A program made the translations under genes and the position numbers. Under the pieces are notes generated by a model. That model had not been told where the DNA came from. It made no database searches and saw nothing but the letters and a program-made list of their open reading frames with translations. A DNA stretch of 64,000 bases from Candidatus Saccharimonadota bacterium (lineage in GTDB: Bacteria > Patescibacteriota > Saccharimonadia > Saccharimonadales > UBA4665): positions 1 to 64,000 of the forward strand of contig DAIDIO010000004.1 in assembly GCA_027459325.1 (NCBI GenBank), written 5' to 3'. Below, piece by piece: positions 1-64,000 of this stretch. Every line of letters begins with the position of its first letter. Position 1 is the stretch's first letter.

Positions 1-32
1 TTAACTAGAAATAATGAAAGTTCTAGGCAAGC

Positions 33-464
33 TTAACAATGCTGATGATGAGGATTTTTGTTCATTAAATATCGGTTTACTGGGACCGTAAAGATAAAGG
101 CAATTGATAGCGATAAGGCCAGGCCCCACCAGAATCTCGGCTGGCTAGCGGTTACATATAAAGCATTCGGAATAATGAGCTCTATAGTGTTATCGACAAT
201 TTCCATTGTGGCTATGGAAGCGGTATCAGTGGCGGCTGTTATTTTAAATGCCTCCCGAGCGGTTTGGGTATTTTTTCTGACGCCTCTATAGGTTAGTGAA
301 TAGCCGAAAACAAAGGCAAGGATAATTGCCAGCGGTAATCTGCCGAGTCTATGCCAGCCAAAGGCTGACGCAATAAACATACCTACAATCTCTCCAATGC
401 CACAGCCTATTAAACAGTGGGACGTATGGGTTATGGCTTGGCGGGTAGGTTTATCTAGCTTCAT
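33..464 (-). CDS. DUF4396-like integral membrane protein
   Basis: A 143-residue membrane protein. Near residues 13-26 it has a His/Cys-rich segment (HTSHCLIGCGIGE), which I recognise as the conserved core of DUF4396 proteins, followed by three or four hydrophobic segments and a His/Cys tail (NPHHQHC). The function of the family is not established; the His/Cys motifs suggest metal binding or sensing. It lies 8 nt downstream of the VIT-family transporter on the same strand, so the two are probably cotranscribed, which fits a metal-related role. The family assignment is from motif memory; the metal role is inference. Confidence 0.7.
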   Translation of the reverse strand: MKLDKPTRQAITHTSHCLIGCGIGEIVGMFIASAFGWHRLGRLPLAIILAFVFGYSLTYRGVRKNTQTAREAFKITAATDTASIATMEIVDNTIELIIPNALYVTASQPRFWWGLALSLSIAFIFTVPVNRYLMNKNPHHQHC

Positions 465-472
465 TAATTTCC

Positions 473-1183
473 TTACGAAATCGATCGGCCAACTAGGTGT
501 CCTATTAGTGCTGTAATGGCCATTGCTGCCCCGCCTCCTAGAAATACGCGTAAAGCAGCCTTTATTCTATGGCCGCCGCCAATGTAAGCTCCTATGGCGC
601 CAGAGACGGCTAAAGTAAGCAGCGAGAAGACTACAATAGCTATAGCGCCTTGATTCCGGCGAAAGATGATAGCGGCAAGTATTGGTAAGAAGGCGCCTAT
701 CGAGAAAGATCCAGCTGAAGCAAAAGCTGCAAGCGACGGATTGGCCAGATTATCTCTGTCTATACCTAATTCATCCCGCATATGAGCATCTTCGGCGTCA
801 TGTTTATGGAGCTGCTCGGCTACTTGCTTGGCCAGTTTTGCTTCAAGACCGCGATGTTCATAAATGTGGGCTAGTTCGGCAAGCTCGCCGTCAGGATTGG
901 ACTCTAGCGAACGGCGCTCTATATCAAGGTCGGCCCGTTCTGAATCGCGTTGAGAGCTCACCGACACATACTCACCTACTGCCATAGATAAAGCACCGGC
1001 AGATAAAGCTGCTATGCCTGCAGTCAAGATGGTGTGTTTACTGGCTTCAGCAGCCAGTACGCCAAGCATGATGCTGGCAACTGATACCACACCATCATTA
1101 ACACCAAGTACTGCCGCTCTTAACCAATTGGCTCGACCAGATTTATGCTGCTCCTCAGGATGCGGACTTTCTATTTTACTCAT
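473..1183 (-). CDS. VIT1/CCC1 family iron/manganese transporter
   Basis: A 236-residue protein of the VIT1/CCC1 family, which moves Fe(II) or Mn(II) across membranes. The N-terminal segment (VLGVNDGVVSVASIMLGV, about residues 26-43) is the family signature. It is followed by a second helix containing GALSMAVGEYVS, an acidic amphipathic insert (about residues 80-145, rich in Asp, Glu and His, typical of the metal-binding cytosolic domain), and three C-terminal hydrophobic helices. Length is normal for the family. It heads a two-gene unit with the DUF4396 gene. An extended -10 element lies 6 nt upstream of the ATG and there is no Shine-Dalgarno sequence, so the mRNA is probably leaderless. Confidence 0.88.
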   Translation of the reverse strand: MSKIESPHPEEQHKSGRANWLRAAVLGVNDGVVSVASIMLGVLAAEASKHTILTAGIAALSAGALSMAVGEYVSVSSQRDSERADLDIERRSLESNPDGELAELAHIYEHRGLEAKLAKQVAEQLHKHDAEDAHMRDELGIDRDNLANPSLAAFASAGSFSIGAFLPILAAIIFRRNQGAIAIVVFSLLTLAVSGAIGAYIGGGHRIKAALRVFLGGGAAMAITALIGHLVGRSIS

Positions 1184-1189
1184 TGTTTA

Positions 1190-1198
1190 ATCATATCA
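1190..1198 (-). promoter_or_regulatory. extended -10 element (TGATATGAT) of the VIT gene
   Basis: Read on the minus strand, TGA-TATGAT ends 6 nt before the ATG at 1183. The spacing puts the likely transcription start at or next to the ATG. No clear -35 box and no Shine-Dalgarno sequence are seen. Confidence 0.45.
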
Positions 1199-1257
1199 AT
1201 AACTATGGTTTTATAGGAAGATGAGATTGTTATTATATGCAAGTCATTAGCTGTAAT

Positions 1258-1830
1258 TCAAGAATCAGCTGGCGGTGGCGCCGGCGCTTGCTCAAACCAA
1301 ATATAGGCCGGTATAGGAGTAGTTAGACTTTCTGTTGTCCCGTTAACTAATCCCGAGTCACAAAAGACGTATTTTGCTGCCGGGCGTCCATTGCTTGTAT
1401 CTATTCCACTACGAACACCAAGACAGTCCCAGGAAAGTGCGGTTATCTCTTGCTGTAGTTGCTCTAATTCCTGATCTAGGACGGTGAGTTCTTCGTCTTT
1501 TCGGGCAATTATTTCTGCCATTTTTGACATAACATCTTCGATCGACATTCGTGACATAAGATGTTGTTCAAACGCTTCGCCCTGCTCTCCCATTAAGGCT
1601 ACTAGGAAATTCTTCTCAACGTCTTTAGCTAGTAATAGTTTTGCTGCCCGTGCGAGGATCATTCGCTGTACCGGACAAAGTGTGCACTTAGACGCAATGT
1701 TTGGAAGATCTTCTATATCATATTTAGCCGGAGCTAGGTTAAAAACAAAACTGCATTCTATCTGTTCAACAGGTGCTGTATTCGATCCAGATTCAATTTC
1801 GCCTAAATCTTCTTCCCAGTATTCTCTCAT
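1258..1830 (-). CDS. hypothetical protein with coiled coil
   Basis: I do not recognise this 190-residue protein. It has an acidic N-terminus, a CTLCP motif near residue 50 that could hold one pair of metal ligands, and a strongly heptad-like stretch at about residues 105-132 (KMAEIIARKDEELTVL and onward) that predicts a coiled coil. The C-terminus is Pro-rich. It stands alone between the VIT gene and the flavin operon. The ATG at 1830 is the only good start; no Shine-Dalgarno sequence is visible. Confidence 0.6.
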   Translation of the reverse strand: MREYWEEDLGEIESGSNTAPVEQIECSFVFNLAPAKYDIEDLPNIASKCTLCPVQRMILARAAKLLLAKDVEKNFLVALMGEQGEAFEQHLMSRMSIEDVMSKMAEIIARKDEELTVLDQELEQLQQEITALSWDCLGVRSGIDTSNGRPAAKYVFCDSGLVNGTTESLTTPIPAYIWFEQAPAPPPADS

Positions 1831-2057
1831 GTAGATAATATTACTGAATTGAGAGTAAACGGCAAGCTAAACCAAAATAAAAGTTGCTTATAATAATAAT
1901 TTATTTAGTATTTCGTGATATATATAATCTCAGAATTGCTTTACAAATAAGTACTCTGCGTTGACTATAAAATGAGCGGGGCTCTTCTTTAGTCCCTAAA
2001 ATCAATAGAACCAAAGAGGTTTATAGAACGAAAGCAACTCTAATTAATTTTGTTTTT

Positions 2058-3599
2058 TTATGCATAGCCTTGGAAGAAGTCGACCTTAACCCTAGAGTGA
2101 TGAACGCCAAGTTCATGAAGGGCTGCCTGAACGGATTCTACCATTGAGTGAGTTCCGGATATATAAAAATGGCAATCTTCATAATCCGGAATGTACTTAT
2201 GGATAGAGTCAGCCGTTACTAAGCCTGAAACTGTATATGGCTGGTCGTTGACATATTTAGGATCGGATACCATGTAAATAGTGTTTATCCCGAGGGATGT
2301 GCGAGCGGCATCAAATACGTCTTTATAGGCAAAGCTTTCATTATTTTTGGCTGCGTAAATTATACGAACAGGTCGTTTTTCTTGGTTATCTAGAAGAAAC
2401 TTTATCATGCTGCGAAATGGTGTTATGCCTATGCCGCCAGCTATAAAAACAAGTTTTATGTCCTTATTCTTCGGCATTATAAAATCACCAGCAATTTGGG
2501 ACGCCACGATGGGAGTGGATTTATTCATGTCCAGCATAGCCGTCTTATAGCTACTACTCTTTTCGTAAAACTTTACTCCAATTTTTACTTCTTCTTCGGT
2601 AGGAGAAGAGGATAAAGTGAACCATCTACGACTGCCTCGGCTATCGGGGTTGGTGTGAGGAAGGGTCCATTCCATGTACTGACCTGGCTCATAAGCCAGC
2701 GGTAAATCCGGAGTGAAAGAAAACTCTAGAGTGTCTTGAGCAATTTTTACTTTATCGATCAGTGACGGGAATAATTTTGTCTTAGAGCTGACCAGGTAAG
2801 CAAAGATATTACCAATAATTAAAGCAATTTCAGGTGTCGTATAGAAGCTGCCAAAATGTACTTGCGGGGCAATCAGTACCCCAACTAAAACTGCATAGAT
2901 GATTTGTTTGTTCCTGGTCGTAGGAGAGGTATAGGGTTCGGTTAACATAACAAAGCCTAAGAAGAATAAAGGAGAGCTAAGCACCATGTTTTGTAAGCCA
3001 ATTAATAAATTGACATTATCAATGACTGTATAAATCAAGGTGGTAATTGTCGAGGCCAGTAAAAAACTACCAACCATATATTCCCGACGAACTTTTCTGG
3101 TAATCAGTATTCCACCTACTATAACAAACGGTAGCATTACGGCCGTACCAATCCACCAGCTGGCATTTTGTTTGGGGCCTAATGCTGTTAAAACGACGGC
3201 TATAGCTGCTGGGTTAAAAATATGCTTTTCTTTGACATTAAGGATGTATTTAGAAGAGATGGCTAAACCAGAAGCGGCTAACAAAAACAAAAAGCCGTAA
3301 TGCCCTAGCGACGGAGGAATTATTAAGGCTAATATCAGGGCTGTTAAAATTGATGATTCAGGATTTATAGGAGCTTCGAATATATTGGCAAAAACTTTAT
3401 TGATGAGCCAGCATGCAATGATCAGAATGATTGCCACCATTGCCATCTGAATGGCATTGTAATGTAATACGCCAATGGCGCTTAAGCCAATTGCGGCCAC
3501 CAATAAGCCGCCCAAATAGTACATAAGCAGTCGGTACATCGATATGCCGTCTACTAAGTTGTCGATAGTATCAATCAATTTTTGCCACATATTTTTCAA
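2058..3599 (-). CDS. RnfD/NqrB-like membrane domain fused to FNR-type flavin reductase
   Basis: A 513-residue fusion. Residues about 20-290 form a polytopic membrane domain of the NQR2/RnfD/RnfE type, with the conserved FNPAA segment and MLTEPYTSP loop. Residues about 295-513 form a ferredoxin-NADP reductase-like module with the FAD motif RRWFTLSS, the nucleotide-binding GGIGITP loop and a C-terminal YISGTHSMVES segment. No 2Fe-2S cysteine cluster is present, and I do not see the SGAT flavinylation motif in the membrane domain. It would take electrons from NAD(P)H in the cytoplasm and pass them through the membrane. It overlaps the end of apbE by 29 nt and is the last gene of the flavin operon. 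Confidence 0.85.
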   Translation of the reverse strand: MKNMWQKLIDTIDNLVDGISMYRLLMYYLGGLLVAAIGLSAIGVLHYNAIQMAMVAIILIIACWLINKVFANIFEAPINPESSILTALILALIIPPSLGHYGFLFLLAASGLAISSKYILNVKEKHIFNPAAIAVVLTALGPKQNASWWIGTAVMLPFVIVGGILITRKVRREYMVGSFLLASTITTLIYTVIDNVNLLIGLQNMVLSSPLFFLGFVMLTEPYTSPTTRNKQIIYAVLVGVLIAPQVHFGSFYTTPEIALIIGNIFAYLVSSKTKLFPSLIDKVKIAQDTLEFSFTPDLPLAYEPGQYMEWTLPHTNPDSRGSRRWFTLSSSPTEEEVKIGVKFYEKSSSYKTAMLDMNKSTPIVASQIAGDFIMPKNKDIKLVFIAGGIGITPFRSMIKFLLDNQEKRPVRIIYAAKNNESFAYKDVFDAARTSLGINTIYMVSDPKYVNDQPYTVSGLVTADSIHKYIPDYEDCHFYISGTHSMVESVQAALHELGVHHSRVKVDFFQGYA

Positions 3600-4314
3600 A
3601 TCCTTCAGTATAAGTTGCTATTTGTTTATCATCAATCTGGTAACCTTCAAACCCAGGCAGGGCATCAATAAAGGCAATGCCAAATTTACCCATAGCGAAT
3701 GCCGCTGTTGCAAAACGATCGGCTTCATAAACATCTGGGCCAATTACCGTTAAGCTTTTGATGGAGTTAACTTTCTTAAAATTATCAAGAGGGTTATAAA
3801 TGTGGTCACCCCGTACGTATGTACCGGAAGTAGCTACTCCTTGGTTGTGAATGGTTATAACCTTAACAATTTCAGTAGTTTTAAAGGGATTACGGATACC
3901 GATTTTCCAAGGCGAGCCGGGTTTGAAGTTGCCTTGTGCTTGGATATCCCCCCCGGCTTCAATAAAGAAATTGTTAAAGCCGCGTGCTTTAAGTTGGTGG
4001 CTAGCTTGATTGATAGCCCAGCCTTTGACTAGACCGGAGGGGTCAAGCTTATCGCCATGAGTGATATTAAAATAACCGTTAGATTGTTGTTTGGTTTGTT
4101 CGCAGAGTTTTAATATTTCGCGAAACTCTTTAGACCATTTATCCTTCGCCAAACCGGCATTAACCTTAGAAAGCTCGCTAGTATTTTTATACGGGCTATA
4201 TTTTTCATCAATTTCTTTGAAATAATTGAATACTTGGTCAAGATCAGAAGAGCTAGCTTTATCGGCTATTTCTACCGTGATTGGCATGCCCATAATTATT
4301 TTAGTATTCTTCAC
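3571..4314 (-). CDS. apbE: FAD:protein FMN transferase (ApbE)
   Basis: An ApbE-family flavin transferase that attaches FMN covalently to Thr in SGAT-type motifs of target proteins. Visible features are LDPSGLVKGWAI (the family DxgGigKG-like segment), EAGGDIQAQG, the GVATSG strand and the VYEADRFATAAFAMG region (family DAla-T motif). An earlier in-frame GTG at 4383 would overlap the upstream gene by 62 nt; the GTG at 4314, just past the upstream stop, gives a better N-terminus (KNTKIIMGMPITVEI). The immediate neighbour upstream carries the SGAT acceptor motif, so substrate and enzyme are encoded together. Confidence 0.87.
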   Translation of the reverse strand: MKNTKIIMGMPITVEIADKASSSDLDQVFNYFKEIDEKYSPYKNTSELSKVNAGLAKDKWSKEFREILKLCEQTKQQSNGYFNITHGDKLDPSGLVKGWAINQASHQLKARGFNNFFIEAGGDIQAQGNFKPGSPWKIGIRNPFKTTEIVKVITIHNQGVATSGTYVRGDHIYNPLDNFKKVNSIKSLTVIGPDVYEADRFATAAFAMGKFGIAFIDALPGFEGYQIDDKQIATYTEGFEKYVAKID

Positions 4315-4321
4315 TTTAGAT

Positions 4322-4825
4322 TTAAGCCTGGGATAATGCTGATTGTAAGGATTGCTGAAAAGCTTGAGAAGTAAATGTCGCACCCGATATTATTTGAACG
4401 TTTGAGCTCTGAGACTGGATAGTTTCCTGTTTCAGATATGGCATTGCTTGCTGATTGATTATTACAGAGGTTTGATGGCTATTAGGATACTGCAAAAACT
4501 TTACATCGGTTATTTTACTGCCAGATATTGTCACTGCCACTTGGACATTACCATAATAAGCATTGGCGACGCTGCCTTTGTATGTACCGTCTTTATATGA
4601 GCTGGTCGTTGGGCTGCTAGTGCCCGAACTAACTGTGGAACTAGAAGAAGTATTGGTAGTAGCAGTAGTTCCGCTAGCTACATTACTTGATGGGGCCGTC
4701 TTAGTAGATCCACTGTTTTTCTTTAGCGACGCTGGCTTACCAACAATGGGACTTATGTGACGAATACCAAGACTATAAATCCCAAAAAGCACAAGTACAG
4801 CTATACCGGTAACATATTTTTTCAT
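4322..4825 (-). CDS. FMN-binding domain protein (RnfG/NqrC-like), ApbE substrate
   Basis: A 167-residue protein with one N-terminal membrane anchor (about residues 5-24), a Ser/Thr-rich linker (about 38-76), and a C-terminal FMN-binding domain (about 78-165). The motif SGATFTS at 147-153 is the flavinylation site used by ApbE, with Thr150 the expected acceptor. The topology puts the flavin domain outside the membrane. It is the first gene of the operon followed by apbE and the RnfD-FNR fusion, so it is the likely terminal carrier of electrons moved outward. The start ATG at 4825 has a -10-like TTTAAT about 7 nt upstream. Confidence 0.87.
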   Translation of the reverse strand: MKKYVTGIAVLVLFGIYSLGIRHISPIVGKPASLKKNSGSTKTAPSSNVASGTTATTNTSSSSTVSSGTSSPTTSSYKDGTYKGSVANAYYGNVQVAVTISGSKITDVKFLQYPNSHQTSVIINQQAMPYLKQETIQSQSSNVQIISGATFTSQAFQQSLQSALSQA

Positions 4826-4994
4826 ACGCTTGATTAAAAGGTAACCTTATTTATATTGGTAGTATATTGCCACGTAAGACTTAGAATTCGCTGATAAGTA
4901 TGTTTAACACTAAGAATATTGTAGCCTTTTATGACCCGATTAGTAATAGGCTGATTGGAATTTAATGAGGGTTCTTATTTAAGAGACTAGTTTA

Positions 4995-5528
4995 TTAAGA
5001 CGAGATGATCAGATGTAATAATTGGGTTGTGTAAGCCCGTGCACCTTCATTAAAAGGCTGTCTTCGTGATGGATGGATAATTTGAAGGTTAGATTTGGTA
5101 TCACCCATGACCCAAACAAAATCCATTAAGCCCCACTCTTCTAGGGGCTTATATTGATTTCGATTCTTCATGGTTGCAGCAATATCTGTTAGCAGGTCTT
5201 TATAAAATCCAGGATGCTCGGTTTCAGACTGAAGAGCACGCTCATGTAGATCTTCTACTGTATCATTACGTGAGCCAATCAGCATATGGCTACCGCCTAT
5301 TCGCATTGCTACTCTCCACAGCTGTTTACGACGAGACAATTCTGATATTCCCATGTAGGCGATTGACTTGCTTTCGGGCGTATCATTATCCGGCCAGAAT
5401 TCAATAAAAGTTACATCAGGGTCAATGCTTACAACCTTGCCCATCTGTGCTCGATCCGGGACTCTTAAAGCAGGCGAAAGATGTCGAGTAGATAGATTTT
5501 GACTAGCTTCTGCCGATAATGCTGACAT
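4995..5528 (-). CDS. hypothetical protein
   Basis: A soluble 177-residue protein that I do not recognise. It contains mixed alpha/beta-like sequence with Trp-rich segments (FIEFWPDND, WGLMDFVWVMGD) and no membrane segment, signal peptide or obvious catalytic motif. It is monocistronic, between the flavin operon and the HD hydrolase gene. The downstream 165 bp and upstream 160 bp carry no recognisable feature. Confidence 0.55.
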   Translation of the reverse strand: MSALSAEASQNLSTRHLSPALRVPDRAQMGKVVSIDPDVTFIEFWPDNDTPESKSIAYMGISELSRRKQLWRVAMRIGGSHMLIGSRNDTVEDLHERALQSETEHPGFYKDLLTDIAATMKNRNQYKPLEEWGLMDFVWVMGDTKSNLQIIHPSRRQPFNEGARAYTTQLLHLIISS

Positions 5529-5695
5529 TGTTTATTTGCTTTACGTGCTTATGTTTATCATTATGCACCTGTTTTTGTTTTTGTCTACTGCGCTCTTAGG
5601 CATATTTTACATAAACCCTTAATATCCTTACTAATAAAAATGTTTACTATAAAAGATGTATAAGATTTTATCTTTATAACTGCTCTACGATGTAG

Positions 5696-6184
5696 CTACT
5701 TATCAACGTGTGGCAGATGATGACGAAGCAAAGCAATATTTGCAGAGTACTCTAAAGCTCTTTCTATAAAATTTTGGTCAGCTGACTTAGAAGAATTCAG
5801 TATAGTCCAGGCGAAATTAAAAGATGAGTCTGCAAATTTATCGACTATAGCTATTTTATTTAATAAAATACCGGCCATATAATCTTCATGCAGTTGTCCT
5901 GGAATTTTACCGATGATATTCATCGCCTGAACTAATTCTAGAGGCATGCCTTCGGCTATCAATTCCTCGTCCGTTATAGTAGTGTCTTCTTTAATATCGT
6001 GTAAGTAACCTCCGGCAACGTATAGCGCACCGTATCCCATCCGGCGGACAATATTTGCTATGGGTTCTAAATGCATTTTGAAGTATGAGTCATTTCCGAA
6101 ATGATGTGCCTGCCCTTCATGGGCTTTCTCTGCGATCTGGGCAGCTTTTATTACTAAAGCTTCGCCTTCAAGGGGTTGTGTCAT
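5696..6184 (-). CDS. HD-domain (RelA/SpoT hydrolase-like) protein
   Basis: A 162-residue protein resembling the stand-alone (p)ppGpp hydrolase or HD phosphohydrolase domain of RelA/SpoT. It has the ordered motifs AHEGQAHHFG (about residues 16-25), HLEPIANIVRRM (33-44), the HD pair in AGGYLHDIKEDTTIT (about 57-71) and a late Asp in IVDKFAD. No synthetase or regulatory domain is present, so it would be a small alarmone hydrolase (MESH1-like size) or a related nucleotidase. It lies next to the helicase/MazG genes but has its own promoter-like element (TGA-TAAAGT, 6 nt upstream of the ATG). Confidence 0.75.
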   Translation of the reverse strand: MTQPLEGEALVIKAAQIAEKAHEGQAHHFGNDSYFKMHLEPIANIVRRMGYGALYVAGGYLHDIKEDTTITDEELIAEGMPLELVQAMNIIGKIPGQLHEDYMAGILLNKIAIVDKFADSSFNFAWTILNSSKSADQNFIERALEYSANIALLRHHLPHVDK

Positions 6185-6196
6185 GAAATAACTTTA

Positions 6197-6213
6197 TCAC
6201 AAAACAATTGTGA
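6197..6213. promoter_or_regulatory. inverted repeat TCACAA-N5-TTGTGA upstream of HD gene
   Basis: Perfect 6-bp arms with a 5-bp spacer, overlapping the extended -10 region of the HD-domain gene. The position suggests an operator for a dimeric regulator. No regulator can be assigned. Confidence 0.35.
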
Positions 6214-6272
6214 GAATGGTCTAGGCATTCCTTTACACCTAAATATTAACGTTAGAATTTGATTAATTGTGG

Positions 6273-7859
6273 TTAATTCTTAACAACATTTAATCTGTTA
6301 AGAATGTAATTCTCTAAGTCCTTGTCTACGCAATGGATAAAGGTACCTAAAATACCTCTGGTAAGTAATGTTTTATATATATTTAGAATATATCCCTCCA
6401 GCTCGCCGTAATCTGTTATTGATCTTTTGCCGTTAAAATCCATATATTTTTTCTTGTCGACTATTATTCTTTTTGTAAGTTTATCGTATTTAAGCTCTGG
6501 TCCTATGATTACGCCGACATAGTTAAGGTCATAACCTTGAACGGTGTGTATGCAGCCTACTTCATTAACGGCGTTTTTTGAATTTACCCAATCTATGTTA
6601 GTGCTGTTCCAGCGTAATTTTAGACCATCAAGATCTATATCATAATCGTTTTCGTCTTTTGAATTTTTTGTGTTCCAGTTCCAGGCATATCCAGCAACTA
6701 ACCTGGCTAAACCATGTTTATTATTTAAGGCTATGATAGTATCTCTCATTTGATTAATGTTGGTAAAGTAACGAAAATCGTAACCCTTAAATTTAGGTGC
6801 TGTAGTCTGGTTATTAGAGAATAATGACGAAATGAATTTAATATAGTCATCACCACCTCTTACTCTTAATTGGCTAGAGAGATGATAATGCTTGGAGCTT
6901 AATGAGCTTATTTGCTCCTCTCTAATATCACCGGGTACTACAGATTGATTTTTGTCGTACAGTAATACTTGAGATTTGGATGCTTTCAAAATCCAGTCTA
7001 ATTGTGTTCCATTACTGCCTAGTTCGTAATATCTGTTTGCATTATCGTACGAACTATAGCTACTAAGGTTTACTCTTCTTCGTAATCTGTGCGCTTCATC
7101 TACTATTAGAAGATCAAAATGTTTACCTACTACATCACTCGGCCCCATGACCATCGCTGAATTCAGACCTTTAACCTTGGAAAAGACTTTCTTTAGTGTT
7201 TTTCTAAGGGATGTCATTGGTATTACAAGTCCAATTTTGTAATCTCTTGTTGCTTCTTCTTGTGTAATGTATTTTGCTAAGTAAACTGCTAATACTGATT
7301 TACCCGTTCCAGGCTCCCCGTTAACAATATGTGTTATTTGTTCACCGCTAATCATTGAGCCAAAAATTGCTTTTACAATATCTAACTGTTCGTGTGTTAA
7401 GGCTTTATAAGGCGAGTACTTAAATAAGTCACTGTTTTGTAATTGTATTAAGTCATTCTTAACAATTTCTAGCTTTTGAAGTTCTTTCCAGATTATATTT
7501 TCAAATTTAGCTTTATATAATTCCCGGTTAAAATAATTGTGATTTGAAAGTCCTTTATTTCCGTTCTGTAGCTTATACTTTCCGTCGGCCGCTATATATT
7601 CTATAAGGCGAGACTCTATGTCTAAAGCAGCAGATTTATTATATTCAGTATCGCTTATAATATAAGCGGTATCGAGTATTTGTCTGTCTGGATTATCTAG
7701 ATGTTGCTGGAATCGTTTTTTGGCATCGACGGTTTCACCAATATAAGCCTCATTAGTATTTTTTAATATATATACAACAGGCCAATCTTGTCCAAAAGGT
7801 GCCTCTTTAAGGCCGCTTAAGGTCTCTGGACTAAAATTGTACTTATATATTACGGGCAT
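6273..7859 (-). CDS. GIY-YIG nuclease domain fused to DUF2075/SF1-type helicase
   Basis: A 528-residue two-domain protein. Residues about 27-95 form a GIY-YIG nuclease domain (VVYIL at 28-32, YIGET at 39-43, Arg49, Glu82 as the likely metal ligand). Residues about 150-528 form a DUF2075/Schlafen-3-like P-loop helicase: Walker A GEPGTGKS at 181-188, Walker B LLIVDEAHRLR with Asp254-Glu255, and a late VQGYDLNYVGVIIG motif typical of DUF2075. It is 3 nt downstream of the MazG gene, so both are cotranslated or coupled. Such nuclease-helicase fusions are often associated with DNA repair or phage defence; the defence role here is inference from domains and neighbours. Confidence 0.85.
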   Translation of the reverse strand: MPVIYKYNFSPETLSGLKEAPFGQDWPVVYILKNTNEAYIGETVDAKKRFQQHLDNPDRQILDTAYIISDTEYNKSAALDIESRLIEYIAADGKYKLQNGNKGLSNHNYFNRELYKAKFENIIWKELQKLEIVKNDLIQLQNSDLFKYSPYKALTHEQLDIVKAIFGSMISGEQITHIVNGEPGTGKSVLAVYLAKYITQEEATRDYKIGLVIPMTSLRKTLKKVFSKVKGLNSAMVMGPSDVVGKHFDLLIVDEAHRLRRRVNLSSYSSYDNANRYYELGSNGTQLDWILKASKSQVLLYDKNQSVVPGDIREEQISSLSSKHYHLSSQLRVRGGDDYIKFISSLFSNNQTTAPKFKGYDFRYFTNINQMRDTIIALNNKHGLARLVAGYAWNWNTKNSKDENDYDIDLDGLKLRWNSTNIDWVNSKNAVNEVGCIHTVQGYDLNYVGVIIGPELKYDKLTKRIIVDKKKYMDFNGKRSITDYGELEGYILNIYKTLLTRGILGTFIHCVDKDLENYILNRLNVVKN

Positions 7860-7862
7860 ACT

Positions 7863-8216
7863 TTACTCTAACTCAGTATATTTTATATGTTTGCCTTTTG
7901 CCTTAGCTACCGGATAATTAGCTTCATTAATATCCATTTTTTTAGTTAACGCACTTACTAAATCAATATCCAGATCGTTTGATATTAGTAATACCCAATA
8001 TAGAACATCGGCTAATTCGTAAGATATGTCATCTTTATGATGTTTTATGTGGGCTTTCATTTCTTTTTCATTTTTCCATTGAAAATGCTCCAGAAATTCT
8101 GAGGCCTCTAAAACTAGGGATATTGCTAGATCTTTTGGATTATGAAATTGCTTCCAGTCCCTGGCATTACGGAAAGCTAATACCCTCTCGCTAATAGCCG
8201 TAAGGTTTCTGTCCAT
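7863..8216 (-). CDS. MazG-like nucleotide pyrophosphohydrolase
   Basis: A 117-residue all-alpha NTP pyrophosphohydrolase of the MazG/RS21-C6 type. The metal ligands are visible as EASE (Glu37, Glu40) and ELAD (Glu67, Asp70), with the Trp/Phe-rich helix FLEHFQW between them. The family hydrolyses (d)NTPs to monophosphates and pyrophosphate. The gene heads a two-gene unit with the GIY-YIG helicase (3 nt gap). An extended -10 element (TGA-TAAAAT) ends 6 nt before the ATG, so the message is probably leaderless. Confidence 0.85.
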   Translation of the reverse strand: MDRNLTAISERVLAFRNARDWKQFHNPKDLAISLVLEASEFLEHFQWKNEKEMKAHIKHHKDDISYELADVLYWVLLISNDLDIDLVSALTKKMDINEANYPVAKAKGKHIKYTELE

Positions 8217-8317
8217 TGTTTGATTTTATCACAGACAATATTTACATGATTCTGTGGCTTTTTCACCGGGCAAAATAAGTATATATTTAATTAATAATAC
8301 CGTGCTATTCTGCAGTT
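8217..8317. promoter_or_regulatory. divergent promoter region between mazG-like and SRA-HNH genes
   Basis: Contains an extended -10 for the minus strand (TGATAAAAT, 8223-8231) and one for the plus strand (TGC-TATTCT, 8303-8311), each 6 nt from its ATG. An inverted repeat, CACAGA (8230-8235) and TCTGTG (8251-8256), lies between them and touches the minus-strand -10. The two defence-type units may therefore share an operator. Confidence 0.45.
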
Positions 8318-9019
8318 ATGGCTTTTGACGTTAACCAGATTATCTCTTACCGTGAAATGTGCAACGAGGAGGCACAAGAGCAGTTGCAGCGAGGCATGAA
8401 TTTCGAAATCCGTCCTGGCTATTCGGTAGTTCTAATGTCTGTTAAACCGAATGCACCGTATGCTGATAGAATTTCTGATGATGGCCTAGCAATTTATTAC
8501 GAAGGTCACGATGCACCAGGAGATAAAAACAAGCAGCTTGATCAGCCGGCATCAAACCCTTCTGGAACTTTAACTCAAAATGGTCAATTTATTAAGGCCA
8601 TTAAGCTTGCAAAGAAGACCGGTGCCCTTCCCTTGGTAAAAGTTTATGAAAAGTTGCAAATTGGTATATGGACTTACCGCGGCCTATTCGAAATTACCAG
8701 TTTTCAATTTATTGAGCGCGGAGGTCGCAGGGTATATGAATTTGAATTCAGAATTACTGAGCAGGACTTAGAAGCCGCCGCAAGGCAGGGCGAATTTAGG
8801 CAGATTGATATTGAGCAGACAAGGCAGATTCCTGGCAAGGTAAAAATCGCTGTATTCAAGCGCGACCACGGCCAATGTGTTATGTGCGGATCGGCTGACA
8901 ATCTACATTTTGATCACTTGTTACCATATTCCAAAGGTGGGACAAGCCTAAAAGAGGAAAATATCCAACTTCTTTGCGCCCGTCATAATCTTCAGAAATC
9001 TGCTAAGTTGGATTTCTAA
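8318..9019 (+). CDS. SRA(YDG)-HNH modification-dependent endonuclease
   Basis: A 233-residue protein. Residues about 30-150 resemble an SAD/SRA (YDG) domain that flips out 5-methylcytosine-type bases: DDGLAIYYEGHD at 54-65, NGQFIKA at 88-94, and YRGLFEITSFQF at 120-131. Residues about 175-233 are an HNH nuclease with a Cys187/Cys190 and Cys220/His223 zinc knuckle and the HNH residues His200, Asn215 and His223. The SRA-HNH combination is the architecture of type IV (modification-dependent) restriction enzymes. No methyltransferase gene is adjacent, as expected for type IV. The ATG has a -10 element 6 nt upstream and no Shine-Dalgarno sequence. Confidence 0.85.
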   Translation: MAFDVNQIISYREMCNEEAQEQLQRGMNFEIRPGYSVVLMSVKPNAPYADRISDDGLAIYYEGHDAPGDKNKQLDQPASNPSGTLTQNGQFIKAIKLAKKTGALPLVKVYEKLQIGIWTYRGLFEITSFQFIERGGRRVYEFEFRITEQDLEAAARQGEFRQIDIEQTRQIPGKVKIAVFKRDHGQCVMCGSADNLHFDHLLPYSKGGTSLKEENIQLLCARHNLQKSAKLDF

Positions 9020-9193
9020 GTATGACGCGATGAAGCAATTGCAAAGCTTTATTTACGCTTTAGCTATCATATCAAAATAATCTATAAAATTTCTTCCCTG
9101 GCCACGGAAAAAATCAAAATAGTACTAACTCGGTAAAACCAGTTTAAAAGTTAACCCTTATCTACTTCACGCACTTTGTGATCGGAATCGAAG

Positions 9194-9484
9194 CTATCTC
9201 CATATATGCGTTGAGGGGCTTCTGTTGACTACTTGAGCAACACCGCGAAGTACTTTTATCCTATTGGCGGGGTCTTCTAATAGCCGAACGACTTTTTGCG
9301 CATCAAGACCTGGTCCAGCCCATAAAGTTGCAAATGCAATATCCATGAGCTCCCTGTCTCTTGCATATATATTGTTACCTTCACGGTTATTGCTGACCGC
9401 CTCAGCTGCTTCTTCAATTAGATGAAAGCCACCGTACTGAATTATCGATGTGTACGACGACGCATAATAATACTTTGTTTTCAT
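9194..9484 (-). CDS. hypothetical protein (possible MazG-like helical fold)
   Basis: A 96-residue protein from the ATG at 9484; an upstream TTG at 9562 would extend it by 26 unlikely-looking residues, while the ATG has a purine-rich AAGAGA close in front. The segment GGFHLIEEAAEAVSNNREG followed by RDRELMDIAFATLW loosely resembles the EExxE and ExxD helices of MazG-type pyrophosphohydrolases, but this is weak. It lies downstream of the NUDIX gene on the same strand. The 174 bp between it and the SRA-HNH gene hold nothing I recognise. Confidence 0.45.
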   Translation of the reverse strand: MKTKYYYASSYTSIIQYGGFHLIEEAAEAVSNNREGNNIYARDRELMDIAFATLWAGPGLDAQKVVRLLEDPANRIKVLRGVAQVVNRSPSTHIWR

Positions 9485-9571
9485 TTCTCTTGTCTGGCTC
9501 GTATGTCTTTGACGAAATGAAGCCAAGTTAAAGCTGATCCGGTAGATATATGGAAAATACAAAAAGTTTAT

Positions 9572-10006
9572 TTAAGTGTGCAGTTCTGGGTTAAAGATTT
9601 CTATAAATTTGGCAACTTGCGGGAATAAATTTTCTTTTCTGGCCTCTTCTTTATTAAAAAATCTTAGCTCAACACACTCATCTGACGGCGTAAAGTTCAA
9701 GTCCTTAAGCTTCACTTCATAGATTACGTTAGCGACATAGCCTTCATGACTGACTTTAGCCGCGGTAACAAAATACTTAGGGCTAGCTGATACTTCAATA
9801 ACTTCTAGACCCGTTTCTTCCTTAAGTTCTCTCTTTAGACATTCAATTGGGTCTTCGCCGTGGTCTAGTCCACCACCTAGAAGCTCCCATTTTCCGTTGT
9901 CCTCTTTAGCAAGTAAAAACCTGCCTGTTTCATCGACAGCAATGCCTTTAATGCTAACTCTGTAATGATTTTTATCGTTAACGAAAGCACTTAAATCGTT
10001 TACCAT
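9572..10006 (-). CDS. NUDIX hydrolase
   Basis: A 144-residue NUDIX-family pyrophosphohydrolase. The NUDIX box (GX5EX7REUXEEXGU) is complete: Gly-Gly-Leu-Asp-His-Gly-Glu followed by LKRELKEETGLEV at about residues 56-68. The N-terminus (YRVSIKGIAVDETGRFLLAKE) is the usual first strand pair. The substrate cannot be told from sequence; nucleotide or ADP-sugar clean-up is typical. An extended -10 (TGG-TATGAT) ends 6 nt before the ATG. Confidence 0.9.
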   Translation of the reverse strand: MVNDLSAFVNDKNHYRVSIKGIAVDETGRFLLAKEDNGKWELLGGGLDHGEDPIECLKRELKEETGLEVIEVSASPKYFVTAAKVSHEGYVANVIYEVKLKDLNFTPSDECVELRFFNKEEARKENLFPQVAKFIEIFNPELHT

Positions 10007-10029
10007 AACTTAATCATACCAACAACCAT

Positions 10030-10058
10030 ACCGTAATATCTCACCACCTTTGCAACAT
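10030..10058 (+). repeat. left terminal inverted repeat of the IS481 element
   Basis: The blocks ACCGTA, CTCA and CTTTGCAACAT occur in the same order in the reverse complement of the right end; 16 of 19 positions match across 10040-10058. The -35 box of the transposase promoter (TTGCAA) lies inside this repeat. Confidence 0.65.
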
Positions 10059-10079
10059 AAAAGCGGGTCTCCATATACT
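10050..10079 (+). promoter_or_regulatory. transposase promoter TTGCAA-N18-TATACT
   Basis: The -35 is TTGCAA (10050-10055) and the -10 is TATACT (10074-10079) with an 18-bp spacer. The predicted start near 10086 lies downstream of the left arm of the hairpin at 10062-10117, so mRNA from this promoter cannot form that hairpin. Confidence 0.6.
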
Positions 10080-10117
10080 GTAGTTACTATCACATAATTA
10101 CAGAGAGGAGGCCCGCT
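10062..10117 (+). promoter_or_regulatory. ribosome-binding-site hairpin that blocks read-through translation
   Basis: AGCGGGTCTCC (10062-10072) pairs with GGAGGCCCGCT (10107-10117), giving an 11-bp stem with one G-U pair, and the right arm contains the whole Shine-Dalgarno sequence GGAGG directly in front of the ATG at 10118. Transcripts entering from outside carry both arms and would be locked; transcripts from the element's own promoter start in the loop and stay open. This matches the known read-through protection principle of IS10-type elements. Confidence 0.65.
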
Positions 10118-11083
10118 ATGGCCTATTCTATCAATCCTAATCTACCTAAAGCGAGAGCAATAGGTATGAAACTACTAATTAAAGACGGGTTGCCACTACA
10201 AGTGGTAGCTAACAAGTGCGGCGTACACAGGTCTACCATCTACAGATGGAAGCTTAAATGGTTAGATATTAACCAAAATGTAGATCTAGCTAACCACTAC
10301 CGCCCTAACCGTGAGTTAGGTAAGCAATTTAGGTTTACAGCTGTAAGTTGGAGAGTACCGACCCTAAACTCTAGACCAAAGACTAGCCCTAAGGCTATCT
10401 CTGAGGAGGTTGTTAAGTTGGTTCTAGCTTTAAGAAGCAAGTTAAAGCGTTGTAGTGAAGTTATCTGGTTTCACTTAAACCAGGACTACCATATTAAGAT
10501 AAGTCTAAATAGTGTTCGGAGAATCCTAAAGCGCCATCACTACATAGATGGCCGAAAGAAACGGGTTCGTCCAGATAACCCTAGAAGGCCTGACGTTACC
10601 TACCCTGGTGAGTTAGTTGAAACAGATACTATTCACCATCTAGATCCTAAGACCGGTAAAAAACTGTATTACTATACAGTTATTGACCTGTTCACCAGGA
10701 TGACTCATGTCACCTTGGCCCCAAAGCTTAGCCCAGGACTAGCTGCACAAGCTGTACTAGAAGCTCAGGATAAATGGGGATTAGTAATATCTATGGTGCA
10801 AAGTGACAATGGTCCAGAGTATGGGCGTTACTTTGAAGATTACTTACGAAGAAGAAACATAACCACCAGACACACTAGACTACATAGGCCTAACGACAAT
10901 GCCCACATAGAAAGGTTTAACCGTACTATCCAAACTGAATGCATTGGATATTACTGGAACAGGAGTACCCAACTTAAGAACCATAAAGATAAACTAAAGG
11001 CCTATCTCGATTACTACAATACTAGAAGAGTACACTGTAGTTTACAGTACAGGACACCCATTCAAATGTTGCAAAGCTTCTGA
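10118..11083 (+). CDS. IS481-family transposase (DDE integrase core)
   Basis: A 321-residue transposase. Residues about 15-50 form a helix-turn-helix (VANKCGVHRSTIYRWKLKW). The DDE catalytic core follows: Asp in ELVETDTIHHLD (about residue 169), Asp in MVQSDNGPEYG (about 228) and Glu in NAHIERFNRTIQTE (about 266). The C-terminal YYNTRRVHCSLQYRTP segment is typical of IS481/IS3-type integrases. The gene is intact and has a near-perfect Shine-Dalgarno sequence (GGAGG, 6 nt spacing), which is itself inside a hairpin. The frame is undamaged, so the element may be active. Confidence 0.93.
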   Translation: MAYSINPNLPKARAIGMKLLIKDGLPLQVVANKCGVHRSTIYRWKLKWLDINQNVDLANHYRPNRELGKQFRFTAVSWRVPTLNSRPKTSPKAISEEVVKLVLALRSKLKRCSEVIWFHLNQDYHIKISLNSVRRILKRHHYIDGRKKRVRPDNPRRPDVTYPGELVETDTIHHLDPKTGKKLYYYTVIDLFTRMTHVTLAPKLSPGLAAQAVLEAQDKWGLVISMVQSDNGPEYGRYFEDYLRRRNITTRHTRLHRPNDNAHIERFNRTIQTECIGYYWNRSTQLKNHKDKLKAYLDYYNTRRVHCSLQYRTPIQMLQSF

Positions 11084-11095
11084 GTTTTATACGGT
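11066..11095 (-). repeat. right terminal inverted repeat of the IS481 element
   Basis: The reverse complement reproduces the ACCGTA, CTCA and CTTTGCAACAT blocks of the left end. The repeat overlaps the last five codons and stop of the transposase gene. Confidence 0.65.
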
Positions 11096-11184
11096 CTGGC
11101 TCTCAGTAGTGTTGGAAGTTAGAACTAGAATAATTAAATAAAATACTAATAAGTATGATTCGAAATATATCTGTAATCTTGAAT

Positions 11185-11491
11185 TGGCTCCGGGGACTGG
11201 ATTCGAACCAGCGACCTAGTGGTTACACTTTATCCATACTTTCGTAATGGTGTGGACTATATCATCATCCTTTAAATAAGGATGTAGGGCGCTATTTGAA
11301 GGATTATTGTTAGGCTCACCTTCTAGTCTCTGAACCTTCCAGGGACCTTTATCCTATCCCTGGCTTGGCTGCGGATTACCTTATCTCTATCGACTTAGGC
11401 TTCCCGCAATTCACCCTATTTTCACCAACTAATTACTTAGTTAGGCTGCGTCAATTCACAGCCACCCGCTCTACCGCTGAGCTACCCCGGA
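11185..11491 (-). tRNA. tRNA-Asn(GUU) interrupted by a group I intron, CCA encoded
   Basis: Removing 11226-11457 gives a perfect 75-nt tRNA. The acceptor stem is TCCGGGG/CCCCGGA, the D arm is GCTC/GAGC, the anticodon stem is GGTGG/CCACT, the loop is CTGTTAA with anticodon GUU, and the T arm is GCTGG-TTCGAAT-CCAGT, with CCA encoded at 11187-11185. The unspliced gene would read as a false His-like loop (CTGTGAA), so the intron is needed to see the true identity. The 5' exon ends in U and the intron ends in G, as for group I introns. The region between the IS element and smpB holds this gene and nothing else I can see. Confidence 0.93.
11226..11457 (-). ncRNA. group I self-splicing intron in the anticodon loop (232 nt, no ORF)
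   Basis: All four conserved core elements are present in order: P (AATTGCGGGAA, in 11398-11412), Q (AATCCGCAGCCAAGCC, 11362-11377), R (GTTCAGAGACTAGA, 11322-11335) and S (GATGATATAGTCC, 11254-11266). The R GACTA and S TAGTC segments pair as P7. P1 is formed by exon GGCUGU (11463-11458) with the guide GCAGCC (11449-11444), including the diagnostic U-G wobble at the 5' splice site. An 8-bp P2-like hairpin follows the guide. It is small and has no homing endonuclease, resembling the IC3-type introns of bacterial tRNAs. Insertion is between anticodon positions 35 and 36. Confidence 0.92.
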
Positions 11492-11556
11492 TTATTAAAG
11501 AACCTGTTTATTCTAACTAGTAAGCAATGGATTGTAAATGGTATCGAGGGGGTTTA

Positions 11557-12021
11557 TTAGGTTCTTGTTAGCCTTCTGGCTTCCATTTCCTGATCTTTTC
11601 GCTTTAGAAGTTGACGCTTGTCGTATTTCTTTTTCCCGGTACCAATTGCTATTTTTAGTTTTATGTATTTAGAGTTAGTAATAACGCTTATTGGGACAAT
11701 GGTGCGGCCGCTTTGCTTTTCAGCAATAATAGCGTCTATTTCTTTTCGTTTTGCTAGTAGTTTTCTTGGGCGTGTCTGGTCGGATTCGCTAATCGGTATG
11801 CCGTTTGATCCGGTAATAGTAGCGTTAATTAGATATAGTTCATTATCCTTTACTGTGACATAAGCGCCTCTAATATGGCCATGACCCATACGTAGTGACT
11901 TGGCTTCTCCACCGGTTAGTTCAATGCCTACAGTTAAAGAATCACCTAGGTTATAGTCAAAGGCGGCGCGGCGGTTCTGGATGCGACCGGGAGTTGATTT
12001 CTTCTTCTTAGCCATGGCCAT
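11557..12021 (-). CDS. smpB: SsrA-binding protein SmpB
   Basis: A 154-residue SmpB that delivers tmRNA to stalled ribosomes in trans-translation. Recognisable family segments are NRRAAFDYNLGDSLTVGIELTG near the start, GEAKSLRMGHGHIRGAYV, PRKLLAKRKEID, and the basic C-terminal tail GKKKYDKRQLLKRKDQEMEARR. The N-terminus reads MAMAKKKK; the second ATG (12015) has a better-placed -10-like CATACT. No tmRNA gene is visible in this window. Confidence 0.95.
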   Translation of the reverse strand: MAMAKKKKSTPGRIQNRRAAFDYNLGDSLTVGIELTGGEAKSLRMGHGHIRGAYVTVKDNELYLINATITGSNGIPISESDQTRPRKLLAKRKEIDAIIAEKQSGRTIVPISVITNSKYIKLKIAIGTGKKKYDKRQLLKRKDQEMEARRLTRT

Positions 12022-12117
12022 TAGTATGACGTATAATGTGCTTCCTCGCCAAGCAGCAATAAGTCATAAATTTCAGGGTTGCGGTTTTATTCTATATGTG
12101 GGTTAATAAAGCTTGGT

Positions 12118-12924
12118 ATGAATGATTTAGTAAGAGTTAATAGTTCATCTGATGAGCGTATAAGTAGCCGTGAGTTTTATTTTCAGAACGTTGAAGTCCC
12201 AGCCTTTGATCAAGTGAATCGTTGGCGGTGGGATAATATATCGGCTTTAGCTATAAGTAGTAGTATGGAAGAAAGTTTAGCCGGTCAGTTAATTGCCAGA
12301 GGTGTGGCACCTGAGGCTATTACTAGCGTTAGTGTTGGTATGGACGAGGGAGAGCAAATTGTAGATAATCTCGACTTTGCTCCTGAATCTTTCGATGTTA
12401 TTACACTTACGGCTTACGGAGTCCTGCATCGGCTGGAAAAGGCCAAATTGGAAGCGACCATCGGGCGTCTTGGTGAAGTGCTTAAAACTGGCGGCCAGCT
12501 ATTTTATACCGGCCATAATCCTGACTATAGCCGGCAATTACCTAAAGGCTTTTCTAGACTTAGAGAAAAGGACGTTCCTCTATCTGTACGATTTAGCCGA
12601 AGATCTCGTAGAGCCCGCCGTGAGATGGGAATTGACAAGCATGAGCAGTTCGATAAAGCCTATGTTAAGAATATAAATAGCGCAGCTGAGGTCGCTGGTC
12701 TTAGTGTTGTCGAACTGCACCGCGTACTTAATCCTAAATATAATCCAGATCCTAGTGCCGAACTTAGCTACTTACCTTACAGAAAACCTGTAACCAGGGT
12801 GGCCGGCCTGTTTATAAAGAAGCTTGTTGTTGTTGATCAGCCGCTGGCAGTTCAACTGCTGGAGTTGGAAGCCGGCCCGCAAACGGTATTAGACAAGTCT
12901 AATTTTAAATTGCTTACCGCTTAA
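12118..12924 (+). CDS. SAM-dependent methyltransferase-like protein
   Basis: A Rossmann-type protein of about 268 residues from the ATG at 12118 (a TTG at 12079 is possible but weaker). The segment ESFDVITLTAYGVLHRLEKAKLEATIGRLGEVLKTGG resembles the motif IV to post-IV region of class I methyltransferases (D-V-I-T..., K-x-G-G). A canonical GxGxG motif I is not obvious; SVSVGMDEGEQIVD may be the corresponding strand. It could be a divergent methyltransferase or an inactive relative. It converges on the downstream glycoside hydrolase gene with a 4-nt overlap. Confidence 0.55.
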   Translation: MNDLVRVNSSSDERISSREFYFQNVEVPAFDQVNRWRWDNISALAISSSMEESLAGQLIARGVAPEAITSVSVGMDEGEQIVDNLDFAPESFDVITLTAYGVLHRLEKAKLEATIGRLGEVLKTGGQLFYTGHNPDYSRQLPKGFSRLREKDVPLSVRFSRRSRRARREMGIDKHEQFDKAYVKNINSAAEVAGLSVVELHRVLNPKYNPDPSAELSYLPYRKPVTRVAGLFIKKLVVVDQPLAVQLLELEAGPQTVLDKSNFKLLTA

Positions 12925-14018
12925 TTACTATTTGCAAATTCCTGTTTTGCTACGTTCCATAGACTGGGATCGTGTAGTACCGTCATGCGGTAATACCAGT
13001 ATTCTGCTCCCCACATATAGATTTGTTTCATGCCGGTATCTTTAGCGAAGTTAAAGTCGTATTTGAGGATTCTGGCGTTTGAGGTATTGTTCTGCTCTTT
13101 TAGGCTGGTCTGAGTGATTGTTTGGTAATGCGGACCCCAGGCTTCCGCCTGCATTTCGGTAATCATCATGGGGCGGTTATAGAAGATCTTTTCTATGGCC
13201 GCTAGACCAGCGTACCACTGAGGTGGATACGGATACTGAAGGTATCTATGCGTTACACTGGCATCCCAGACTCTTACGTAAACCGAGATACTGAAGATAT
13301 TGCCCCTGGGCTGGCCAAATGGTATGCCAATCGTGTTATTGCTACTGCCGAGAATTACCGGATGGTTAGGATCATCCTTCTTAACCAGTTTGAATTCGTC
13401 AATCAGTCGCTGCCGGCTGAAGTTAGTACAGAAGCCAAAGCCTTTTAGGAAGTACTCATTTTCCAGCTGGTAACTATCAAGCGCCGGGGAGTGTTTATAT
13501 CTGTCTATAACGGCTGTCATGAACTTTTCTAACTGAGGCTGCCAGACACTCATTGGTTCATTGCCTATCCAAGTTGGCGGATGGCACTCCGGCCAATCAG
13601 GTTGTCTAAGCCCAATCGCTAAGATTATTTTGGCATGGTGGGCTGCGGCTTTAGCAAACTCCCAATCTAAGGTTGAAAAATCGTAATGGCCTGGGGTGGG
13701 TTCCATGTCGCTCCAGTAACTGGTTAAACGGAAGTGCTTAACGCCGATGTTCAGTAGTGCATCCATGGTTTTCTCTGGATTAAGACCGAAGGTTTCTGCC
13801 TGGTCAGGAATAAAACTGACCCCTAAGGTAAGCGGTGTATGACGCTGAGTATAGATATACCAGTCGCCGAGGCCGTATATAAGGACACCAAAGAAGATGA
13901 GAACTACCCAGAATATGCAGACAATTTTATGCCACAAACCAGAGTGCCAGTAAGAGGAGAGAAAATTCTTTAAGCTTCTACCCAGATCTTTTATGTATTT
14001 TATAGAGACTTTTGCCAT
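12921..14018 (-). CDS. membrane-anchored glycoside hydrolase (GH-A clan type)
   Basis: A 365-residue protein with a short cytoplasmic N-terminus, one membrane anchor (about residues 30-52) and an extracytoplasmic TIM-barrel-like domain. The N-terminal barrel motif FRLTSYWSDMEPTPGHYDFSTLDW is typical of GH5/GH42-like enzymes. The likely acid/base is Glu188 (QLENEYF) and the nucleophile is Glu288 (MMITEMQAEAWG). Which family and which sugar cannot be decided by eye. It would act on polysaccharide outside the cell. It is divergent from the GT2 gene, with only 20 bp between starts. Confidence 0.75.
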   Translation of the reverse strand: MAKVSIKYIKDLGRSLKNFLSSYWHSGLWHKIVCIFWVVLIFFGVLIYGLGDWYIYTQRHTPLTLGVSFIPDQAETFGLNPEKTMDALLNIGVKHFRLTSYWSDMEPTPGHYDFSTLDWEFAKAAAHHAKIILAIGLRQPDWPECHPPTWIGNEPMSVWQPQLEKFMTAVIDRYKHSPALDSYQLENEYFLKGFGFCTNFSRQRLIDEFKLVKKDDPNHPVILGSSNNTIGIPFGQPRGNIFSISVYVRVWDASVTHRYLQYPYPPQWYAGLAAIEKIFYNRPMMITEMQAEAWGPHYQTITQTSLKEQNNTSNARILKYDFNFAKDTGMKQIYMWGAEYWYYRMTVLHDPSLWNVAKQEFANSN

Positions 14019-14038
14019 ATAATTAAGTACTAGTATAA

Positions 14039-14890
14039 ATGAAAATAAGCATAGTCATTCCAGTTTATAACGAAGCCGACGCTTTAGCCGATTGTTTAAG
14101 AGCCATTGCAGGCCAGACTAAGTTACCGCATGAAGTAATTGTCGTAGATAATAATTCTAGCGATTCAAGTGCTAAAATCGCTTCGGAATTCCCTTTTGTC
14201 AGATTAATTAGTGAACCCCGCCAGGGGGTAGTTTATGCCCGTAGCACCGGTTTTGATAAGGCTAGCGGTGATATTATCGCTCGGATTGACGCCGATACTA
14301 ATATACTCCCTCGTTGGCTCGAAGGAGTAGAACAAATCTTTAAAGATAAGTCTGTTGATGCGGTCAGTGGTTCAGCCCTTTATTACGGCGTAGCGGCAGT
14401 TAGTCTAGTCGATTCTATAGATCTATTAGTTAGGCGCCGTTTAAGTGAAGCCCTGGCTAGCGAAAACAAAATGTATTTGTGGGGTGCTAATATGGCCATC
14501 CGCAGGAGCGCCTGGTTGAAGGTACGAAGTAGCTTATGTCAGAAGGCGCACCAGCATGAGGATTTTGATATTGCTATCCATATGCAGGAATTAGGCCTGA
14601 AATTAATATTTGATGAATCACTGCAAGCTTACGTATCCTCACGTCGCATAGATATGAAGTTTTTGGATTATATGCACTACGTTATGATGAGCCCTAATAC
14701 CTATGCCCAACACGACATAAAGGTTAAGAAGCAGATGTACCCAGTTGTTGCCCTGTGCGCGCTCGGCTATATCCCTGGTTATGTTCTTTATAAGGGGTAT
14801 GATCCACTTAAGGATAAGTTTAGTTTAGGACGTCTGCTAAGAGCTCCTAAGACAATACCCCGGGTTGATCCGACTATTTACGTGGCTTAA
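14039..14890 (+). CDS. family 2 glycosyltransferase
   Basis: A 283-residue GT-A fold glycosyltransferase. It has the canonical start ISIVIPVYNEADALADCL, the VIVVDNNSSD strand and the nucleotide-sugar DxD motif as RIDADTN (about residue 85). A QHEDFDI-like segment near residue 180 corresponds to the EDxxLxxR region. A C-terminal hydrophobic stretch suggests membrane association. The second GT2 in this window (48025-48786) has the same layout. The product is probably a cell-surface glycan or lipid-linked sugar; the acceptor is unknown. Confidence 0.88.
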   Translation: MKISIVIPVYNEADALADCLRAIAGQTKLPHEVIVVDNNSSDSSAKIASEFPFVRLISEPRQGVVYARSTGFDKASGDIIARIDADTNILPRWLEGVEQIFKDKSVDAVSGSALYYGVAAVSLVDSIDLLVRRRLSEALASENKMYLWGANMAIRRSAWLKVRSSLCQKAHQHEDFDIAIHMQELGLKLIFDESLQAYVSSRRIDMKFLDYMHYVMMSPNTYAQHDIKVKKQMYPVVALCALGYIPGYVLYKGYDPLKDKFSLGRLLRAPKTIPRVDPTIYVA

Positions 14891-15403
14891 CTATAGACCC
14901 AGCTTTTTGACCAGTTCTTGTTCATCTATATTGGTACCGTCTATTTCTATGGCATGTTCTTCTAGACTTGGCGGTTCCAGTTTTTTAGCAATATCATGGA
15001 ACTGACCGGCGCTCATGACATAATCGTAGTTATTGCGTTTAAGCTGGCTGTTTACTGCTCGGTCCATGGCGATATTCATAGGGGTTTTAACCCAGATAAT
15101 TATTGTTTCAGCCTTATACTTCCTAGCAATAGCTTTTAGCTTCAGTCGGTCTGATTTGTAATTAAAGTTGGTATCAAAAATGACGCTTTTACCTTGACCA
15201 AGCATGTATTCGGTTGCCGTATTAAGTTTGTCGTATAGCTGGCTGCTTTCTTCAAGACTATGGGATGGGTTTGGAAACATTTTGTGTCTTTCGACATCTG
15301 CCCAGAGGTGAAAGGCTCCGGTATGTTTAGCAATTATTTTAGCCACCGCTGTTTTGCCGGCGCCAGGATAGCCGATGAATAGATAGAGTTTAGGGCTGAT
15401 CAT
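14891..15403 (-). CDS. P-loop kinase-like ATP-binding protein
   Basis: A 170-residue AAA_33-type nucleoside/metabolite kinase-like protein. It has Walker A GYPGAGKTAVAKIIA (about residues 8-22), the VIFDTNFNYKSDRLKLKAIA segment equivalent to the Walker B/lid region, and an IIWVKTP strand. Related proteins include gluconate kinase, T4 PNK-like kinases and zeta-toxin-like kinases; no antitoxin is adjacent. It ends directly against the GT2 gene (convergent). Confidence 0.72.
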   Translation of the reverse strand: MISPKLYLFIGYPGAGKTAVAKIIAKHTGAFHLWADVERHKMFPNPSHSLEESSQLYDKLNTATEYMLGQGKSVIFDTNFNYKSDRLKLKAIARKYKAETIIIWVKTPMNIAMDRAVNSQLKRNNYDYVMSAGQFHDIAKKLEPPSLEEHAIEIDGTNIDEQELVKKLGL

Positions 15404-15468
15404 TATAGCTAGTATAGCCCATTTAGAACATTGTAAGATGAAACAAAATATGTCAGAATAATTAACCT

Positions 15469-16293
15469 ATGGGTATCAATATAGAGCCACCGGTTGAGTT
15501 AAATCATTTATTATTACCGAAATCTAGTGAGTTAGTGCCCGTGGAAGAGCACATTCAAGATAAAGAAGGATTAGTTCAGCCTGAGATATATACATTTGAC
15601 TTTGAGAATGAAGATTACCGGAGGTTTATTCTTTTTAATCTTGGCCGACTGGCAGTGCGTACTAGAGAGGCCGCCGCTGAACGAGCAAAGTCTTATAGGG
15701 GGTTTACGCTTGGAGTTACTGCTGTAGCTATTGATATGGAGGCGTCAAGGTTAGGAATATTTACAGAGGGCAATGTTAAGAATGACAAAAATGACCCGAC
15801 GAATTGTGGCGAGTTAAACACGGAGATCCCGATAGTTGAATTTTATCGTATGGAAAGGATCGCGGCCTTTTTTATTGCCGCAACCAGTAACGTTGAAAAG
15901 ATAAAAGAAGTTAATCAGGTGCCTGCCCGGACATTGCATCCGTGTAAGAACTGTGGAATAGCCTTAAAGCGTAGCCGCGAAGTGGATAACGAGACTTTAT
16001 TGCTATCCTTCGGCAAAGTAATTGATATAGCGCAATTTATGACGGTTAAAGAGTATAACGCCCTATACGCTACGTTTAGAAAGACTGGCAATGTCAAGGA
16101 TTACAAAGATCCTCAGGCTTATAAACTTAGGACAGATGATGATGAGGGAGCATTCTTGGCAGAGAGCTACAGTCGTTCTGTAAGACGACAGAGTATTGGC
16201 GGCGGAGAGTTTCACGGTGACAAAAAACGCGTTCAAAAGAGGAATCAGGAATTAGCCGATACTATAACAAGAGAATCTATTCACTTCCGTTAA
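15469..16293 (+). CDS. divergent cytidine-deaminase-fold protein
   Basis: I read this 274-residue protein as a divergent cytidine deaminase (inference from motif order). Residues 82-162 run VTAVAID, TEGNVKN, NCGELNTEI and HPCKNCGIAL, matching the CDA pattern of a first strand, a GxNVEN-like loop, C-(A)-E and PCxxC. The implied zinc ligands are Cys113, Cys159 and Cys162, and the proton shuttle is Glu115. The N-terminal 75 and C-terminal 100 residues are extra relative to the usual 130-residue CDA. It overlaps the cobO stop region by 4 nt (convergent). A nucleoside-salvage or base-editing role cannot be decided. Confidence 0.5.
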   Translation: MGINIEPPVELNHLLLPKSSELVPVEEHIQDKEGLVQPEIYTFDFENEDYRRFILFNLGRLAVRTREAAAERAKSYRGFTLGVTAVAIDMEASRLGIFTEGNVKNDKNDPTNCGELNTEIPIVEFYRMERIAAFFIAATSNVEKIKEVNQVPARTLHPCKNCGIALKRSREVDNETLLLSFGKVIDIAQFMTVKEYNALYATFRKTGNVKDYKDPQAYKLRTDDDEGAFLAESYSRSVRRQSIGGGEFHGDKKRVQKRNQELADTITRESIHFR

Positions 16294-16859
16294 TAGTCAA
16301 TACCCTGATTAGCTAAGTATTTTTCGTCGAAGTGGTGCTTGAGTTTAGTCATGTTGGTGGCAATATCGACGCTTGCTAGCAGGCTTTTGGGGAAGTCACG
16401 GCCGGTTAAGCATAAACTGGTGTTGTCGGCTTTGCCGTCAATTAGTTCTTTTAGCTGCTTTTCAGTTATTAGGCCGTCGTGTACAGCGTTATTTATTTCA
16501 TCGCAAATAACTATGTCATAGTCGCCGCTGGTCGCTCGTTCCAGAGCTTGAGTGTAGGTTTCCTGGGCCGCCTGTTTGTGCTGCTCTTCAGTTATATGAT
16601 TCTCGCTTAAGTCACCTGCTTTATAGAAGCCCTTGCCGCCTTTATAGAAGTACAGCTGGTCCTTAAAGAGTGGCATTATATCTCTAATAAAAACGTGCTC
16701 ACCTACTCCCCAGTACTTGATGAATTGAATAAAAGCGACTTTTTTTCGGCTACCGAGAGCTCTGGCCATCAGGCCAATTGAGGCAGAGGTTTTACCCTTG
16801 CCTTCTCCGGTATAAACAATAACTACCGATTCTTTGGTTTTATAGTCTTCAAAAGCCAT
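16290..16859 (-). CDS. cobO: corrinoid adenosyltransferase (CobA/BtuR type)
   Basis: A 189-residue ATP:cob(I)alamin adenosyltransferase of the CobA/BtuR family, which makes adenosylcobalamin. The family P-loop is YTGEGKGKTSASIGLMARA (about residues 16-34), followed by VAFIQFIKYW, the DIVICDEINNAVHDGLI segment and a late LTGRDFP motif. No other cobalamin genes are in the window, so it probably serves salvage of imported corrinoid. It follows the glutaredoxin gene by 5 nt on the same strand. Confidence 0.93.
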   Translation of the reverse strand: MAFEDYKTKESVVIVYTGEGKGKTSASIGLMARALGSRKKVAFIQFIKYWGVGEHVFIRDIMPLFKDQLYFYKGGKGFYKAGDLSENHITEEQHKQAAQETYTQALERATSGDYDIVICDEINNAVHDGLITEKQLKELIDGKADNTSLCLTGRDFPKSLLASVDIATNMTKLKHHFDEKYLANQGIDY

Positions 16860-16864
16860 AACTT

Positions 16865-17110
16865 TTAGGCTGTCGGATGAGCGGTTTTGATAGCCTCATC
16901 AATAGCTGGTCGGTCAAAACCGATAATGATCTTGCCATCAATATCTATAACAGGGATACCACGCTGACCTGATTTAGTAACGGCCTCAACAGCGTATTCC
17001 GGCTTTTCGTCAACATCAATGTATGTGTAGCCTATTTTCTTTTCGTCGAGATAGCGCATCGCCATGTGACAAAAGGCGCACCATTCGGCTCCGTAAATAA
17101 TAATATTCAT
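16865..17110 (-). CDS. glutaredoxin-like protein
   Basis: An 81-residue thioredoxin-fold protein with the redox motif CAFC at residues 11-14, the cis-Pro segment GIPVIDIDG and the Gly-Phe-Asp end (IIGFDRPAI) of NrdH/glutaredoxin-type proteins. It could reduce ribonucleotide reductase or other thiols. It is the first gene of a two-gene unit with the adenosyltransferase and is divergent from the ATP synthase operon. Confidence 0.88.
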   Translation of the reverse strand: MNIIIYGAEWCAFCHMAMRYLDEKKIGYTYIDVDEKPEYAVEAVTKSGQRGIPVIDIDGKIIIGFDRPAIDEAIKTAHPTA

Positions 17111-17152
17111 AACACTACTATTATATCACTAAGCCGCCTTAAAAAGAGCTGG

Positions 17153-17182
17153 TTGCGTGAGGTAAATCACAACTGATATAAT
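17153..17182 (+). promoter_or_regulatory. ATP synthase operon promoter
   Basis: TTGCGT (17153-17158), an 18-bp spacer and an extended -10 TGA-TATAAT (17174-17182). The -10 ends 9 nt before the atpI ATG, so the operon transcript should start within about 0-3 nt of the start codon (leaderless). Confidence 0.6.
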
Positions 17183-17191
17183 AGATAAGAA

Positions 17192-17473
17192 ATGAAGCCA
17201 TTATCATCAACGGCTGGCGGAAATATTAAAGTAGATTCTCTTAGTAAAACCCAAGCCAGACAGCTATTTATGAGTGCTGCCCTCAATATGAGTTGGCAGT
17301 TGGCTATTGGCGTCCTGGTTCCGATTATCGGCGGTTATGAGTTAGATAAAACACTTAAAACTACGCCGCTTTTGACTATACTGGGCCTTATAATTGCCAT
17401 GATACTGTGTGCAGTTGTCGTGTCTAAAGCTTTAAAGGCTTTTACATTGCCTGCTAAAGGAGGAAAGAAATAG
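17192..17473 (+). CDS. atpI: ATP synthase protein I (AtpI-like)
   Basis: A 93-residue small membrane protein with two hydrophobic helices (about residues 33-53 and 58-82). Its position as first gene of the F1Fo operon and its size match AtpI, which helps c-ring assembly in other bacteria. Sequence alone is weak because the family is poorly conserved. Its stop overlaps the GTG of atpB by one base. Confidence 0.75.
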   Translation: MKPLSSTAGGNIKVDSLSKTQARQLFMSAALNMSWQLAIGVLVPIIGGYELDKTLKTTPLLTILGLIIAMILCAVVVSKALKAFTLPAKGGKK

Positions 17474-18330
17474 TGCTCGGTTTGATGTCTGGTTTTGCAT
17501 CCAGCGCCCCAAATGTTCATATAGCTCCGGGGCCGGTTATGAAAATTGGCAGCTTTGTTATTACTAACTCAATGCTTTATGGCTGGATAGTTATTGTTTG
17601 CTCTATCATCTTTTTTATCTGGGTAGCCAGGCAAATGACCATAAAGCCAAAAGGTGGCGTTATTCAGTACATAGAAGCGATTGCCGAATACATCATTAAT
17701 ACTGTTCAGGACGCTTTTGATGATCCGGCTATTGGCCGTAAATTCGTGCCATACTTCCTCACTTTGTTCTTCTTTATTCTGTTCAATAACTTATCCGAAC
17801 TGATCCCAATTTCCGGAGACGGCATTCATGCCGGCAACTTACCGCTGCTTAAGCCATTTACGGCTGATCTTGACGCAACGGTAGCTATGGGCGTCGTTAC
17901 CATGGGGCTGGTTTACTTTTATTCGATTAAATTATCCGGTGGATTTCGAAAGTACGTCCGGCATTTCTTTGTCGGAAATCCGCTTAATCCGCTGTATTTC
18001 TTTATTGGACTGCTGGAAATGTTTTCTGACGCGATCAGGGTTATTAGCTTAAGCCTTCGACTATTCTTAAACGTTACAATTGGCGAAATGATTATTGTGG
18101 TCTTTTCATGGCTTGGTCACTTCCTGGCTCCGGTTACGGCCCTTCCCTTTGAATTACTTGAACTACTGGTATGTTTCATTCAGGCCTACATCTTTACGCT
18201 GCTTGGCACCATGTATCTAGCGATTGCTGTTAATGCAGCCGGGCATCACACCGATGGTGACGACTTGACCGAAGGGCCCTTTCCTGAAACAATAAAGGCA
18301 ACAGCAGCTGCCGCTAAGGGACAACTTTAA
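17473..18330 (+). CDS. atpB: F-type ATP synthase subunit a
   Basis: A 285-residue Fo subunit a, which forms the proton half-channels against the c-ring. The fourth/fifth helix region carries the essential arginine in VISLSLRLFLNVTIGE, followed by the C-terminal helix LVCFIQAYIFTLLGTMYLAIA. The start is GTG at 17473 with the strong Shine-Dalgarno AGGAGG nine bases upstream. Confidence 0.95.
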   Translation: MLGLMSGFASSAPNVHIAPGPVMKIGSFVITNSMLYGWIVIVCSIIFFIWVARQMTIKPKGGVIQYIEAIAEYIINTVQDAFDDPAIGRKFVPYFLTLFFFILFNNLSELIPISGDGIHAGNLPLLKPFTADLDATVAMGVVTMGLVYFYSIKLSGGFRKYVRHFFVGNPLNPLYFFIGLLEMFSDAIRVISLSLRLFLNVTIGEMIIVVFSWLGHFLAPVTALPFELLELLVCFIQAYIFTLLGTMYLAIAVNAAGHHTDGDDLTEGPFPETIKATAAAAKGQL

Positions 18331-18399
18331 GATGGGCAATATTGCGGTAGTGTTTGAAAATATTTTAATAAGTAAAGTAAGGAGTTTGTAGGATAAATT

Positions 18400-18672
18400 A
18401 TGACAGACATAAGCGCAGTGGCTTTAAGCACGCACTTGCTAGCGACAGCAACAAGTACTCTTAACGCCCAATATATTTCTAAAGGTTTAATTCTAGGTGG
18501 TGGCTTCATCGGACCAGCTATTGGAATCGGTGTCGTGGGTGGTAACTACGTACAGGCAGCTGGACGAAACCCTAAGGCCGCCGGTAGTTTACTGGGCCAG
18601 GCTTTAATTTTCGTGGCTCTGGCCGAGCTATTTGGTTTACTAGCTTTCGCTTCAATCTTTATCGTAGCCTAA
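18400..18672 (+). CDS. atpE: F-type ATP synthase subunit c
   Basis: A 90-residue c subunit with a glycine-rich first helix (LILGGGFIGPAIGIGVVGG), the polar loop GRNPKA and the second helix with the carboxylate in FVALAELFGLLAF. The Glu is followed by Leu and no Gln/Ser/Thr ligand pattern of sodium-type rings is present, so a proton-driven ring is likely (inference). An N-terminal extension of about 20 residues precedes the first helix. Confidence 0.95.
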   Translation: MTDISAVALSTHLLATATSTLNAQYISKGLILGGGFIGPAIGIGVVGGNYVQAAGRNPKAAGSLLGQALIFVALAELFGLLAFASIFIVA

Positions 18673-18695
18673 GGAAAGGAATAGTTGATTCTAAA

Positions 18696-19223
18696 GTGCT
18701 AATTACAAATTTTGCAGACAGTTCAAGTGGCATCGGTGCGCTAGGCTTTAGCGGCACTGATTTCTTGGTGCAACTGCTGACCTTTCTATTAGCTTTTCTT
18801 GTGCTTAGGCGCTACGCCTTTCAGCCGATAATTAAGGTCATGCGGGAACGCCGGGAAATTATTGACCGGGGTGTCAATCTTGGTGAACAACTGGAAAAGG
18901 AAAAAGAAGAGCTGGATAATAAAGTTGAAGAGCTGCTCAACGAAGCTAGGGTTAAGGCCGATGAAATCATCTCTACCGCTGAAGACTCAGCTCGCACTAC
19001 TATCCGTGAAGCAGAAACTGCTGCCCGAGAAAAAGCTGACGGTATAGTCGCTGATGCTCAGGTTAGAATCGAGCAAGAAGCCGCTAGAGTTAGAGCTAAA
19101 CTGGAGTCGGACATTGTCAGTCTGGTTTCCGATACTACCGAAGCTATATTAGGCGAAAAAGTTGATGATAAAAAAGATATTGCGCTAATTAGCCGGGTTC
19201 TTAAAGAAAGAGCTAACGTATGA
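18696..19223 (+). CDS. atpF: F-type ATP synthase subunit b
   Basis: A 175-residue subunit b: one N-terminal membrane helix (about residues 22-42, ending in RRYAFQPI), then a long charged alpha-helix rich in Glu, Lys and Ala forming the peripheral stalk. The only usable start is GTG at 18696, but the best Shine-Dalgarno (AAGGAAAGGA, 18671-18680) is 15 nt away, an unusually long spacing. Its end overlaps atpH as ATGA. Confidence 0.93.
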   Translation: MLITNFADSSSGIGALGFSGTDFLVQLLTFLLAFLVLRRYAFQPIIKVMRERREIIDRGVNLGEQLEKEKEELDNKVEELLNEARVKADEIISTAEDSARTTIREAETAAREKADGIVADAQVRIEQEAARVRAKLESDIVSLVSDTTEAILGEKVDDKKDIALISRVLKERANV

Positions 19224-19621
19224 GCAAGCGAACTGATCTTGCCAGTGTGGTTTCGCGTACCACTCTTAAAAACGGTGTCAGCAAAAAGTATGCCCAGGAA
19301 TTGGCTGCTTATGTACTGGATAACCGTATGACTGCCGAACTCGATAGTTTAATGCGTGATGTACAGGCCGATTGGGCTAGAAGCGGTTATTTAGAAGTAC
19401 TGGCCTACTCTGCTCATCCTTTGAGCGAGCAGATAAAGTCGGAGATTAAGCGCCAGGTTAAAGAGTTGGAACCGGACGTAAAAACAATTGTTATAACCGA
19501 AGTTTATGATGAAGCTTTAATTGGCGGGGTGCGGATCAGTTTGCCGGAACGTCAGTTAGATTTAAGTGTCGAAGCGAAGCTAAATAAGTTCAAAAGTCTT
19601 GTTCAGAATGGAAAGGAATAA
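19220..19621 (+). CDS. atpH: F-type ATP synthase subunit delta
   Basis: A 133-residue OSCP/delta subunit. It is shorter than the usual 175-180 residues. The C-terminal [25 protein letters not shown] segment matches the conserved end of delta. The N-terminal helical domain appears reduced. Position between b and alpha is canonical, with a 4-nt overlap to atpF. Confidence 0.88.
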
Positions 19622-19626
19622 AGCGA

Positions 19627-21186
19627 GTGGCAGAATTATCTATAACAGAGCTTTCTGAAGATATTAAGAAAGCAATAAATGAACTAAAGAGCCGTCCGGA
19701 AATAGAAAATGTCGGTGTTGTTACCCGTGTTGGTGATGGTATTGCCTGGATTTATGGCCTGAGCTCGGCTGGTTATAACGAAATGCTGGAGATTGATTCA
19801 ATCACCGGCAGCATGGTTACGGCCTTTGCCCTGAACCTTGGCCAGGATGAGATTGGTGCAGTAATTCTTGGTGACGATACGCTTGTTGAAGCCGGCGCCA
19901 GCGTTAGGCTGTCCGGTAAGGTTTTGGAAGTACCGGTTGGACCTGAGTTAATTGGCCGCGTAGTTGATCCTCTGGGTCGTCCACTGGACGACGCGGGCCC
20001 AATAAAAGCTAAATTAACTTCCCCGATAGAGCGAACAGCACCGGGAGTGCTAGCAAGAAAAAGCGTTCATGAGCCACTTATGACCGGTATAACGGCGATT
20101 GATGCGATGGTGCCAATTGGCCGGGGCCAGCGCGAGTTACTGATTGGTGACCGTCAGACCGGTAAGACAGCGATTGCTGTAGACACTATGATTAATCAGT
20201 CTCGTCAAAAGACCGGTGTTATTAACGTTTACGTGGCTATTGGGCAGAAGTTATCCAAGATTGCCGCCCTCCAGGATAGATTGAAGCGTGAAGGTGTAAT
20301 GGACCAATCAATCATTGTCGCTACCAGCCCGGCCGATCCGGCTGCCATGCTTTACCTTGCCCCATATGCCGGTTGTGCCATGGGCGAATACTTTAGGGAC
20401 AATAAGCAGCACGCCCTGATTATTTATGACGACCTTTCCAAGCATGCTGCGGCTTATAGGCAGATGAGCTTACTGCTTCGCCGCCCACCAGGACGTGAAG
20501 CATACCCAGGAGATGTTTTTTATTTGCACTCAAGGCTACTGGAACGATCAGCCAAACTGTCTGAGGAACTCGGTGCCGGTTCACTAACTGCCCTACCGAT
20601 CATTGAAACCCAGGCCGGCGATATTAGTGCCTACATTCCTACTAACGTTATTTCTATTACTGATGGCCAGATATTCCTGGAAACCAATTTGTTCTACCAA
20701 GGTATCCGTCCGGCTATTTCAGTTGGCTTGTCAGTTTCCCGTGTTGGTGGTAATGCCCAGACTAAGGCTATTAAGACGGCTGGTGGTGGGCTTAAACTGT
20801 CGCTTGCTCAATTCCGTGAACTAGCTGCCTTCTCACAGTTCTCTACCGATCTTGATCCAGAAACTAGGCATACGATTGAGCGCGGTCAACGGCTAACTGA
20901 GCTACTTAAACAGCCACAGTACAGCCCATATTCTATATGGGAAATGTATGTCAGTTTATATGCGGCCACTAATGGCGCTTTTGATGATGTGCCAGTTGAA
21001 AAAGTTAAGCAGGCTCAGGACGCCTTGCTGAGAGAATTTAAGACTAAGCAGGCTAAGTTAACCGATGCGCTTAATACCGGCGCTGCTCCGACTGATGCCC
21101 AGAACGAACAGATTCTAAAACACGCTAAAAGCGTATTATCGACCTACAAAGTGGCAGATAAAAAAGTTAAGACGGAAGCGAAGTAA
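19627..21186 (+). CDS. atpA: F-type ATP synthase subunit alpha
   Basis: A 519-residue alpha subunit. It has the Walker [14 protein letters not shown] (about residues 176-188), [34 protein letters not shown]-type catalytic interface sequence, and the conserved [10 protein letters not shown] region. Start is GTG at 19627, five bases after the atpH stop. Confidence 0.98.
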
Positions 21187-21195
21187 GGCTAAACA

Positions 21196-22065
21196 ATGGC
21201 TAGCTTAATTACCCTACGCCGTCAGATTGCATCTATTAAGAGTACTAGGCAAATTACTAAGGCTATGCAGCTGGTTAGTGCGTCTAAGCTACGCCGCGCT
21301 CAAGAATATGCTAGCCGGAGCCGTGATTACCAGGATCTGGCTTATGATCTTCTTACCCGATTAAGCGCCATGAATGAAATTGCTGATCAGCCGCTGTTTG
21401 AAAGACGTGAAGTTAAGGATCGATTATATATCGTAGTAACCAGCAATACTGGGCTAGCCGGCGCCTATAACGCTAACGTCCTTAAACTGCTGCATCAGGG
21501 CCTTGATAGAGACCGTCAGGATAAGGTTACTTCACACGTAATTACTATCGGCTCTAAGGGTGCGCAGTTTGTTAGACGGATCGCAGGGGTAGATTTAATG
21601 GCTGTTTATCCGGCTTTCGCTGATCAGCCACTAGTTGATGATATGCGGCCGCTACTCAATACCATTATTGAGCAGTATGACCAGAAAAAAGTAGATGATA
21701 TTCAGTTTATTTATACCCTGTTTAAGTCAAGCGTAACCCAGATAGCGACAGTCAAACAGTTACTCCCTGCTCCAATAATTGAAGTGGACAAAAATTCCTC
21801 AATTGCTGTTAGTAACTTTGAGCCGGATGTTGAAACAGTAGTGGTCGAAATAACTACCCGTCTTGTCGAGGCTCAGGTCTGGCAAGGTATTTTAGAGAGT
21901 GCTGCTTCTGAGCATGCCATGCGTATGATAGCTACTAAGAATGCTACCGATAATGCCAACGATTTAATTGATGATTATACTCTGGAACTTAACACCGCTA
22001 GACAAGCTGAAATTACTCAGGAATTAGCAGAAATTTCTGGCGGAGTGGAGGCGCTAAGCACATGA
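21196..22065 (+). CDS. atpG: F-type ATP synthase subunit gamma
   Basis: A 289-residue gamma subunit, the rotor shaft. The N-terminal coiled-coil helix (LRRQIASIKSTRQITKAMQLVSASKLRRA) and the C-terminal helix (SEHAMRMIATKNATDNANDLIDD) are both typical. The stop overlaps the ATG of the following small ORF by four bases. Confidence 0.97.
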   Translation: MASLITLRRQIASIKSTRQITKAMQLVSASKLRRAQEYASRSRDYQDLAYDLLTRLSAMNEIADQPLFERREVKDRLYIVVTSNTGLAGAYNANVLKLLHQGLDRDRQDKVTSHVITIGSKGAQFVRRIAGVDLMAVYPAFADQPLVDDMRPLLNTIIEQYDQKKVDDIQFIYTLFKSSVTQIATVKQLLPAPIIEVDKNSSIAVSNFEPDVETVVVEITTRLVEAQVWQGILESAASEHAMRMIATKNATDNANDLIDDYTLELNTARQAEITQELAEISGGVEALST

Positions 22066-22454
22066 CGGAACTAGAAGGTGCTTCAGGCGGATTCATAGCC
22101 AATCTAAGGTCGCACGAAGCCTATGATTACGTTGGTTTTTTGGCTGGTTTAAAAGCTGACCCTGCTTACATAGGGAGAAATATAGTACGGGTAGCTATGA
22201 CTCCGGCGGATGCGTTTTATTCTCCTGAGAAGCCAATCCGTCCGCAAGAGCAGATAGATTGCGACAAAAATATGCTCATAGATGAAGTTTTAGAATTATA
22301 TGAAAGAAGGCTGAGAAAAGGTGAGCCATTATCTGAACGTCAAAGAACCCAAGCAGTTATATCCAGAATGAGTAGAGCTGCGACACAAGCGTATCTAGAG
22401 AATGCGACAAGTAGGAATAATTGGAATGATGGCTGGTTCGATCATGCAGAATGA
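22062..22454 (+). CDS. hypothetical protein inserted between atpG and atpD
   Basis: A 130-residue soluble, charged protein that I do not recognise. It overlaps the atpG stop as ATGA and ends 29 bp before atpD, so it is translated as part of the ATP synthase operon. No membrane segment or known motif is seen; the C-terminal half (LYERRLRKGEPLSERQRTQ and onward) looks helical. The canonical bacterial order has no gene here. Confidence 0.65.
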   Translation: MTELEGASGGFIANLRSHEAYDYVGFLAGLKADPAYIGRNIVRVAMTPADAFYSPEKPIRPQEQIDCDKNMLIDEVLELYERRLRKGEPLSERQRTQAVISRMSRAATQAYLENATSRNNWNDGWFDHAE

Positions 22455-22483
22455 CAATAAAATATCGATGATAGGAGATATGA

Positions 22484-23868
<1,385 letters not shown>

Positions 23869-23869
<1 letters not shown>

Positions 23870-24291
23870 TGTTTGATTTTAAACTGGTTAGTATTAGCGG
23901 CACCAAGTTTGATGGTCAGGTTTATGAAGTAACCTTGCCGACTAAAGATGGCCAAATCGGGGTGCTAGCCGAGCATATGCCGCTAGTAAGTGTTGCCGTA
24001 CCAGGTATGGTGATAGTCAAAAAGAATGCCCGGGACACTGATAATGACTGTGAGTACTTTGCTATAAACGGTGGTGCTATTGACGTGGCTGACAGTAGTT
24101 TAAGGGTATTAGTTGATGAAGCTGAGCAACCGGATGAAATTAACGCTGCAGAAGTGCAGAGAGCGCTGGAACGGGCTACTAAAATGAAGGCTGAAGCTAA
24201 GGACGAAATTAGCTTAGAGCACGCCCAGAGCCTTATAGACCGTAGTGAAGTTCGGCTTCAGGTGGCTAGTCTAAAACGCCGACATAAGTAG
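23869..24291 (+). CDS. atpC: F-type ATP synthase subunit epsilon
   Basis: A 140-residue epsilon subunit: an N-terminal beta-sandwich (residues 1-85, with TKDGQIGVLAEHMPLVS and FAINGGAIDV) and a C-terminal two-helix region (about 95-138). It closes the operon. GTG start overlapping the atpD stop. Confidence 0.95.
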
Positions 24292-24525
24292 TTATTCATC
24301 TGTTTCGTTACTGATAATACCGGGATATACCTCCGGTATGATAAGTGTGATCGCTTTTTGAATAGCATAATCTGCCAGCTTACTAGCTACTGGTTCAGTA
24401 GTTTGCCAGATTTGCTTAGTGACCAGTTCGACGCCGGTTAGCTTCAGCAGACTACGGTTGATTGATACTACCCTCTCGGACAAATGTAGTAAATTTTCAG
24501 AGTTATATCGAGAAGTGATACCCAT
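24292..24525 (-). CDS. hypothetical small protein
   Basis: A 77-residue protein, convergent with atpC and starting 17 bp downstream of mscL on the same strand. I do not recognise it. It is amphipathic, with no clear membrane helix. Support is position and a clean ATG only. Confidence 0.4.
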   Translation of the reverse strand: MGITSRYNSENLLHLSERVVSINRSLLKLTGVELVTKQIWQTTEPVASKLADYAIQKAITLIIPEVYPGIISNETDE

Positions 24526-24542
24526 TGCCGTTATCTGATTCC

Positions 24543-24947
24543 CTATTTAAGTTTAATTGCACAAAAAGCACAACGTGTGGCCTTCATAGGTACGTCGCTA
24601 AGGCATTCAGGGCATTTCTTGGTGCCCGGTTCAGTTGGCTTCTGATTACGGTTGGATAAGGCAATAAGCTTGTTAATTGGCTGAACAACCAGAAAGAAAA
24701 TAACGGTTGCTAGAATCAGAAATGATATGACGGCATTAATAAAGTCGCCGTACATGAACTTGCTGTGATGTAGCGTAAAGAAAAGGTTTGCAAAGTTAGG
24801 CTTACCGCCCAGCGCGGCTATTAAGGGTGTGATTAGGTCTTTAACCAGGGACTGGATTATGGTGTTAAAGGCGGCCCCAATAACGACCGCTACCGCTAGA
24901 TCAACGACGTTACCCCGAAGAATAAACTTCTTAAAATCGCTTAACAT
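24543..24947 (-). CDS. mscL: MscL mechanosensitive channel with C-terminal zinc ribbon
   Basis: A 134-residue large-conductance mechanosensitive channel. The N-terminal FKKFILRGNVVDLAVAVVIGAAF and first helix, and the second helix (FINAVISFLILATVIFFLVVQPIN), are diagnostic. The C-terminus is unusual: instead of a plain helix it has a zinc-ribbon pattern CPEC-N12-CAFC (about residues 113-132). A good Shine-Dalgarno (AAGGAG) precedes the ATG. Role: emergency release of solutes on osmotic downshock. Confidence 0.95.
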   Translation of the reverse strand: MLSDFKKFILRGNVVDLAVAVVIGAAFNTIIQSLVKDLITPLIAALGGKPNFANLFFTLHHSKFMYGDFINAVISFLILATVIFFLVVQPINKLIALSNRNQKPTEPGTKKCPECLSDVPMKATRCAFCAIKLK

Positions 24948-24988
24948 AAAGTCTCCTTTTACTACTTTAGAGTAATAAATTGACTTTA

Positions 24989-25579
24989 TTATACTACTGC
25001 ATATTTAGCTTGTTTATGTATAGTGCGTTTTTTATTGAAGCACTGCTCCACGTATTTTGAGTATTTCTGCATGAAATCCAGCTGTTCAGGTCCTATATTT
25101 TCAGGATATTGATAAAAGCTAAATATTAAAGCGCCACCGTCGTTCACATTTATTGGATGAACGGAGCTATAGGCGATGCCGGCATTACTCTGGTTAATTC
25201 TTGCCTGTTCGGCGTTAAGAGCAGGGGTAAAAAGGTCTTCCCAGTCGGTAGTGTCTTTTACGATCCCGGTTCGAATGGCCTGGGCGATTATATTCCTTGG
25301 CTCGTTTACACCGATTTTAATTTCATTAAAAGGTCGGGCTGAAACTTCGATGGTTCGCTTGGCTAGGTCTGTGTCGGATAAAGCTACTCTATCGATAGTG
25401 CCGGTTTTCTTGTTTACCATCAGTAAAACTATTATGCCTAAGAAAAGAAAAGTTGTCTGAACGGCATATTCAGAAAAGGGCGTATTAACCGCTAAATCAA
25501 ACAAATGATTTTCGCTAGAGGCGCTCCTAAGTATTTTTTGCATATTCTTATAATCTATCGTCGTAATTGTCGGGTTCAT
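24989..25579 (-). CDS. membrane-anchored protein with GAF-like C-terminus
   Basis: A 196-residue protein with one hydrophobic helix at about residues 39-56. The remainder is soluble; the last 60 residues (GIAYSSVHPINVNDGGALIFSFYQ then LDFMQKYSKYVEQCF) resemble the end of a GAF domain. No output domain is fused. It may be a small sensor. The GAF call is weak. Confidence 0.5.
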   Translation of the reverse strand: MNPTITTIDYKNMQKILRSASSENHLFDLAVNTPFSEYAVQTTFLFLGIIVLLMVNKKTGTIDRVALSDTDLAKRTIEVSARPFNEIKIGVNEPRNIIAQAIRTGIVKDTTDWEDLFTPALNAEQARINQSNAGIAYSSVHPINVNDGGALIFSFYQYPENIGPEQLDFMQKYSKYVEQCFNKKRTIHKQAKYAVV

Positions 25580-25847
25580 TGGCTTCGTATCCTTTCGCGA
25601 AATCTATTTATATTATATCTGCTTTGGGTACTGTAAACCTAATAACTCTAATATTGTGATCAATTAGAGTTAATACTGATGGTTACAGAGAGGAAAAGCT
25701 GTAAGGAAGTTTACTGACAATAAATGCTGCTCTGGCTTTTACACAACTTAACCACAACTTCCTATCTATTTGTGTATAAATATCCAAGATTTTTTTAAAG
25801 CTGAGAGATGTCGCTTGAGCTTTGTATATGCTCGTATAAATGATGTA

Positions 25848-27128
25848 ATGGAATTAATGAGTCGGTCAAGAGAAGAGATGGAATCGAACTTTATGGCTAG
25901 GTACCATAAAGAGGTGGAAGCTTTAAGGGGTTATGGCTCCGGCCCGTACGCGCAATTAGAGCATACCGCTATTGCTAATATACATAGTGAAAAACACCAA
26001 GCCAGTCCTTTCGTAACTGAAGCCGTATATAATTTCATGTTCGCTAACGGCAAGGAACGACAAATGTCTCCCCGCGTATTAGCTAACAAAAACGGCAAGG
26101 CAGTACAGAAATATAAGATAGTCCGGCATTATGAGAACCATGACGAGCTATGGACGCCGGAAAGCGAGGGCGAGCGGACGAAAACCGTCAAGGGTTGGGA
26201 GGATATTATTTTACCTTTATATATCGGCGATGATATGCCGAAGGAGTTTGAGTTGGCACTTGAACTGCCTAATTCCGCCAACCCACCCGGCCGGCACTGG
26301 CTCCAGATATTGGCCATGGCAATAATGGGTAAAACTGGTCCTCAGACAGTATTGGATAAAGGTTGCAGTATCAATACTAATCTTAAATGTATGGCCTTAC
26401 CCCGAGACGAGGATCTTTATTACTTTCCGATGCCCGTTGTATCAAATAAAAATAAGCGATCGGCTATAGACGAGAAAAAAACCAAGGCTTTGCGGAAGTT
26501 TTTAATGGAACAGATGGTTATTTTGGAAACGGGTCTTGGTATGGATCTGTACAATTGGCAACGCCCGGAGCTGGCTCTGCACGCTAAGAGTAGTACGTTC
26601 TATTTAGATGAACTTTCTAACCAACAGTTAGTTGATCAGTACGACCGGATTGTAGCAACTAAGCCCGCTAATGTTAAGTTTCAACAAGTAGATGTGGCTA
26701 TAGATTACGATAAACCAGATGCTCTAGAGGAACTTGAGAAATCACGTCGCCGGATTATTTTTGGACGTCAGCAGTTGCAGCCGCCCGAGATTGATTTTTT
26801 GTTTGACGTTGTCTGCATCAGAACTATGCTTTACCAATTAAACTCAAAACAACGGCGGACGGTTTTAGAAAACGCTCATAAGTGGATTAAACCGGACGGT
26901 ATTATTGTAGTTCAGGATTTTATTAACTACGATCCGGATAATGGTTTCTCGCCTATTCCACAGCGCAATTGGCCAGGCAATTACAAAACCTGGATTAAAA
27001 ATATGAAGAAATCTAAAGACGGCTTCGTTCACTATTTCACGGCTGATTCGGGAAGAGCCCGACGGGTTGTTTTCGGGCCGGCAATGGCTAAGCTGGCGCT
27101 TCCTAACCAGTATGAATTAGTTCCTTAA
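25848..27128 (+). CDS. methyltransferase-like hypothetical protein
   Basis: A large soluble protein (about 426 residues from the ATG at 25848; a TTG at 25770 and ATG at 25857 are alternatives). The mid region has QTVLDKGCSINTN, similar to methyltransferase motif I (VLDxGCG), and the C-terminal third has DFLFDVVCIRTMLYQLNSK followed by AHKWIKPDGIIVVQDF, similar to motifs IV-VI. About 100 residues separate the two. It may be a divergent SAM-binding protein. The upstream gap holds nothing clear. Confidence 0.5.
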   Translation: MELMSRSREEMESNFMARYHKEVEALRGYGSGPYAQLEHTAIANIHSEKHQASPFVTEAVYNFMFANGKERQMSPRVLANKNGKAVQKYKIVRHYENHDELWTPESEGERTKTVKGWEDIILPLYIGDDMPKEFELALELPNSANPPGRHWLQILAMAIMGKTGPQTVLDKGCSINTNLKCMALPRDEDLYYFPMPVVSNKNKRSAIDEKKTKALRKFLMEQMVILETGLGMDLYNWQRPELALHAKSSTFYLDELSNQQLVDQYDRIVATKPANVKFQQVDVAIDYDKPDALEELEKSRRRIIFGRQQLQPPEIDFLFDVVCIRTMLYQLNSKQRRTVLENAHKWIKPDGIIVVQDFINYDPDNGFSPIPQRNWPGNYKTWIKNMKKSKDGFVHYFTADSGRARRVVFGPAMAKLALPNQYELVP

Positions 27129-27132
27129 AGAA

Positions 27133-27990
27133 CTAATCTCGGCGGCCAATAGTTGGTACATCAAGAGTTATAAATACCCCGATTGCATCAATTATTTCAG
27201 CAATTTTTTGCAGCCTGGGATTCATTACTCCCCGTGCTTCATTTATTGCATCAACTGCCCATTGGTTATGGTTATAGGCAGGCAAATCTTCGTTGATTGC
27301 CCTTGCGGTATCTAGTGTTGTACCGATTTTACCATTCATTATTCCAACTCTGGCTATGTGATCGCCCTTCACTACTATTGGCTTGGCACCGGCTTTTACA
27401 GCTGATAATGCAACTGATCGTCCGCCAGCTTTAAAGTAGTTAGCATAAGTTAGCATGCGGCTATGCGCCGCTATTACTTGGTGCGCTATTATACTTCCCT
27501 CTCCTGTTGAAAACAGTTCAGGATAAAGGCCGGTCGCTTTGATAATTATACTTTCGGCATTATCTACAATGGTTTGGCTGATGAGTTGGCGCGAATTAAT
27601 GTAGGCGCAACCGATGGGCCCCTCGTGTTGATTCAGATTGAACTCGTCGCCATGTTCACACTTGTTATCGCTGTGAACGCCTGGTTGGAAACCCTTATCT
27701 TTTAAATCAGCCGTATCGTCTTGGATCTCGTTGTCAAAGGGCTTATCCTGCATGCTGCCCGGTGTGGTAACTTCTTCGGTGATGCAGCGGTTGTAGGTCA
27801 AATAGGCTACTCCGCCAAACATCTGTAACCCTAATTGGGCTAACCGGTCATCGGCGCAAGACTGTATGTCGTAAAGGCTAGCCGCTACATATAGATGGTC
27901 TCTTTGAGTAATAGCTTCATTTATTTCGTTTATTTCTGTTGTGTTCGACATGACTTGTTCCCCGTATAACGTGGAGCCTTCATAGGTCAT
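27133..27990 (-). CDS. CDCA-type (zeta class, cadmium-type) carbonic-anhydrase-like protein
   Basis: A 285-residue protein resembling the diatom CDCA repeat by residue order: SCADDR (Cys45, Asp47, Arg49), then MFGGVAYLTYNR, then GFQPGVHSDN (His106), then GPIGCAYINS (Cys128). In CDCA the metal is held by Cys, His and Cys in the equivalent places, and the Asp-x-Arg pair is at the active site. The C-terminal part (KPIVVKGDHIARVGIMNG and the downstream helix) also follows the CDCA layout. It would hydrate CO2 using Zn or Cd. Start ATG 27990 has an AGGGG Shine-Dalgarno. The match is by eye and needs a profile search. Confidence 0.6.
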   Translation of the reverse strand: MTYEGSTLYGEQVMSNTTEINEINEAITQRDHLYVAASLYDIQSCADDRLAQLGLQMFGGVAYLTYNRCITEEVTTPGSMQDKPFDNEIQDDTADLKDKGFQPGVHSDNKCEHGDEFNLNQHEGPIGCAYINSRQLISQTIVDNAESIIIKATGLYPELFSTGEGSIIAHQVIAAHSRMLTYANYFKAGGRSVALSAVKAGAKPIVVKGDHIARVGIMNGKIGTTLDTARAINEDLPAYNHNQWAVDAINEARGVMNPRLQKIAEIIDAIGVFITLDVPTIGRRD

Positions 27991-28024
27991 AAAGTCCCCT
28001 TATATCTTCATTATTACTACTGTT

Positions 28025-28055
28025 TGTGATAAAAAACACAAATTCCTATTATACT
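28025..28055 (+). promoter_or_regulatory. aquaporin promoter with CRP/FNR-like operator
   Basis: TGTGA-TAAAAA-ACACA (28025-28040) is one base off the CRP-family consensus TGTGA-N6-TCACA. It is followed by a -10 TATACT (28050-28055). The operator centre is about 30 nt upstream of the likely start, overlapping the -35 position, which fits repression or unusual activation. A Crp/Fnr regulator is encoded at 52843. Confidence 0.4.
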
Positions 28056-28210
28056 CTCCGGTGTTTTTTAGGAAAGAGTTTTTATGAAAAATAATATGAT
28101 AAGGGACTTCAAAGCCAAACAGCAATTAGACGCACTTTTAATAGCAGACTTTACAAACTGTAAAACCTCAGGTACTCTTATCTTTAATAACTTAAGTGGA
28201 GGTTCCAAGG

Positions 28211-28921
28211 ATGTTTGGAAGAAAGAAAGTAGCTGCGCTACTTGCGGAGTTCTTAGGCACTGCCGTGCTAACCCTATTAATTTTAAGTGTGCAACGCTCA
28301 CAATTAGGCTTGCAATATTTTGTAGCCTTAGGTGCCGGTCTAGTACTTGCCATACTAACCTTCGTCTTTGTTGAGTACTCAGGAGCATTTTTCAACCCAG
28401 CTGTTACAGTTGGACTGTGGACTGCTCGTAAACTATCAACCTTAGCTACCCTTACTTTTGTTGCAGTACAGTGTGCCGGCGGTTTTGCCGCTTTTGGTAT
28501 CTACTCATACTTCGGCAATAATAAGCTTGCTAACGTCGGCGGACATTTTACGCTGCGGATTTTAATCGCTGAATCAGTCGGTGCATTCGTATTTAGCTTC
28601 CTGTATGCTGCAACCCTATATAAAAGCTACAGCTCAGCAACCCGAGCTGCATTTTCAGGTATTGCATATACTTCAGGTATTTTAGTCGCTAGCTCAGCTG
28701 CTATCGGTATTCTAAACCCTGCTGTTGCATTAGGAATTCGAGCTTGGGCTACAGCTTACCTGGTTGGTCCATTCATCGGTGCTATTATTGGCATAAACCT
28801 TTACACTTTAGTTTTTGCTGAAGGTAGCGCAGTTAAAGTAGCGAGCGTTAGCGCTCGATCAGAAACTCCTGCTACTTCTAAGCGAACCGTTGCCAAGAAA
28901 AAGACGACCCGCAAAAAGTAA
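28211..28921 (+). CDS. aquaporin/glycerol facilitator (MIP family)
   Basis: A 236-residue MIP channel with both NPA boxes: FFNPAVTVGL after the second helix and ILNPAVALGI after the fifth. Six hydrophobic helices are visible. I use the ATG at 28211, which has GGAGG eight bases upstream; an in-frame GTG at 28196 is less likely. The C-terminal tail is Lys/Arg/Thr-rich (KRTVAKKKTTRKK), unusual for an aquaporin. Water, glycerol or a small neutral solute is the expected cargo. Confidence 0.93.
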   Translation: MFGRKKVAALLAEFLGTAVLTLLILSVQRSQLGLQYFVALGAGLVLAILTFVFVEYSGAFFNPAVTVGLWTARKLSTLATLTFVAVQCAGGFAAFGIYSYFGNNKLANVGGHFTLRILIAESVGAFVFSFLYAATLYKSYSSATRAAFSGIAYTSGILVASSAAIGILNPAVALGIRAWATAYLVGPFIGAIIGINLYTLVFAEGSAVKVASVSARSETPATSKRTVAKKKTTRKK

Positions 28922-28944
28922 CTAAAATAGAGCAAATTTTAAAG

Positions 28945-28978
28945 ACTGTCCGTTTAGGCTAAGCGGGCAGTTTTTTAT
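28945..28978 (+). terminator. rho-independent terminator after the aquaporin gene
   Basis: ACTGTCCG (28945-28952) pairs with CGGGCAGT (28964-28971), one G-U pair, followed by a T-rich tract. It also lies just past the end of the convergent helicase gene. Confidence 0.85.
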
Positions 28979-28981
28979 TTG

Positions 28982-31900
28982 TTATATAGCTTTGTTGATT
29001 AAGTCAGCTTCAAATTGCAAGACACCGGCATGGTTGGCAGGATACTGGCTGACAGCTGGGAAGTTTAGGTCCGTAATATGTTCCCACACGGCTTTAATAA
29101 GCTCTTTAAACTGCAGAATTTCTGTTTCATCAAAATGTAGTATTAGATTATCTATTAATTTTCCTGACTCGTCAGGCTCTATAAACTCTAAGGCTCCGGA
29201 GGTAACTTTTAGCCTGCCGCCGAAGTTGGCTGAGTTTTCAACCAGCAGTTTGTAAAATAGCAGTTGCTGGCGGTATTTATGCAGTTTAAGTTTCTCGTAG
29301 TCCTCTTTGCCCGACCAGCTGGAGCTAGGTTTACCGGTTTTAAAGTCAATGACCGAAATTTCGCTACTCGAAATATAATGCATTTTATCTATGTTGCCCG
29401 ACAAGTGTGCTTCTCCTATAACCACGCCTTCGTTTTTAAAACTGCGTTCCAGTTTGTCGGTTAGAGCTAAACTGCCCGGACGTTCTCTAAAGTAATCTGA
29501 TAGGGCCTTAGTGCCCCGCTTCTCCAGCCTTTTCTGGTCGCTTGCACGCAAATGCTTGCGGTTCAAAAAATCTGTAAAGTGGTTATTTATGTCACTCTGT
29601 TTTGGCAGCTTTTCGGTTCGGCATAATTCCTGATGAGCGTAACGGAGGGTTTTATGGATAGCATCACCGTAAGCTGCGGCTGGCGATAAGGCCTCCGGGA
29701 ACCGCAATAAGTTATGCGCCAGATAAAAACTGGGTCCGTCCTTAGTAACATCGAGGAAGTTATTGAGGTGGGTGACGCTGAGTTGGTAGTTTTTCAGGAT
29801 CGGCTCAAATAGAGTTGGTTTGTCGGCTACGATTTGGCGGAATTTATAGGCCCAGTCGGTCGATAGTATTTCGGCTGACCGCTCACGGGCCGGTGTGTCA
29901 TGGTCTATTGGCTTAAAACCGGGCATTAAATACTCGGCGGTTTCGTTAAATAGAAAACTAAGTGGTTGAGACGGCTTATTATCCAGATTGCTCTTATAGC
30001 TGGTTATATGAAGGCAGCTTTTAGCTCTTGTCAGGCTGACAAAGAATAGTCTGAGTTTATCATTTAGGTTATCACTGGCCGGTGCAATGGTTAGATTAGC
30101 TGGCAAGCGGATTCGCGAACTTGCGCTCCTGGCTGTCGGCCCCCAGACTTCATCGGCGGCATTAATAAGGAAAACAACATCAAATTCCAAGCCTTTCGCT
30201 TTGTAGGCGGTCATTACCTGTACAGCCTTGGTCGTCTGGGTGTGTGGGTTGGTATCGATGATTTTTAGATTAGCTGTCCTGTGCAGGTCGACAAAGTCGA
30301 TGAAATCAGCGACGTAGAGGGTCCTATCGGGCCGGAAACCGCGTAAACGCTGGCGTAATGTAGAAAGTTGTCCAAGCAGCGTTAAATAGCTGTCTGTGCC
30401 TTGCTCGTAACGACTATTGTTGAAGTAGTAGTTTCTCATTGGTGAAACAAAGCTGCTGACGCGCCTTTTGGGTAACAATAAATCGTCAAATTCATCATCG
30501 TGTAAATCACTGCTTTCGCCGACCAATTTATCCAGAAGATACTCCAGTGGTTCAAGCTTGGCAGTTTTAGCGAGCCCCATGAACCATTCCGCAATTGCCT
30601 TTAACTGCTTATCAGGGTGATGAATAAGCAGCTCCAGCCAGTGTTTGTGGTCTTCATACGCCTGGATGCTGAGCTTTAGCAGGTCCTCTGGATCATAGTC
30701 CCAGAAATCGTAACTTAGAACTTCAAGTAGGTAGGCATCGATGTCGTGCTGGTTATTGTCGCTAATTGCTGTGATCAGCCGACACATCGTGATGAGTTGA
30801 ACGATTATAGGTGAATCTAGAATATTTTCTCTTCTTTCGTAAGCGACGGGAACGCCGAGATCGCCTAAGTACGGCATCAACCTTTCCAGGTAGCGATGCC
30901 TCGGGGCAATGACAGCTATTTCTTCTGGCTTAATACCGGATTTAATATAATCTTTTATTTTCTGACTTATAAAATCGTACTGGGCCAGCTCGCTGACGAA
31001 TTGATCGTGCACTAAAATGTCTTGGCTGTGCTTAATTTTAGCGGTTAAATATTTTAATAATGGTTGGTTATTTATTTTAAGCCGGTCGGTAATCTGATTG
31101 GCTATAGTCTGACTGGAATTAAGTATCGTCTGGGTGGAGCGGTAGTTATCGGTAAGTGTAATAAGCTCAGCGTTGGGATAAAGATTCAAGAAGGCCGACA
31201 TATTTGAGGCCTGAGCGCCTTGAAAGGCATAGATCGCCTGATCATCATCACCGACGGCCATAATGTTTGGTCGTCCCTCATTGACCGGATTATTCCCAAG
31301 GGCACGGAGGATCCGCAGCTGGGCTTTATTGGTATCCTGGACCTCGTCAACCATGACGAACTGGTAGCGTTCTTGCAGGTCGTACAGCAGTTCCAGGTTG
31401 TTCTCCATGGCGTGTACGGATTCTATAATCATATCGTCAAAGTCATATAAAGCCTGATCTGCCATTTTTTGCATTAGTTGTTCGTAAACTTCATTGACTG
31501 CCTTCATTTTGGCGAGGTTGCGGCCACTGTCACGTAAAACGTGCTGGCCATTGAGATTTTTCTCGCACCAGTCGTTACGCCAGGCTGTTATTTTAGGTGC
31601 ATATTTTCCGCTAGGGTCGGTCATTTCTATGGCTTCGAGTAGTTCGCTTTTAATTCTAACTGCGTAACTGTCAAAGCCGTAAAGCGGCTGTTCTTCAATA
31701 TTCTGCAGGGCTTCCAGTAGCTGCCGGTATTCATTTAGTAGTTTAGGTGAAGCTTGGGCTTTAAAGCATTCGCTTGTTAAATCGTTGAGTTTATCAGTGA
31801 CGGATTGGTTACGCTGAAGAATTTCTTTCAGTTCATCTGGTGATAAAGCGTTCTGTTTAAGCCAGCTGATTATACTCATCGTGTCCTTGAGAAAAGTAAA

Positions 31901-32341
31901 ATCATCACCGGCTTTAGAGCTTAGCGGGTTAGAGTGTGGTAATTCGTCAAAGATGCTGCGGATTAGCTCAAATCGGCCGAGTTCATCAATTTGCTGCAGC
32001 ATCTGCCGATTGCTGAAGAAGTCCGGATACTGATTTATTAGCTCGCTGCCAAAGCTATGGAAAGTATGAATAGCGACATGATAAGCCGCTTGGCCAATTA
32101 CCGACTTAAGCCGGTCGCGCATATTCTGGGCGGCATTATCCGTAAAAGTTAAACATAGAATATTAGCCGGTAGTACACCGCCCTGTTTCAAAATGTTTGC
32201 TACCCGGTAGCTAAGTAACTGGGTTTTGCCAGTGCCAGGACCGGCTATAACCAGCAAGGGTCCATCAATTGCATCGACAGCTTGACGCTGAAGATCATTC
32301 AAAGCTTTGTAGCCCTCACTGAAGGTATTATTCATAGACAT
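28982..32341 (-). CDS. UvrD/PcrA-type helicase with C-terminal PD-(D/E)XK nuclease
   Basis: A 1119-residue SF1A helicase-nuclease. The N-terminal half has Walker A GPGTGKTQ (residues 33-40), FTDNAAQNMRDRL (motif Ia), MVDEVQDTNKAQLRIL (Walker B), MAVGDDDQAIYAFQGA (motif III) and DNYRST (motif IV). MTAYKAKGLEFDVVFLI is motif V. The C-terminal 250 residues are a RecB-like nuclease with SGNIDKM and VIDFKTGK as the catalytic Asp and DxK. It is AddA/AdnB-like in architecture; no AddB/AdnA partner is adjacent. Role: recombination or repair of double-strand ends. Confidence 0.9.
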   Translation of the reverse strand: MSMNNTFSEGYKALNDLQRQAVDAIDGPLLVIAGPGTGKTQLLSYRVANILKQGGVLPANILCLTFTDNAAQNMRDRLKSVIGQAAYHVAIHTFHSFGSELINQYPDFFSNRQMLQQIDELGRFELIRSIFDELPHSNPLSSKAGDDFTFLKDTMSIISWLKQNALSPDELKEILQRNQSVTDKLNDLTSECFKAQASPKLLNEYRQLLEALQNIEEQPLYGFDSYAVRIKSELLEAIEMTDPSGKYAPKITAWRNDWCEKNLNGQHVLRDSGRNLAKMKAVNEVYEQLMQKMADQALYDFDDMIIESVHAMENNLELLYDLQERYQFVMVDEVQDTNKAQLRILRALGNNPVNEGRPNIMAVGDDDQAIYAFQGAQASNMSAFLNLYPNAELITLTDNYRSTQTILNSSQTIANQITDRLKINNQPLLKYLTAKIKHSQDILVHDQFVSELAQYDFISQKIKDYIKSGIKPEEIAVIAPRHRYLERLMPYLGDLGVPVAYERRENILDSPIIVQLITMCRLITAISDNNQHDIDAYLLEVLSYDFWDYDPEDLLKLSIQAYEDHKHWLELLIHHPDKQLKAIAEWFMGLAKTAKLEPLEYLLDKLVGESSDLHDDEFDDLLLPKRRVSSFVSPMRNYYFNNSRYEQGTDSYLTLLGQLSTLRQRLRGFRPDRTLYVADFIDFVDLHRTANLKIIDTNPHTQTTKAVQVMTAYKAKGLEFDVVFLINAADEVWGPTARSASSRIRLPANLTIAPASDNLNDKLRLFFVSLTRAKSCLHITSYKSNLDNKPSQPLSFLFNETAEYLMPGFKPIDHDTPARERSAEILSTDWAYKFRQIVADKPTLFEPILKNYQLSVTHLNNFLDVTKDGPSFYLAHNLLRFPEALSPAAAYGDAIHKTLRYAHQELCRTEKLPKQSDINNHFTDFLNRKHLRASDQKRLEKRGTKALSDYFRERPGSLALTDKLERSFKNEGVVIGEAHLSGNIDKMHYISSSEISVIDFKTGKPSSSWSGKEDYEKLKLHKYRQQLLFYKLLVENSANFGGRLKVTSGALEFIEPDESGKLIDNLILHFDETEILQFKELIKAVWEHITDLNFPAVSQYPANHAGVLQFEADLINKAI

Positions 32342-32365
32342 TATTGTACCTTTTTAGGGATGGAA

Positions 32366-33559
32366 CTAGTAGCGGGCGTGAGCTAGAGCACAAACTTCAC
32401 AACCATCTTCGCTTCTAAACTGCATAAAGAATTGTTTGGTGGCAGCGCTCCAAGGTTCGAGATCTTTAAAACCTTTCAGATCGGCAGCCTCACGGACCAA
32501 GAAGCCAAGTCGTCCGTGAAAGCGCAATTTGCCAGTATCAACGACTGCCCAGTTATTGCCAGCCGGTATGACAGTGATCGGTTTCTTGACCACATAAGAT
32601 TTATACATTTCACCTTTTGCTGACCTGATGAGGTTATGCGCAACAAAGGCCCCGTCATGTAGCGCGGTTTGGGCCATGCCGCTAAATGGCGTATTGGCAT
32701 TGTCGCCGATTACAAAGACGTGAGGTTCGGCCTGCAGATAGGCGTCAACACCGACTTTCCCACGACCCATTAATATAAACTTATTACTTAAAAAGAACGG
32801 ATGATTGGTGACGCCGGCGGTCCATACAACAGTGTGACTTTTAATAGGCTGACCATTAATTGTTAAGCCGTCGGCAGTTTCTCCTTCTACTTTAGAGTTC
32901 AAGTATACCTTGATGCCTAATTTTTTAAGTCGCCTTTTAACTTGCCTGCTGGTTGGTTTAGGTAGATTAGGGAGTAATCTCGGTAATGCCTCAACCAGGC
33001 TTACGTTCACCCTTTTGCTAGCCAGTCCATGGTTTTTAGCAATTTGCTTAACGTAAGTGGGTAAGGCTCCGGCCAGTTCGATTCCGGTAGGACCGGCACC
33101 AACAATAATATAGTGAAGATCTGGTTTGCCTTCATCGATGAGTTGCTTATGGAGGTGCTCTTTAAACCTGGCTGCTTCGGCCTGGGTTTTAATGCTGTAG
33201 GAATATTCAGCCAGGCCCGGTATGCCAAAATAATTGGTTACTACACCAAGGGCCAGTATCAGGTAGTCGTAGCCAAAAGACTGGTTATCTTTGGTAATTA
33301 TTAATTTATTTGCCCGGTCAAAGGTCGTTGCTTCGCCTTTTACAAGTTGGATATTTGTATTGGCAAATATAGTTGAGTAAGGGATGCTGGAATTAGACCG
33401 CGATCCACCTGTTGCTGATTGATACAGCGTCGGATAATATCGGAGATTATCGTCGTCGCTTAATAGTGTTACCGAAAACTCAGGGTGACTACTCAGCTCT
33501 AGAGCAGCTTTAACGCCACCAAAACCACCGCCCACAATTAATACTTTGCTTTTTGACAT
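32366..33559 (-). CDS. ndh: type II NADH:quinone oxidoreductase (NDH-2)
   Basis: A 397-residue FAD-dependent pyridine nucleotide-disulfide-type enzyme. The N-terminal FAD motif is VLIVGGGFGGVKAALEL; the second dinucleotide motif is YIIVGAGPTGIELAGAL. HVFIGDNA-like VFVIGDNANTPF closes the FAD site. It lacks a redox disulfide, as expected for NDH-2. It would oxidise NADH and reduce membrane quinone without pumping. It follows the helicase gene by 24 bp in map order but is transcribed first on the minus strand. Confidence 0.9.
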   Translation of the reverse strand: MSKSKVLIVGGGFGGVKAALELSSHPEFSVTLLSDDDNLRYYPTLYQSATGGSRSNSSIPYSTIFANTNIQLVKGEATTFDRANKLIITKDNQSFGYDYLILALGVVTNYFGIPGLAEYSYSIKTQAEAARFKEHLHKQLIDEGKPDLHYIIVGAGPTGIELAGALPTYVKQIAKNHGLASKRVNVSLVEALPRLLPNLPKPTSRQVKRRLKKLGIKVYLNSKVEGETADGLTINGQPIKSHTVVWTAGVTNHPFFLSNKFILMGRGKVGVDAYLQAEPHVFVIGDNANTPFSGMAQTALHDGAFVAHNLIRSAKGEMYKSYVVKKPITVIPAGNNWAVVDTGKLRFHGRLGFLVREAADLKGFKDLEPWSAATKQFFMQFRSEDGCEVCALAHARY

Positions 33560-33590
33560 CTTGCTTATGATTATACCTTAGACAAAGTTT

Positions 33591-34304
33591 TTATTGAACA
33601 ACTATAGGGCCATTGGTTGGCGGTGGAGGTGTTGGTGATTCTGGGCTAACTACTTGAGGTGATGCTGGGCTTTGTGTGGGATAACTTTGAGTCGGTTGAA
33701 TGACAGCTGGCGCCGGACTAGCTGGCTGCGGACTAGCTGGCTGCATAGCCTGATAACCAGCTGGTGGTACCGGCATCGCTACCGGCTGTGGTGGCCCCAT
33801 TGGCTGACTACCCTGCCCCGGTACGGTGCCAGACTCAATCATGTCGTTAAAGGCATCCTGCACAAACACTACCCCAATAAAATGAATTAACCAGAGTAAC
33901 AAGAAGGTTAAGGCGGTGTTCATTTTGCCGTTAGTGTATTCGCTTACAGCTTTAGAGAACTTAAAGAACCAGTAAAAGGTCAATGGGAGGATGATCAGGA
34001 AAGCCAATACACTCATGAGCATGCCGGCTATTCCTAATCCTGCTGATGCTGGACTGGCTGTTTGTTGTGAAGTCGGGCCGAAACTGTTAGTGGCGACCTG
34101 AGGGCTTGATGCTACAGCTGCAAGGATTACAATTAATGCAACCACGGCTAAAATTACTGGGACGAAAAGTAACCAGATAGTAGGAACATGGGTGCGGGTT
34201 TTTTGGTTAAGTTCTTTTTTAGTTACCACCAGCCAATAAAGATCATAAATTCCCAGTGTAACTATGCTTAATGCAAAAACCGCTAATAGATTTCGTTTTT
34301 TCAT
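33591..34304 (-). CDS. DUF4234-like membrane protein with Pro-rich tail
   Basis: A 237-residue protein with four hydrophobic segments. The start (RNLLAVFALSIVTLGIYDLYWLVVTKKELN) is the DUF4234 signature. The last 80 residues are a Pro/Gln/Ser-rich, low-complexity tail (repeats of PASPQPAS type). Function unknown. Confidence 0.7.
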   Translation of the reverse strand: MKKRNLLAVFALSIVTLGIYDLYWLVVTKKELNQKTRTHVPTIWLLFVPVILAVVALIVILAAVASSPQVATNSFGPTSQQTASPASAGLGIAGMLMSVLAFLIILPLTFYWFFKFSKAVSEYTNGKMNTALTFLLLWLIHFIGVVFVQDAFNDMIESGTVPGQGSQPMGPPQPVAMPVPPAGYQAMQPASPQPASPAPAVIQPTQSYPTQSPASPQVVSPESPTPPPPTNGPIVVQ

Positions 34305-34376
34305 TTAATGTTTGCTTATCCTCCTGATGTTGTTAATTTTATCTTCAGACTACATTGTTCTTATGCTTAAAGCAAA

Positions 34377-35021
34377 TTATTTTTTTTGCTGAATTGGATT
34401 ACTTCTGGTGAAGTGGTAAAGGATAATCATGGCAGCACTATAGATAATGCTAAAGTAGATACCGATCAGGATGAGAATCAGTACGCTAAACAATACCTGT
34501 ACACTAATGACTCCCCAAACTTCCACGGCATGGCCTTTGCCGTTTCGCCAAGCGGCTTTCAGGGATTCAATAATGCTCAGGTTTTGATCAAACATATAAT
34601 ACGGCGCCATAATCAGGCGCGGCAATACAATAAACACCGGCACAATAAAGCATATTATGCTTAAGACAATACCGAAGAATATCAGGATGTATAGCCCGGC
34701 CATTCTGAGCGACAGTCTGGTGCCTCTATCGAGGGCATCGGCGATGGAAATTTTGCGCTGACGGACGCTGTTTATTAGAACGACGGTGGCCGACAACATA
34801 AACAAGTAGGAAACTATATAAAGCAGAGACGTCAGTAAATATCCATTTGTATAACTAACGGTTATGTCGGTTATGTAGGTCAGTATGGTAAGGATTAAGA
34901 AAGCTGGAAGATTGAGTGTGACTACGGCTTTGGAGAACTTATATATACCGAACGGGCCGGGCCAATTGTGTTCCGGTACGAATTCTAGATTTTCTGAAGA
35001 CGTTGTCTTGTACTTAGCCAT
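34377..35021 (-). CDS. hypothetical polytopic membrane protein
   Basis: A 214-residue protein with five or six predicted helices, resembling YciC/DUF975-type integral membrane proteins (ISIADALDRGTRLSLRM then a long hydrophobic pair, then NLSIIESLKAAWRNGKGH). No catalytic motif. It is 72 bp upstream of the DUF4234 gene on the same strand. Confidence 0.6.
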   Translation of the reverse strand: MAKYKTTSSENLEFVPEHNWPGPFGIYKFSKAVVTLNLPAFLILTILTYITDITVSYTNGYLLTSLLYIVSYLFMLSATVVLINSVRQRKISIADALDRGTRLSLRMAGLYILIFFGIVLSIICFIVPVFIVLPRLIMAPYYMFDQNLSIIESLKAAWRNGKGHAVEVWGVISVQVLFSVLILILIGIYFSIIYSAAMIILYHFTRSNPIQQKK

Positions 35022-35154
35022 AAGCTTCAGGCCTTACTTTAAGTGACAGCACGGATAATAGTCAATTTAATTAACTGATTTATTAATTAAAATTAGATTG
35101 CCATAAGCAATAAAAAGTTGCAATTATGTATGAATAGCCCTTAAGCTTGTAGCT

Positions 35155-36825
35155 ATGGATACAGTTGAAGAAGCACTGGCGGCTGCCGGTTTTAAGGGTG
35201 AGATAGATAATAGTCCGGAGACCTTAGAATTTTACAGCCATGATGCTTCCATGTTTGAGCTCAGGCCTAATTTGGTTGTTAAGCCACTGGACGCTAAAGA
35301 CGTGGAAATACTAGTCAAGTTTACGACTGAACATAAGCATGAGATTCCCGATTTAAGCCTGACTGCCCGGAGTGCCGGTACATGTATGTCGGGTGGCGCT
35401 ATCAATGATTCGATAATTGTAGATTTTAAAGAGCACTTTAATAAAGTCATAGATGTTAGTTCTAGTTCGGCACATGCCCAACCGGGTGTATTTTACAGGG
35501 ACTTTGAACCAGAAACATTGAAATATGGGGCGCTGATGCCCACCTACCCAGCTTCCCGGGACTTAGCCACTATAGGCGGAATGGTTAACAACAATTCCGG
35601 CGGAGAAAAGTCACTCGAATATGGCAAAACCGAGGACTTTGTAACTGAACTTAGAGTGGTGTTTTCTGACGGCATTGAACGAACTGTTAAGCCACTCCAC
35701 CGCAATGAGCTGGATAATAAGATGGCTCAGGATGACTTTGAAGGCGAAGTTTATCGTAATATTTTTAAATTAGTTAGTGACAACTACGAAAAACTCAAGT
35801 CTGCTAAGCCTAAAGTTAGCAAGAACTCAACCGGCTATAACTTATGGGATGTCTGGGATAAAGAACGGCAGATTTTTGATTTGACGAAGCTAATAGTCGG
35901 AGCTCAGGGCACCCTCGGTTTTGTAACCGATATTCATTTTCGTTTAGTTCCAGTTAGAAAACACTCAGGACTGCTGGTGCTGTTTATGAAGAATATTGAT
36001 GATCTGGGTGAAGTGATACCGAAAGTCCTGGCCGCTAAGCCGGCTACTTTTGAGTCGTTTGATGACGCTACCATGTATTTAGGAATTAAGTTTCTGCCAA
36101 GTTTTCATAAAATGCTTGGGTGGTGGGGCGTAATTAAACTGCTACTGTCTTTTATTCCCAGTGCTTTTCATATGGACGTCTGGCGTGGTTTGCCTAAGCT
36201 GATATTAATGGTTGAGTTTAACGGCGAAACCGAAGACGAGGTCAGGCAAAAAGTAGTGTCATTACACCGTGAACTTAGTAAGCACCGGGCTAAGTATGAG
36301 ATTAACGGTTTTGAGGAAGATCCTTCTGAGGGTAAAAGTGCTAAGTTCTGGCTTATGCGCCGATACAGCTTCCAGTTGCTTAGAAGCAAGGTTAAAGATA
36401 AGCATACCGCACCGTTTATTGATGACTTCGTGGTGCCGCCGGAGTATTTAACCGACTTTTTGCCGAGACTGCAGCAAATAGTTAAAAAATACAGTTTATT
36501 TGCGACAATTGCCGGTCATATGGGCGATGGTAATTTTCATGTCATTCCTCTGATGAAGTTAGAAGATAAAAAGGACCGTGCGAAAATCTTGCCGGCTATG
36601 AAAGAAGTTAATAATCTCGTCCTTCACTATAAGGGATCGTTGTCTGGCGAACATAATGATGGACTGATCAGAGGGCCCTGGCTTGAATACATGTATGGTA
36701 AAGAAATCCTAAGCCTTTTTAAAGAAGCTAAAAAAATTATGGACCCATTGGGGATATTCAATCCTCATAAAAAAGCCAACGCCGACTGGGACTATTCGTT
36801 TAGCCATATTAGAGATCATTTTTAA
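35155..36825 (+). CDS. FAD-linked D-lactate dehydrogenase-like oxidoreductase (GlcD/DLD type)
   Basis: A 556-residue FAD-binding PCMH/VAO-type dehydrogenase. The FAD domain shows LTARSAGTCMSGGAINDSIIVDF and GGMVNNNSGGEKSLEYG; the C-terminal cap has the GHMGDGNFHVIPL catalytic His motif and SGEHNDGLIRGPWL. It lacks the Fe-S domain of the larger Dld proteins. It would oxidise a 2-hydroxyacid such as D-lactate or glycolate and pass electrons to quinone, feeding the bo3 oxidase encoded next. The ATG is preceded by TTGCAA-N18-TAAGCT ending 7 nt before it. Confidence 0.85.
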   Translation: MDTVEEALAAAGFKGEIDNSPETLEFYSHDASMFELRPNLVVKPLDAKDVEILVKFTTEHKHEIPDLSLTARSAGTCMSGGAINDSIIVDFKEHFNKVIDVSSSSAHAQPGVFYRDFEPETLKYGALMPTYPASRDLATIGGMVNNNSGGEKSLEYGKTEDFVTELRVVFSDGIERTVKPLHRNELDNKMAQDDFEGEVYRNIFKLVSDNYEKLKSAKPKVSKNSTGYNLWDVWDKERQIFDLTKLIVGAQGTLGFVTDIHFRLVPVRKHSGLLVLFMKNIDDLGEVIPKVLAAKPATFESFDDATMYLGIKFLPSFHKMLGWWGVIKLLLSFIPSAFHMDVWRGLPKLILMVEFNGETEDEVRQKVVSLHRELSKHRAKYEINGFEEDPSEGKSAKFWLMRRYSFQLLRSKVKDKHTAPFIDDFVVPPEYLTDFLPRLQQIVKKYSLFATIAGHMGDGNFHVIPLMKLEDKKDRAKILPAMKEVNNLVLHYKGSLSGEHNDGLIRGPWLEYMYGKEILSLFKEAKKIMDPLGIFNPHKKANADWDYSFSHIRDHF

Positions 36826-36856
36826 AGCGCTAGTGTATAATTATGCCTGAAAGCAT

Positions 36857-37744
36857 ATGAGGCGAAAAAGAAAAATTCTAATCTTGGTAGCTGCTATTTT
36901 GATAGTTTTCGGGCTGCTTTCGTACTATCTCAGCAATAATAGCGTACCGGTACTCTCTCCGTCCGGTTTGGTTGCTACCAAACAGAAACAACTAATGATA
37001 CTGGCGCTGGCGCTGGCGGCAATTGTTGTTTTGCCTGTTTACAGCTTAACGATAATTATTGCGCTTAAGTACCGGGAAACCAATCGTAAGGCTAAATATG
37101 ACCCAGACTGGGACCATAGCCGCGTGCTGGAAACGATTTGGTGGTTGGTACCGATGGCTATAATTCTGGTTCTGTCAGTTATAACCTGGAAAAGCTCACA
37201 CTCCCTGAACCCTTATAAGCCCCTAGCTAGTAGTGGAAAAACGTTGAATGTAGAGGTGGTGGCGCTTGATTGGAAGTGGTTGTTTATTTATCCACAGCAA
37301 GGCGTAGCTAGTGTTAACCGCCTGGAAATGCCCGTTAGCACTCCGGTCCACTTCTATATTACATCCGATACGGTTATGAACTCTTTCTGGATTCCGGCCT
37401 TAGCCGGCCAAATCTATGCTATGCCGGGCATGACCACACAGCTTAACCTAGAGGCTAACAAAATCGGTACTTTCGCCGGTTCGTCAGCTAACATTAGCGG
37501 AGAGGGCTTTGCCGGCATGACATTTTCGGCTGTAAGTGCGCCGCTGTACAAATTTAATGAATGGTTAGCTCAAGCTAAAAGTTCAACCAATAGCTTAAGT
37601 GTTGCTATGTACCAGCAACTGGCGCGTCCGAGTCAATATAACCCGGTGGCTTACTATAAGCAGCCGGTAAATGGACTATTTAATGCCATAATAAACCGAT
37701 ATATGATGCCTAATCAAAGCCTGGCCAGTGGGGTTCAAATGTAA
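36857..37744 (+). CDS. cyoA: cytochrome bo3 quinol oxidase subunit II
   Basis: A 295-residue subunit II: N-terminal helix, a second helix pair (about residues 47-69 and 95-110), and an extracytoplasmic cupredoxin domain. The copper-A ligands of cytochrome c oxidases are absent, as in quinol oxidases. The segment DWKWLFIYPQQG is a family landmark. TATAAT ends 15 nt before the ATG and no Shine-Dalgarno sequence is seen. It leads a tightly packed cyoABCDE operon. Confidence 0.95.
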   Translation: MRRKRKILILVAAILIVFGLLSYYLSNNSVPVLSPSGLVATKQKQLMILALALAAIVVLPVYSLTIIIALKYRETNRKAKYDPDWDHSRVLETIWWLVPMAIILVLSVITWKSSHSLNPYKPLASSGKTLNVEVVALDWKWLFIYPQQGVASVNRLEMPVSTPVHFYITSDTVMNSFWIPALAGQIYAMPGMTTQLNLEANKIGTFAGSSANISGEGFAGMTFSAVSAPLYKFNEWLAQAKSSTNSLSVAMYQQLARPSQYNPVAYYKQPVNGLFNAIINRYMMPNQSLASGVQM

Positions 37745-39729
37745 TGTTTGGCAGTTTATTTGGACGGTTTAATCAAGGTAACGTCTTTCCGGATAGTAAA
37801 ATAACGGCGTCGGCAGCTATTGGCATAGTTGTATTGATCGTAGTTGTGCTTAGCTTAATAACTATTACCAGGCGCTGGAAATGGCTATGGAATGAGTGGT
37901 TAACTACCACCAATCATAAAAAGATCGGCGTTATGTATATTATTGTAGCTATTGTCATGCTGCTTAGAGGGGCCTCTGACGCAGCCATGGTCAGATTACA
38001 ACAAGCTACCAGTGTTGGCGTGCATCACGGCTTTATGTCGGCCTCAATGTTTCAACAGGTTGTCAGTGCTCACGGCACTATTATGATCTTCTTTGCAGCC
38101 ATGGGCCTGATGTTTGGCCTTATTAACCTGGTTCTGCCGCTGCAAATTGGCACTCGTGATGTCGCCTTTCCGTTTGTTAACGCCACCAGTTTTTGGCTGT
38201 TCGCTGCCGGAGCTTTGCTAATTAACGTTTCCCTGGGACTCGGTGATTTTTCCGGTGCCGGTTGGCTAGCATATCCGCCACTATCGGAGCTTAAATATAG
38301 CCCGACTACCGGCGTCGATTACTGGATCTGGAGTTTACAGATTGCCGGCATCGGTAGTCTAATGAGCGGTATTAACTTTATAACTACGATAATGAAAGAG
38401 CGGGCCCGGGGCATGAGTTTAATGAAAATGCCGCTATTCAGCTGGAGCGTGCTGGGCAGTATGTTGCTGGTAGCCTTTGCTTTTCCGATCCTGACAGTTA
38501 CCTTAACGCTACTGGCACTAGACCGAACACTCGGCATGCATTTCTTTACGGCCGGCGGTGGTGGCAATGCCATGATGTACGTTAACCTGATTTGGGCATG
38601 GGGCCACCCGGAAGTCTATATATTAGTTTTGCCGGCGTTTGGCATTTTTTCTGAAGTTGTTTCAACCTTTTCATCGAAACGTTTGTTCGGCTACAAGTCG
38701 ATGGTCTGGGCGATTATGGCTATAACGGTTTTGTCTTATAGTGTTTGGCTGCATCACTTCTTTACGATGGGCGCCAGTTCTAATGTTAATGCAGTCTTTG
38801 GTATTGCTACTATGCTGATTGCCATCCCAACCGGTGTGAAGATATTTAACTGGCTGTTTACAATGTACCGCGGACGGATAAGGTTCGCTTCCCCGATGAT
38901 CTGGTTCATGGGTTTTGTCTTCTTATTTACCATGGGCGGAGTTGCTGGCGTTTTGCTGGCCGTACCGGCTATCGATTTTCAGTTGCATAACAGCCTTTTC
39001 TTAGTAGCTCATTTCCATACCATGATTGTTAGCGGCGTGTTGTTCGGTTACTTTGCCGGGCTGACATATTGGTTTCCAAAGGTATTTGGCTACCGCCTTA
39101 ATGAACGGCTCGGTAAATACGCTGCCTATCTCTGGATAGTTGGTTTTGTGTTGGCTTTTGGTCCGCTATATATTCTTGGGCTTATGGGTGCTACCCGCCG
39201 GCTTGATCATTACAGCGCTGCCACTGGCTGGCATGTCATGTTTATAGCCGCCGGTATTGGTGGTGCGGTCATTGCCTGTGGTATAGGAGTGCAGATTATC
39301 CAGGTTATATATAGCTATTTGAAAAGGGACTCAACCAGGGATATAACTGGCGATCCATGGAACGCCAGATCTCTGGAATGGTCGACGGCTTCACCGGCAC
39401 CTTTTTATAACTTTGCGGCCTTACCAGTGGTATCTAGCCGTGACGCTTTTTGGGAAATGAAGCATGCCAAGAAACGGCCGGAAATCCCTGAACTTGAACC
39501 GCTGCATTTGCCAAAGAATACGCCGGCTGGCTTATTTATAGCGACATTTGCTTTCTTGTTTGGATTTGGCATGATCTGGCACCTGTGGTGGTTGGCACTA
39601 ATTGGTGTGCTGGGCATTATTATGACAGTGCTTATTCGAGTTACTAGCGGTGAGCATGAGGAGACTATATCTGTTAAGCAACTTAAAGAAGTTGAAGCCA
39701 GTCTTACTAACTGGAGAGATTACGCATGA
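37744..39729 (+). CDS. cyoB: cytochrome bo3 quinol oxidase subunit I
   Basis: A 661-residue heme-copper oxidase subunit I. The heme b ligand His is in SAHGTIMIFF; the CuB His and cross-linked Tyr are in WAWGHPEVYILVLP; the two further CuB His are in LHHFFTMG; the heme o and b ligands are in LVAHFHTMIVSG. A K-pathway and D-pathway type A oxidase is likely. It overlaps cyoA by one base. Confidence 0.98.
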   Translation: MFGSLFGRFNQGNVFPDSKITASAAIGIVVLIVVVLSLITITRRWKWLWNEWLTTTNHKKIGVMYIIVAIVMLLRGASDAAMVRLQQATSVGVHHGFMSASMFQQVVSAHGTIMIFFAAMGLMFGLINLVLPLQIGTRDVAFPFVNATSFWLFAAGALLINVSLGLGDFSGAGWLAYPPLSELKYSPTTGVDYWIWSLQIAGIGSLMSGINFITTIMKERARGMSLMKMPLFSWSVLGSMLLVAFAFPILTVTLTLLALDRTLGMHFFTAGGGGNAMMYVNLIWAWGHPEVYILVLPAFGIFSEVVSTFSSKRLFGYKSMVWAIMAITVLSYSVWLHHFFTMGASSNVNAVFGIATMLIAIPTGVKIFNWLFTMYRGRIRFASPMIWFMGFVFLFTMGGVAGVLLAVPAIDFQLHNSLFLVAHFHTMIVSGVLFGYFAGLTYWFPKVFGYRLNERLGKYAAYLWIVGFVLAFGPLYILGLMGATRRLDHYSAATGWHVMFIAAGIGGAVIACGIGVQIIQVIYSYLKRDSTRDITGDPWNARSLEWSTASPAPFYNFAALPVVSSRDAFWEMKHAKKRPEIPELEPLHLPKNTPAGLFIATFAFLFGFGMIWHLWWLALIGVLGIIMTVLIRVTSGEHEETISVKQLKEVEASLTNWRDYA

Positions 39730-40349
39730 GTGAAGTTGAAACGGCAGTTATAACTAAAGTAACCCGGCAGACTGAACAGCACGAGGCAGATAACAAGACG
39801 CTGTTCGGGTTCTGGGTATATCTGATGACCGATTGCGTACTATTCGCTAGTCTGTTTGCCACCTTTGCCGTACTTCATAGTAATACTTTTGGCGGTCCAA
39901 CTGCCCACAGTTTGTTCAGTCTACCCTACGCCCTGGCAGAAACTCTTATATTGCTGGTCAGTAGTTTTACTTGTGGTCTCATGATACTGTCGGCTCAGAA
40001 TAAAGCAAAGCGGTTAGTCCTGATCTGGCTAGGTATAACATTTATTTTAGGAGCGGCCTTTTTAACCTTGGAAATCCGGGAGTTTAGTGACTTCGTCAGC
40101 CGCGGCGACAGTTGGCGCCGTAGCGGGTTCTTGTCGTCGTATTTTACACTCGTAGCTACTCATGGTCTTCACATAACCATGGGTCTGCTGTGGATACTGA
40201 CGATGGGCTATCAGGTTCTAAAGCGTGGGCTGACCCGTATTACTATTCGGCAACTGACGCTTATGAGTTTATTCTGGCACTTTCTTGATCTTATATGGAT
40301 ATTCATATTCAGTGTTGTCTATCTGATCAGTGGAGGTCTCAATATATGA
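39726..40349 (+). CDS. cyoC: cytochrome bo3 quinol oxidase subunit III
   Basis: A 207-residue subunit III with five hydrophobic helices. Landmarks are FGFWVYLMTDCVLFASLFATF at the start and FTLVATHGLHITMGLLWIL in the middle. It overlaps cyoB by four bases and cyoD by four (ATGA). Confidence 0.96.
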   Translation: MSEVETAVITKVTRQTEQHEADNKTLFGFWVYLMTDCVLFASLFATFAVLHSNTFGGPTAHSLFSLPYALAETLILLVSSFTCGLMILSAQNKAKRLVLIWLGITFILGAAFLTLEIREFSDFVSRGDSWRRSGFLSSYFTLVATHGLHITMGLLWILTMGYQVLKRGLTRITIRQLTLMSLFWHFLDLIWIFIFSVVYLISGGLNI

Positions 40350-40729
40350 GTAAAGAAGGCCTGATCTCTGTTCATAATACTGACAAAGCCAGCTATAAAG
40401 CATACGTAACTGGCTTTTTGCTGTCTCTTTTTTGTACTTTGCTCGCTTATCTTCTGACTGTCAATCATGTTTTGTCTAAAAGCTGGGCGCTAGCTTTGGT
40501 AATTGCTACACTGGCGTTGATTCAAGCCGTTACACAGTTAACCCTGTTCTTGCACCTAGGTAGCGAATCTAAGCCGAAATTTAAGTTGCTGGTTTTTAGC
40601 TTTATGACAATCGTTGTTTTCATATTAGTTGCTGGTTCAATATGGATTATGCATAATTTAAATCACCGTATTATGACACCTAAGCAGATTAATACCTTTA
40701 TGGAAAAGCAAGATGACGGTGGACTCTAG
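40346..40729 (+). CDS. cyoD: cytochrome bo3 quinol oxidase subunit IV
   Basis: A 127-residue subunit IV with three hydrophobic helices and the family segment LIQAVTQLTLFLHLG. I start it at ATG 40346, which overlaps the cyoC stop as ATGA; an upstream in-frame ATG at 40295 is improbable. It overlaps cyoE by 17 nt. Confidence 0.93.
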   Translation: MSKEGLISVHNTDKASYKAYVTGFLLSLFCTLLAYLLTVNHVLSKSWALALVIATLALIQAVTQLTLFLHLGSESKPKFKLLVFSFMTIVVFILVAGSIWIMHNLNHRIMTPKQINTFMEKQDDGGL

Positions 40730-41621
40730 ATCTGCTCATCAACGACACCAGAACGAGCCGATTATATCTAAACCAAAACTTTATTACCAGCTGGTTAAAC
40801 CGGGTATTGTTTATTCTAATGTTATGACTGGTGCGGCCGGTTATCTCTTGGCAAGCAAATGGCACGTTCACTTATGGAAGTTGCTGGCTTTGGTAATCGG
40901 CATGGGGCTGCTGATTGCGGCGGCCTGTGTTTTCAATAACTATATCGACACCGGTTTAGATGAGAAAATGGAGCGGACAAAAAAGCGCGCAACGGTTTCA
41001 GGTGAGATTAAGACTAGACATGTACTGTCTTACGGGGCTATATTACTGGTCTTAGGCTTTATAGTTTTGCTTCCTACCAATAAGCTGGTGATGTTAATTG
41101 GTGCGCTGGCGGTATTATTTTATGTGGTAATTTACGGTGTGGCTAAGCGGGCTAGTGTTTACGGGACTTTAGTAGGGACTTTGCCTGGGGGCGCTTCGTT
41201 AGTTGCCGGCTACTGTGCGTATACCGGTAAATTCGGCCTGGCAGCTTTTTTACTGCTACTAATAATGGTTTTTTGGCAAATGCCGCATTTTTACGCCATT
41301 GCTATATTTAGAATGAGAGATTATAGGGCGGCCGGTTTACCGCTATGGCCTATAAAACGCGGAATACCCAGTACCGTCAGGCAAATGAGACTATACATTA
41401 TGGGTTATATCTTAACGGCCTTTTTCTTTAGTGTGCTCGGTTATGCCGGCTATAGCTTCTTAATTGTAATAGTAGTTGTTGCGGGCTACTGGCTTAACCT
41501 TGCCTATAAAACCCCGGAAGTAAGTAGCGAGGAGGCCTGGGCCCGGCGGGTGTTTAAGTGCTCTTTAGTGGTTTTATTAGTCATGTCGGTAATGCTGCCG
41601 GTGTCAAAACTAATACCATAG
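40713..41621 (+). CDS. cyoE: heme o synthase (protoheme IX farnesyltransferase)
   Basis: A 302-residue UbiA-family prenyltransferase with the active-site motif NNYIDTGLDEKMERTKKR (about residues 74-91) and a second acidic region MRDYRAAGLPLWP. Nine hydrophobic helices. It makes heme o for the neighbouring oxidase. Confidence 0.96.
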   Translation: MTVDSRSAHQRHQNEPIISKPKLYYQLVKPGIVYSNVMTGAAGYLLASKWHVHLWKLLALVIGMGLLIAAACVFNNYIDTGLDEKMERTKKRATVSGEIKTRHVLSYGAILLVLGFIVLLPTNKLVMLIGALAVLFYVVIYGVAKRASVYGTLVGTLPGGASLVAGYCAYTGKFGLAAFLLLLIMVFWQMPHFYAIAIFRMRDYRAAGLPLWPIKRGIPSTVRQMRLYIMGYILTAFFFSVLGYAGYSFLIVIVVVAGYWLNLAYKTPEVSSEEAWARRVFKCSLVVLLVMSVMLPVSKLIP

Positions 41622-41676
41622 AACATAGGATCGTGATCACAGTTTTATATCAGCGTAGCTATTGTATAATTAGGCT

Positions 41677-41940
41677 ATGATTTTACTTATTACTCACATA
41701 TCAATAGCTCTAATTAGTTTAGTTATAACAACGCTGACGGCTTTACTTCCGTCTGCACTTAAAATACGTATATCGGGATTATTTATTGGCCTGACATTAA
41801 TCAGTGGAACAATTCTGGTTATTGCTACTCATCAACCTATCTTATCTTCCTGTATAAGCGGGCTTATTTATTTAGCTTTTGCAATGAGTGGCGTGATTGT
41901 CGGCTCACGTAGACTGGCTAAAGAACAAGCGACTAAATAG
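41677..41940 (+). CDS. hypothetical small membrane protein
   Basis: An 87-residue protein with three hydrophobic helices. Function unknown. TATAAT (41665-41670) ends only 6 nt before the ATG, which predicts a leaderless transcript. It overlaps the histidine kinase gene by 8 bp (convergent). Confidence 0.6.
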   Translation: MILLITHISIALISLVITTLTALLPSALKIRISGLFIGLTLISGTILVIATHQPILSSCISGLIYLAFAMSGVIVGSRRLAKEQATK

Positions 41941-42946
41941 TAGCCGGTTTTGGCAAATGAACCGAAACAGTTGTGCCCTTGCCTACTTGGCTGGTAATTG
42001 AAATTGATCCGTTATGAACATCGGCTATCATTTGAGCGATACTTAGCCCTAACCCGTAGCCTTCAGTATCACCGGCTTTGTTGCGGGAATTATCGGCCCG
42101 GTAGAACCTGTCAAAGACGTGCTTTAGTGACTCTGGATCAATGCCGACGCCGTGATCTTCAATTAACCAGATAGTTTCGTCTTTGTCTGACTTGCCGCGA
42201 AGGCTTATGTCGCTGTCGGCTGGACTGTATTTAAGAGCGTTATCGATAAGTATAACTATAAGCTGCTCCAGGCTGTCTTTATCGCCTAAGACCTCAAGTT
42301 TCTCAGGTATATTAAGGCTGATAGTGTGAGTTTCGGCTTTTTTGCCGAGTTTAGTCATGGCACCGTCAAACAGCTTGTTAGAATCAAGGCGCACAAAATT
42401 TTGCTGTAGTTCATCGGCTTCCAAACGCGAAAGACGTAGTAAATTGTTAATAAGGTTTTCCAATTTAGCTACTTCTTCAAGGTTGCTTTCCAGAGTGGCT
42501 CGCAGTTCCTTAGCTACCGGCTTGCTATTCATTAGCGCTACCTCGCTTTCCATTTTTATGGCTGTAAGTGGGGTTCTGAGTTCATGAGAGACATCGGATG
42601 TGAAGCGTTTTTGCCTTGCATGCGCGGCTTCAATTGGCTCAAGCGTTCGTCTGGCCAGCCAGTAACTAGAAAAGCCAGCCAGAACGAAAACTATAAGATT
42701 AAGGCCGACAAGTCTAATTAAAATCCGGTGACTACTATCGCGGTAATAGGAGTTGGGCCCGAGGTTAATATCCGGATCGCCCTGAAAAACCGGAAATTTA
42801 TTGTATATTGTCTGCGACTCACTTCTCAGTCCCCTGTTCAATTCCCGGGTTGTTTCGTTGTATAGGATACCGCTAAATATAAGGCTGATTGCCATTACTA
42901 TGGCAAGGTACCATAGCGTTAAGCGTAGGGTTGCGGAGCGGAACAT
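41933..42946 (-). CDS. sensor histidine kinase
   Basis: A 337-residue membrane kinase. Two helices (about 10-29 and 77-97) flank a short external loop of about 45 residues. The phospho-acceptor is His121 in SDVSHELRTPLTA; the ATPase domain has EDHGVGIDPE and GYGLGLSIAQMIA. It is cotranscribed with the response regulator 9 bp upstream. Confidence 0.93.
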   Translation of the reverse strand: MFRSATLRLTLWYLAIVMAISLIFSGILYNETTRELNRGLRSESQTIYNKFPVFQGDPDINLGPNSYYRDSSHRILIRLVGLNLIVFVLAGFSSYWLARRTLEPIEAAHARQKRFTSDVSHELRTPLTAIKMESEVALMNSKPVAKELRATLESNLEEVAKLENLINNLLRLSRLEADELQQNFVRLDSNKLFDGAMTKLGKKAETHTISLNIPEKLEVLGDKDSLEQLIVILIDNALKYSPADSDISLRGKSDKDETIWLIEDHGVGIDPESLKHVFDRFYRADNSRNKAGDTEGYGLGLSIAQMIADVHNGSISITSQVGKGTTVSVHLPKPATI

Positions 42947-42955
42947 AGATTTATT

Positions 42956-43636
42956 TTAATTGGCCTCAATTTTATAGCCAAAACCACGCATGGTATGAAT
43001 TAGCGGTTTGAGAGTTGGAAAAGGCCGGTCTATTTTGTTCCTTAGGTAGCCGATGTACACTTCAATGGTGTTAGGCAGGATATCGGCGTCCTGATCCCAG
43101 ACGTGATTAATAATCATGTCCTTGGTGATTACCTGCCCGGGATGATGCATAAAATATTCGAGTAAAGCGAATTCTTTGCTGGATAGCTTAATTTCCTTGT
43201 CGCCCCTAATAACCTTATATGTGTTGGTGTCTAGCTGTAGATCACCGACGCTGACCGATGTGCCGACATGTGTGGCCGGTCGTCTAAGTAAAGCTTTGAC
43301 TCTGGCTGTCAGCTCGTCAAATGAAAATGGCTTAACCAGGTAGTCATCAGCGCCACTATTGAGACCTTCAACTTTATCACCAATAGTACCGCGAGCGGTC
43401 AGCATTATGATAGCCGTATTAATACCGTTATCTCTAAGTTTGCGGCAGAGTTCAGCGCCGTCTATACTACCAGGCAGCATTCTATCCAGAACTATTACGT
43501 CATAATCCGGATCGGCGCCGTAACTGAGCCCGCTGTCGCTATCATAAACGACGTCAACCGCAAATCCTTTAAGCTCCAAACCTTTCTTAATGGCCTGAGC
43601 AATCTTCGGCTCGTCTTCTATAACAAGTATTCTCAT
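42956..43636 (-). CDS. OmpR-family response regulator
   Basis: A 226-residue two-domain regulator. Receiver: acidic pair Glu7/Asp8, phospho-Asp51 (VIVLDRMLP), Lys in LVKPF. C-terminal winged helix with KEFALLEYFMHHPGQVIT and GYLRNKID. Partner of the kinase at 41933. The target genes are unknown; a 105-bp gap separates it from the divergent xylanase gene. Confidence 0.95.
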   Translation of the reverse strand: MRILVIEDEPKIAQAIKKGLELKGFAVDVVYDSDSGLSYGADPDYDVIVLDRMLPGSIDGAELCRKLRDNGINTAIIMLTARGTIGDKVEGLNSGADDYLVKPFSFDELTARVKALLRRPATHVGTSVSVGDLQLDTNTYKVIRGDKEIKLSSKEFALLEYFMHHPGQVITKDMIINHVWDQDADILPNTIEVYIGYLRNKIDRPFPTLKPLIHTMRGFGYKIEAN

Positions 43637-43741
43637 CTAGGTCATATTATATAGACGTTATTGAAAATTAGCTGTAAGCGTGACGACATATAGCCGTTTA
43701 TTTTACAGTTAAAATGATTTCTGGTTGCTAAACTTGTTGCG

Positions 43742-44854
43742 ATGACTTATTGGAAAAGAGTGACTGCCACTTATAGCGGACTAGTTTTAGGGATTGCTGT
43801 GGTCGTTACACTAGCGCTAATTAGTAGTAGCCAACAGGCCCATTACCCTAACCTGCCCAGTCCGCCGCTTAAGACCTTAGCGGCCCGTCATGGCATCGAG
43901 CTCGGTAACTTTGCTATTTCCACTTATCTAAATAATCCGATTTACAGCAAGATACTTAGTTCGCAGTTTAATTTAGCAGTTATTGATAATACTCCAAATT
44001 GGTATTTTACTGATGGCGGGTTAAGACCAAGCCCGACTACCTATAATTTTACGACCATGGATAAGATTGTCGCCTATGCTCAGGCTCATCATATGCAAAT
44101 CCAGGCACATCATTTAGTCTGGGGCGAAGAAAAGTGGCTTCCCAATTGGCTTAAAAACGGTCACTACGCGCCGGCCCAGCTACTCAATATTATGCATCAG
44201 GACATAGCTACTGTCGTTGGTCGATATAAGGGCAAGATTAAAGAATGGAGTGTGGTTAACGAAGCCTTTACACGCGCACAGCACATTTATGGCCTGCACG
44301 ACTGGTGGGCAGACCATATTGGTAGCGATGCGTATATTGATCAGGCATTTATTTGGGCCCATCAGGCTGATCCTAACGCTAAACTGATTCTGAATGATTT
44401 TGATAATGAGCACTTTAACCCCGTATCTGATGCCATGTATAACTATATTAAATCGGCCAAGGCACGCGGCATCCCGATAGATGGTATAGGTATGCAAATG
44501 CATATTGACGCTACCCATCCACCCGATATGAATGAAGTTATCCAAAATATGCGCCGGTTCGGTAAGTTGGGAGTACAAGTATACGTAACAGAGTTTGATG
44601 TTAATATGAGTGCTGTTCCAGCGCCCAATTACGTCAGAGACAATATTGAAGCCCAAATTTATTACAATATGGCTAGAGCCTGCATAGAGGCCGGTGACTG
44701 TCATAGTTTTTCAGAGCTGGGTATTACCGATAAAGAAACCTGGTATAACTACATGGGTCCGAGCACCGCTGACGCCAGACCTCTGATGTTTAATAGTAAT
44801 TTCCAGCCGAAACCGGCCTTCTACGCTTTCAGAAATGCACTACTGCAGAAATAA
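43742..44854 (+). CDS. GH10 endo-beta-1,4-xylanase, membrane-anchored or secreted
   Basis: A 370-residue protein with an N-terminal membrane helix (about residues 10-30) and a GH10 barrel. The acid/base is Glu174 (EWSVVNEAFTRA) and the nucleophile is Glu284 (VQVYVTEFDVNMS). Other family signatures are QAHHLVWGEEKWLPNW and LILNDFDNEH. It would cut xylan or related polysaccharide outside the cell. There is no carbohydrate-binding module. Confidence 0.93.
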   Translation: MTYWKRVTATYSGLVLGIAVVVTLALISSSQQAHYPNLPSPPLKTLAARHGIELGNFAISTYLNNPIYSKILSSQFNLAVIDNTPNWYFTDGGLRPSPTTYNFTTMDKIVAYAQAHHMQIQAHHLVWGEEKWLPNWLKNGHYAPAQLLNIMHQDIATVVGRYKGKIKEWSVVNEAFTRAQHIYGLHDWWADHIGSDAYIDQAFIWAHQADPNAKLILNDFDNEHFNPVSDAMYNYIKSAKARGIPIDGIGMQMHIDATHPPDMNEVIQNMRRFGKLGVQVYVTEFDVNMSAVPAPNYVRDNIEAQIYYNMARACIEAGDCHSFSELGITDKETWYNYMGPSTADARPLMFNSNFQPKPAFYAFRNALLQK

Positions 44855-44900
44855 CAAGCGTGGGAATTTTGAGCTATGATTATTGACATTAGAATATAAA

Positions 44901-45347
44901 ATGTTCATCATAATAAGACATATGTCACACATAGACGCTGACATGGAGTCATGTACACTGGCTGAGTATAACTACTATCTCGACGAAAGAGTTCTGGAGA
45001 ACGAGCTGTCCGTTCAAGGTTTATATTTGTTTATGTCTAGGGCGGTGTTCGGCGTAGAGGCCGTCAGATGCCCTGTCAGAATAGAAAGCTATGTAAGTGA
45101 GCGAGCTTTGTTTGTGGTTAAGTTTAGCTTACTTAGTCAAACGCTTAAGCCTGTCTTGTCATTGTCGGGAACAATGGCAGATGGGATGCTGTCAGGGAAT
45201 GGAAAGGCAAATAACCTTATAGAGGCTAGTTATTTTCGTGAGTCAGGGCTAGTTGATTTAGACGATGAAAGCGGTAGTAGTATCCAGGAAAATGTAGGTC
45301 ACACTACACAGATAAAACAACCTGAGCAAGTGCTTATTGCCGCTTAA
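44901..45347 (+). CDS. hypothetical protein
   Basis: A 148-residue soluble protein from the ATG at 44901 (a TTG at 44883 is possible). I do not recognise it. TAGAAT (44890-44895) ends 5 nt before the ATG, so it may be leaderless. No catalytic motif is visible. The 231 bp after it contain no gene I would defend. Confidence 0.45.
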   Translation: MFIIIRHMSHIDADMESCTLAEYNYYLDERVLENELSVQGLYLFMSRAVFGVEAVRCPVRIESYVSERALFVVKFSLLSQTLKPVLSLSGTMADGMLSGNGKANNLIEASYFRESGLVDLDDESGSSIQENVGHTTQIKQPEQVLIAA

Positions 45348-45578
45348 AGGCATTTACAAAAGCTATATTTAGCCAGAGCCAATTATTAGTTAATTCACGG
45401 TCTTGTCTTTGTGTGAGATGCTCGAATTCTTCTTCGTTATTTGACGTAGTACATTCGTACAAACATAGTAACTTACTGTAAACCTTTCCATGAAAGAGAG
45501 TTCCCCATATACGAACGAATAGCGCTATCAAAATACGTAATATTTGTAAAGATGTAACTAATATGGTACAGTATTTTT

Positions 45579-45971
45579 ATGAATGTATTTGCAGACCGCA
45601 AACGTCCGGATATTGAGCTAAATCAAGCAGAAGTTCAATTAGCCATTGCTTATATTGCAGATGAACCCGTAGCCGAAATGCTTAAGAAGAATTTGAGCGG
45701 TAACCTGTCGATTCGAAGATATCAATTAGTTAACTATCGAGAAGAATTTCCTGACTCAACTATCGAAGAATTGGACTCACTGTTGGAGCAGGACATTCCT
45801 TCCCTGTATTCTTATAAAATGCCCTTCAAGTATAAAGCTAGTCTGTTTGGAGCTTTCGCTCTAGCCATTGATCATGGTATTCCTAGGCGGCCAGCTGAAA
45901 TAAGTATGTTTACAACGGATGAAATAATTGCAACAGCCAGCTCAGGCGTATTAGCTCTAAGTGTTCATTAG
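45579..45971 (+). CDS. hypothetical protein
   Basis: A 130-residue acidic, mostly helical protein that I do not recognise. It lies alone between two hypothetical regions. Clean ATG and codon use like its neighbours are the only support. Confidence 0.5.
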   Translation: MNVFADRKRPDIELNQAEVQLAIAYIADEPVAEMLKKNLSGNLSIRRYQLVNYREEFPDSTIEELDSLLEQDIPSLYSYKMPFKYKASLFGAFALAIDHGIPRRPAEISMFTTDEIIATASSGVLALSVH

Positions 45972-46070
45972 AAAATTACCTATCGATTCCTGGCATAACT
46001 CGAGTTAAAGGCAAAAATGGAGCCTGTTTCCTTACATAACTTTTAGAAAGCCATGTTGTAATGTAGTTAA

Positions 46071-46616
46071 ATGGCTACAGCAGAAATAAGACCTTATGAA
46101 CCAGCAGACCGCGAGCAAGTTCGGCAACTGTGCTTTGACACTGGCCTGATGGGCGAGTCAATAGCCAGCCAATGGAGTGATGAAGCTAGTTGGGCAGACA
46201 TGATTACCGGCTATTACTTAGACAAAGAGCCAAACAATACTTTCGTTGCGGCAATTGGCAATAAAGTCGTCGGTTATCTTCTAGGCTGTACAGACACGGC
46301 TAGAATACCTGATCCGGTTAAAGACTACGTTGCTGTAGTCGTTAAAAGGGGTTTGTTTGTCCGGCCTGGTACTGCTGCTATGTCCTGGCGGACAGTTTCA
46401 GATGGTTTGCTTGATAATTTCCGGAAAGATAAGCCTAAAGAATTACATTTTAGCGAGCGTAGGTGGCCGGCAAATTTACAGATAAATATAGCTAAGGACT
46501 TCAGGGGTCAGGGTCTGGGCTCTGAACTAATGAGCAACTGGGTAAGCAAGTTAAGGTTGCTCAATGTTTCGGGTTGTCATTTAGTGACTCTAACGGAGGA
46601 CGGTACTTCTAATTAA
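46071..46616 (+). CDS. GNAT acetyltransferase, C-terminus lost by frameshift
   Basis: A GNAT-fold N-acetyltransferase: IRPYEPADREQVRQLC start, FVAAIGNKVVGYLLG strand, and the acetyl-CoA loop INIAKDFRGQGLGSELM (about residues 141-157). It stops early after LTEDGTSN. The missing end, starting FFEKNGFRKYQ, is encoded immediately downstream in the next frame, so a one-base change within AATTAATTAATT at about 46611-46622 breaks the gene. -10-like TGTAAT (46057-46062) ends 8 nt before the ATG. Confidence 0.8.
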   Translation: MATAEIRPYEPADREQVRQLCFDTGLMGESIASQWSDEASWADMITGYYLDKEPNNTFVAAIGNKVVGYLLGCTDTARIPDPVKDYVAVVVKRGLFVRPGTAAMSWRTVSDGLLDNFRKDKPKELHFSERRWPANLQINIAKDFRGQGLGSELMSNWVSKLRLLNVSGCHLVTLTEDGTSN

Positions 46617-46621
46617 TTAAT

Positions 46622-46732
46622 TTCTTTGAGAAGAATGGCTTTAGAAAGTATCAGGATAAAGTACTGCTGCCTGGCATGCGAACACCAGCCGGCAAGCGAG
46701 TGTATTCTCAAGTTATGGTCCGTGATATATAA
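46622..46732 (+). pseudogene. detached C-terminal end of the GNAT gene
   Basis: The 36 codons from 46622 read FFEKNGFRKYQDKVLLPGM and onward to a TAA at 46732, which is the expected end of the GNAT domain (F-[FY]-E-K-x-G-F). The frame is shifted relative to 46071-46616. It has no start of its own. Confidence 0.75.
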
Positions 46733-46747
46733 TCTAAAGCAATTCAT

Positions 46748-47446
46748 ATGCCTAAACACGTTATTCTTGCGCCACATTTTGATGACGCCACCATAGATTG
46801 CTGGTATGTAATTCGACATCAGCCTGACGCCGTAGTCATGACTGTTTGTGCGAAGATTCCCGATGTCGGTGTTAAAACCTTATGGGATACAGTTTGCGGT
46901 ATCAGAGATAGTAACCGTCTTGTTAAAACCAGGATAAAAGAAAATGCAGAGGCTTTGGCTATCAGTGGACAAATTCATCCGGAAGTTCATTTAGATTATT
47001 TTGACAGCCAATACGATAATAGCCCGGTGGATATTGATCAAATGTGTAAAGACATACTAGCTAACTCGCCTAAAGATGCCATTTTTCTAGCACCCTTAGC
47101 AATCAGTAAAATCTTTCAGCATAAGAACCATAAAGACATTCTTAAGGCTGGTATTAAGCTGCATAGAGATGGTTATAAGGTTCAGTTTTATCCGGATAGT
47201 CCATATATAACACTACCCCGGCAGCCTAATCCTCGAATCCTAAATAATCTTAAAGTTCGGGCCGAGGAAAAACTCGGGATTAAATTTGATATGACCATCA
47301 ATAATCTGACTGATTCAGACGTTGCGACTAAAAAGGCCGCCCTTAAGGCTTATAAAACTCAATATAACCCAACTAATATAAACTCATTTGGTGGGTTAAC
47401 AAGAGTTAATAAACGAAAATACGAACTACTGTTTACGCCTAGCTGA
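46748..47446 (+). CDS. PIG-L family deacetylase
   Basis: A 232-residue LmbE/PIG-L zinc deacetylase: HFDDATIDCW (residues 10-19) is the HPDD-like metal motif, TRIKENAEALAI is the R-x-x-E helix and KNHKDILKAG supplies the third zinc His. The family removes acetyl from GlcNAc-type substrates or acts on mycothiol-type thiols. A TATAAT is placed 14 nt before the ATG, inside the GNAT tail. Confidence 0.8.
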   Translation: MPKHVILAPHFDDATIDCWYVIRHQPDAVVMTVCAKIPDVGVKTLWDTVCGIRDSNRLVKTRIKENAEALAISGQIHPEVHLDYFDSQYDNSPVDIDQMCKDILANSPKDAIFLAPLAISKIFQHKNHKDILKAGIKLHRDGYKVQFYPDSPYITLPRQPNPRILNNLKVRAEEKLGIKFDMTINNLTDSDVATKKAALKAYKTQYNPTNINSFGGLTRVNKRKYELLFTPS

Positions 47447-48023
47447 AACGTTTTTTTAGCCAGGTAGGTATCGCCAGTAAGCTTACTACCGCTACGATAG
47501 TCAGGGTTATTCCGGCTGGAGTTGGTTCCCAGAACCCAGTTACCATGGCTCCGCCCTGGATAGTAGAAACGATAGCCGCGGCTGCCGACAGAAGAATACC
47601 TAACTTAAGGTTTTCCTCGCGGCGGCGTTCTGGCTGCTGCATTTGCTTAAGGATTATAGTTATTGGTGTTCCTACTAGTAGTGTAATAGAAAAGTCACTC
47701 GCTAGGCTGGTTTTCAAACTTAGCACTCTACGGAAGCCGGCTTTGGCAATTAACTTCTTTGTTCCTTCAATCAGTGATGTAGCCCGCTTTTTAGCAAGTA
47801 AATCGGCGGTCGCTACAGCTCCCAGCATGTCTAGAATTAGAGTAGCACCGCCAAATACCAGGGCGCTAGCTAGAACGCTATTGGTTACCGCTATGGTGGT
47901 AAACAGGCTGCCAAAGCGTATGGGTTCGCTAATGAGCGGGTTAAGATCAATAATTACAACCGCTGCTTCAATGGTGCTGAAGCTGTGTTTAAGCCACTTT
48001 CTAGATTGTTGTTGCAAAGTCAT
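47439..48023 (-). CDS. hypothetical polytopic membrane protein
   Basis: A 194-residue protein with about four hydrophobic segments and a basic central loop (TADLLAKKRATSLIEGTKKLIAKAG). Not recognised. It follows the GT2 gene by one base, so both are cotranslated; a role in surface glycan export or assembly is only a guess. Overlaps the PIG-L end by 8 bp (convergent). Confidence 0.55.
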   Translation of the reverse strand: MTLQQQSRKWLKHSFSTIEAAVVIIDLNPLISEPIRFGSLFTTIAVTNSVLASALVFGGATLILDMLGAVATADLLAKKRATSLIEGTKKLIAKAGFRRVLSLKTSLASDFSITLLVGTPITIILKQMQQPERRREENLKLGILLSAAAAIVSTIQGGAMVTGFWEPTPAGITLTIVAVVSLLAIPTWLKKRFS

Positions 48024-48024
48024 T

Positions 48025-48786
48025 TTAGATATAGTACTTTTCCGACTTGTTCTCTTCGCGGAAGGCTGGAGCTTGTCCGAAGAATCGTCTCTTAAATAAT
48101 CGGTTTAAATTGTATTCAATTATTGAATAAGCTAGCAAGGTTATAAATATATTATATAATAAACCGCGCTCAAGACGTCGGGCTGAGGTTTTAACCACTA
48201 GGTGTGACTTAAATACTACTTTGCCCTTCTTACGAAATCTTTTTAGTTGATCCATTTCGTCGCCGTACTGGGTCATTGTCGTGTTATACCCTTCCCAGGC
48301 GGACTTTTTAAAGGATAGATTAGCAGCTGGTGAATATAGGACTATGCCGGTAAGTTTGTAAATTAGGTCAAGCAGATTAAATAAGGAGTCGGCATAACTA
48401 CTCCAGATAGGTCCACCATCATAGGAAAATGGTCCGGTTACTGCCACGATATCATCACTTTGCGCGAAGGCTTCATCGATGCGTTTCAGCCAGTCTTTAT
48501 CAAAGGTTGAATCGGCGTCTGTTGAAACTATTATTTCTCCCCTTGCGGCATCAGTACCTTTTTGTCTGGCGTAACAAACTCCGGCGTTTTTCTCTTTGAC
48601 AACTTTTACCCCCAAAGATTTAGCTATCTCGGCTGTTTTGTCAGTTGAGTTATTATCTACAACTATGATTTCGTAAGGTCCAGTGTAGGTTTGAGACTTT
48701 AGGGATTTAATAGCTGACGCTACATAAGCGCTTTCGTTGTAACAGGGAACTACTATACTGAAACGGAGTTTGGTATTTTGAGGCAT
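48025..48786 (-). CDS. family 2 glycosyltransferase
   Basis: A 253-residue GT2 enzyme: FSIVVPCYNESAYVASAIKSL start, IIVVDNNSTDKT strand and the DxD motif STDADSTFD (about residues 94-102). A hydrophobic C-terminal segment suggests membrane attachment. Similar in layout to the GT2 at 14039. Confidence 0.88.
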   Translation of the reverse strand: MPQNTKLRFSIVVPCYNESAYVASAIKSLKSQTYTGPYEIIVVDNNSTDKTAEIAKSLGVKVVKEKNAGVCYARQKGTDAARGEIIVSTDADSTFDKDWLKRIDEAFAQSDDIVAVTGPFSYDGGPIWSSYADSLFNLLDLIYKLTGIVLYSPAANLSFKKSAWEGYNTTMTQYGDEMDQLKRFRKKGKVVFKSHLVVKTSARRLERGLLYNIFITLLAYSIIEYNLNRLFKRRFFGQAPAFREENKSEKYYI

Positions 48787-48941
48787 TGCTCTTACTTATT
48801 CAAATATAACTAGTACCAGTATAACCCAAAATGACACAAATCGGGAGCTGTGCTTATCTAAGTGGGATTTATAAGGAACATCCGTTGTTTTAAACAATAC
48901 TGTTAACGTTTTATGCTGGCAGGTGTATATTTATTTTATAA

Positions 48942-49778
48942 ATGACAAAACGGGAATTAAACACACAAACTGACAGACTAATAGATGTAGCCTTTAAAGG
49001 TCCCGGAGGAGCTGTAGAAAAGCTTCCGGTTCTTAGGGCAATAGCCAGCCAGTTAGAGCCTCAAGCCAATGAATACCTTGAAGAATTTAACGAATTTACT
49101 CCCAGCGGACTTAGAACTAGCGGCTTTTTGGCCTGCCTGCCTAGTATTGAGATGATTGCTTCATCACGCACTCATAGTGTTCAGACTGCTCAGGAAGTAA
49201 GCAATAACTTCCGGACGTTGAGTGCTAGAGTACTTGCGACTACCTTGCAGGCTCAATGCCAATCAGAAGGAGTAAGCAAAGCCGTGACGGGTATAATTTC
49301 CGAGATTGGCGTTAATGGTGTTCTCTGGTGGAGTATTGCGAGTGGGCGGCGGTTGCCGACTTCTTATGCCCTACCTTCCACATTTAATCAGGATCAAGGG
49401 GTCAAAGTTGAAGGCTATAATATTGGAACAGATGTCTTTTTTCACTATGCCCAGAGAAGAAAACCTCAGAAAATACAGGTAAAAACTGCTATCAGTAAGG
49501 GTGAAATTGCTATGCGAAACAAATACTATCCCGATATTGCCGTGGTTGTGCTATCTGATATAAAAACATCTAATGGAAGCCGCTTTAAGCCTAACAAAAT
49601 ACTTGAGTCGATTACCGACGCTGACGATAGGCTATTAGAGTTAGCGAATGACTATATAGATAAAACTATTGCGCAGTCTAGGGAAAAATTACGGCTTCAT
49701 ATAAGCCACAAAAGACGACAATTGTTACGGCAGCAGTTGGGTTCAATAGACGCTGCTAATAGTTATAGTAGAGCGTAG
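48942..49778 (+). CDS. hypothetical protein with possible PD-(D/E)XK-like core
   Basis: A 278-residue protein that I do not recognise as a whole. Residues about 155-185 read GYNIGTDVFFHYAQRRKPQKIQVKTAIS. The Asp followed about 17 residues later by Q-V-K on a strand is the pattern of a D...(E/Q)xK nuclease active site (inference only). The rest is helical. It is followed 61 bp later by a kinase-like gene in the same direction. Confidence 0.45.
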   Translation: MTKRELNTQTDRLIDVAFKGPGGAVEKLPVLRAIASQLEPQANEYLEEFNEFTPSGLRTSGFLACLPSIEMIASSRTHSVQTAQEVSNNFRTLSARVLATTLQAQCQSEGVSKAVTGIISEIGVNGVLWWSIASGRRLPTSYALPSTFNQDQGVKVEGYNIGTDVFFHYAQRRKPQKIQVKTAISKGEIAMRNKYYPDIAVVVLSDIKTSNGSRFKPNKILESITDADDRLLELANDYIDKTIAQSREKLRLHISHKRRQLLRQQLGSIDAANSYSRA

Positions 49779-49839
49779 CTTTTTGTTAGCAACCGAACAA
49801 TATTGCTAAAAAGGAAAGCAGATTATATAATACTTGCTT

Positions 49840-50499
49840 ATGCCAGAAAACTTATTAGCAGTTGGCTATCAGTATGAGGTAATTAATCTTGGCAATCAGG
49901 TGTCTAAGAGGCTACTTACGCCTGATGAGTCGTTTGCACGATTCAGTACCCATGGGCGCCAGCTTTTACCGATGAGGAAAATTGCTATTAATGCGGTCGA
50001 GAACGGCCTACATAGCGCAATAGGCGTCGCTGCTTTAATTAATGAATATCCTGAGCTAAGTCCAACTTTTGCCAACCCGCAATTTAAAAGCAATGGTTGC
50101 TATATACAGGATAAGGTAACGGTTTTTGGAGAGGCCCTCAGAAACCGTTCCACTAAAGAAAATAAAGGCTTAATTGATAAATACGTTGAGCTGTCCTTAC
50201 TTCATGTTAGTTATGGAATGATGGACAAAGTTTGTTTACTTACGGAGAACTGCGGTATAGATAAGAACGGTAAGGTAGTGTTAATTGATTTTGGTGAAGT
50301 TACTTTCGATAGACAAGAAGCAATCCGATTAGCTCGAACTAGGCGCTGGACCAGATCCCAGGCGTTCTTCTACCCTTTTTCAAAACCGAGAAATTTTGCA
50401 CTGCCAATTGAGCTTAAACCTTATTATGCTATACGGATGCTAAGTCAATTTGGGCCAAAAGCAATAGAGCAAACATGGCAGCAATCACTACATTCCTAG
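49840..50499 (+). CDS. protein-kinase-like fold protein
   Basis: A protein of about 219 residues. The segment NCGIDKNGKVVLIDFGEVTFD (about residues 137-157) is the metal-binding DFG region of protein-kinase-like phosphotransferases, with the upstream Asn as the second metal ligand. The N-lobe is short and a glycine loop is not clear, so it is either a small atypical kinase (YrbL or RIO-like) or inactive. TATAAT (49826-49831) ends 8 nt before the ATG. Confidence 0.5.
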   Translation: MPENLLAVGYQYEVINLGNQVSKRLLTPDESFARFSTHGRQLLPMRKIAINAVENGLHSAIGVAALINEYPELSPTFANPQFKSNGCYIQDKVTVFGEALRNRSTKENKGLIDKYVELSLLHVSYGMMDKVCLLTENCGIDKNGKVVLIDFGEVTFDRQEAIRLARTRRWTRSQAFFYPFSKPRNFALPIELKPYYAIRMLSQFGPKAIEQTWQQSLHS

Positions 50500-50542
50500 C
50501 CGTTTTACGGCTAAACCCTTAAGCTTATTTATATCTGAAGAC

Positions 50543-50570
50543 TTGACATATTTTTAACCTTTGGTATTCT
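50543..50570 (+). promoter_or_regulatory. promoter TTGACA-N16-TATTCT of the Rpf-like gene
   Basis: A -35 of perfect consensus with a near-consensus -10 gives a leader of about 110 nt (50578-50689), which is long compared with the leaderless genes around it. The leader contains a 7-bp inverted repeat (TGTACTT 50613-50619, AAGTACA 50655-50661) and ends in a purine-rich Shine-Dalgarno region. No known riboswitch consensus could be recognised. Confidence 0.55.
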
Positions 50571-50689
50571 AAAACCTTGTGTCCGCAACTAGGGGTGGGC
50601 ATTATCCTGGATTGTACTTCCGAAACAGAAATTCAAAAAACATCAAGTAATTGTAAGTACATTGAAAGGGAGGAAAGTAAGGAGAGTTA

Positions 50690-51451
50690 ATGCATTTAAA
50701 AGCGTTAACGGCAACGTTAGGTGTTGCTGTATTCGCGAGCGGTTTTATTAGTACCGCTTCAGCAAAAGCACTAAGTCAAACTACAACAACTAATTCAAAA
50801 TCAGCAGTAGCAATATCGTCACAGACTAGTGAGCCGACCGAGAGTAATCCGCCGGCTGTGAGTTCTGTAACCGTGGCTTCAGGAGATACTTTGTCATCGA
50901 TTGCTACGCAATATAATACAACCTACGTCAGGTTATTTGATGATAATTCTCAGATTCAAAACCCTGACTTAATATTTGTAGGTGAGCTGATAAGCATACC
51001 TTCAGCAACGCAACAGTTGCCTGATAGGTATGGTCAATTTCAATCAGCTTTGGCTGCTTCTCAAGCTAGCCAAGTAGGCACGGACAGTCAGCCCGACCAA
51101 GATGATAGCCAGGCTGCGCCAGCACCAGTAGCTACGCCGGCGGTAGTGGTAAGCACACCCGCACCAGTGGTAGCGCCAGCGCCAGTCGCCAGTACGCCAA
51201 CTGCTCAGGCTTCGGATACTAGTATCTGGACTCAGATAGCCCAGTGTGAATCGGGTGGTAACTGGTCAATCGATAGCGGTAACGGCTTCTACGGAGGCTT
51301 GCAGTTTACTCTATCGAGCTGGGAAGCTGTAGGCGGTAGTGGGATGCCGAATCAAGCCAGCGAAGCCGAACAAATTGCTTTAGCTGAAAAGCTACAAGCA
51401 ATTCAGGGCTGGGGTGCGTGGCCGGTCTGTTCAGCTAAACTTGGTCTTTAA
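50690..51451 (+). CDS. secreted LysM and Rpf (resuscitation-promoting factor) transglycosylase-like protein
   Basis: A 253-residue secreted protein: signal peptide (residues 1-25, ending ASA), a LysM motif (VASGDTLSSIATQYNTTYV, about residues 62-80), an Ala/Pro-rich linker (about 120-175) and a C-terminal Rpf domain. The Rpf signatures are IAQCESGGNW (catalytic Glu185 region), GNGFYGGLQFTLSSWEAVGG and WGAWPVC. Rpf proteins cleave peptidoglycan glycan strands and are typical of Actinobacteria. Its long leader suggests regulated expression. Confidence 0.88.
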   Translation: MHLKALTATLGVAVFASGFISTASAKALSQTTTTNSKSAVAISSQTSEPTESNPPAVSSVTVASGDTLSSIATQYNTTYVRLFDDNSQIQNPDLIFVGELISIPSATQQLPDRYGQFQSALAASQASQVGTDSQPDQDDSQAAPAPVATPAVVVSTPAPVVAPAPVASTPTAQASDTSIWTQIAQCESGGNWSIDSGNGFYGGLQFTLSSWEAVGGSGMPNQASEAEQIALAEKLQAIQGWGAWPVCSAKLGL

Positions 51452-51473
51452 GGTCTAAATCGTTTAGAAATAT

Positions 51474-51512
51474 GCCCTCGTTCTTAACTTCCCTAGTTAA
51501 CAGGACGGGGGC
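51474..51512 (+). terminator. hairpin terminator after the Rpf-like gene
   Basis: GCCCTCGT (51474-51481) pairs with ACGGGGGC (51505-51512), extended inward by further pairs around a small bulge. The T tract after it is short, so termination may be partial. Confidence 0.6.
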
Positions 51513-51580
51513 TGTTTATTACCTACTATATATGTCAAGAAAAAACTTCTGTTATAATAAGTCTCACGTTATTTAAAAAT

Positions 51581-52744
51581 ATGCAAAATTCACGCCGTCA
51601 GAACACCTCACCAGCTAGTAACAGACCGCCTATTAAACCCGGCAATTCTAATGCGCAGTTTCCTGGTGTAGGAATGACTCTTTCGACGTATGGACAAACA
51701 AGGCGCACGACCGGAATTCGGACTATGAACGCAGACAGCTTGACTCCTAAAAACAGGCGCATAACTTTAAAGAGAATATTCCTAAGCTTGCTGGCTATTG
51801 TTATAATTGGCGTCGGTTACCTGGGCGGTAAATCCTTATATGAGCTACATAAGGCTTTTGGCGGGAGCATATTCGGGCTGTTTGAAACCCAGAAACTCAA
51901 TGGCGAATCGACCGGTCACGTCAATATTTTGCTCGCCGGTATGGCCGGTCAAAATAGTGGTCAATCGGGTGGCCCGGAGCTGACCGACTCCATAATGGTT
52001 GTTAGTCTTAATGTTAAAAAAAATACCGGCTGGATGCTTAGCATCCCAAGAGATCTACTCACGCATATAAAGGGGCATGGTTATCAGAAAATTAATGCTG
52101 TTTACGAATATCAAGGGGTCAAAGGACTGGAGTCGCAAGTTGGCCATGATTTGGGTATCCCCATAAATTATTACGCGGTAATAGATTATAACGCTTTTAA
52201 AGAAGCGGTTGATGCGGTAGGAGGAATACGAATTGATTTACAAAGTTCCGACCCACGGGGCGTCTATGACGCATATACTCAATTAAAACTACCAAATGGT
52301 TGGGTGACTTTAAATGGCAACGAAGCACTTGACCTAGCCAGGGCAAGAGGTGACAATGTCGCTGGCGATGTAAGTTACGGTGTTTATAGTGATTTTGACC
52401 GCCAGCTTCATCAGCGGCAGATGCTTGAGGCGCTTAAGACTAAAGTCACTACGGCCGGAGTATTTGCTAATCCAATAAAACTAGCCAGTTTATTTAGTGC
52501 GCTAGGTAATAATGTTAAAACCGACTTTAACTTAAGTAATGTTAGGCGACTTTATGATCTGTCTAAGAAAATTCCAAATAACAAGATTAAATCAATCAGT
52601 CTAAATAATGTAAATGGCCAGAACTTGGTTCCACCTTACGCTTATTATTATTTCGGTGGCCAGTACGTAGGAGCGGTGTTAGTACCGGCTGCCGGTTATG
52701 GCGATTTTAGCCAAATTCAGGCGTTTGTTGCACAGCAGAATTAA
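51581..52744 (+). CDS. LytR-CpsA-Psr (LCP) family protein
   Basis: A 387-residue membrane-anchored LCP protein that attaches glycopolymers to peptidoglycan. A disordered basic N-terminus (1-60) precedes one helix (about 64-86). The LCP domain shows ILLAGM, LTDSIMVVSLN, WMLSIPRDLL (phosphate-binding Arg), INAVYEYQG and LDLARAR. The -10 TATAAT lies about 24 nt upstream. Confidence 0.93.
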   Translation: MQNSRRQNTSPASNRPPIKPGNSNAQFPGVGMTLSTYGQTRRTTGIRTMNADSLTPKNRRITLKRIFLSLLAIVIIGVGYLGGKSLYELHKAFGGSIFGLFETQKLNGESTGHVNILLAGMAGQNSGQSGGPELTDSIMVVSLNVKKNTGWMLSIPRDLLTHIKGHGYQKINAVYEYQGVKGLESQVGHDLGIPINYYAVIDYNAFKEAVDAVGGIRIDLQSSDPRGVYDAYTQLKLPNGWVTLNGNEALDLARARGDNVAGDVSYGVYSDFDRQLHQRQMLEALKTKVTTAGVFANPIKLASLFSALGNNVKTDFNLSNVRRLYDLSKKIPNNKIKSISLNNVNGQNLVPPYAYYYFGGQYVGAVLVPAAGYGDFSQIQAFVAQQN

Positions 52745-52842
52745 AAATAACCACTGTGTAAGATTTCATACCATAGTTGCTGCAATTACCAGCATATTTT
52801 ATTTAAATGCAGTATAATAGAGATATATAAGATAAGGTAACA

Positions 52843-53541
52843 ATGACTGACAGAGTAGCTACTAATTACTTAAAGACCTTCTTAAATAGACAGCCTGTGA
52901 GAAAATTTAAGAAGGGAGAAATTATTATATTCCAGGGTGAGGCTCCTCAGCACGCCTTTGCCGTAAAATCGGGAACCGTCAAAGCCTATAATCTCAGCGT
53001 TAGCGGTGATGAAAAACCGGTTGCCTTTTACCCAGAGACACATGTTTTCCCGGCCAGTTGGATTTATGGTAAGGTGCCGAGCGCTATTTATTATTACGAA
53101 GCCTTTACGCCCGAAGTCGAAGTCCATATGCTGGACAGAAATGCTTATGTAAGCTTTATTAAAAAGAGTCCCGAATTGCTTTATCAGGAAATGGAGCGGC
53201 TGCTAGCCGACCAGTTAGGCGGTTCAATGCGACTCAATGCCCTGCAGCATTCCAGAGCCAGCGATAAGCTAATTTACACGTTACACTATCTCGCCCTTAC
53301 CCACGGTCATCAAGTTGATGCCCATACTATAGAAATAACCCTTGATCTTACTCACCAGGATTTTGCTAATCTAACCGGTCTTACAAGAGAAACCGCTGCT
53401 ACTGAGCTAAATAAGTTAAAACGTTCAGGAATTATATATTACGGCAAACATATACCATATAAGCTTGACCTTCAGAAATTGCTTCAGACAGTTAACGATC
53501 AGTTTATAGCCGATTTAGACCCGGCTACGCTGGCGTCTTAA
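52843..53541 (+). CDS. Crp/Fnr family transcriptional regulator
   Basis: A 232-residue regulator: cyclic-nucleotide-type beta-roll (about residues 15-115: FKKGEIIIFQGEAPQHAFAVKSG) and a C-terminal winged helix (LTHQDFANLTGLTRETAATELNKLKRSGII). No cysteine cluster of the FNR type is visible. A near-consensus CRP-type operator lies at 28025-28040. It overlaps the convergent response regulator gene by 17 bp. Confidence 0.9.
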   Translation: MTDRVATNYLKTFLNRQPVRKFKKGEIIIFQGEAPQHAFAVKSGTVKAYNLSVSGDEKPVAFYPETHVFPASWIYGKVPSAIYYYEAFTPEVEVHMLDRNAYVSFIKKSPELLYQEMERLLADQLGGSMRLNALQHSRASDKLIYTLHYLALTHGHQVDAHTIEITLDLTHQDFANLTGLTRETAATELNKLKRSGIIYYGKHIPYKLDLQKLLQTVNDQFIADLDPATLAS

Positions 53542-53932
53542 CCCTTTTAGCTTTAGGGGAGCCATTGCCGCTCTTAAGAGTCTCGGTTACGACACGGGCA
53601 AGATTGTGAGGCGCTGTCCAGCTTTTGATAATGCAACGACTGGCACCTAGTTTATAGGCTTCAGATATTTCCGGCGAGTTTTCCATATTAGTAAAAATCA
53701 GGACTTTGACGTTTTTTCGGTCAGCGGTTGACCATGACTGGAGAAACTCAAGACCACCCATAATCGGCATTAACAAGTCAAGCAGAATCAGATCAGGTTC
53801 AAATTCGTCGACTTTTGCTAAGGCTTCTTTTCCATCGAAAGCAGTAATCACTTCATGCCCTTCATGCCGAAGGATTATACAATAAGCTTTATTTAAATCA
53901 CGGTCATCTTCTACGACTAAAATTTTGGCCAC
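53525..53932 (-). CDS. single-domain response regulator (CheY-like)
   Basis: A 135-residue receiver with acidic residues Glu8-Asp9-Asp10, phospho-Asp52 (LILLDLLMP), Thr in IFTNM and Lys in IIKSW. No output domain. It lies downstream of the PAS kinase gene on the same strand and may be its partner. Confidence 0.9.
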   Translation of the reverse strand: MAKILVVEDDRDLNKAYCIILRHEGHEVITAFDGKEALAKVDEFEPDLILLDLLMPIMGGLEFLQSWSTADRKNVKVLIFTNMENSPEISEAYKLGASRCIIKSWTAPHNLARVVTETLKSGNGSPKAKRVKTPA

Positions 53933-54060
53933 TGGCTATCTCCTTAAATTATAAACAAAACACTAATAGGAAAATATTCTTAAAGTTTTTTGATGTAACT
54001 ATTTATATCATAGAACTCTGGAGCGTAGTTGTCTAATATCTTACTGTTCATATAGATTAT

Positions 54061-55167
54061 TTACCTAGGCAAGCTAATATAAAATATGGTGCCCTTTTTT
54101 TCATCGCTTTTAAACCAAATTTTCCCTCCTAAAGCGTCAAGCAGACCTTTAACCAGATAAAGGCCTAGTCCAGTTCCGCTGGTTTCTTTTTTAACAATAT
54201 TTGAGCCTCTGAAGAATTTTGTGAATACTTTATCGCGGGCGTTTTCAGGAATGCCCCAGCCAGTGTCTTTGACTTCGATAAGTAAGTCATTTGTTCGTGG
54301 CTTAATATCCAGGCTAACCTGCCCGTTGTCAGGCGTGTACTTTATAGCATTGGAGATTAAATTTGTAATTACTTCTTTAACAATTAAGGAATCTGTTTTA
54401 ATCTTTATTGAACCGTTAGCATGGACTTTAACGTTAAGACGGATAGCCTTACCGTCGGCCATTATGGTTAGTTCTGGCAGGATTTCTTTAAGCAGTTCAT
54501 CGATGTCCACAGTTTTTAGATTTACCGATATAGTGCCGCTTTCAATCCGGGTTATGTTAAGTAGTGTCGAGATGAGTTCGTTCATGCGGTTTGATGCATT
54601 AATTATAGTCTCGAGTGAGCTTTTTTGCAGTTCATTCAGTTCGCCCATGTAGCCGTCGCTGAGCATGTGGGTATAAGTTTTGATAGCCGATAATGGTGTT
54701 CTCAACTGGTGTGAGGCTAGTGAGATAAATTCACTTTTCATTCGGTCGATTTCCAATTCTAGACTAATGTCCCTGAAGACCTCAATAGCCCCGACTGGCT
54801 TATTGTCGAACATCAGTGGTGAAACATTGATGTCGACAGGTAATAGATCCCCTCTTTTAGTTCGGTAGAGCATTTTACCGAGGACCGGTTTGCCGGTTAG
54901 AAAGGCCTGGGTAATCGGCCGGTCGATTACGCCCATAACTTTGCCGTCTAAAGTTTCGGCAACTACGTTCTTAAGAAAGGGTTGCCCAATCAGCTCAGTT
55001 CTGGAAAAACCTAGCATTTTAAGAGCGGGCTTGTTTATTCGAGTGATGCGACCAAATTCATCTGTCGTAATAGCTCCATCACCCATAGAGTTAAACAGCG
55101 CATCGGCTTCGCGGCTTTCTCTTATATTCTTTTGCTGGCCTGGTTTCAACTTTGAATGATCGGTCAT
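54061..55167 (-). CDS. soluble PAS-domain histidine kinase
   Basis: A 368-residue kinase without membrane helices. PAS domain about residues 20-135 (LFNSMGDGAITTDEFGRITRIN). HisKA with His153 (SLASHQLRTPLSA), HATPase with ISNAIKYTPDNGQ, KDTGWGIPE and TGLGLYLVKGL. Preceded by a 90-residue gene (3 bp gap), and a receiver gene follows. Senses an internal signal such as redox or a ligand (unknown). Confidence 0.93.
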   Translation of the reverse strand: MTDHSKLKPGQQKNIRESREADALFNSMGDGAITTDEFGRITRINKPALKMLGFSRTELIGQPFLKNVVAETLDGKVMGVIDRPITQAFLTGKPVLGKMLYRTKRGDLLPVDINVSPLMFDNKPVGAIEVFRDISLELEIDRMKSEFISLASHQLRTPLSAIKTYTHMLSDGYMGELNELQKSSLETIINASNRMNELISTLLNITRIESGTISVNLKTVDIDELLKEILPELTIMADGKAIRLNVKVHANGSIKIKTDSLIVKEVITNLISNAIKYTPDNGQVSLDIKPRTNDLLIEVKDTGWGIPENARDKVFTKFFRGSNIVKKETSGTGLGLYLVKGLLDALGGKIWFKSDEKKGTIFYISLPR

Positions 55168-55170
55168 CTG

Positions 55171-55443
55171 TTATTTCTCCGATTTTCTACTTTTTGGAAG
55201 CGTCAACTTATTAAGTTCGCTAATGTACTCCTCTACTATTTCGGTGTCTTCAGTGATCAGTGAGACTATTACTCTAATCCAGTCAATTAAGGCGGCCAGA
55301 TCGCTACGGGTAAGTTTTGAGGGTGATTTATGCAAGTGATTTTCAACTTGACGGTCAATAAACCGTTCGGCTGCGGGACCCAGATAGGTGTGCGTGACTT
55401 TAACGACTTGTGAATAGACCGAGGCGGGTGTTTTACTATTCAT
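55171..55443 (-). CDS. hypothetical small protein upstream of the PAS kinase
   Basis: A 90-residue soluble helical protein (YLGPAAERFIDRQVENHL, SDLAALIDWIRVIVSLI). Not recognised as a named family. The 3-bp gap to the kinase gene and the 5-bp gap to the upstream membrane gene place it in a signalling operon. Confidence 0.6.
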   Translation of the reverse strand: MNSKTPASVYSQVVKVTHTYLGPAAERFIDRQVENHLHKSPSKLTRSDLAALIDWIRVIVSLITEDTEIVEEYISELNKLTLPKSRKSEK

Positions 55444-55448
55444 GACGC

Positions 55449-56381
55449 TCAGACCTCCTCAATCCGTTTTAGTTTGTTTGCACCGACAGCCAAAAAGATA
55501 AAGCCAAGGCCGCCAATAATTCTAAACAAAATGATAATAATTAACCGGTAATCGACAACTATGTGCGCCTTGAGAGGCCACAAAGCAGCCAGGTACTGGA
55601 TCGCTATAAAGCTTAAGATGACTGCCGATAGGCCACTGGTCAAATACCATAGCGCTTGCTTATACAGCATTCCAGGAACCGATCTGCTCAATAGGCTTAA
55701 ATCGTAAACCGCCAATAACCCAAGGAACCAGCCGTATAGATAAGGAATTATTAATGTAATAATCATTAACCATACTGGTATGCCGTAAATATTGTTTGAG
55801 CTGGAAAATGAGCTTAAATCTGCGGTTTTTAGTACCAGATAACAATAAATTGCACCAAATAATAAAAACACAGACATAAGCAAGGATGAACGGGCTTCTC
55901 CTTTGAGTAGCTTATGGCTTTTAACTAGTGACTTGGTAGCTACAAAAATAATAATAAAGGCTACTAGCGGCATTAGTAAGTTGAAATAATTACTAATTAT
56001 TGTCATTGTGTGACGACTGTTAAGGTTGTGAGTATCTAAGCCTGCCAAGAATCGGTTTATTATTGCCAGGAGTGGCAGAGACCAGGCTAACCAGGTTAGG
56101 CCGGTACTTAGTTTTTGATAGCCATTGGCTTCAGGCGCGTCCCCTAATTGTTCTACGAAGGCCTTTAGCCGGCTATAACCCCAGAAAGCAACAAACCAGA
56201 CCATTACTAAAGGGAGGTTTACCATAATGCTGATCAGTCGGTAAGCAGACATAGAGGTTCCAAAATAGCCAGTATCAGCGGCGCTGACCGGAAGTAGTAA
56301 TTGTTCGCTTATAAAAATTGCGGCTAGCAGAATGCATATAATAATTGCACCGGAACTTGAGTTAGCCGTAAACTTCTTCAT
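55449..56381 (-). CDS. hypothetical polytopic membrane protein in the kinase operon
   Basis: A 310-residue protein with about eight hydrophobic helices and no known motif. As first gene of the operon with the 90-residue protein and PAS kinase it could be a membrane sensor for the kinase (inference). The 151 bp upstream of it hold no clear feature. Confidence 0.6.
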   Translation of the reverse strand: MKKFTANSSSGAIIICILLAAIFISEQLLLPVSAADTGYFGTSMSAYRLISIMVNLPLVMVWFVAFWGYSRLKAFVEQLGDAPEANGYQKLSTGLTWLAWSLPLLAIINRFLAGLDTHNLNSRHTMTIISNYFNLLMPLVAFIIIFVATKSLVKSHKLLKGEARSSLLMSVFLLFGAIYCYLVLKTADLSSFSSSNNIYGIPVWLMIITLIIPYLYGWFLGLLAVYDLSLLSRSVPGMLYKQALWYLTSGLSAVILSFIAIQYLAALWPLKAHIVVDYRLIIIILFRIIGGLGFIFLAVGANKLKRIEEV

Positions 56382-56532
56382 TTACCTTCTCTGGTTTTTA
56401 AATTGTCTTCTAGATTGCATAATTAAACCATATCTAAAGTGATTGCTGCGTAAGAAATCGAACATTAAAATTTTGCAGTATATGCTGAAATTTTTCGTTA
56501 TATGATTTATGCAGACGTTGCTAGCAAATCTT

Positions 56533-57285
56533 TTACATCTGTATTCGGTTGAAACGGTATACGGCAAAGCTAATCGATATAATAAAGCTGACTGTCATAA
56601 CTATTAAATCTTTAGCTAAACCGAAGTGACTTTGGTTGGCAAGTAGCGTGCGTAAGGCGTCGACCATGTAAGTAATTGGATTAATCGTGCTAATAACTTT
56701 CAAAAAAGTCGGAATGTGATTGAGTGGATATAGCGCACTGGACAGGAAAAATGCAGGCATGACAATAAGGTTGTTTATGCTTTGAAATCCTTGGAAATCT
56801 TCAACCGATGAAGCAATGCCGGCACCTAGGCTAGTTAGGGCTAAACACATTAAAACTAGAATAAGAAAAGCCGGCGGAACTTCTAGCCAGTTATGAGGCC
56901 GAAAGCCAAAGATTACAGCTATAACAAAAACAATTATGCCCTGCAGAATCGAAACCGTTGCGCCGCCCAAAGCACTACCAAGTAAAATCTTTAAACGGCT
57001 CACCGGAGCCACCAGCATTTCAGATAAAAAGCCAAAACGCTTATCCTGCAGTATAATTATTCCCCAGAACACACCGGATAATAGAACTGTTTGGGTGACG
57101 ATGCCTGGCACTAAGAACTGTAGGTAGTTGCCCTCGCCTGCACGTCTGTAGATAGCGCCAATACCATAACCGAGAGCAAGTAATAAAAGTACCGGTTGGC
57201 CCAGGGTTCCTATAACACGGCTACCACTTCGATAGTAGCGTCGCATTTGTCTAAGCCATAGTATATATATAACATCTATATCCAT
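56533..57285 (-). CDS. ABC-2 type exporter permease
   Basis: A 250-residue permease of the DrrB/ABC-2 type with six hydrophobic helices and family segments GSRVIGTLGQPVLLLLALGYG, FLVPGIVTQTVL and a DGLR-type loop (MVDALRTLLA). Paired with the ATPase gene 4 bp upstream. Drug, lipid or polysaccharide export is typical. Confidence 0.9.
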   Translation of the reverse strand: MDIDVIYILWLRQMRRYYRSGSRVIGTLGQPVLLLLALGYGIGAIYRRAGEGNYLQFLVPGIVTQTVLLSGVFWGIIILQDKRFGFLSEMLVAPVSRLKILLGSALGGATVSILQGIIVFVIAVIFGFRPHNWLEVPPAFLILVLMCLALTSLGAGIASSVEDFQGFQSINNLIVMPAFFLSSALYPLNHIPTFLKVISTINPITYMVDALRTLLANQSHFGLAKDLIVMTVSFIISISFAVYRFNRIQM

Positions 57286-57289
57286 ATGG

Positions 57290-58093
57290 TTACCTTAAGG
57301 CACTGTTCCTCCTGGCCATTCGGGCATTCAGGCCGTCATTATTTCCGCTTTCATCCCGTATTTCCGTTCCGGTTAATTTTAGATAGGCATCTTCCAGACT
57401 TTTGGTACCGGTTTCCTTAGTCAGTTGCTTAGAAGTTCCGCGGCGTATGATTGTTCCATGGTCAATAATAGCAATTGTCTCGGCGACGTTTTCGGCTTCG
57501 TCCAAGTAATGAGTTGTGAAGAATATGGTCATGCCTTTTTCTGTGCTAAGTTTCTTGACGTACGTCCATAACATATTACGGGTTTGAGTATCTAAACCAA
57601 GAGTCGGTTCATCTAAAAACAATACTTTCGGTTCATGAATCAGTCCCCGGGCAATTTCCAGACGACGGCGCATTCCGCCTGAAAAGGTTTTAATTTTCGA
57701 ATCCTGGCGGTCAAATAAATCAACCAAGCGCAGTAATTCCTCAATGCGTCCGGCTCGATGGTTTTTAGTTACCCGGTAAAGAATGGCGTGCATTTCCATA
57801 TTTTCTTTGGCGGTTAATTCTTCATCGAGACTGGGATCCTGGAACACTATACCGAAGGCTTTTCGGGCACTATCTCTGTCATGCGACACGTCATGACCGG
57901 CTAGCTTTAATGTGCCTGACGTCGGGCGTAGCATAGTCGTTAGCATTTTAATTGTTGTGCTTTTGCCGGCGCCGTTTGGACCTAAAAACGCGAAGATTTC
58001 GCCTTTTTTAACTTCAAAAGATATTGAATTTACGGCAGTGAAGTCGCCAAACTTTTTAACCAGATTTTCTACCGATATAATTACATCACTCAT
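57290..58093 (-). CDS. ABC exporter ATP-binding protein (DrrA type)
   Basis: A 267-residue ATPase: Walker A GPNGAGKSTT (about residues 39-48), Q-loop VFQDPSLDEEL, signature TFSGGMRRRLEIARGL, Walker B VLFLDEPTLGLD and switch His in FFTTHYLDEAE. Partner of the permease downstream. Confidence 0.96.
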   Translation of the reverse strand: MSDVIISVENLVKKFGDFTAVNSISFEVKKGEIFAFLGPNGAGKSTTIKMLTTMLRPTSGTLKLAGHDVSHDRDSARKAFGIVFQDPSLDEELTAKENMEMHAILYRVTKNHRAGRIEELLRLVDLFDRQDSKIKTFSGGMRRRLEIARGLIHEPKVLFLDEPTLGLDTQTRNMLWTYVKKLSTEKGMTIFFTTHYLDEAENVAETIAIIDHGTIIRRGTSKQLTKETGTKSLEDAYLKLTGTEIRDESGNNDGLNARMARRNSALR

Positions 58094-58157
58094 ATATGCC
58101 TTTTTCTTTGATTTTGAACCGTTAAAGTATACAGCATTTCAATAGTATCGTGAAAAA

Positions 58158-59615
58158 TTAGGCATTATAGCTTGATGAAGTTGTTATGCCCCCCTCACCG
58201 GTCCAGTTGGTATGGAAGTATTGGCTTCTGGGTTTATCGATTCTTTCGTAGGTATGCGCGCCGAAGTAATCGCGTTGGGCTTGGATTAAATTAGCCGGTA
58301 ATCTATCCGTCCTGTAAGAATCAAAAAAGCTAAGAGCTGAAGATAAGCCAGGCACGGCTATGCCGCTATTAACGGCATAGCTAACGCTACTACGCCAAGC
58401 CTGCTCATTTTCTTTAACGGCATTAACGAAAAAGTCGTCTAACAACAGGTTTTCTAAGTCCGGGTTTTTAGCATAGGCATGCTGTATGTCGCCTAAAAAG
58501 CGGCTTCTAATAATGCAGCCACCGGTCCAAATACCGGCGACGCGGGCATAGTTAATTTGCCAGTTGTATTCCTGAGCCGCGGCTTTTAGCAGCATATAAC
58601 CTTGGGTGTAACTTATGATTTTACTGGCGTATAGAGCTTTGCCGATGTTGTCTATTAAAAATTCCTTGTCTGATGGGCTCGCGATTTGGCGGGTTCCGTA
58701 AATTTTCTGGGCCTCTTGACGCTCTTCAGTAAATGATGACGTAAATCGTGCAAACAGTGCTTCAGCAATGACGCTGATCGGTTGGGCTAGATCGCTAGCG
58801 CTGATAACTGTCCATTTGCCTGTGCCTTTTTGGCCGGCCGAATCAAGTATTTTGTCGACTACGTACTCGCCGTCTTTGTCTTTATAACCGAGAATTTCCG
58901 CGGTTATCTGAATCAGGTAGCTGTCGAGCGGACCATTGTTCCAGTCGTTAAATTTCTGGCTCATTTCGGCATTAGTTAAGCCCAGGGATTTAAGTAACGC
59001 ATAGGCTTCGCTGATTAGCTGCATATCGCCGTACTCGATGCCGTTATGAACAGTTTTGACATAATTGCCTACCCCGCCGCTACCAATCCAATCACAGCAC
59101 GGTTGATCATTGATGCCTCGTGCAGCAATCGATTGAAAAATTTCACTAACAGCCGCCCAGGCTTTTTCGTCGCCTCCCGGCATGATGGCTGGACCATTTC
59201 GGGCTCCTTCTTCACCGCCAGATATGCCAGTGCCAATATAGAGGATGCCAGCCGGCTTTAGTCGCGCGATCCGTCTTTCGGTGTCGGTAAATAAGGTATT
59301 GCCGCCGTCAATAATAATGTCGCCAGGTTCCAAATGATCGATAAGTTTATCGATTGTCTCGTCCACAGGCTGTCCGGCTTTGACCATTAACATGACGCGT
59401 CTGGGAGATTTTAGTTGGCTGATCATCTCTTCAATAGTATGGGCTCCAATGACATCAGTGCCTTTTGCCGGCCCTTCTAAAAACTCATCAACTTTAGCAG
59501 TTGTCCGGTTAAAGGCGATAACCTTAAAGCCATGATCATTCATATTAAGAATTAAGTTTTGGCCCATTACAGCCAAACCAATAACGGCAATGTCAGCTTT
59601 TTTAGAATCATCCAT
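58158..59615 (-). CDS. gnd: 6-phosphogluconate dehydrogenase (decarboxylating)
   Basis: A 485-residue dehydrogenase that makes ribulose 5-phosphate and NADPH. N-terminal Rossmann motif VIGLAVMGQNLILNMN and FNRTTAKVDEF (Arg and Thr after strand beta2 favour NADP). Catalytic IGSGGVGNYVKTVHNGIEYGDMQ and C-terminal YFGAHTYERID. I start at ATG 59615; TATACT ends 8 nt upstream (leaderless). Divergent from pgl. Confidence 0.95.
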   Translation of the reverse strand: MDDSKKADIAVIGLAVMGQNLILNMNDHGFKVIAFNRTTAKVDEFLEGPAKGTDVIGAHTIEEMISQLKSPRRVMLMVKAGQPVDETIDKLIDHLEPGDIIIDGGNTLFTDTERRIARLKPAGILYIGTGISGGEEGARNGPAIMPGGDEKAWAAVSEIFQSIAARGINDQPCCDWIGSGGVGNYVKTVHNGIEYGDMQLISEAYALLKSLGLTNAEMSQKFNDWNNGPLDSYLIQITAEILGYKDKDGEYVVDKILDSAGQKGTGKWTVISASDLAQPISVIAEALFARFTSSFTEERQEAQKIYGTRQIASPSDKEFLIDNIGKALYASKIISYTQGYMLLKAAAQEYNWQINYARVAGIWTGGCIIRSRFLGDIQHAYAKNPDLENLLLDDFFVNAVKENEQAWRSSVSYAVNSGIAVPGLSSALSFFDSYRTDRLPANLIQAQRDYFGAHTYERIDKPRSQYFHTNWTGEGGITTSSSYNA

Positions 59616-59664
59616 TATTAAGTAGTATAAGGCTTTTGTAGCAAAAGATGTAGAATTAGCTAAT

Positions 59665-60396
59665 ATGAATTTTCTGCAATTCAACAGTTCTGATCAGTTA
59701 GCTGAATGCGCTCTGCAACTTACAATGTCTAAGTTGGGTTCTTCAATTGCTGATTACGGCAATGCAGTCTGGGTTTTAGCTGGCGGCAGTACCCCGCTCA
59801 GTAGCTATAATCTGCTGGCCAGCAAACATCAAGACGACATTGATTGGGCTAAGCTATGGCTGGCTGTTGGTGATGAACGTCAGGTTGACTTTAATAGTCC
59901 TGAATCTAATAGCGGTGTCATCATACCGCTCTTTGATAGTTTGCCTATTTCAAAAGACCATATCGTTGTGCCGGAATTCGCTACAAATTTGCCGGCAATG
60001 GCAAATAATTACTCTATGAAATTGAGTTGGTTGCCGAAGGGCTCTAATCAATTGCCACGTTTTGATGTGATCTGGCTGGGTGTAGGTGAAGACGGACATA
60101 CGCTATCGCTTTTTCCTGGTCATGAGGTCGCTTCATCGGATCTCGTAATACCTGTCGTTAATGCGCCTAAGGAGCCTAGCCGACGTATTAGCCTGAGCCT
60201 GACTGCTTTGCTGCAAGTCCGTTACTGTTTTATTCTCGCTGTCGGCGAAAATAAAGCCGCTGCCGTCGCCGGTCTTATCAATAAGCAATTAGATCTGCCT
60301 ATTACATTGGCGGTTGCAGCTATTGAAAAGGCCGGCGGTGAAGTGTGTTTACTTGCTGATAATTTGGCTACTACTGGAATAAGGAGTGTCCTTTAA
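59665..60396 (+). CDS. pgl: 6-phosphogluconolactonase
   Basis: A 243-residue Pgl/NagB-like protein: VWVLAGGSTPLSSYNLLA (phosphate loop), WLAVGDERQVDFNSPESNSGV, and GVGEDGHTLSLFPGH (catalytic His). It hydrolyses 6-phosphogluconolactone. TAGAAT ends 8 nt before the ATG. Divergent from gnd, giving the last two steps of the oxidative pentose phosphate branch; glucose-6-phosphate dehydrogenase is not in the window. Confidence 0.93.
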   Translation: MNFLQFNSSDQLAECALQLTMSKLGSSIADYGNAVWVLAGGSTPLSSYNLLASKHQDDIDWAKLWLAVGDERQVDFNSPESNSGVIIPLFDSLPISKDHIVVPEFATNLPAMANNYSMKLSWLPKGSNQLPRFDVIWLGVGEDGHTLSLFPGHEVASSDLVIPVVNAPKEPSRRISLSLTALLQVRYCFILAVGENKAAAVAGLINKQLDLPITLAVAAIEKAGGEVCLLADNLATTGIRSVL

Positions 60397-60469
60397 GCAT
60401 AAAATCTTACAATATTGCCGTTTAATGTAGTTTAATATTTAACAACATCTAAATGTGTTGAGGCGGCAA

Positions 60470-62833
60470 ATGGGCGTCTTTGTAAGTCAACCGGCTTTCT
60501 TAGGAATAAACTTCGCCACTTTTAGTTTGCTCGGAAATAGCCTGTTTAGTATCTCTGCCAATATAATTATTCTTGCCTTTTTTGTTTATTTGCTTGCACG
60601 AACTATTGTTTATCTGAGCTTTGCCAGCTTCAGAAGTCGCCAGCTTGTAGCTATGGAGCTTCACGGACCTGGTTATACCGATCTGATATTGCAAAATTAT
60701 GAAGAACTCTTCGGCAAATTATGGACACAGCATAATCAAACAGGTTTATTGCAAAATCGCTTTGCGCTCCGTCCTACGTACAGCCTTGAGATTACGGCTA
60801 GCGAAAACGGTGGCCTAAAGTTTTTGGCTATAATGAGCAGCTCTGCTAGCCAGACCTTTATTAATGAAGTTAAAGTCGCTATGCCGGGAGTTATGGTCAA
60901 AAGATTAAAATACCCACCCAAATCTGTTAATCTGAAGCATAGCAGCCGGCTGGTTGAATTTAGGCTAAAACGGCATTGGACTAACCAGCTGAAAATTAAA
61001 GCTGATGGACCATTGGCTTTTCAGGCTAGCCTCATGAATTTAAACGACATCGATAGAATGGTTTTTCAGATTTGTTTTTCTCCCCTTAAGCCAGCCTATA
61101 ATGTTTATTGGCTTAAAAAACTTAACGGTAGGCAGAAATCTGCAAATCTAAAGTTTTTTACGCGACTGCAGCCAAATACCGAACTGTCTAACTTCAAACT
61201 CGGACAGCCACTGTTTAAAACCGATCTTAGATTGCTGGTTGAAGGACAGGACGCGCAATTGGTCAATGCTAGAGTAAGGGCATTTCAGTCCTCCTTAATT
61301 GGCGGTTTAGCATATCCTGGCCGTCAAATGCTGGTTCAGAAATCAATCAGCTTCAAACCCCTTTTAAACTGGTTTTTTATAAATCGGTTAAATAGTCTTT
61401 TTCTCAGTCGGCCAGCAATTCTATCTGCATCAGAGTTGGCTAGTTTATATCACTTCCCTACCGCTAGCTCTGCCGGTAGTGAACTGGTTAGTAAGAATTT
61501 AAGCCGTAACTTGCCGCTCAGTCAGCAGCTGGCTATTAAAGAAGACGAAGTATTGATCGGCAAAGGTAGTTACCAGGGTAAAAACCGGCTGTTCGGGTTA
61601 ACTCATGAAGAAAGGTCCAGGCACATGTATATTGTTGGCGGTACCGGTAATGGTAAAACCACAATGCTCGAGTATATGCTTAGCCAGGATATAGCAGGAA
61701 AAAATTCTGTTATTGTTATCGATCCGCATGGTGATTTAGCTGAAGACTCAATAAGGCTCGTACCTGGCAATAGAATTAAAGACGTTATTTATTTTGATCC
61801 ACTGGATATTGACTATCCTCTTTCCATAAATTTGCTGGAACTGCCAGCCGGACTTAAGAGGCAAGAACTTAGCTTAGCCAAGGAAAGTTTAACTGAATCA
61901 GTTATATCTATTTTCAGAAAATCTTTTGGTGATAATGAGCAAAGTTCGGCATTCAGGATTGAACGGTTGCTGAGAAATGCCGTCCAGACAGCACTAAGCC
62001 TTGAAAATCCAACCTTGTTTACTGTTTCAAGATTACTTTCAGATAAGTTTTATAGATGGCAAATAGTAGACGGTATAAAAGATCAGTCGCTTAAACGTTT
62101 TTGGACTGAAGAGTTTAATAAAGCCGGCGATTACCAAAGGGTTAAGCTGTTGCAAGGACCGCTGGCCCGCCTAGAGCGATATGAGCGTAACTTTATGGTT
62201 AAGCAAATTGTCGGCCAGCCACATTCCAGTCTGGATATCGATTCAGTATTTAATGATCATAAAATTCTGATCTGCAAATTTTCACGCGGTCAACTTGGTG
62301 AAGACACCTCGGAATTACTCGGCTCACTAATCCTTGCCAAGATACAGCTAGCATCCTTACATAGGCAATCTGTCGAGAGACAGCAACGTTCCCCTGTTTA
62401 TTTATATATTGATGAATTCCAGCACTTTGCTAATACTGGTTTTACGGCAATGTTTTCCGAAGCCCGAAAGTACGGCTTAAACCTAGTTATAGCCCAGCAG
62501 TCGACAGCTCAGATAAAAGACCCTCAGCTACTGGACGTAATACTGGACAATGTCGGCAGCATAGTTGCATTTCGCTCCGTCAGTCCGGGCTTTCAAAAAT
62601 ACCTGTCACGACTGTTTATGCCACAGCTAGGACAGCAAGATATTGCAGGTTTAGCAAAATATAATTTTTATGCTAAACTGGCCGCCGACCAGTCTTACCC
62701 ACCGGTGTCCGGACAGACAGTTCCCGTCAGACTAAAAGCTCAGATGTCAGCTGATAAAGTAGTAGTTTCTTCAAGAAACAGGTATTCGTATAGAAGCGAT
62801 AAGTTGGTTTTGTCTAAGACGGCCGTAGGCTAA
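60470..62833 (+). CDS. VirD4/TraG/HerA-like ATPase (type IV secretion or DNA-transfer family)
   Basis: A membrane-associated P-loop ATPase of about 787 residues. One hydrophobic segment near residues 15-45. The ATPase has Walker A VGGTGNGKTTMLEYML (about 388-403), SVIVIDPHGD, YLYIDEFQHFANT (Walker B) and a QQSTAQIKD sensor. It resembles DUF87/TraM-type coupling ATPases. No mating-pair formation genes are nearby. The ATG at 60470 has a GAGGCGG-like Shine-Dalgarno; GTG 60455 is an alternative. Confidence 0.82.
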   Translation: MGVFVSQPAFLGINFATFSLLGNSLFSISANIIILAFFVYLLARTIVYLSFASFRSRQLVAMELHGPGYTDLILQNYEELFGKLWTQHNQTGLLQNRFALRPTYSLEITASENGGLKFLAIMSSSASQTFINEVKVAMPGVMVKRLKYPPKSVNLKHSSRLVEFRLKRHWTNQLKIKADGPLAFQASLMNLNDIDRMVFQICFSPLKPAYNVYWLKKLNGRQKSANLKFFTRLQPNTELSNFKLGQPLFKTDLRLLVEGQDAQLVNARVRAFQSSLIGGLAYPGRQMLVQKSISFKPLLNWFFINRLNSLFLSRPAILSASELASLYHFPTASSAGSELVSKNLSRNLPLSQQLAIKEDEVLIGKGSYQGKNRLFGLTHEERSRHMYIVGGTGNGKTTMLEYMLSQDIAGKNSVIVIDPHGDLAEDSIRLVPGNRIKDVIYFDPLDIDYPLSINLLELPAGLKRQELSLAKESLTESVISIFRKSFGDNEQSSAFRIERLLRNAVQTALSLENPTLFTVSRLLSDKFYRWQIVDGIKDQSLKRFWTEEFNKAGDYQRVKLLQGPLARLERYERNFMVKQIVGQPHSSLDIDSVFNDHKILICKFSRGQLGEDTSELLGSLILAKIQLASLHRQSVERQQRSPVYLYIDEFQHFANTGFTAMFSEARKYGLNLVIAQQSTAQIKDPQLLDVILDNVGSIVAFRSVSPGFQKYLSRLFMPQLGQQDIAGLAKYNFYAKLAADQSYPPVSGQTVPVRLKAQMSADKVVVSSRNRYSYRSDKLVLSKTAVG

Positions 62834-62937
62834 TTAGCTACTGTTAGCACATACTGCATATTTAAAATCTAACAGCTAAACTTGTAAGCAATTGATAAGG
62901 TTAAATAGCAACCAACTTAAAGGAAAGGAGTTTGATC

Positions 62938-63114
62938 ATGGCAACAAGTGATCGAGGTTTTGCGTCAATGGATCCCGATAAACAAAGGGAGATAGCTAGT
63001 AAGGGAGGAAAGGCTAGCCACAGCGGTGGCCGTACGACCAGTACACGAGCAAGCGGTGCTGCTGGGAAGACAGAGGCCGCCAAAAGAGGTGGACAGAATA
63101 GCCATCGTAGCTAA
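62938..63114 (+). CDS. KGG-motif stress protein (YciG/GsiB-like)
   Basis: A 58-residue hydrophilic protein with KGG repeat units (DRGFASMDPDKQREIASKGG, then SHSGGRTT and KRGGQNSH). Related proteins accumulate under desiccation, heat or starvation. Strong Shine-Dalgarno (AAGGAAAGGAG) is unusual for this window and suggests high expression. Own terminator downstream. Confidence 0.8.
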   Translation: MATSDRGFASMDPDKQREIASKGGKASHSGGRTTSTRASGAAGKTEAAKRGGQNSHRS

Positions 63115-63132
63115 TTACTGAACATTTTCTTC

Positions 63133-63176
63133 CGGGGCATTCCTTAACCTAGAAAGGAGTGCCCCGTTTTTTATTT
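63133..63176 (+). terminator. rho-independent terminator after the KGG gene
   Basis: CGGGGCATTCCTT (63133-63145) pairs with AAGGAGTGCCCCG (63154-63166), 13 bp with one G-U pair, followed by TTTTTTATTTT. A strong terminator. Confidence 0.95.
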
Positions 63177-63237
63177 TCTGGCCAATCTTAGCGGGTCAGC
63201 TTAAAACATTTTGTTTAGAACTTATAAAGAGCATATA

Positions 63238-63687
63238 ATGCAAGACATGCAAGACGAAAATATAACTAAAGCCCAAATAGTAATAGTAGAAGACCAAACA
63301 AGTCTGGCCGAAATATATAAGACTCGACTGGAGATAGTTGGATATAAATGCGTAGTGGCCGCTGACGGTATCCAGGCGTTAGTGGAAATTGAAAAAAACC
63401 GGCCTCAACTTGTGTTGCTAGATTTAATGCTGCCAAAACTGTCCGGGGAACAAATTCTAAAAGTCATGCGTTCCTCAGACTGGGGCGAAGATATAAAGGT
63501 TATTGTAATATCCAATCTTAACGAAGCCGATGCGCCAGCCGGCCTAAGAGATTTGAGAATTGATAATTATTTAGTTAAGGCTAATCTAACTGACGACCAA
63601 CTAGATCAAATTGTCAGTACTTTGCTAAAACCAATTGGTCAGAGTGAAGACGTTTCTTTAGAGGGCAGTTCAACTCAAGTACTTTAA
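63238..63687 (+). CDS. single-domain response regulator
   Basis: A 149-residue receiver (start ATG 63238 with AAAGAG in front; a TTG at 63211 is less likely). Acidic pair Glu18-Asp19, phospho-Asp62 (LVLLDLMLP), Ser in VISNL and Lys in YLVKAN. No output domain, and no kinase gene is adjacent. Confidence 0.9.
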   Translation: MQDMQDENITKAQIVIVEDQTSLAEIYKTRLEIVGYKCVVAADGIQALVEIEKNRPQLVLLDLMLPKLSGEQILKVMRSSDWGEDIKVIVISNLNEADAPAGLRDLRIDNYLVKANLTDDQLDQIVSTLLKPIGQSEDVSLEGSSTQVL

Positions 63688-63733
63688 ACATTCATTCAAG
63701 TCTATAATAAAAATAGTAATTGAGGACATGACA

Positions 63734-64000
63734 ATGAACCTTGAAGTATATCTGTATTTTAAAGGTAATTGCCGCCACGCAATGGAGTTTTATAAAGAAG
63801 TATTTGGCGGTGAGTTGCATATAGTTACAGTTGCCGAGGCGCCTGAGGTAGACGGCATGCCCATGACTGATAAAAACTGGGTTATGCATTCAACGCTTAG
63901 GTCGGATGGAATCAAACTAATGGCTTCGGACTCGCCTAAAGCCAGTGATCATGCGGCTAAGATTGAAATTAGTATCGTAGGTCATGATGAGCTGGAGCTG
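63734..64000 (+). CDS. VOC/PhnB-like protein, cut by the window end
   Basis: The first 89 codons read NLEVYLYFKGNCRHAMEFYKEVFGGEL, the start of a PhnB-type vicinal-oxygen-chelate protein, and continue into VMHSTLRSDGIKLMASDSP without a stop. The ATG at 63734 has TGAGGA seven bases upstream; ATG 63728 is an alternative. The remainder is outside the window. Confidence 0.8.
   Translation, partial: MNLEVYLYFKGNCRHAMEFYKEVFGGELHIVTVAEAPEVDGMPMTDKNWVMHSTLRSDGIKLMASDSPKASDHAAKIEISIVGHDELEL

Follow-up and report, generated by a model that had tools for sequence, protein, structure and literature searches.

The locus described here raises the question of how a genome that seems to be without tRNA-Asn provides this tRNA. 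The window, that is, the whole stretch of 64,000 nucleotides that was analysed, belongs to a Saccharibacteria genome, a placement given by the neighbouring SmpB, and a default tRNA finder reports zero tRNAs in these 64 kb. The window holds a tRNA-Asn(GUU) gene whose anticodon loop is interrupted, and since the interrupted gene escapes the default finder, the genome seems to have no tRNA-Asn. Very probably the interruption is a self-splicing group I intron that was mobile in its history, and its copy in the window is a ribozyme only, which lost its HNH gene or never had one.

An interrupted tRNA-Asn gene

The gene and its neighbour comprise the following parts.

11185 to 11491, minus strand: tRNA-Asn(GUU) gene, interrupted, CCA encoded (ARAGORN call after removal of the intron; identical intact genes in many family members)
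11458 to 11491, minus strand: 5′ exon, 34 nt, tRNA positions 1 to 35, ending in CTGT (empty-site alleles; ARAGORN call after splicing in silico)
11226 to 11457, minus strand: group I intron, 232 nt, without an ORF (RF00028, 98.9 bits, full length)
11185 to 11225, minus strand: 3′ exon, 41 nt with CCA, tRNA position 36 to CCA, starting with TAACC (empty-site alleles; ARAGORN call after splicing in silico)
11557 to 12021, minus strand: smpB, adjoining the tRNA gene (Pfam PF01668, E 1e-38)

The Rfam covariance model RF00028 matches positions 11467 to 11234 over its complete length with 98.9 bits (E 2.3e-24), against a gathering score of 50 bits, and this is the sole Rfam match within the window. 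The initial annotation, made from the sequence alone, had placed a 232-nt group I intron at 11226 to 11457 and had named a search with the group I model as a check; the match is present and the coordinates are exact. When 11457 to 11226 are removed, ARAGORN finds the complete tRNA-Asn that had been predicted, a tRNA-Asn(GTT) of 75 nt whose four stems are all formed and whose CCA is encoded. The intron is inserted between U35 and U36 of tRNA-Asn(GUU), inside the anticodon itself. Provided that it ends in omega-G, a single junction is possible, at which exon 1 ends in CUGU (U35) and exon 2 begins with UAA (U36). This junction, together with the empty-site genes described below, confirms the insertion between positions 35 and 36.

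In its unspliced form the gene gives no ARAGORN call with introns disallowed, and a false tRNA-Thr(TGT) with a 232-nt intron when introns are allowed. It had been expected that the unspliced gene would be missed or taken for tRNA-His. The former holds for the default finder; as for the latter, a GTG loop is visible in the sequence and tRNA-His is not called.

At 10118 to 11083, on the opposite strand and some 100 bp away from the tRNA gene, there is a transposase-like gene of the integrase-core (rve) type that also encodes an HTH domain; no connection between this gene and the intron was seen. The protein encoded at 6273 to 7859 combines a GIY-YIG-like region at its N-terminus with a Schlafen group 3 helicase domain; such a fusion is unusual and might be defence-related.

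Ribozyme structure and covariation

The elements of the ribozyme are given below in the direction of transcription.

11450 to 11457, minus strand: P1 loop (L1), 8 nt; about 320 nt in relatives with an HNH gene here
11444 to 11449, minus strand: internal guide sequence GCAGCC, the 3′ strand of P1, pairing with exon GGCUGU (11463 to 11458) with U-G at the splice site
11426 to 11443, minus strand: P2 hairpin with GUAA loop; 7 of 7 pairs changed on both sides among relatives
11412 to 11418, minus strand: P3 5′ strand, partner 11285 to 11291; compensatory changes in 2 pairs, 100% paired
11401 to 11411, minus strand: P element AATTGCGGGAA, including the P4 5′ strand
11364 to 11377, minus strand: Q element AATCCGCAGCCAAG
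11339 to 11363, minus strand: P6a hairpin; 6 of 7 pairs changed on both sides
11324 to 11335, minus strand: R element GTTCAGAGACTA with P7 5′ strand GACTA; P7 100% paired in 39 phylum-wide sequences
11298 to 11323, minus strand: P7.1-like hairpin GAAGG...CCTTC between P7 and P3; two pairs changed on both sides
11285 to 11291, minus strand: P3 3′ strand (family alignment)
11266 to 11284, minus strand: P8 hairpin; compensatory changes
11254 to 11263, minus strand: S element GATATAGTCC with P7 3′ strand
11234 to 11250, minus strand: P9 hairpin with GAAA loop, imperfectly paired in the window copy; 6 of 6 P9 pairs changed on both sides in 39 sequences
11226 to 11228, minus strand: P9.0 3′ strand GUG, whose last base is omega-G (11226); partner CAC at 11252 to 11254

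The reading of P, Q, R and S in the initial annotation is borne out, as is the pairing of P7 (GACUA with UAGUC in the window copy), and all eight aligned family sequences preserve the U-G wobble of P1 at the 5′ splice site. In this alignment of eight, 95.6% of cells pair, compared with 87.5% in shuffles and at most 45% with partners slid, and 24 of 77 pairs are changed on both sides; none of 500 shuffles was as high on either measure. P3, P4 and P7 are paired in 100% and P6a in 98%. Compensatory changes are found in P2, P3, P5, P6a, P7.1 and P8 within the family, and in P9.0 phylum-wide. P9.0 is the helix that fixes the 3′ splice site; among the 39 phylum-wide sequences it covaries between C-G, U-A and A-U, and the omega-G pair is present in 39 of 39. 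For the part from P7 to P9 plus the 3′ exon, 17 of 24 pairs are changed on both sides in these sequences. The thermodynamic fold of the precursor has a z of -4.2 against shuffles, and an unconstrained fold recovers P1, P2, P3, P4, P5, P6a, P7.1 and P8. No P10 is evident in the window sequence when read by eye.

tRNA-Asn copy number

The window genome (hereafter G000) is 91.5% complete. It has 40 other tRNA matches (Rfam tRNA model, with loci typed by ARAGORN), and none of them is tRNA-Asn, so that the second intact gene that would have counted against the initial annotation was looked for and not found. Likewise, no intact tRNA-Asn motif occurs in 12 of the 13 intron-bearing genomes tested, single-contig finished ones included; the exception, G514, has one. 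Four family genomes with an empty site contain the motif once each, as do both genomes in which the HNH gene is freestanding. With no intact second tRNA-Asn found, the cell should be unable to live without splicing, and these sequence data suggest that it is probably obligatory; strictly speaking, a second gene could still lie in the missing part of G000. The same genome contains a cluster of three atypical tRNA genes (L307:170-475, G000:C11:143670-143975), namely Trp-CCA, one with a His-like GTG loop and Cys-GCA. This trio duplicates or departs from the normal tRNA set and is perhaps derived from a mobile element.

HNH endonuclease genes in and beside the intron

The window intron contains no endonuclease ORF. 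In L067, L070 and L071, three members of the family, the P1 loop holds 322 to 329 nt that code for a protein of about 103 aa, and the 38-nt P1 loop of L065 may be a remnant of such a gene. Two family proteins that were searched match the phage HNH family phrog_2255 (E 4e-27 and 4e-29), and one of three passes the Pfam HNH cut-off, which the other two miss. Invariant HNH-type Cys, His and Asn residues are common to 30 homologues. The AlphaFold model is confident (pLDDT 88.6), and the best Foldseek matches of the predicted fold are HNH nucleases, none of them significant (E at least 0.08).

At a cut-off of E 1e-3, 52 of the 380 Patescibacteria genomes sampled have homologues, and 28 of the 30 loci fetched lie inside or flank tRNA-Asn halves which splice to tRNA-Asn in silico. 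The gene is found outside the intron-bearing tRNA-Asn gene at L119, L123, L124, L144 and L154, and as a freestanding homologue 8 to 18 nt upstream of an intact tRNA-Asn(GTT) at L137:1480-1889 and L152:1492-1882. An extended -10 promoter-like sequence, TGGTATACT or TGGTATAAT, stands 6 to 10 nt before the HNH start codon (L067, L070, L122, L127 and others); at least 7 of 8 positions match in 15 of 35 HNH loci, against 0.48 expected from the shuffled mean. This suggests that the HNH mRNA is leaderless and transcribed from inside the intron. A hairpin GGTATAC/GTATGCC over the start codon of three Saccharibacteria copies was considered as a translational control and rejected, its upstream half being better explained by the extended -10.

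Distribution across the phylum

For the survey, model R2, with a hand-made structure, was run on the 380 Patescibacteria genomes and each strong match was spliced in silico. It replaced the RNAalifold-based model R1, which missed P7 and P9.0. Where R2 matched weakly, near E 1e-5, the match was regarded as an ordinary tRNA 3′ half and left out of the counts. A tRNA-Asn intron after U35 is present in 67 of the 380 genomes (18%); 38 of these introns are 187 to 389 nt long and 29 are 431 to 626 nt long, and most of the long ones examined have an HNH gene in the P1 loop. Introns were also called in tRNA-Phe(GAA) after U33 (15), in tRNA-Asp(GUC) after U35 (3) and in tRNAs with a CAU anticodon (14 after U33, 3 after position 36), together with less certain single calls; the counts outside tRNA-Asn are lower bounds, as R2 was built on tRNA-Asn. 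Some genomes have introns in two or three tRNAs, and G624 has them in Asn, Phe and Asp. Loci with related introns in tRNA-Phe, tRNA-Asp and CAU-anticodon tRNAs include L252, L257, L258, L245, L278 and L290-L305.

The segment from P7 to P3 takes at least three forms. At L142, L143, L144 and L150 the usual R sequence is absent, yet an HNH homologue lies in or beside the intron, and one endonuclease lineage thus seems to accompany several ribozyme types. The initial annotation was right about the group I intron, its host gene, its site and the wobble, and missed that the intron is a HEG-less member of a mobile family spread across the phylum.

Empty sites and the origin of the intron

The intron occupies the tRNA-Asn site in 13 of 93 family genomes, and many others have contiguous exons. 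Comparison with related genomes, another check that had been named at the outset, shows that at 17 fully read empty-site loci the tRNA is identical, base for base, to the predicted spliced tRNA of the window. In G000, G005 and G074 some 11 kb separate tRNA-Asn from atpD, which indicates that the intron entered a resident gene; the distance is 10 to 17 kb in several others, filled or empty.

This shared location would also suit a fixed element of the family, inherited vertically from an ancestor and undergoing loss with no recent mobility, and so would the close hosts G038 and G040, which are both filled and have sister introns. However, intron presence requires 11 changes on an AtpD tree of 26 genomes, at least seven of them forced by well-supported branches, and shows no clustering. 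Filled and empty species occur together within each of the genera g4, g13, g22, g23 and g38. The window host groups in AtpD with G074, whose site is empty, whereas its nearest introns are in G009 and the distant host G005; the introns of G000 and G005 are 87% identical, and AtpD strongly rejects the grouping of these two hosts. As the intron tree is weakly resolved, with a single well-supported branch, the data point to transfer between hosts but do not prove it. Together with the endonuclease-bearing versions, this distribution makes purely vertical inheritance unlikely, although we give it more weight than the two explanations that follow.

The gene could instead be a pseudogene broken by a dead intron, with another tRNA gene serving the Asn codons, an idea that draws on the incompleteness of the genome. 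It is very improbable, since both exons agree at every base with functional empty-site genes, the ribozyme core and omega-G are intact, tRNA-Asn is missing from the other tRNA matches, and the finished intron-bearing genomes similarly have no intact copy. Protein-spliced tRNA introns of archaea and eukaryotes sit in the anticodon loop, and the location of the insertion would fit that type; however, the full-length match to the group I model, the U-G wobble, omega-G and the covarying group I helices leave practically no probability for a protein-spliced intron or for a structureless insertion.

The formerly mobile, self-splicing group I intron is thus the preferred reading, and its direct basis is sequence, structure, covariation, empty sites and HEG-bearing relatives. 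The following account of splicing, of homing by an active nuclease and of the sequence of events is inferred from these. Transcription would give a 307-nt pre-tRNA, in which the intron RNA would fold as a group I ribozyme, with exon GGCUGU pairing with the guide GCAGCC in P1. Guanosine bound at P7 would attack after U35, and the freed exon would then attack behind the terminal omega-G, so that U35 and U36 become joined in mature tRNA-Asn(GUU); the anticodon stem formed by the two exons would help to keep them together. In relatives, the HNH homing endonuclease encoded in the P1 loop probably cuts an empty tRNA-Asn gene, and repair would copy the intron in. The window copy would persist as a ribozyme only, its HNH gene lost or never present, as the 8-nt P1 loop suggests. 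As this copy has no endonuclease of its own, its mobility is deduced from the relatives.

More broadly, we see even chances that homing at tRNA-Asn 35/36 is a phylum-wide process, in which one lineage of P1-loop HNH genes, often with the extended -10, spreads several ribozyme forms and also occurs freestanding next to tRNA-Asn genes, whether these are intact or hold an intron, with every stage of the homing cycle visible. The states of the site (empty, filled with endonuclease, filled without it, or with the endonuclease beside it) would offer a natural test of the proposed cycle of gain and loss of homing introns. With their tiny genomes, these bacteria seem to rely on a ribozyme for an essential tRNA that they have in single copy, and the same annotation artefact for tRNA-Asn should touch about 18% of the sampled Patescibacteria.

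Comparison with known introns

The introns of bacterial tRNA-Leu, tRNA-Ile, tRNA-Arg and tRNA-fMet share with the window intron a group I fold in the anticodon loop, a short length and, mostly, the lack of an ORF; the window intron differs from them in the tRNA (Asn) and in the site (35/36). A P7.1 hairpin between P7 and P3 marks subgroup IA and not subgroup IC3, to which the classical tRNA-Leu and tRNA-Ile introns belong. IC3 introns have no P7.1/P7.2, whereas the window intron has the hairpin GAAGG...CCUUC at 11298 to 11323 with compensatory changes; where subgroup IA would show P7.1 (and P7.2), the window type has one hairpin and many relatives, by eye, apparently two. Judged by this hairpin and the usual definition of the subgroups, the window intron is not a classical IC3 intron.

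The homing enzyme of the cyanobacterial tRNA-fMet intron, I-Ssp6803I, is of the PD-(D/E)XK type (PMC1995217), whereas the relatives of the window intron carry HNH. The best DNA similarity outside Patescibacteria lies in the intron core and leads to phage DNA polymerase group I introns with HNH. These core matches, which cover 17 to 34% of the query, fall under features annotated as DNA polymerase in Escherichia and Salmonella phages and look like introns; the host gene and the insertion site differ, and the HNH ORFs match phage HNH families.

In CPR bacteria, group I introns with LAGLIDADG genes are known in rRNA genes (PMC11270868); hosts and ribozyme class are the same, and the endonuclease family is different (LAGLIDADG vs HNH). 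The 23S rRNA gene of the window genome, on contig C2 (L043:3-2680), is interrupted by four or five group I introns, and rRNA introns also occur in several relatives of this genome. Saccharibacteria rRNA genes have been reported to be free of insertions (PMC11270868), and contig C2 may be mis-binned. Kinship of the window intron with the rRNA introns of its own genome was considered and rejected, as no similarity was found there, and among the family rRNA introns tested there was one 20-nt core match. More closely related are introns that other Patescibacteria have in their tRNA-Phe and tRNA-Asp genes.

Group I introns that hide tRNAs in Patescibacteria (CPR) have already been reported (PMC8172020), and a preprint by Nakagawa et al. 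(2025; 10.1101/2025.07.03.662931), cited in PMC12641178, concerns a novel intron insertion site in Patescibacteria tRNA genes. Both concern the same phylum and the same kind of gene, and overlap with the present introns is probable. The window intron thus adds to an already reported class, the group I introns of Patescibacteria tRNA genes.
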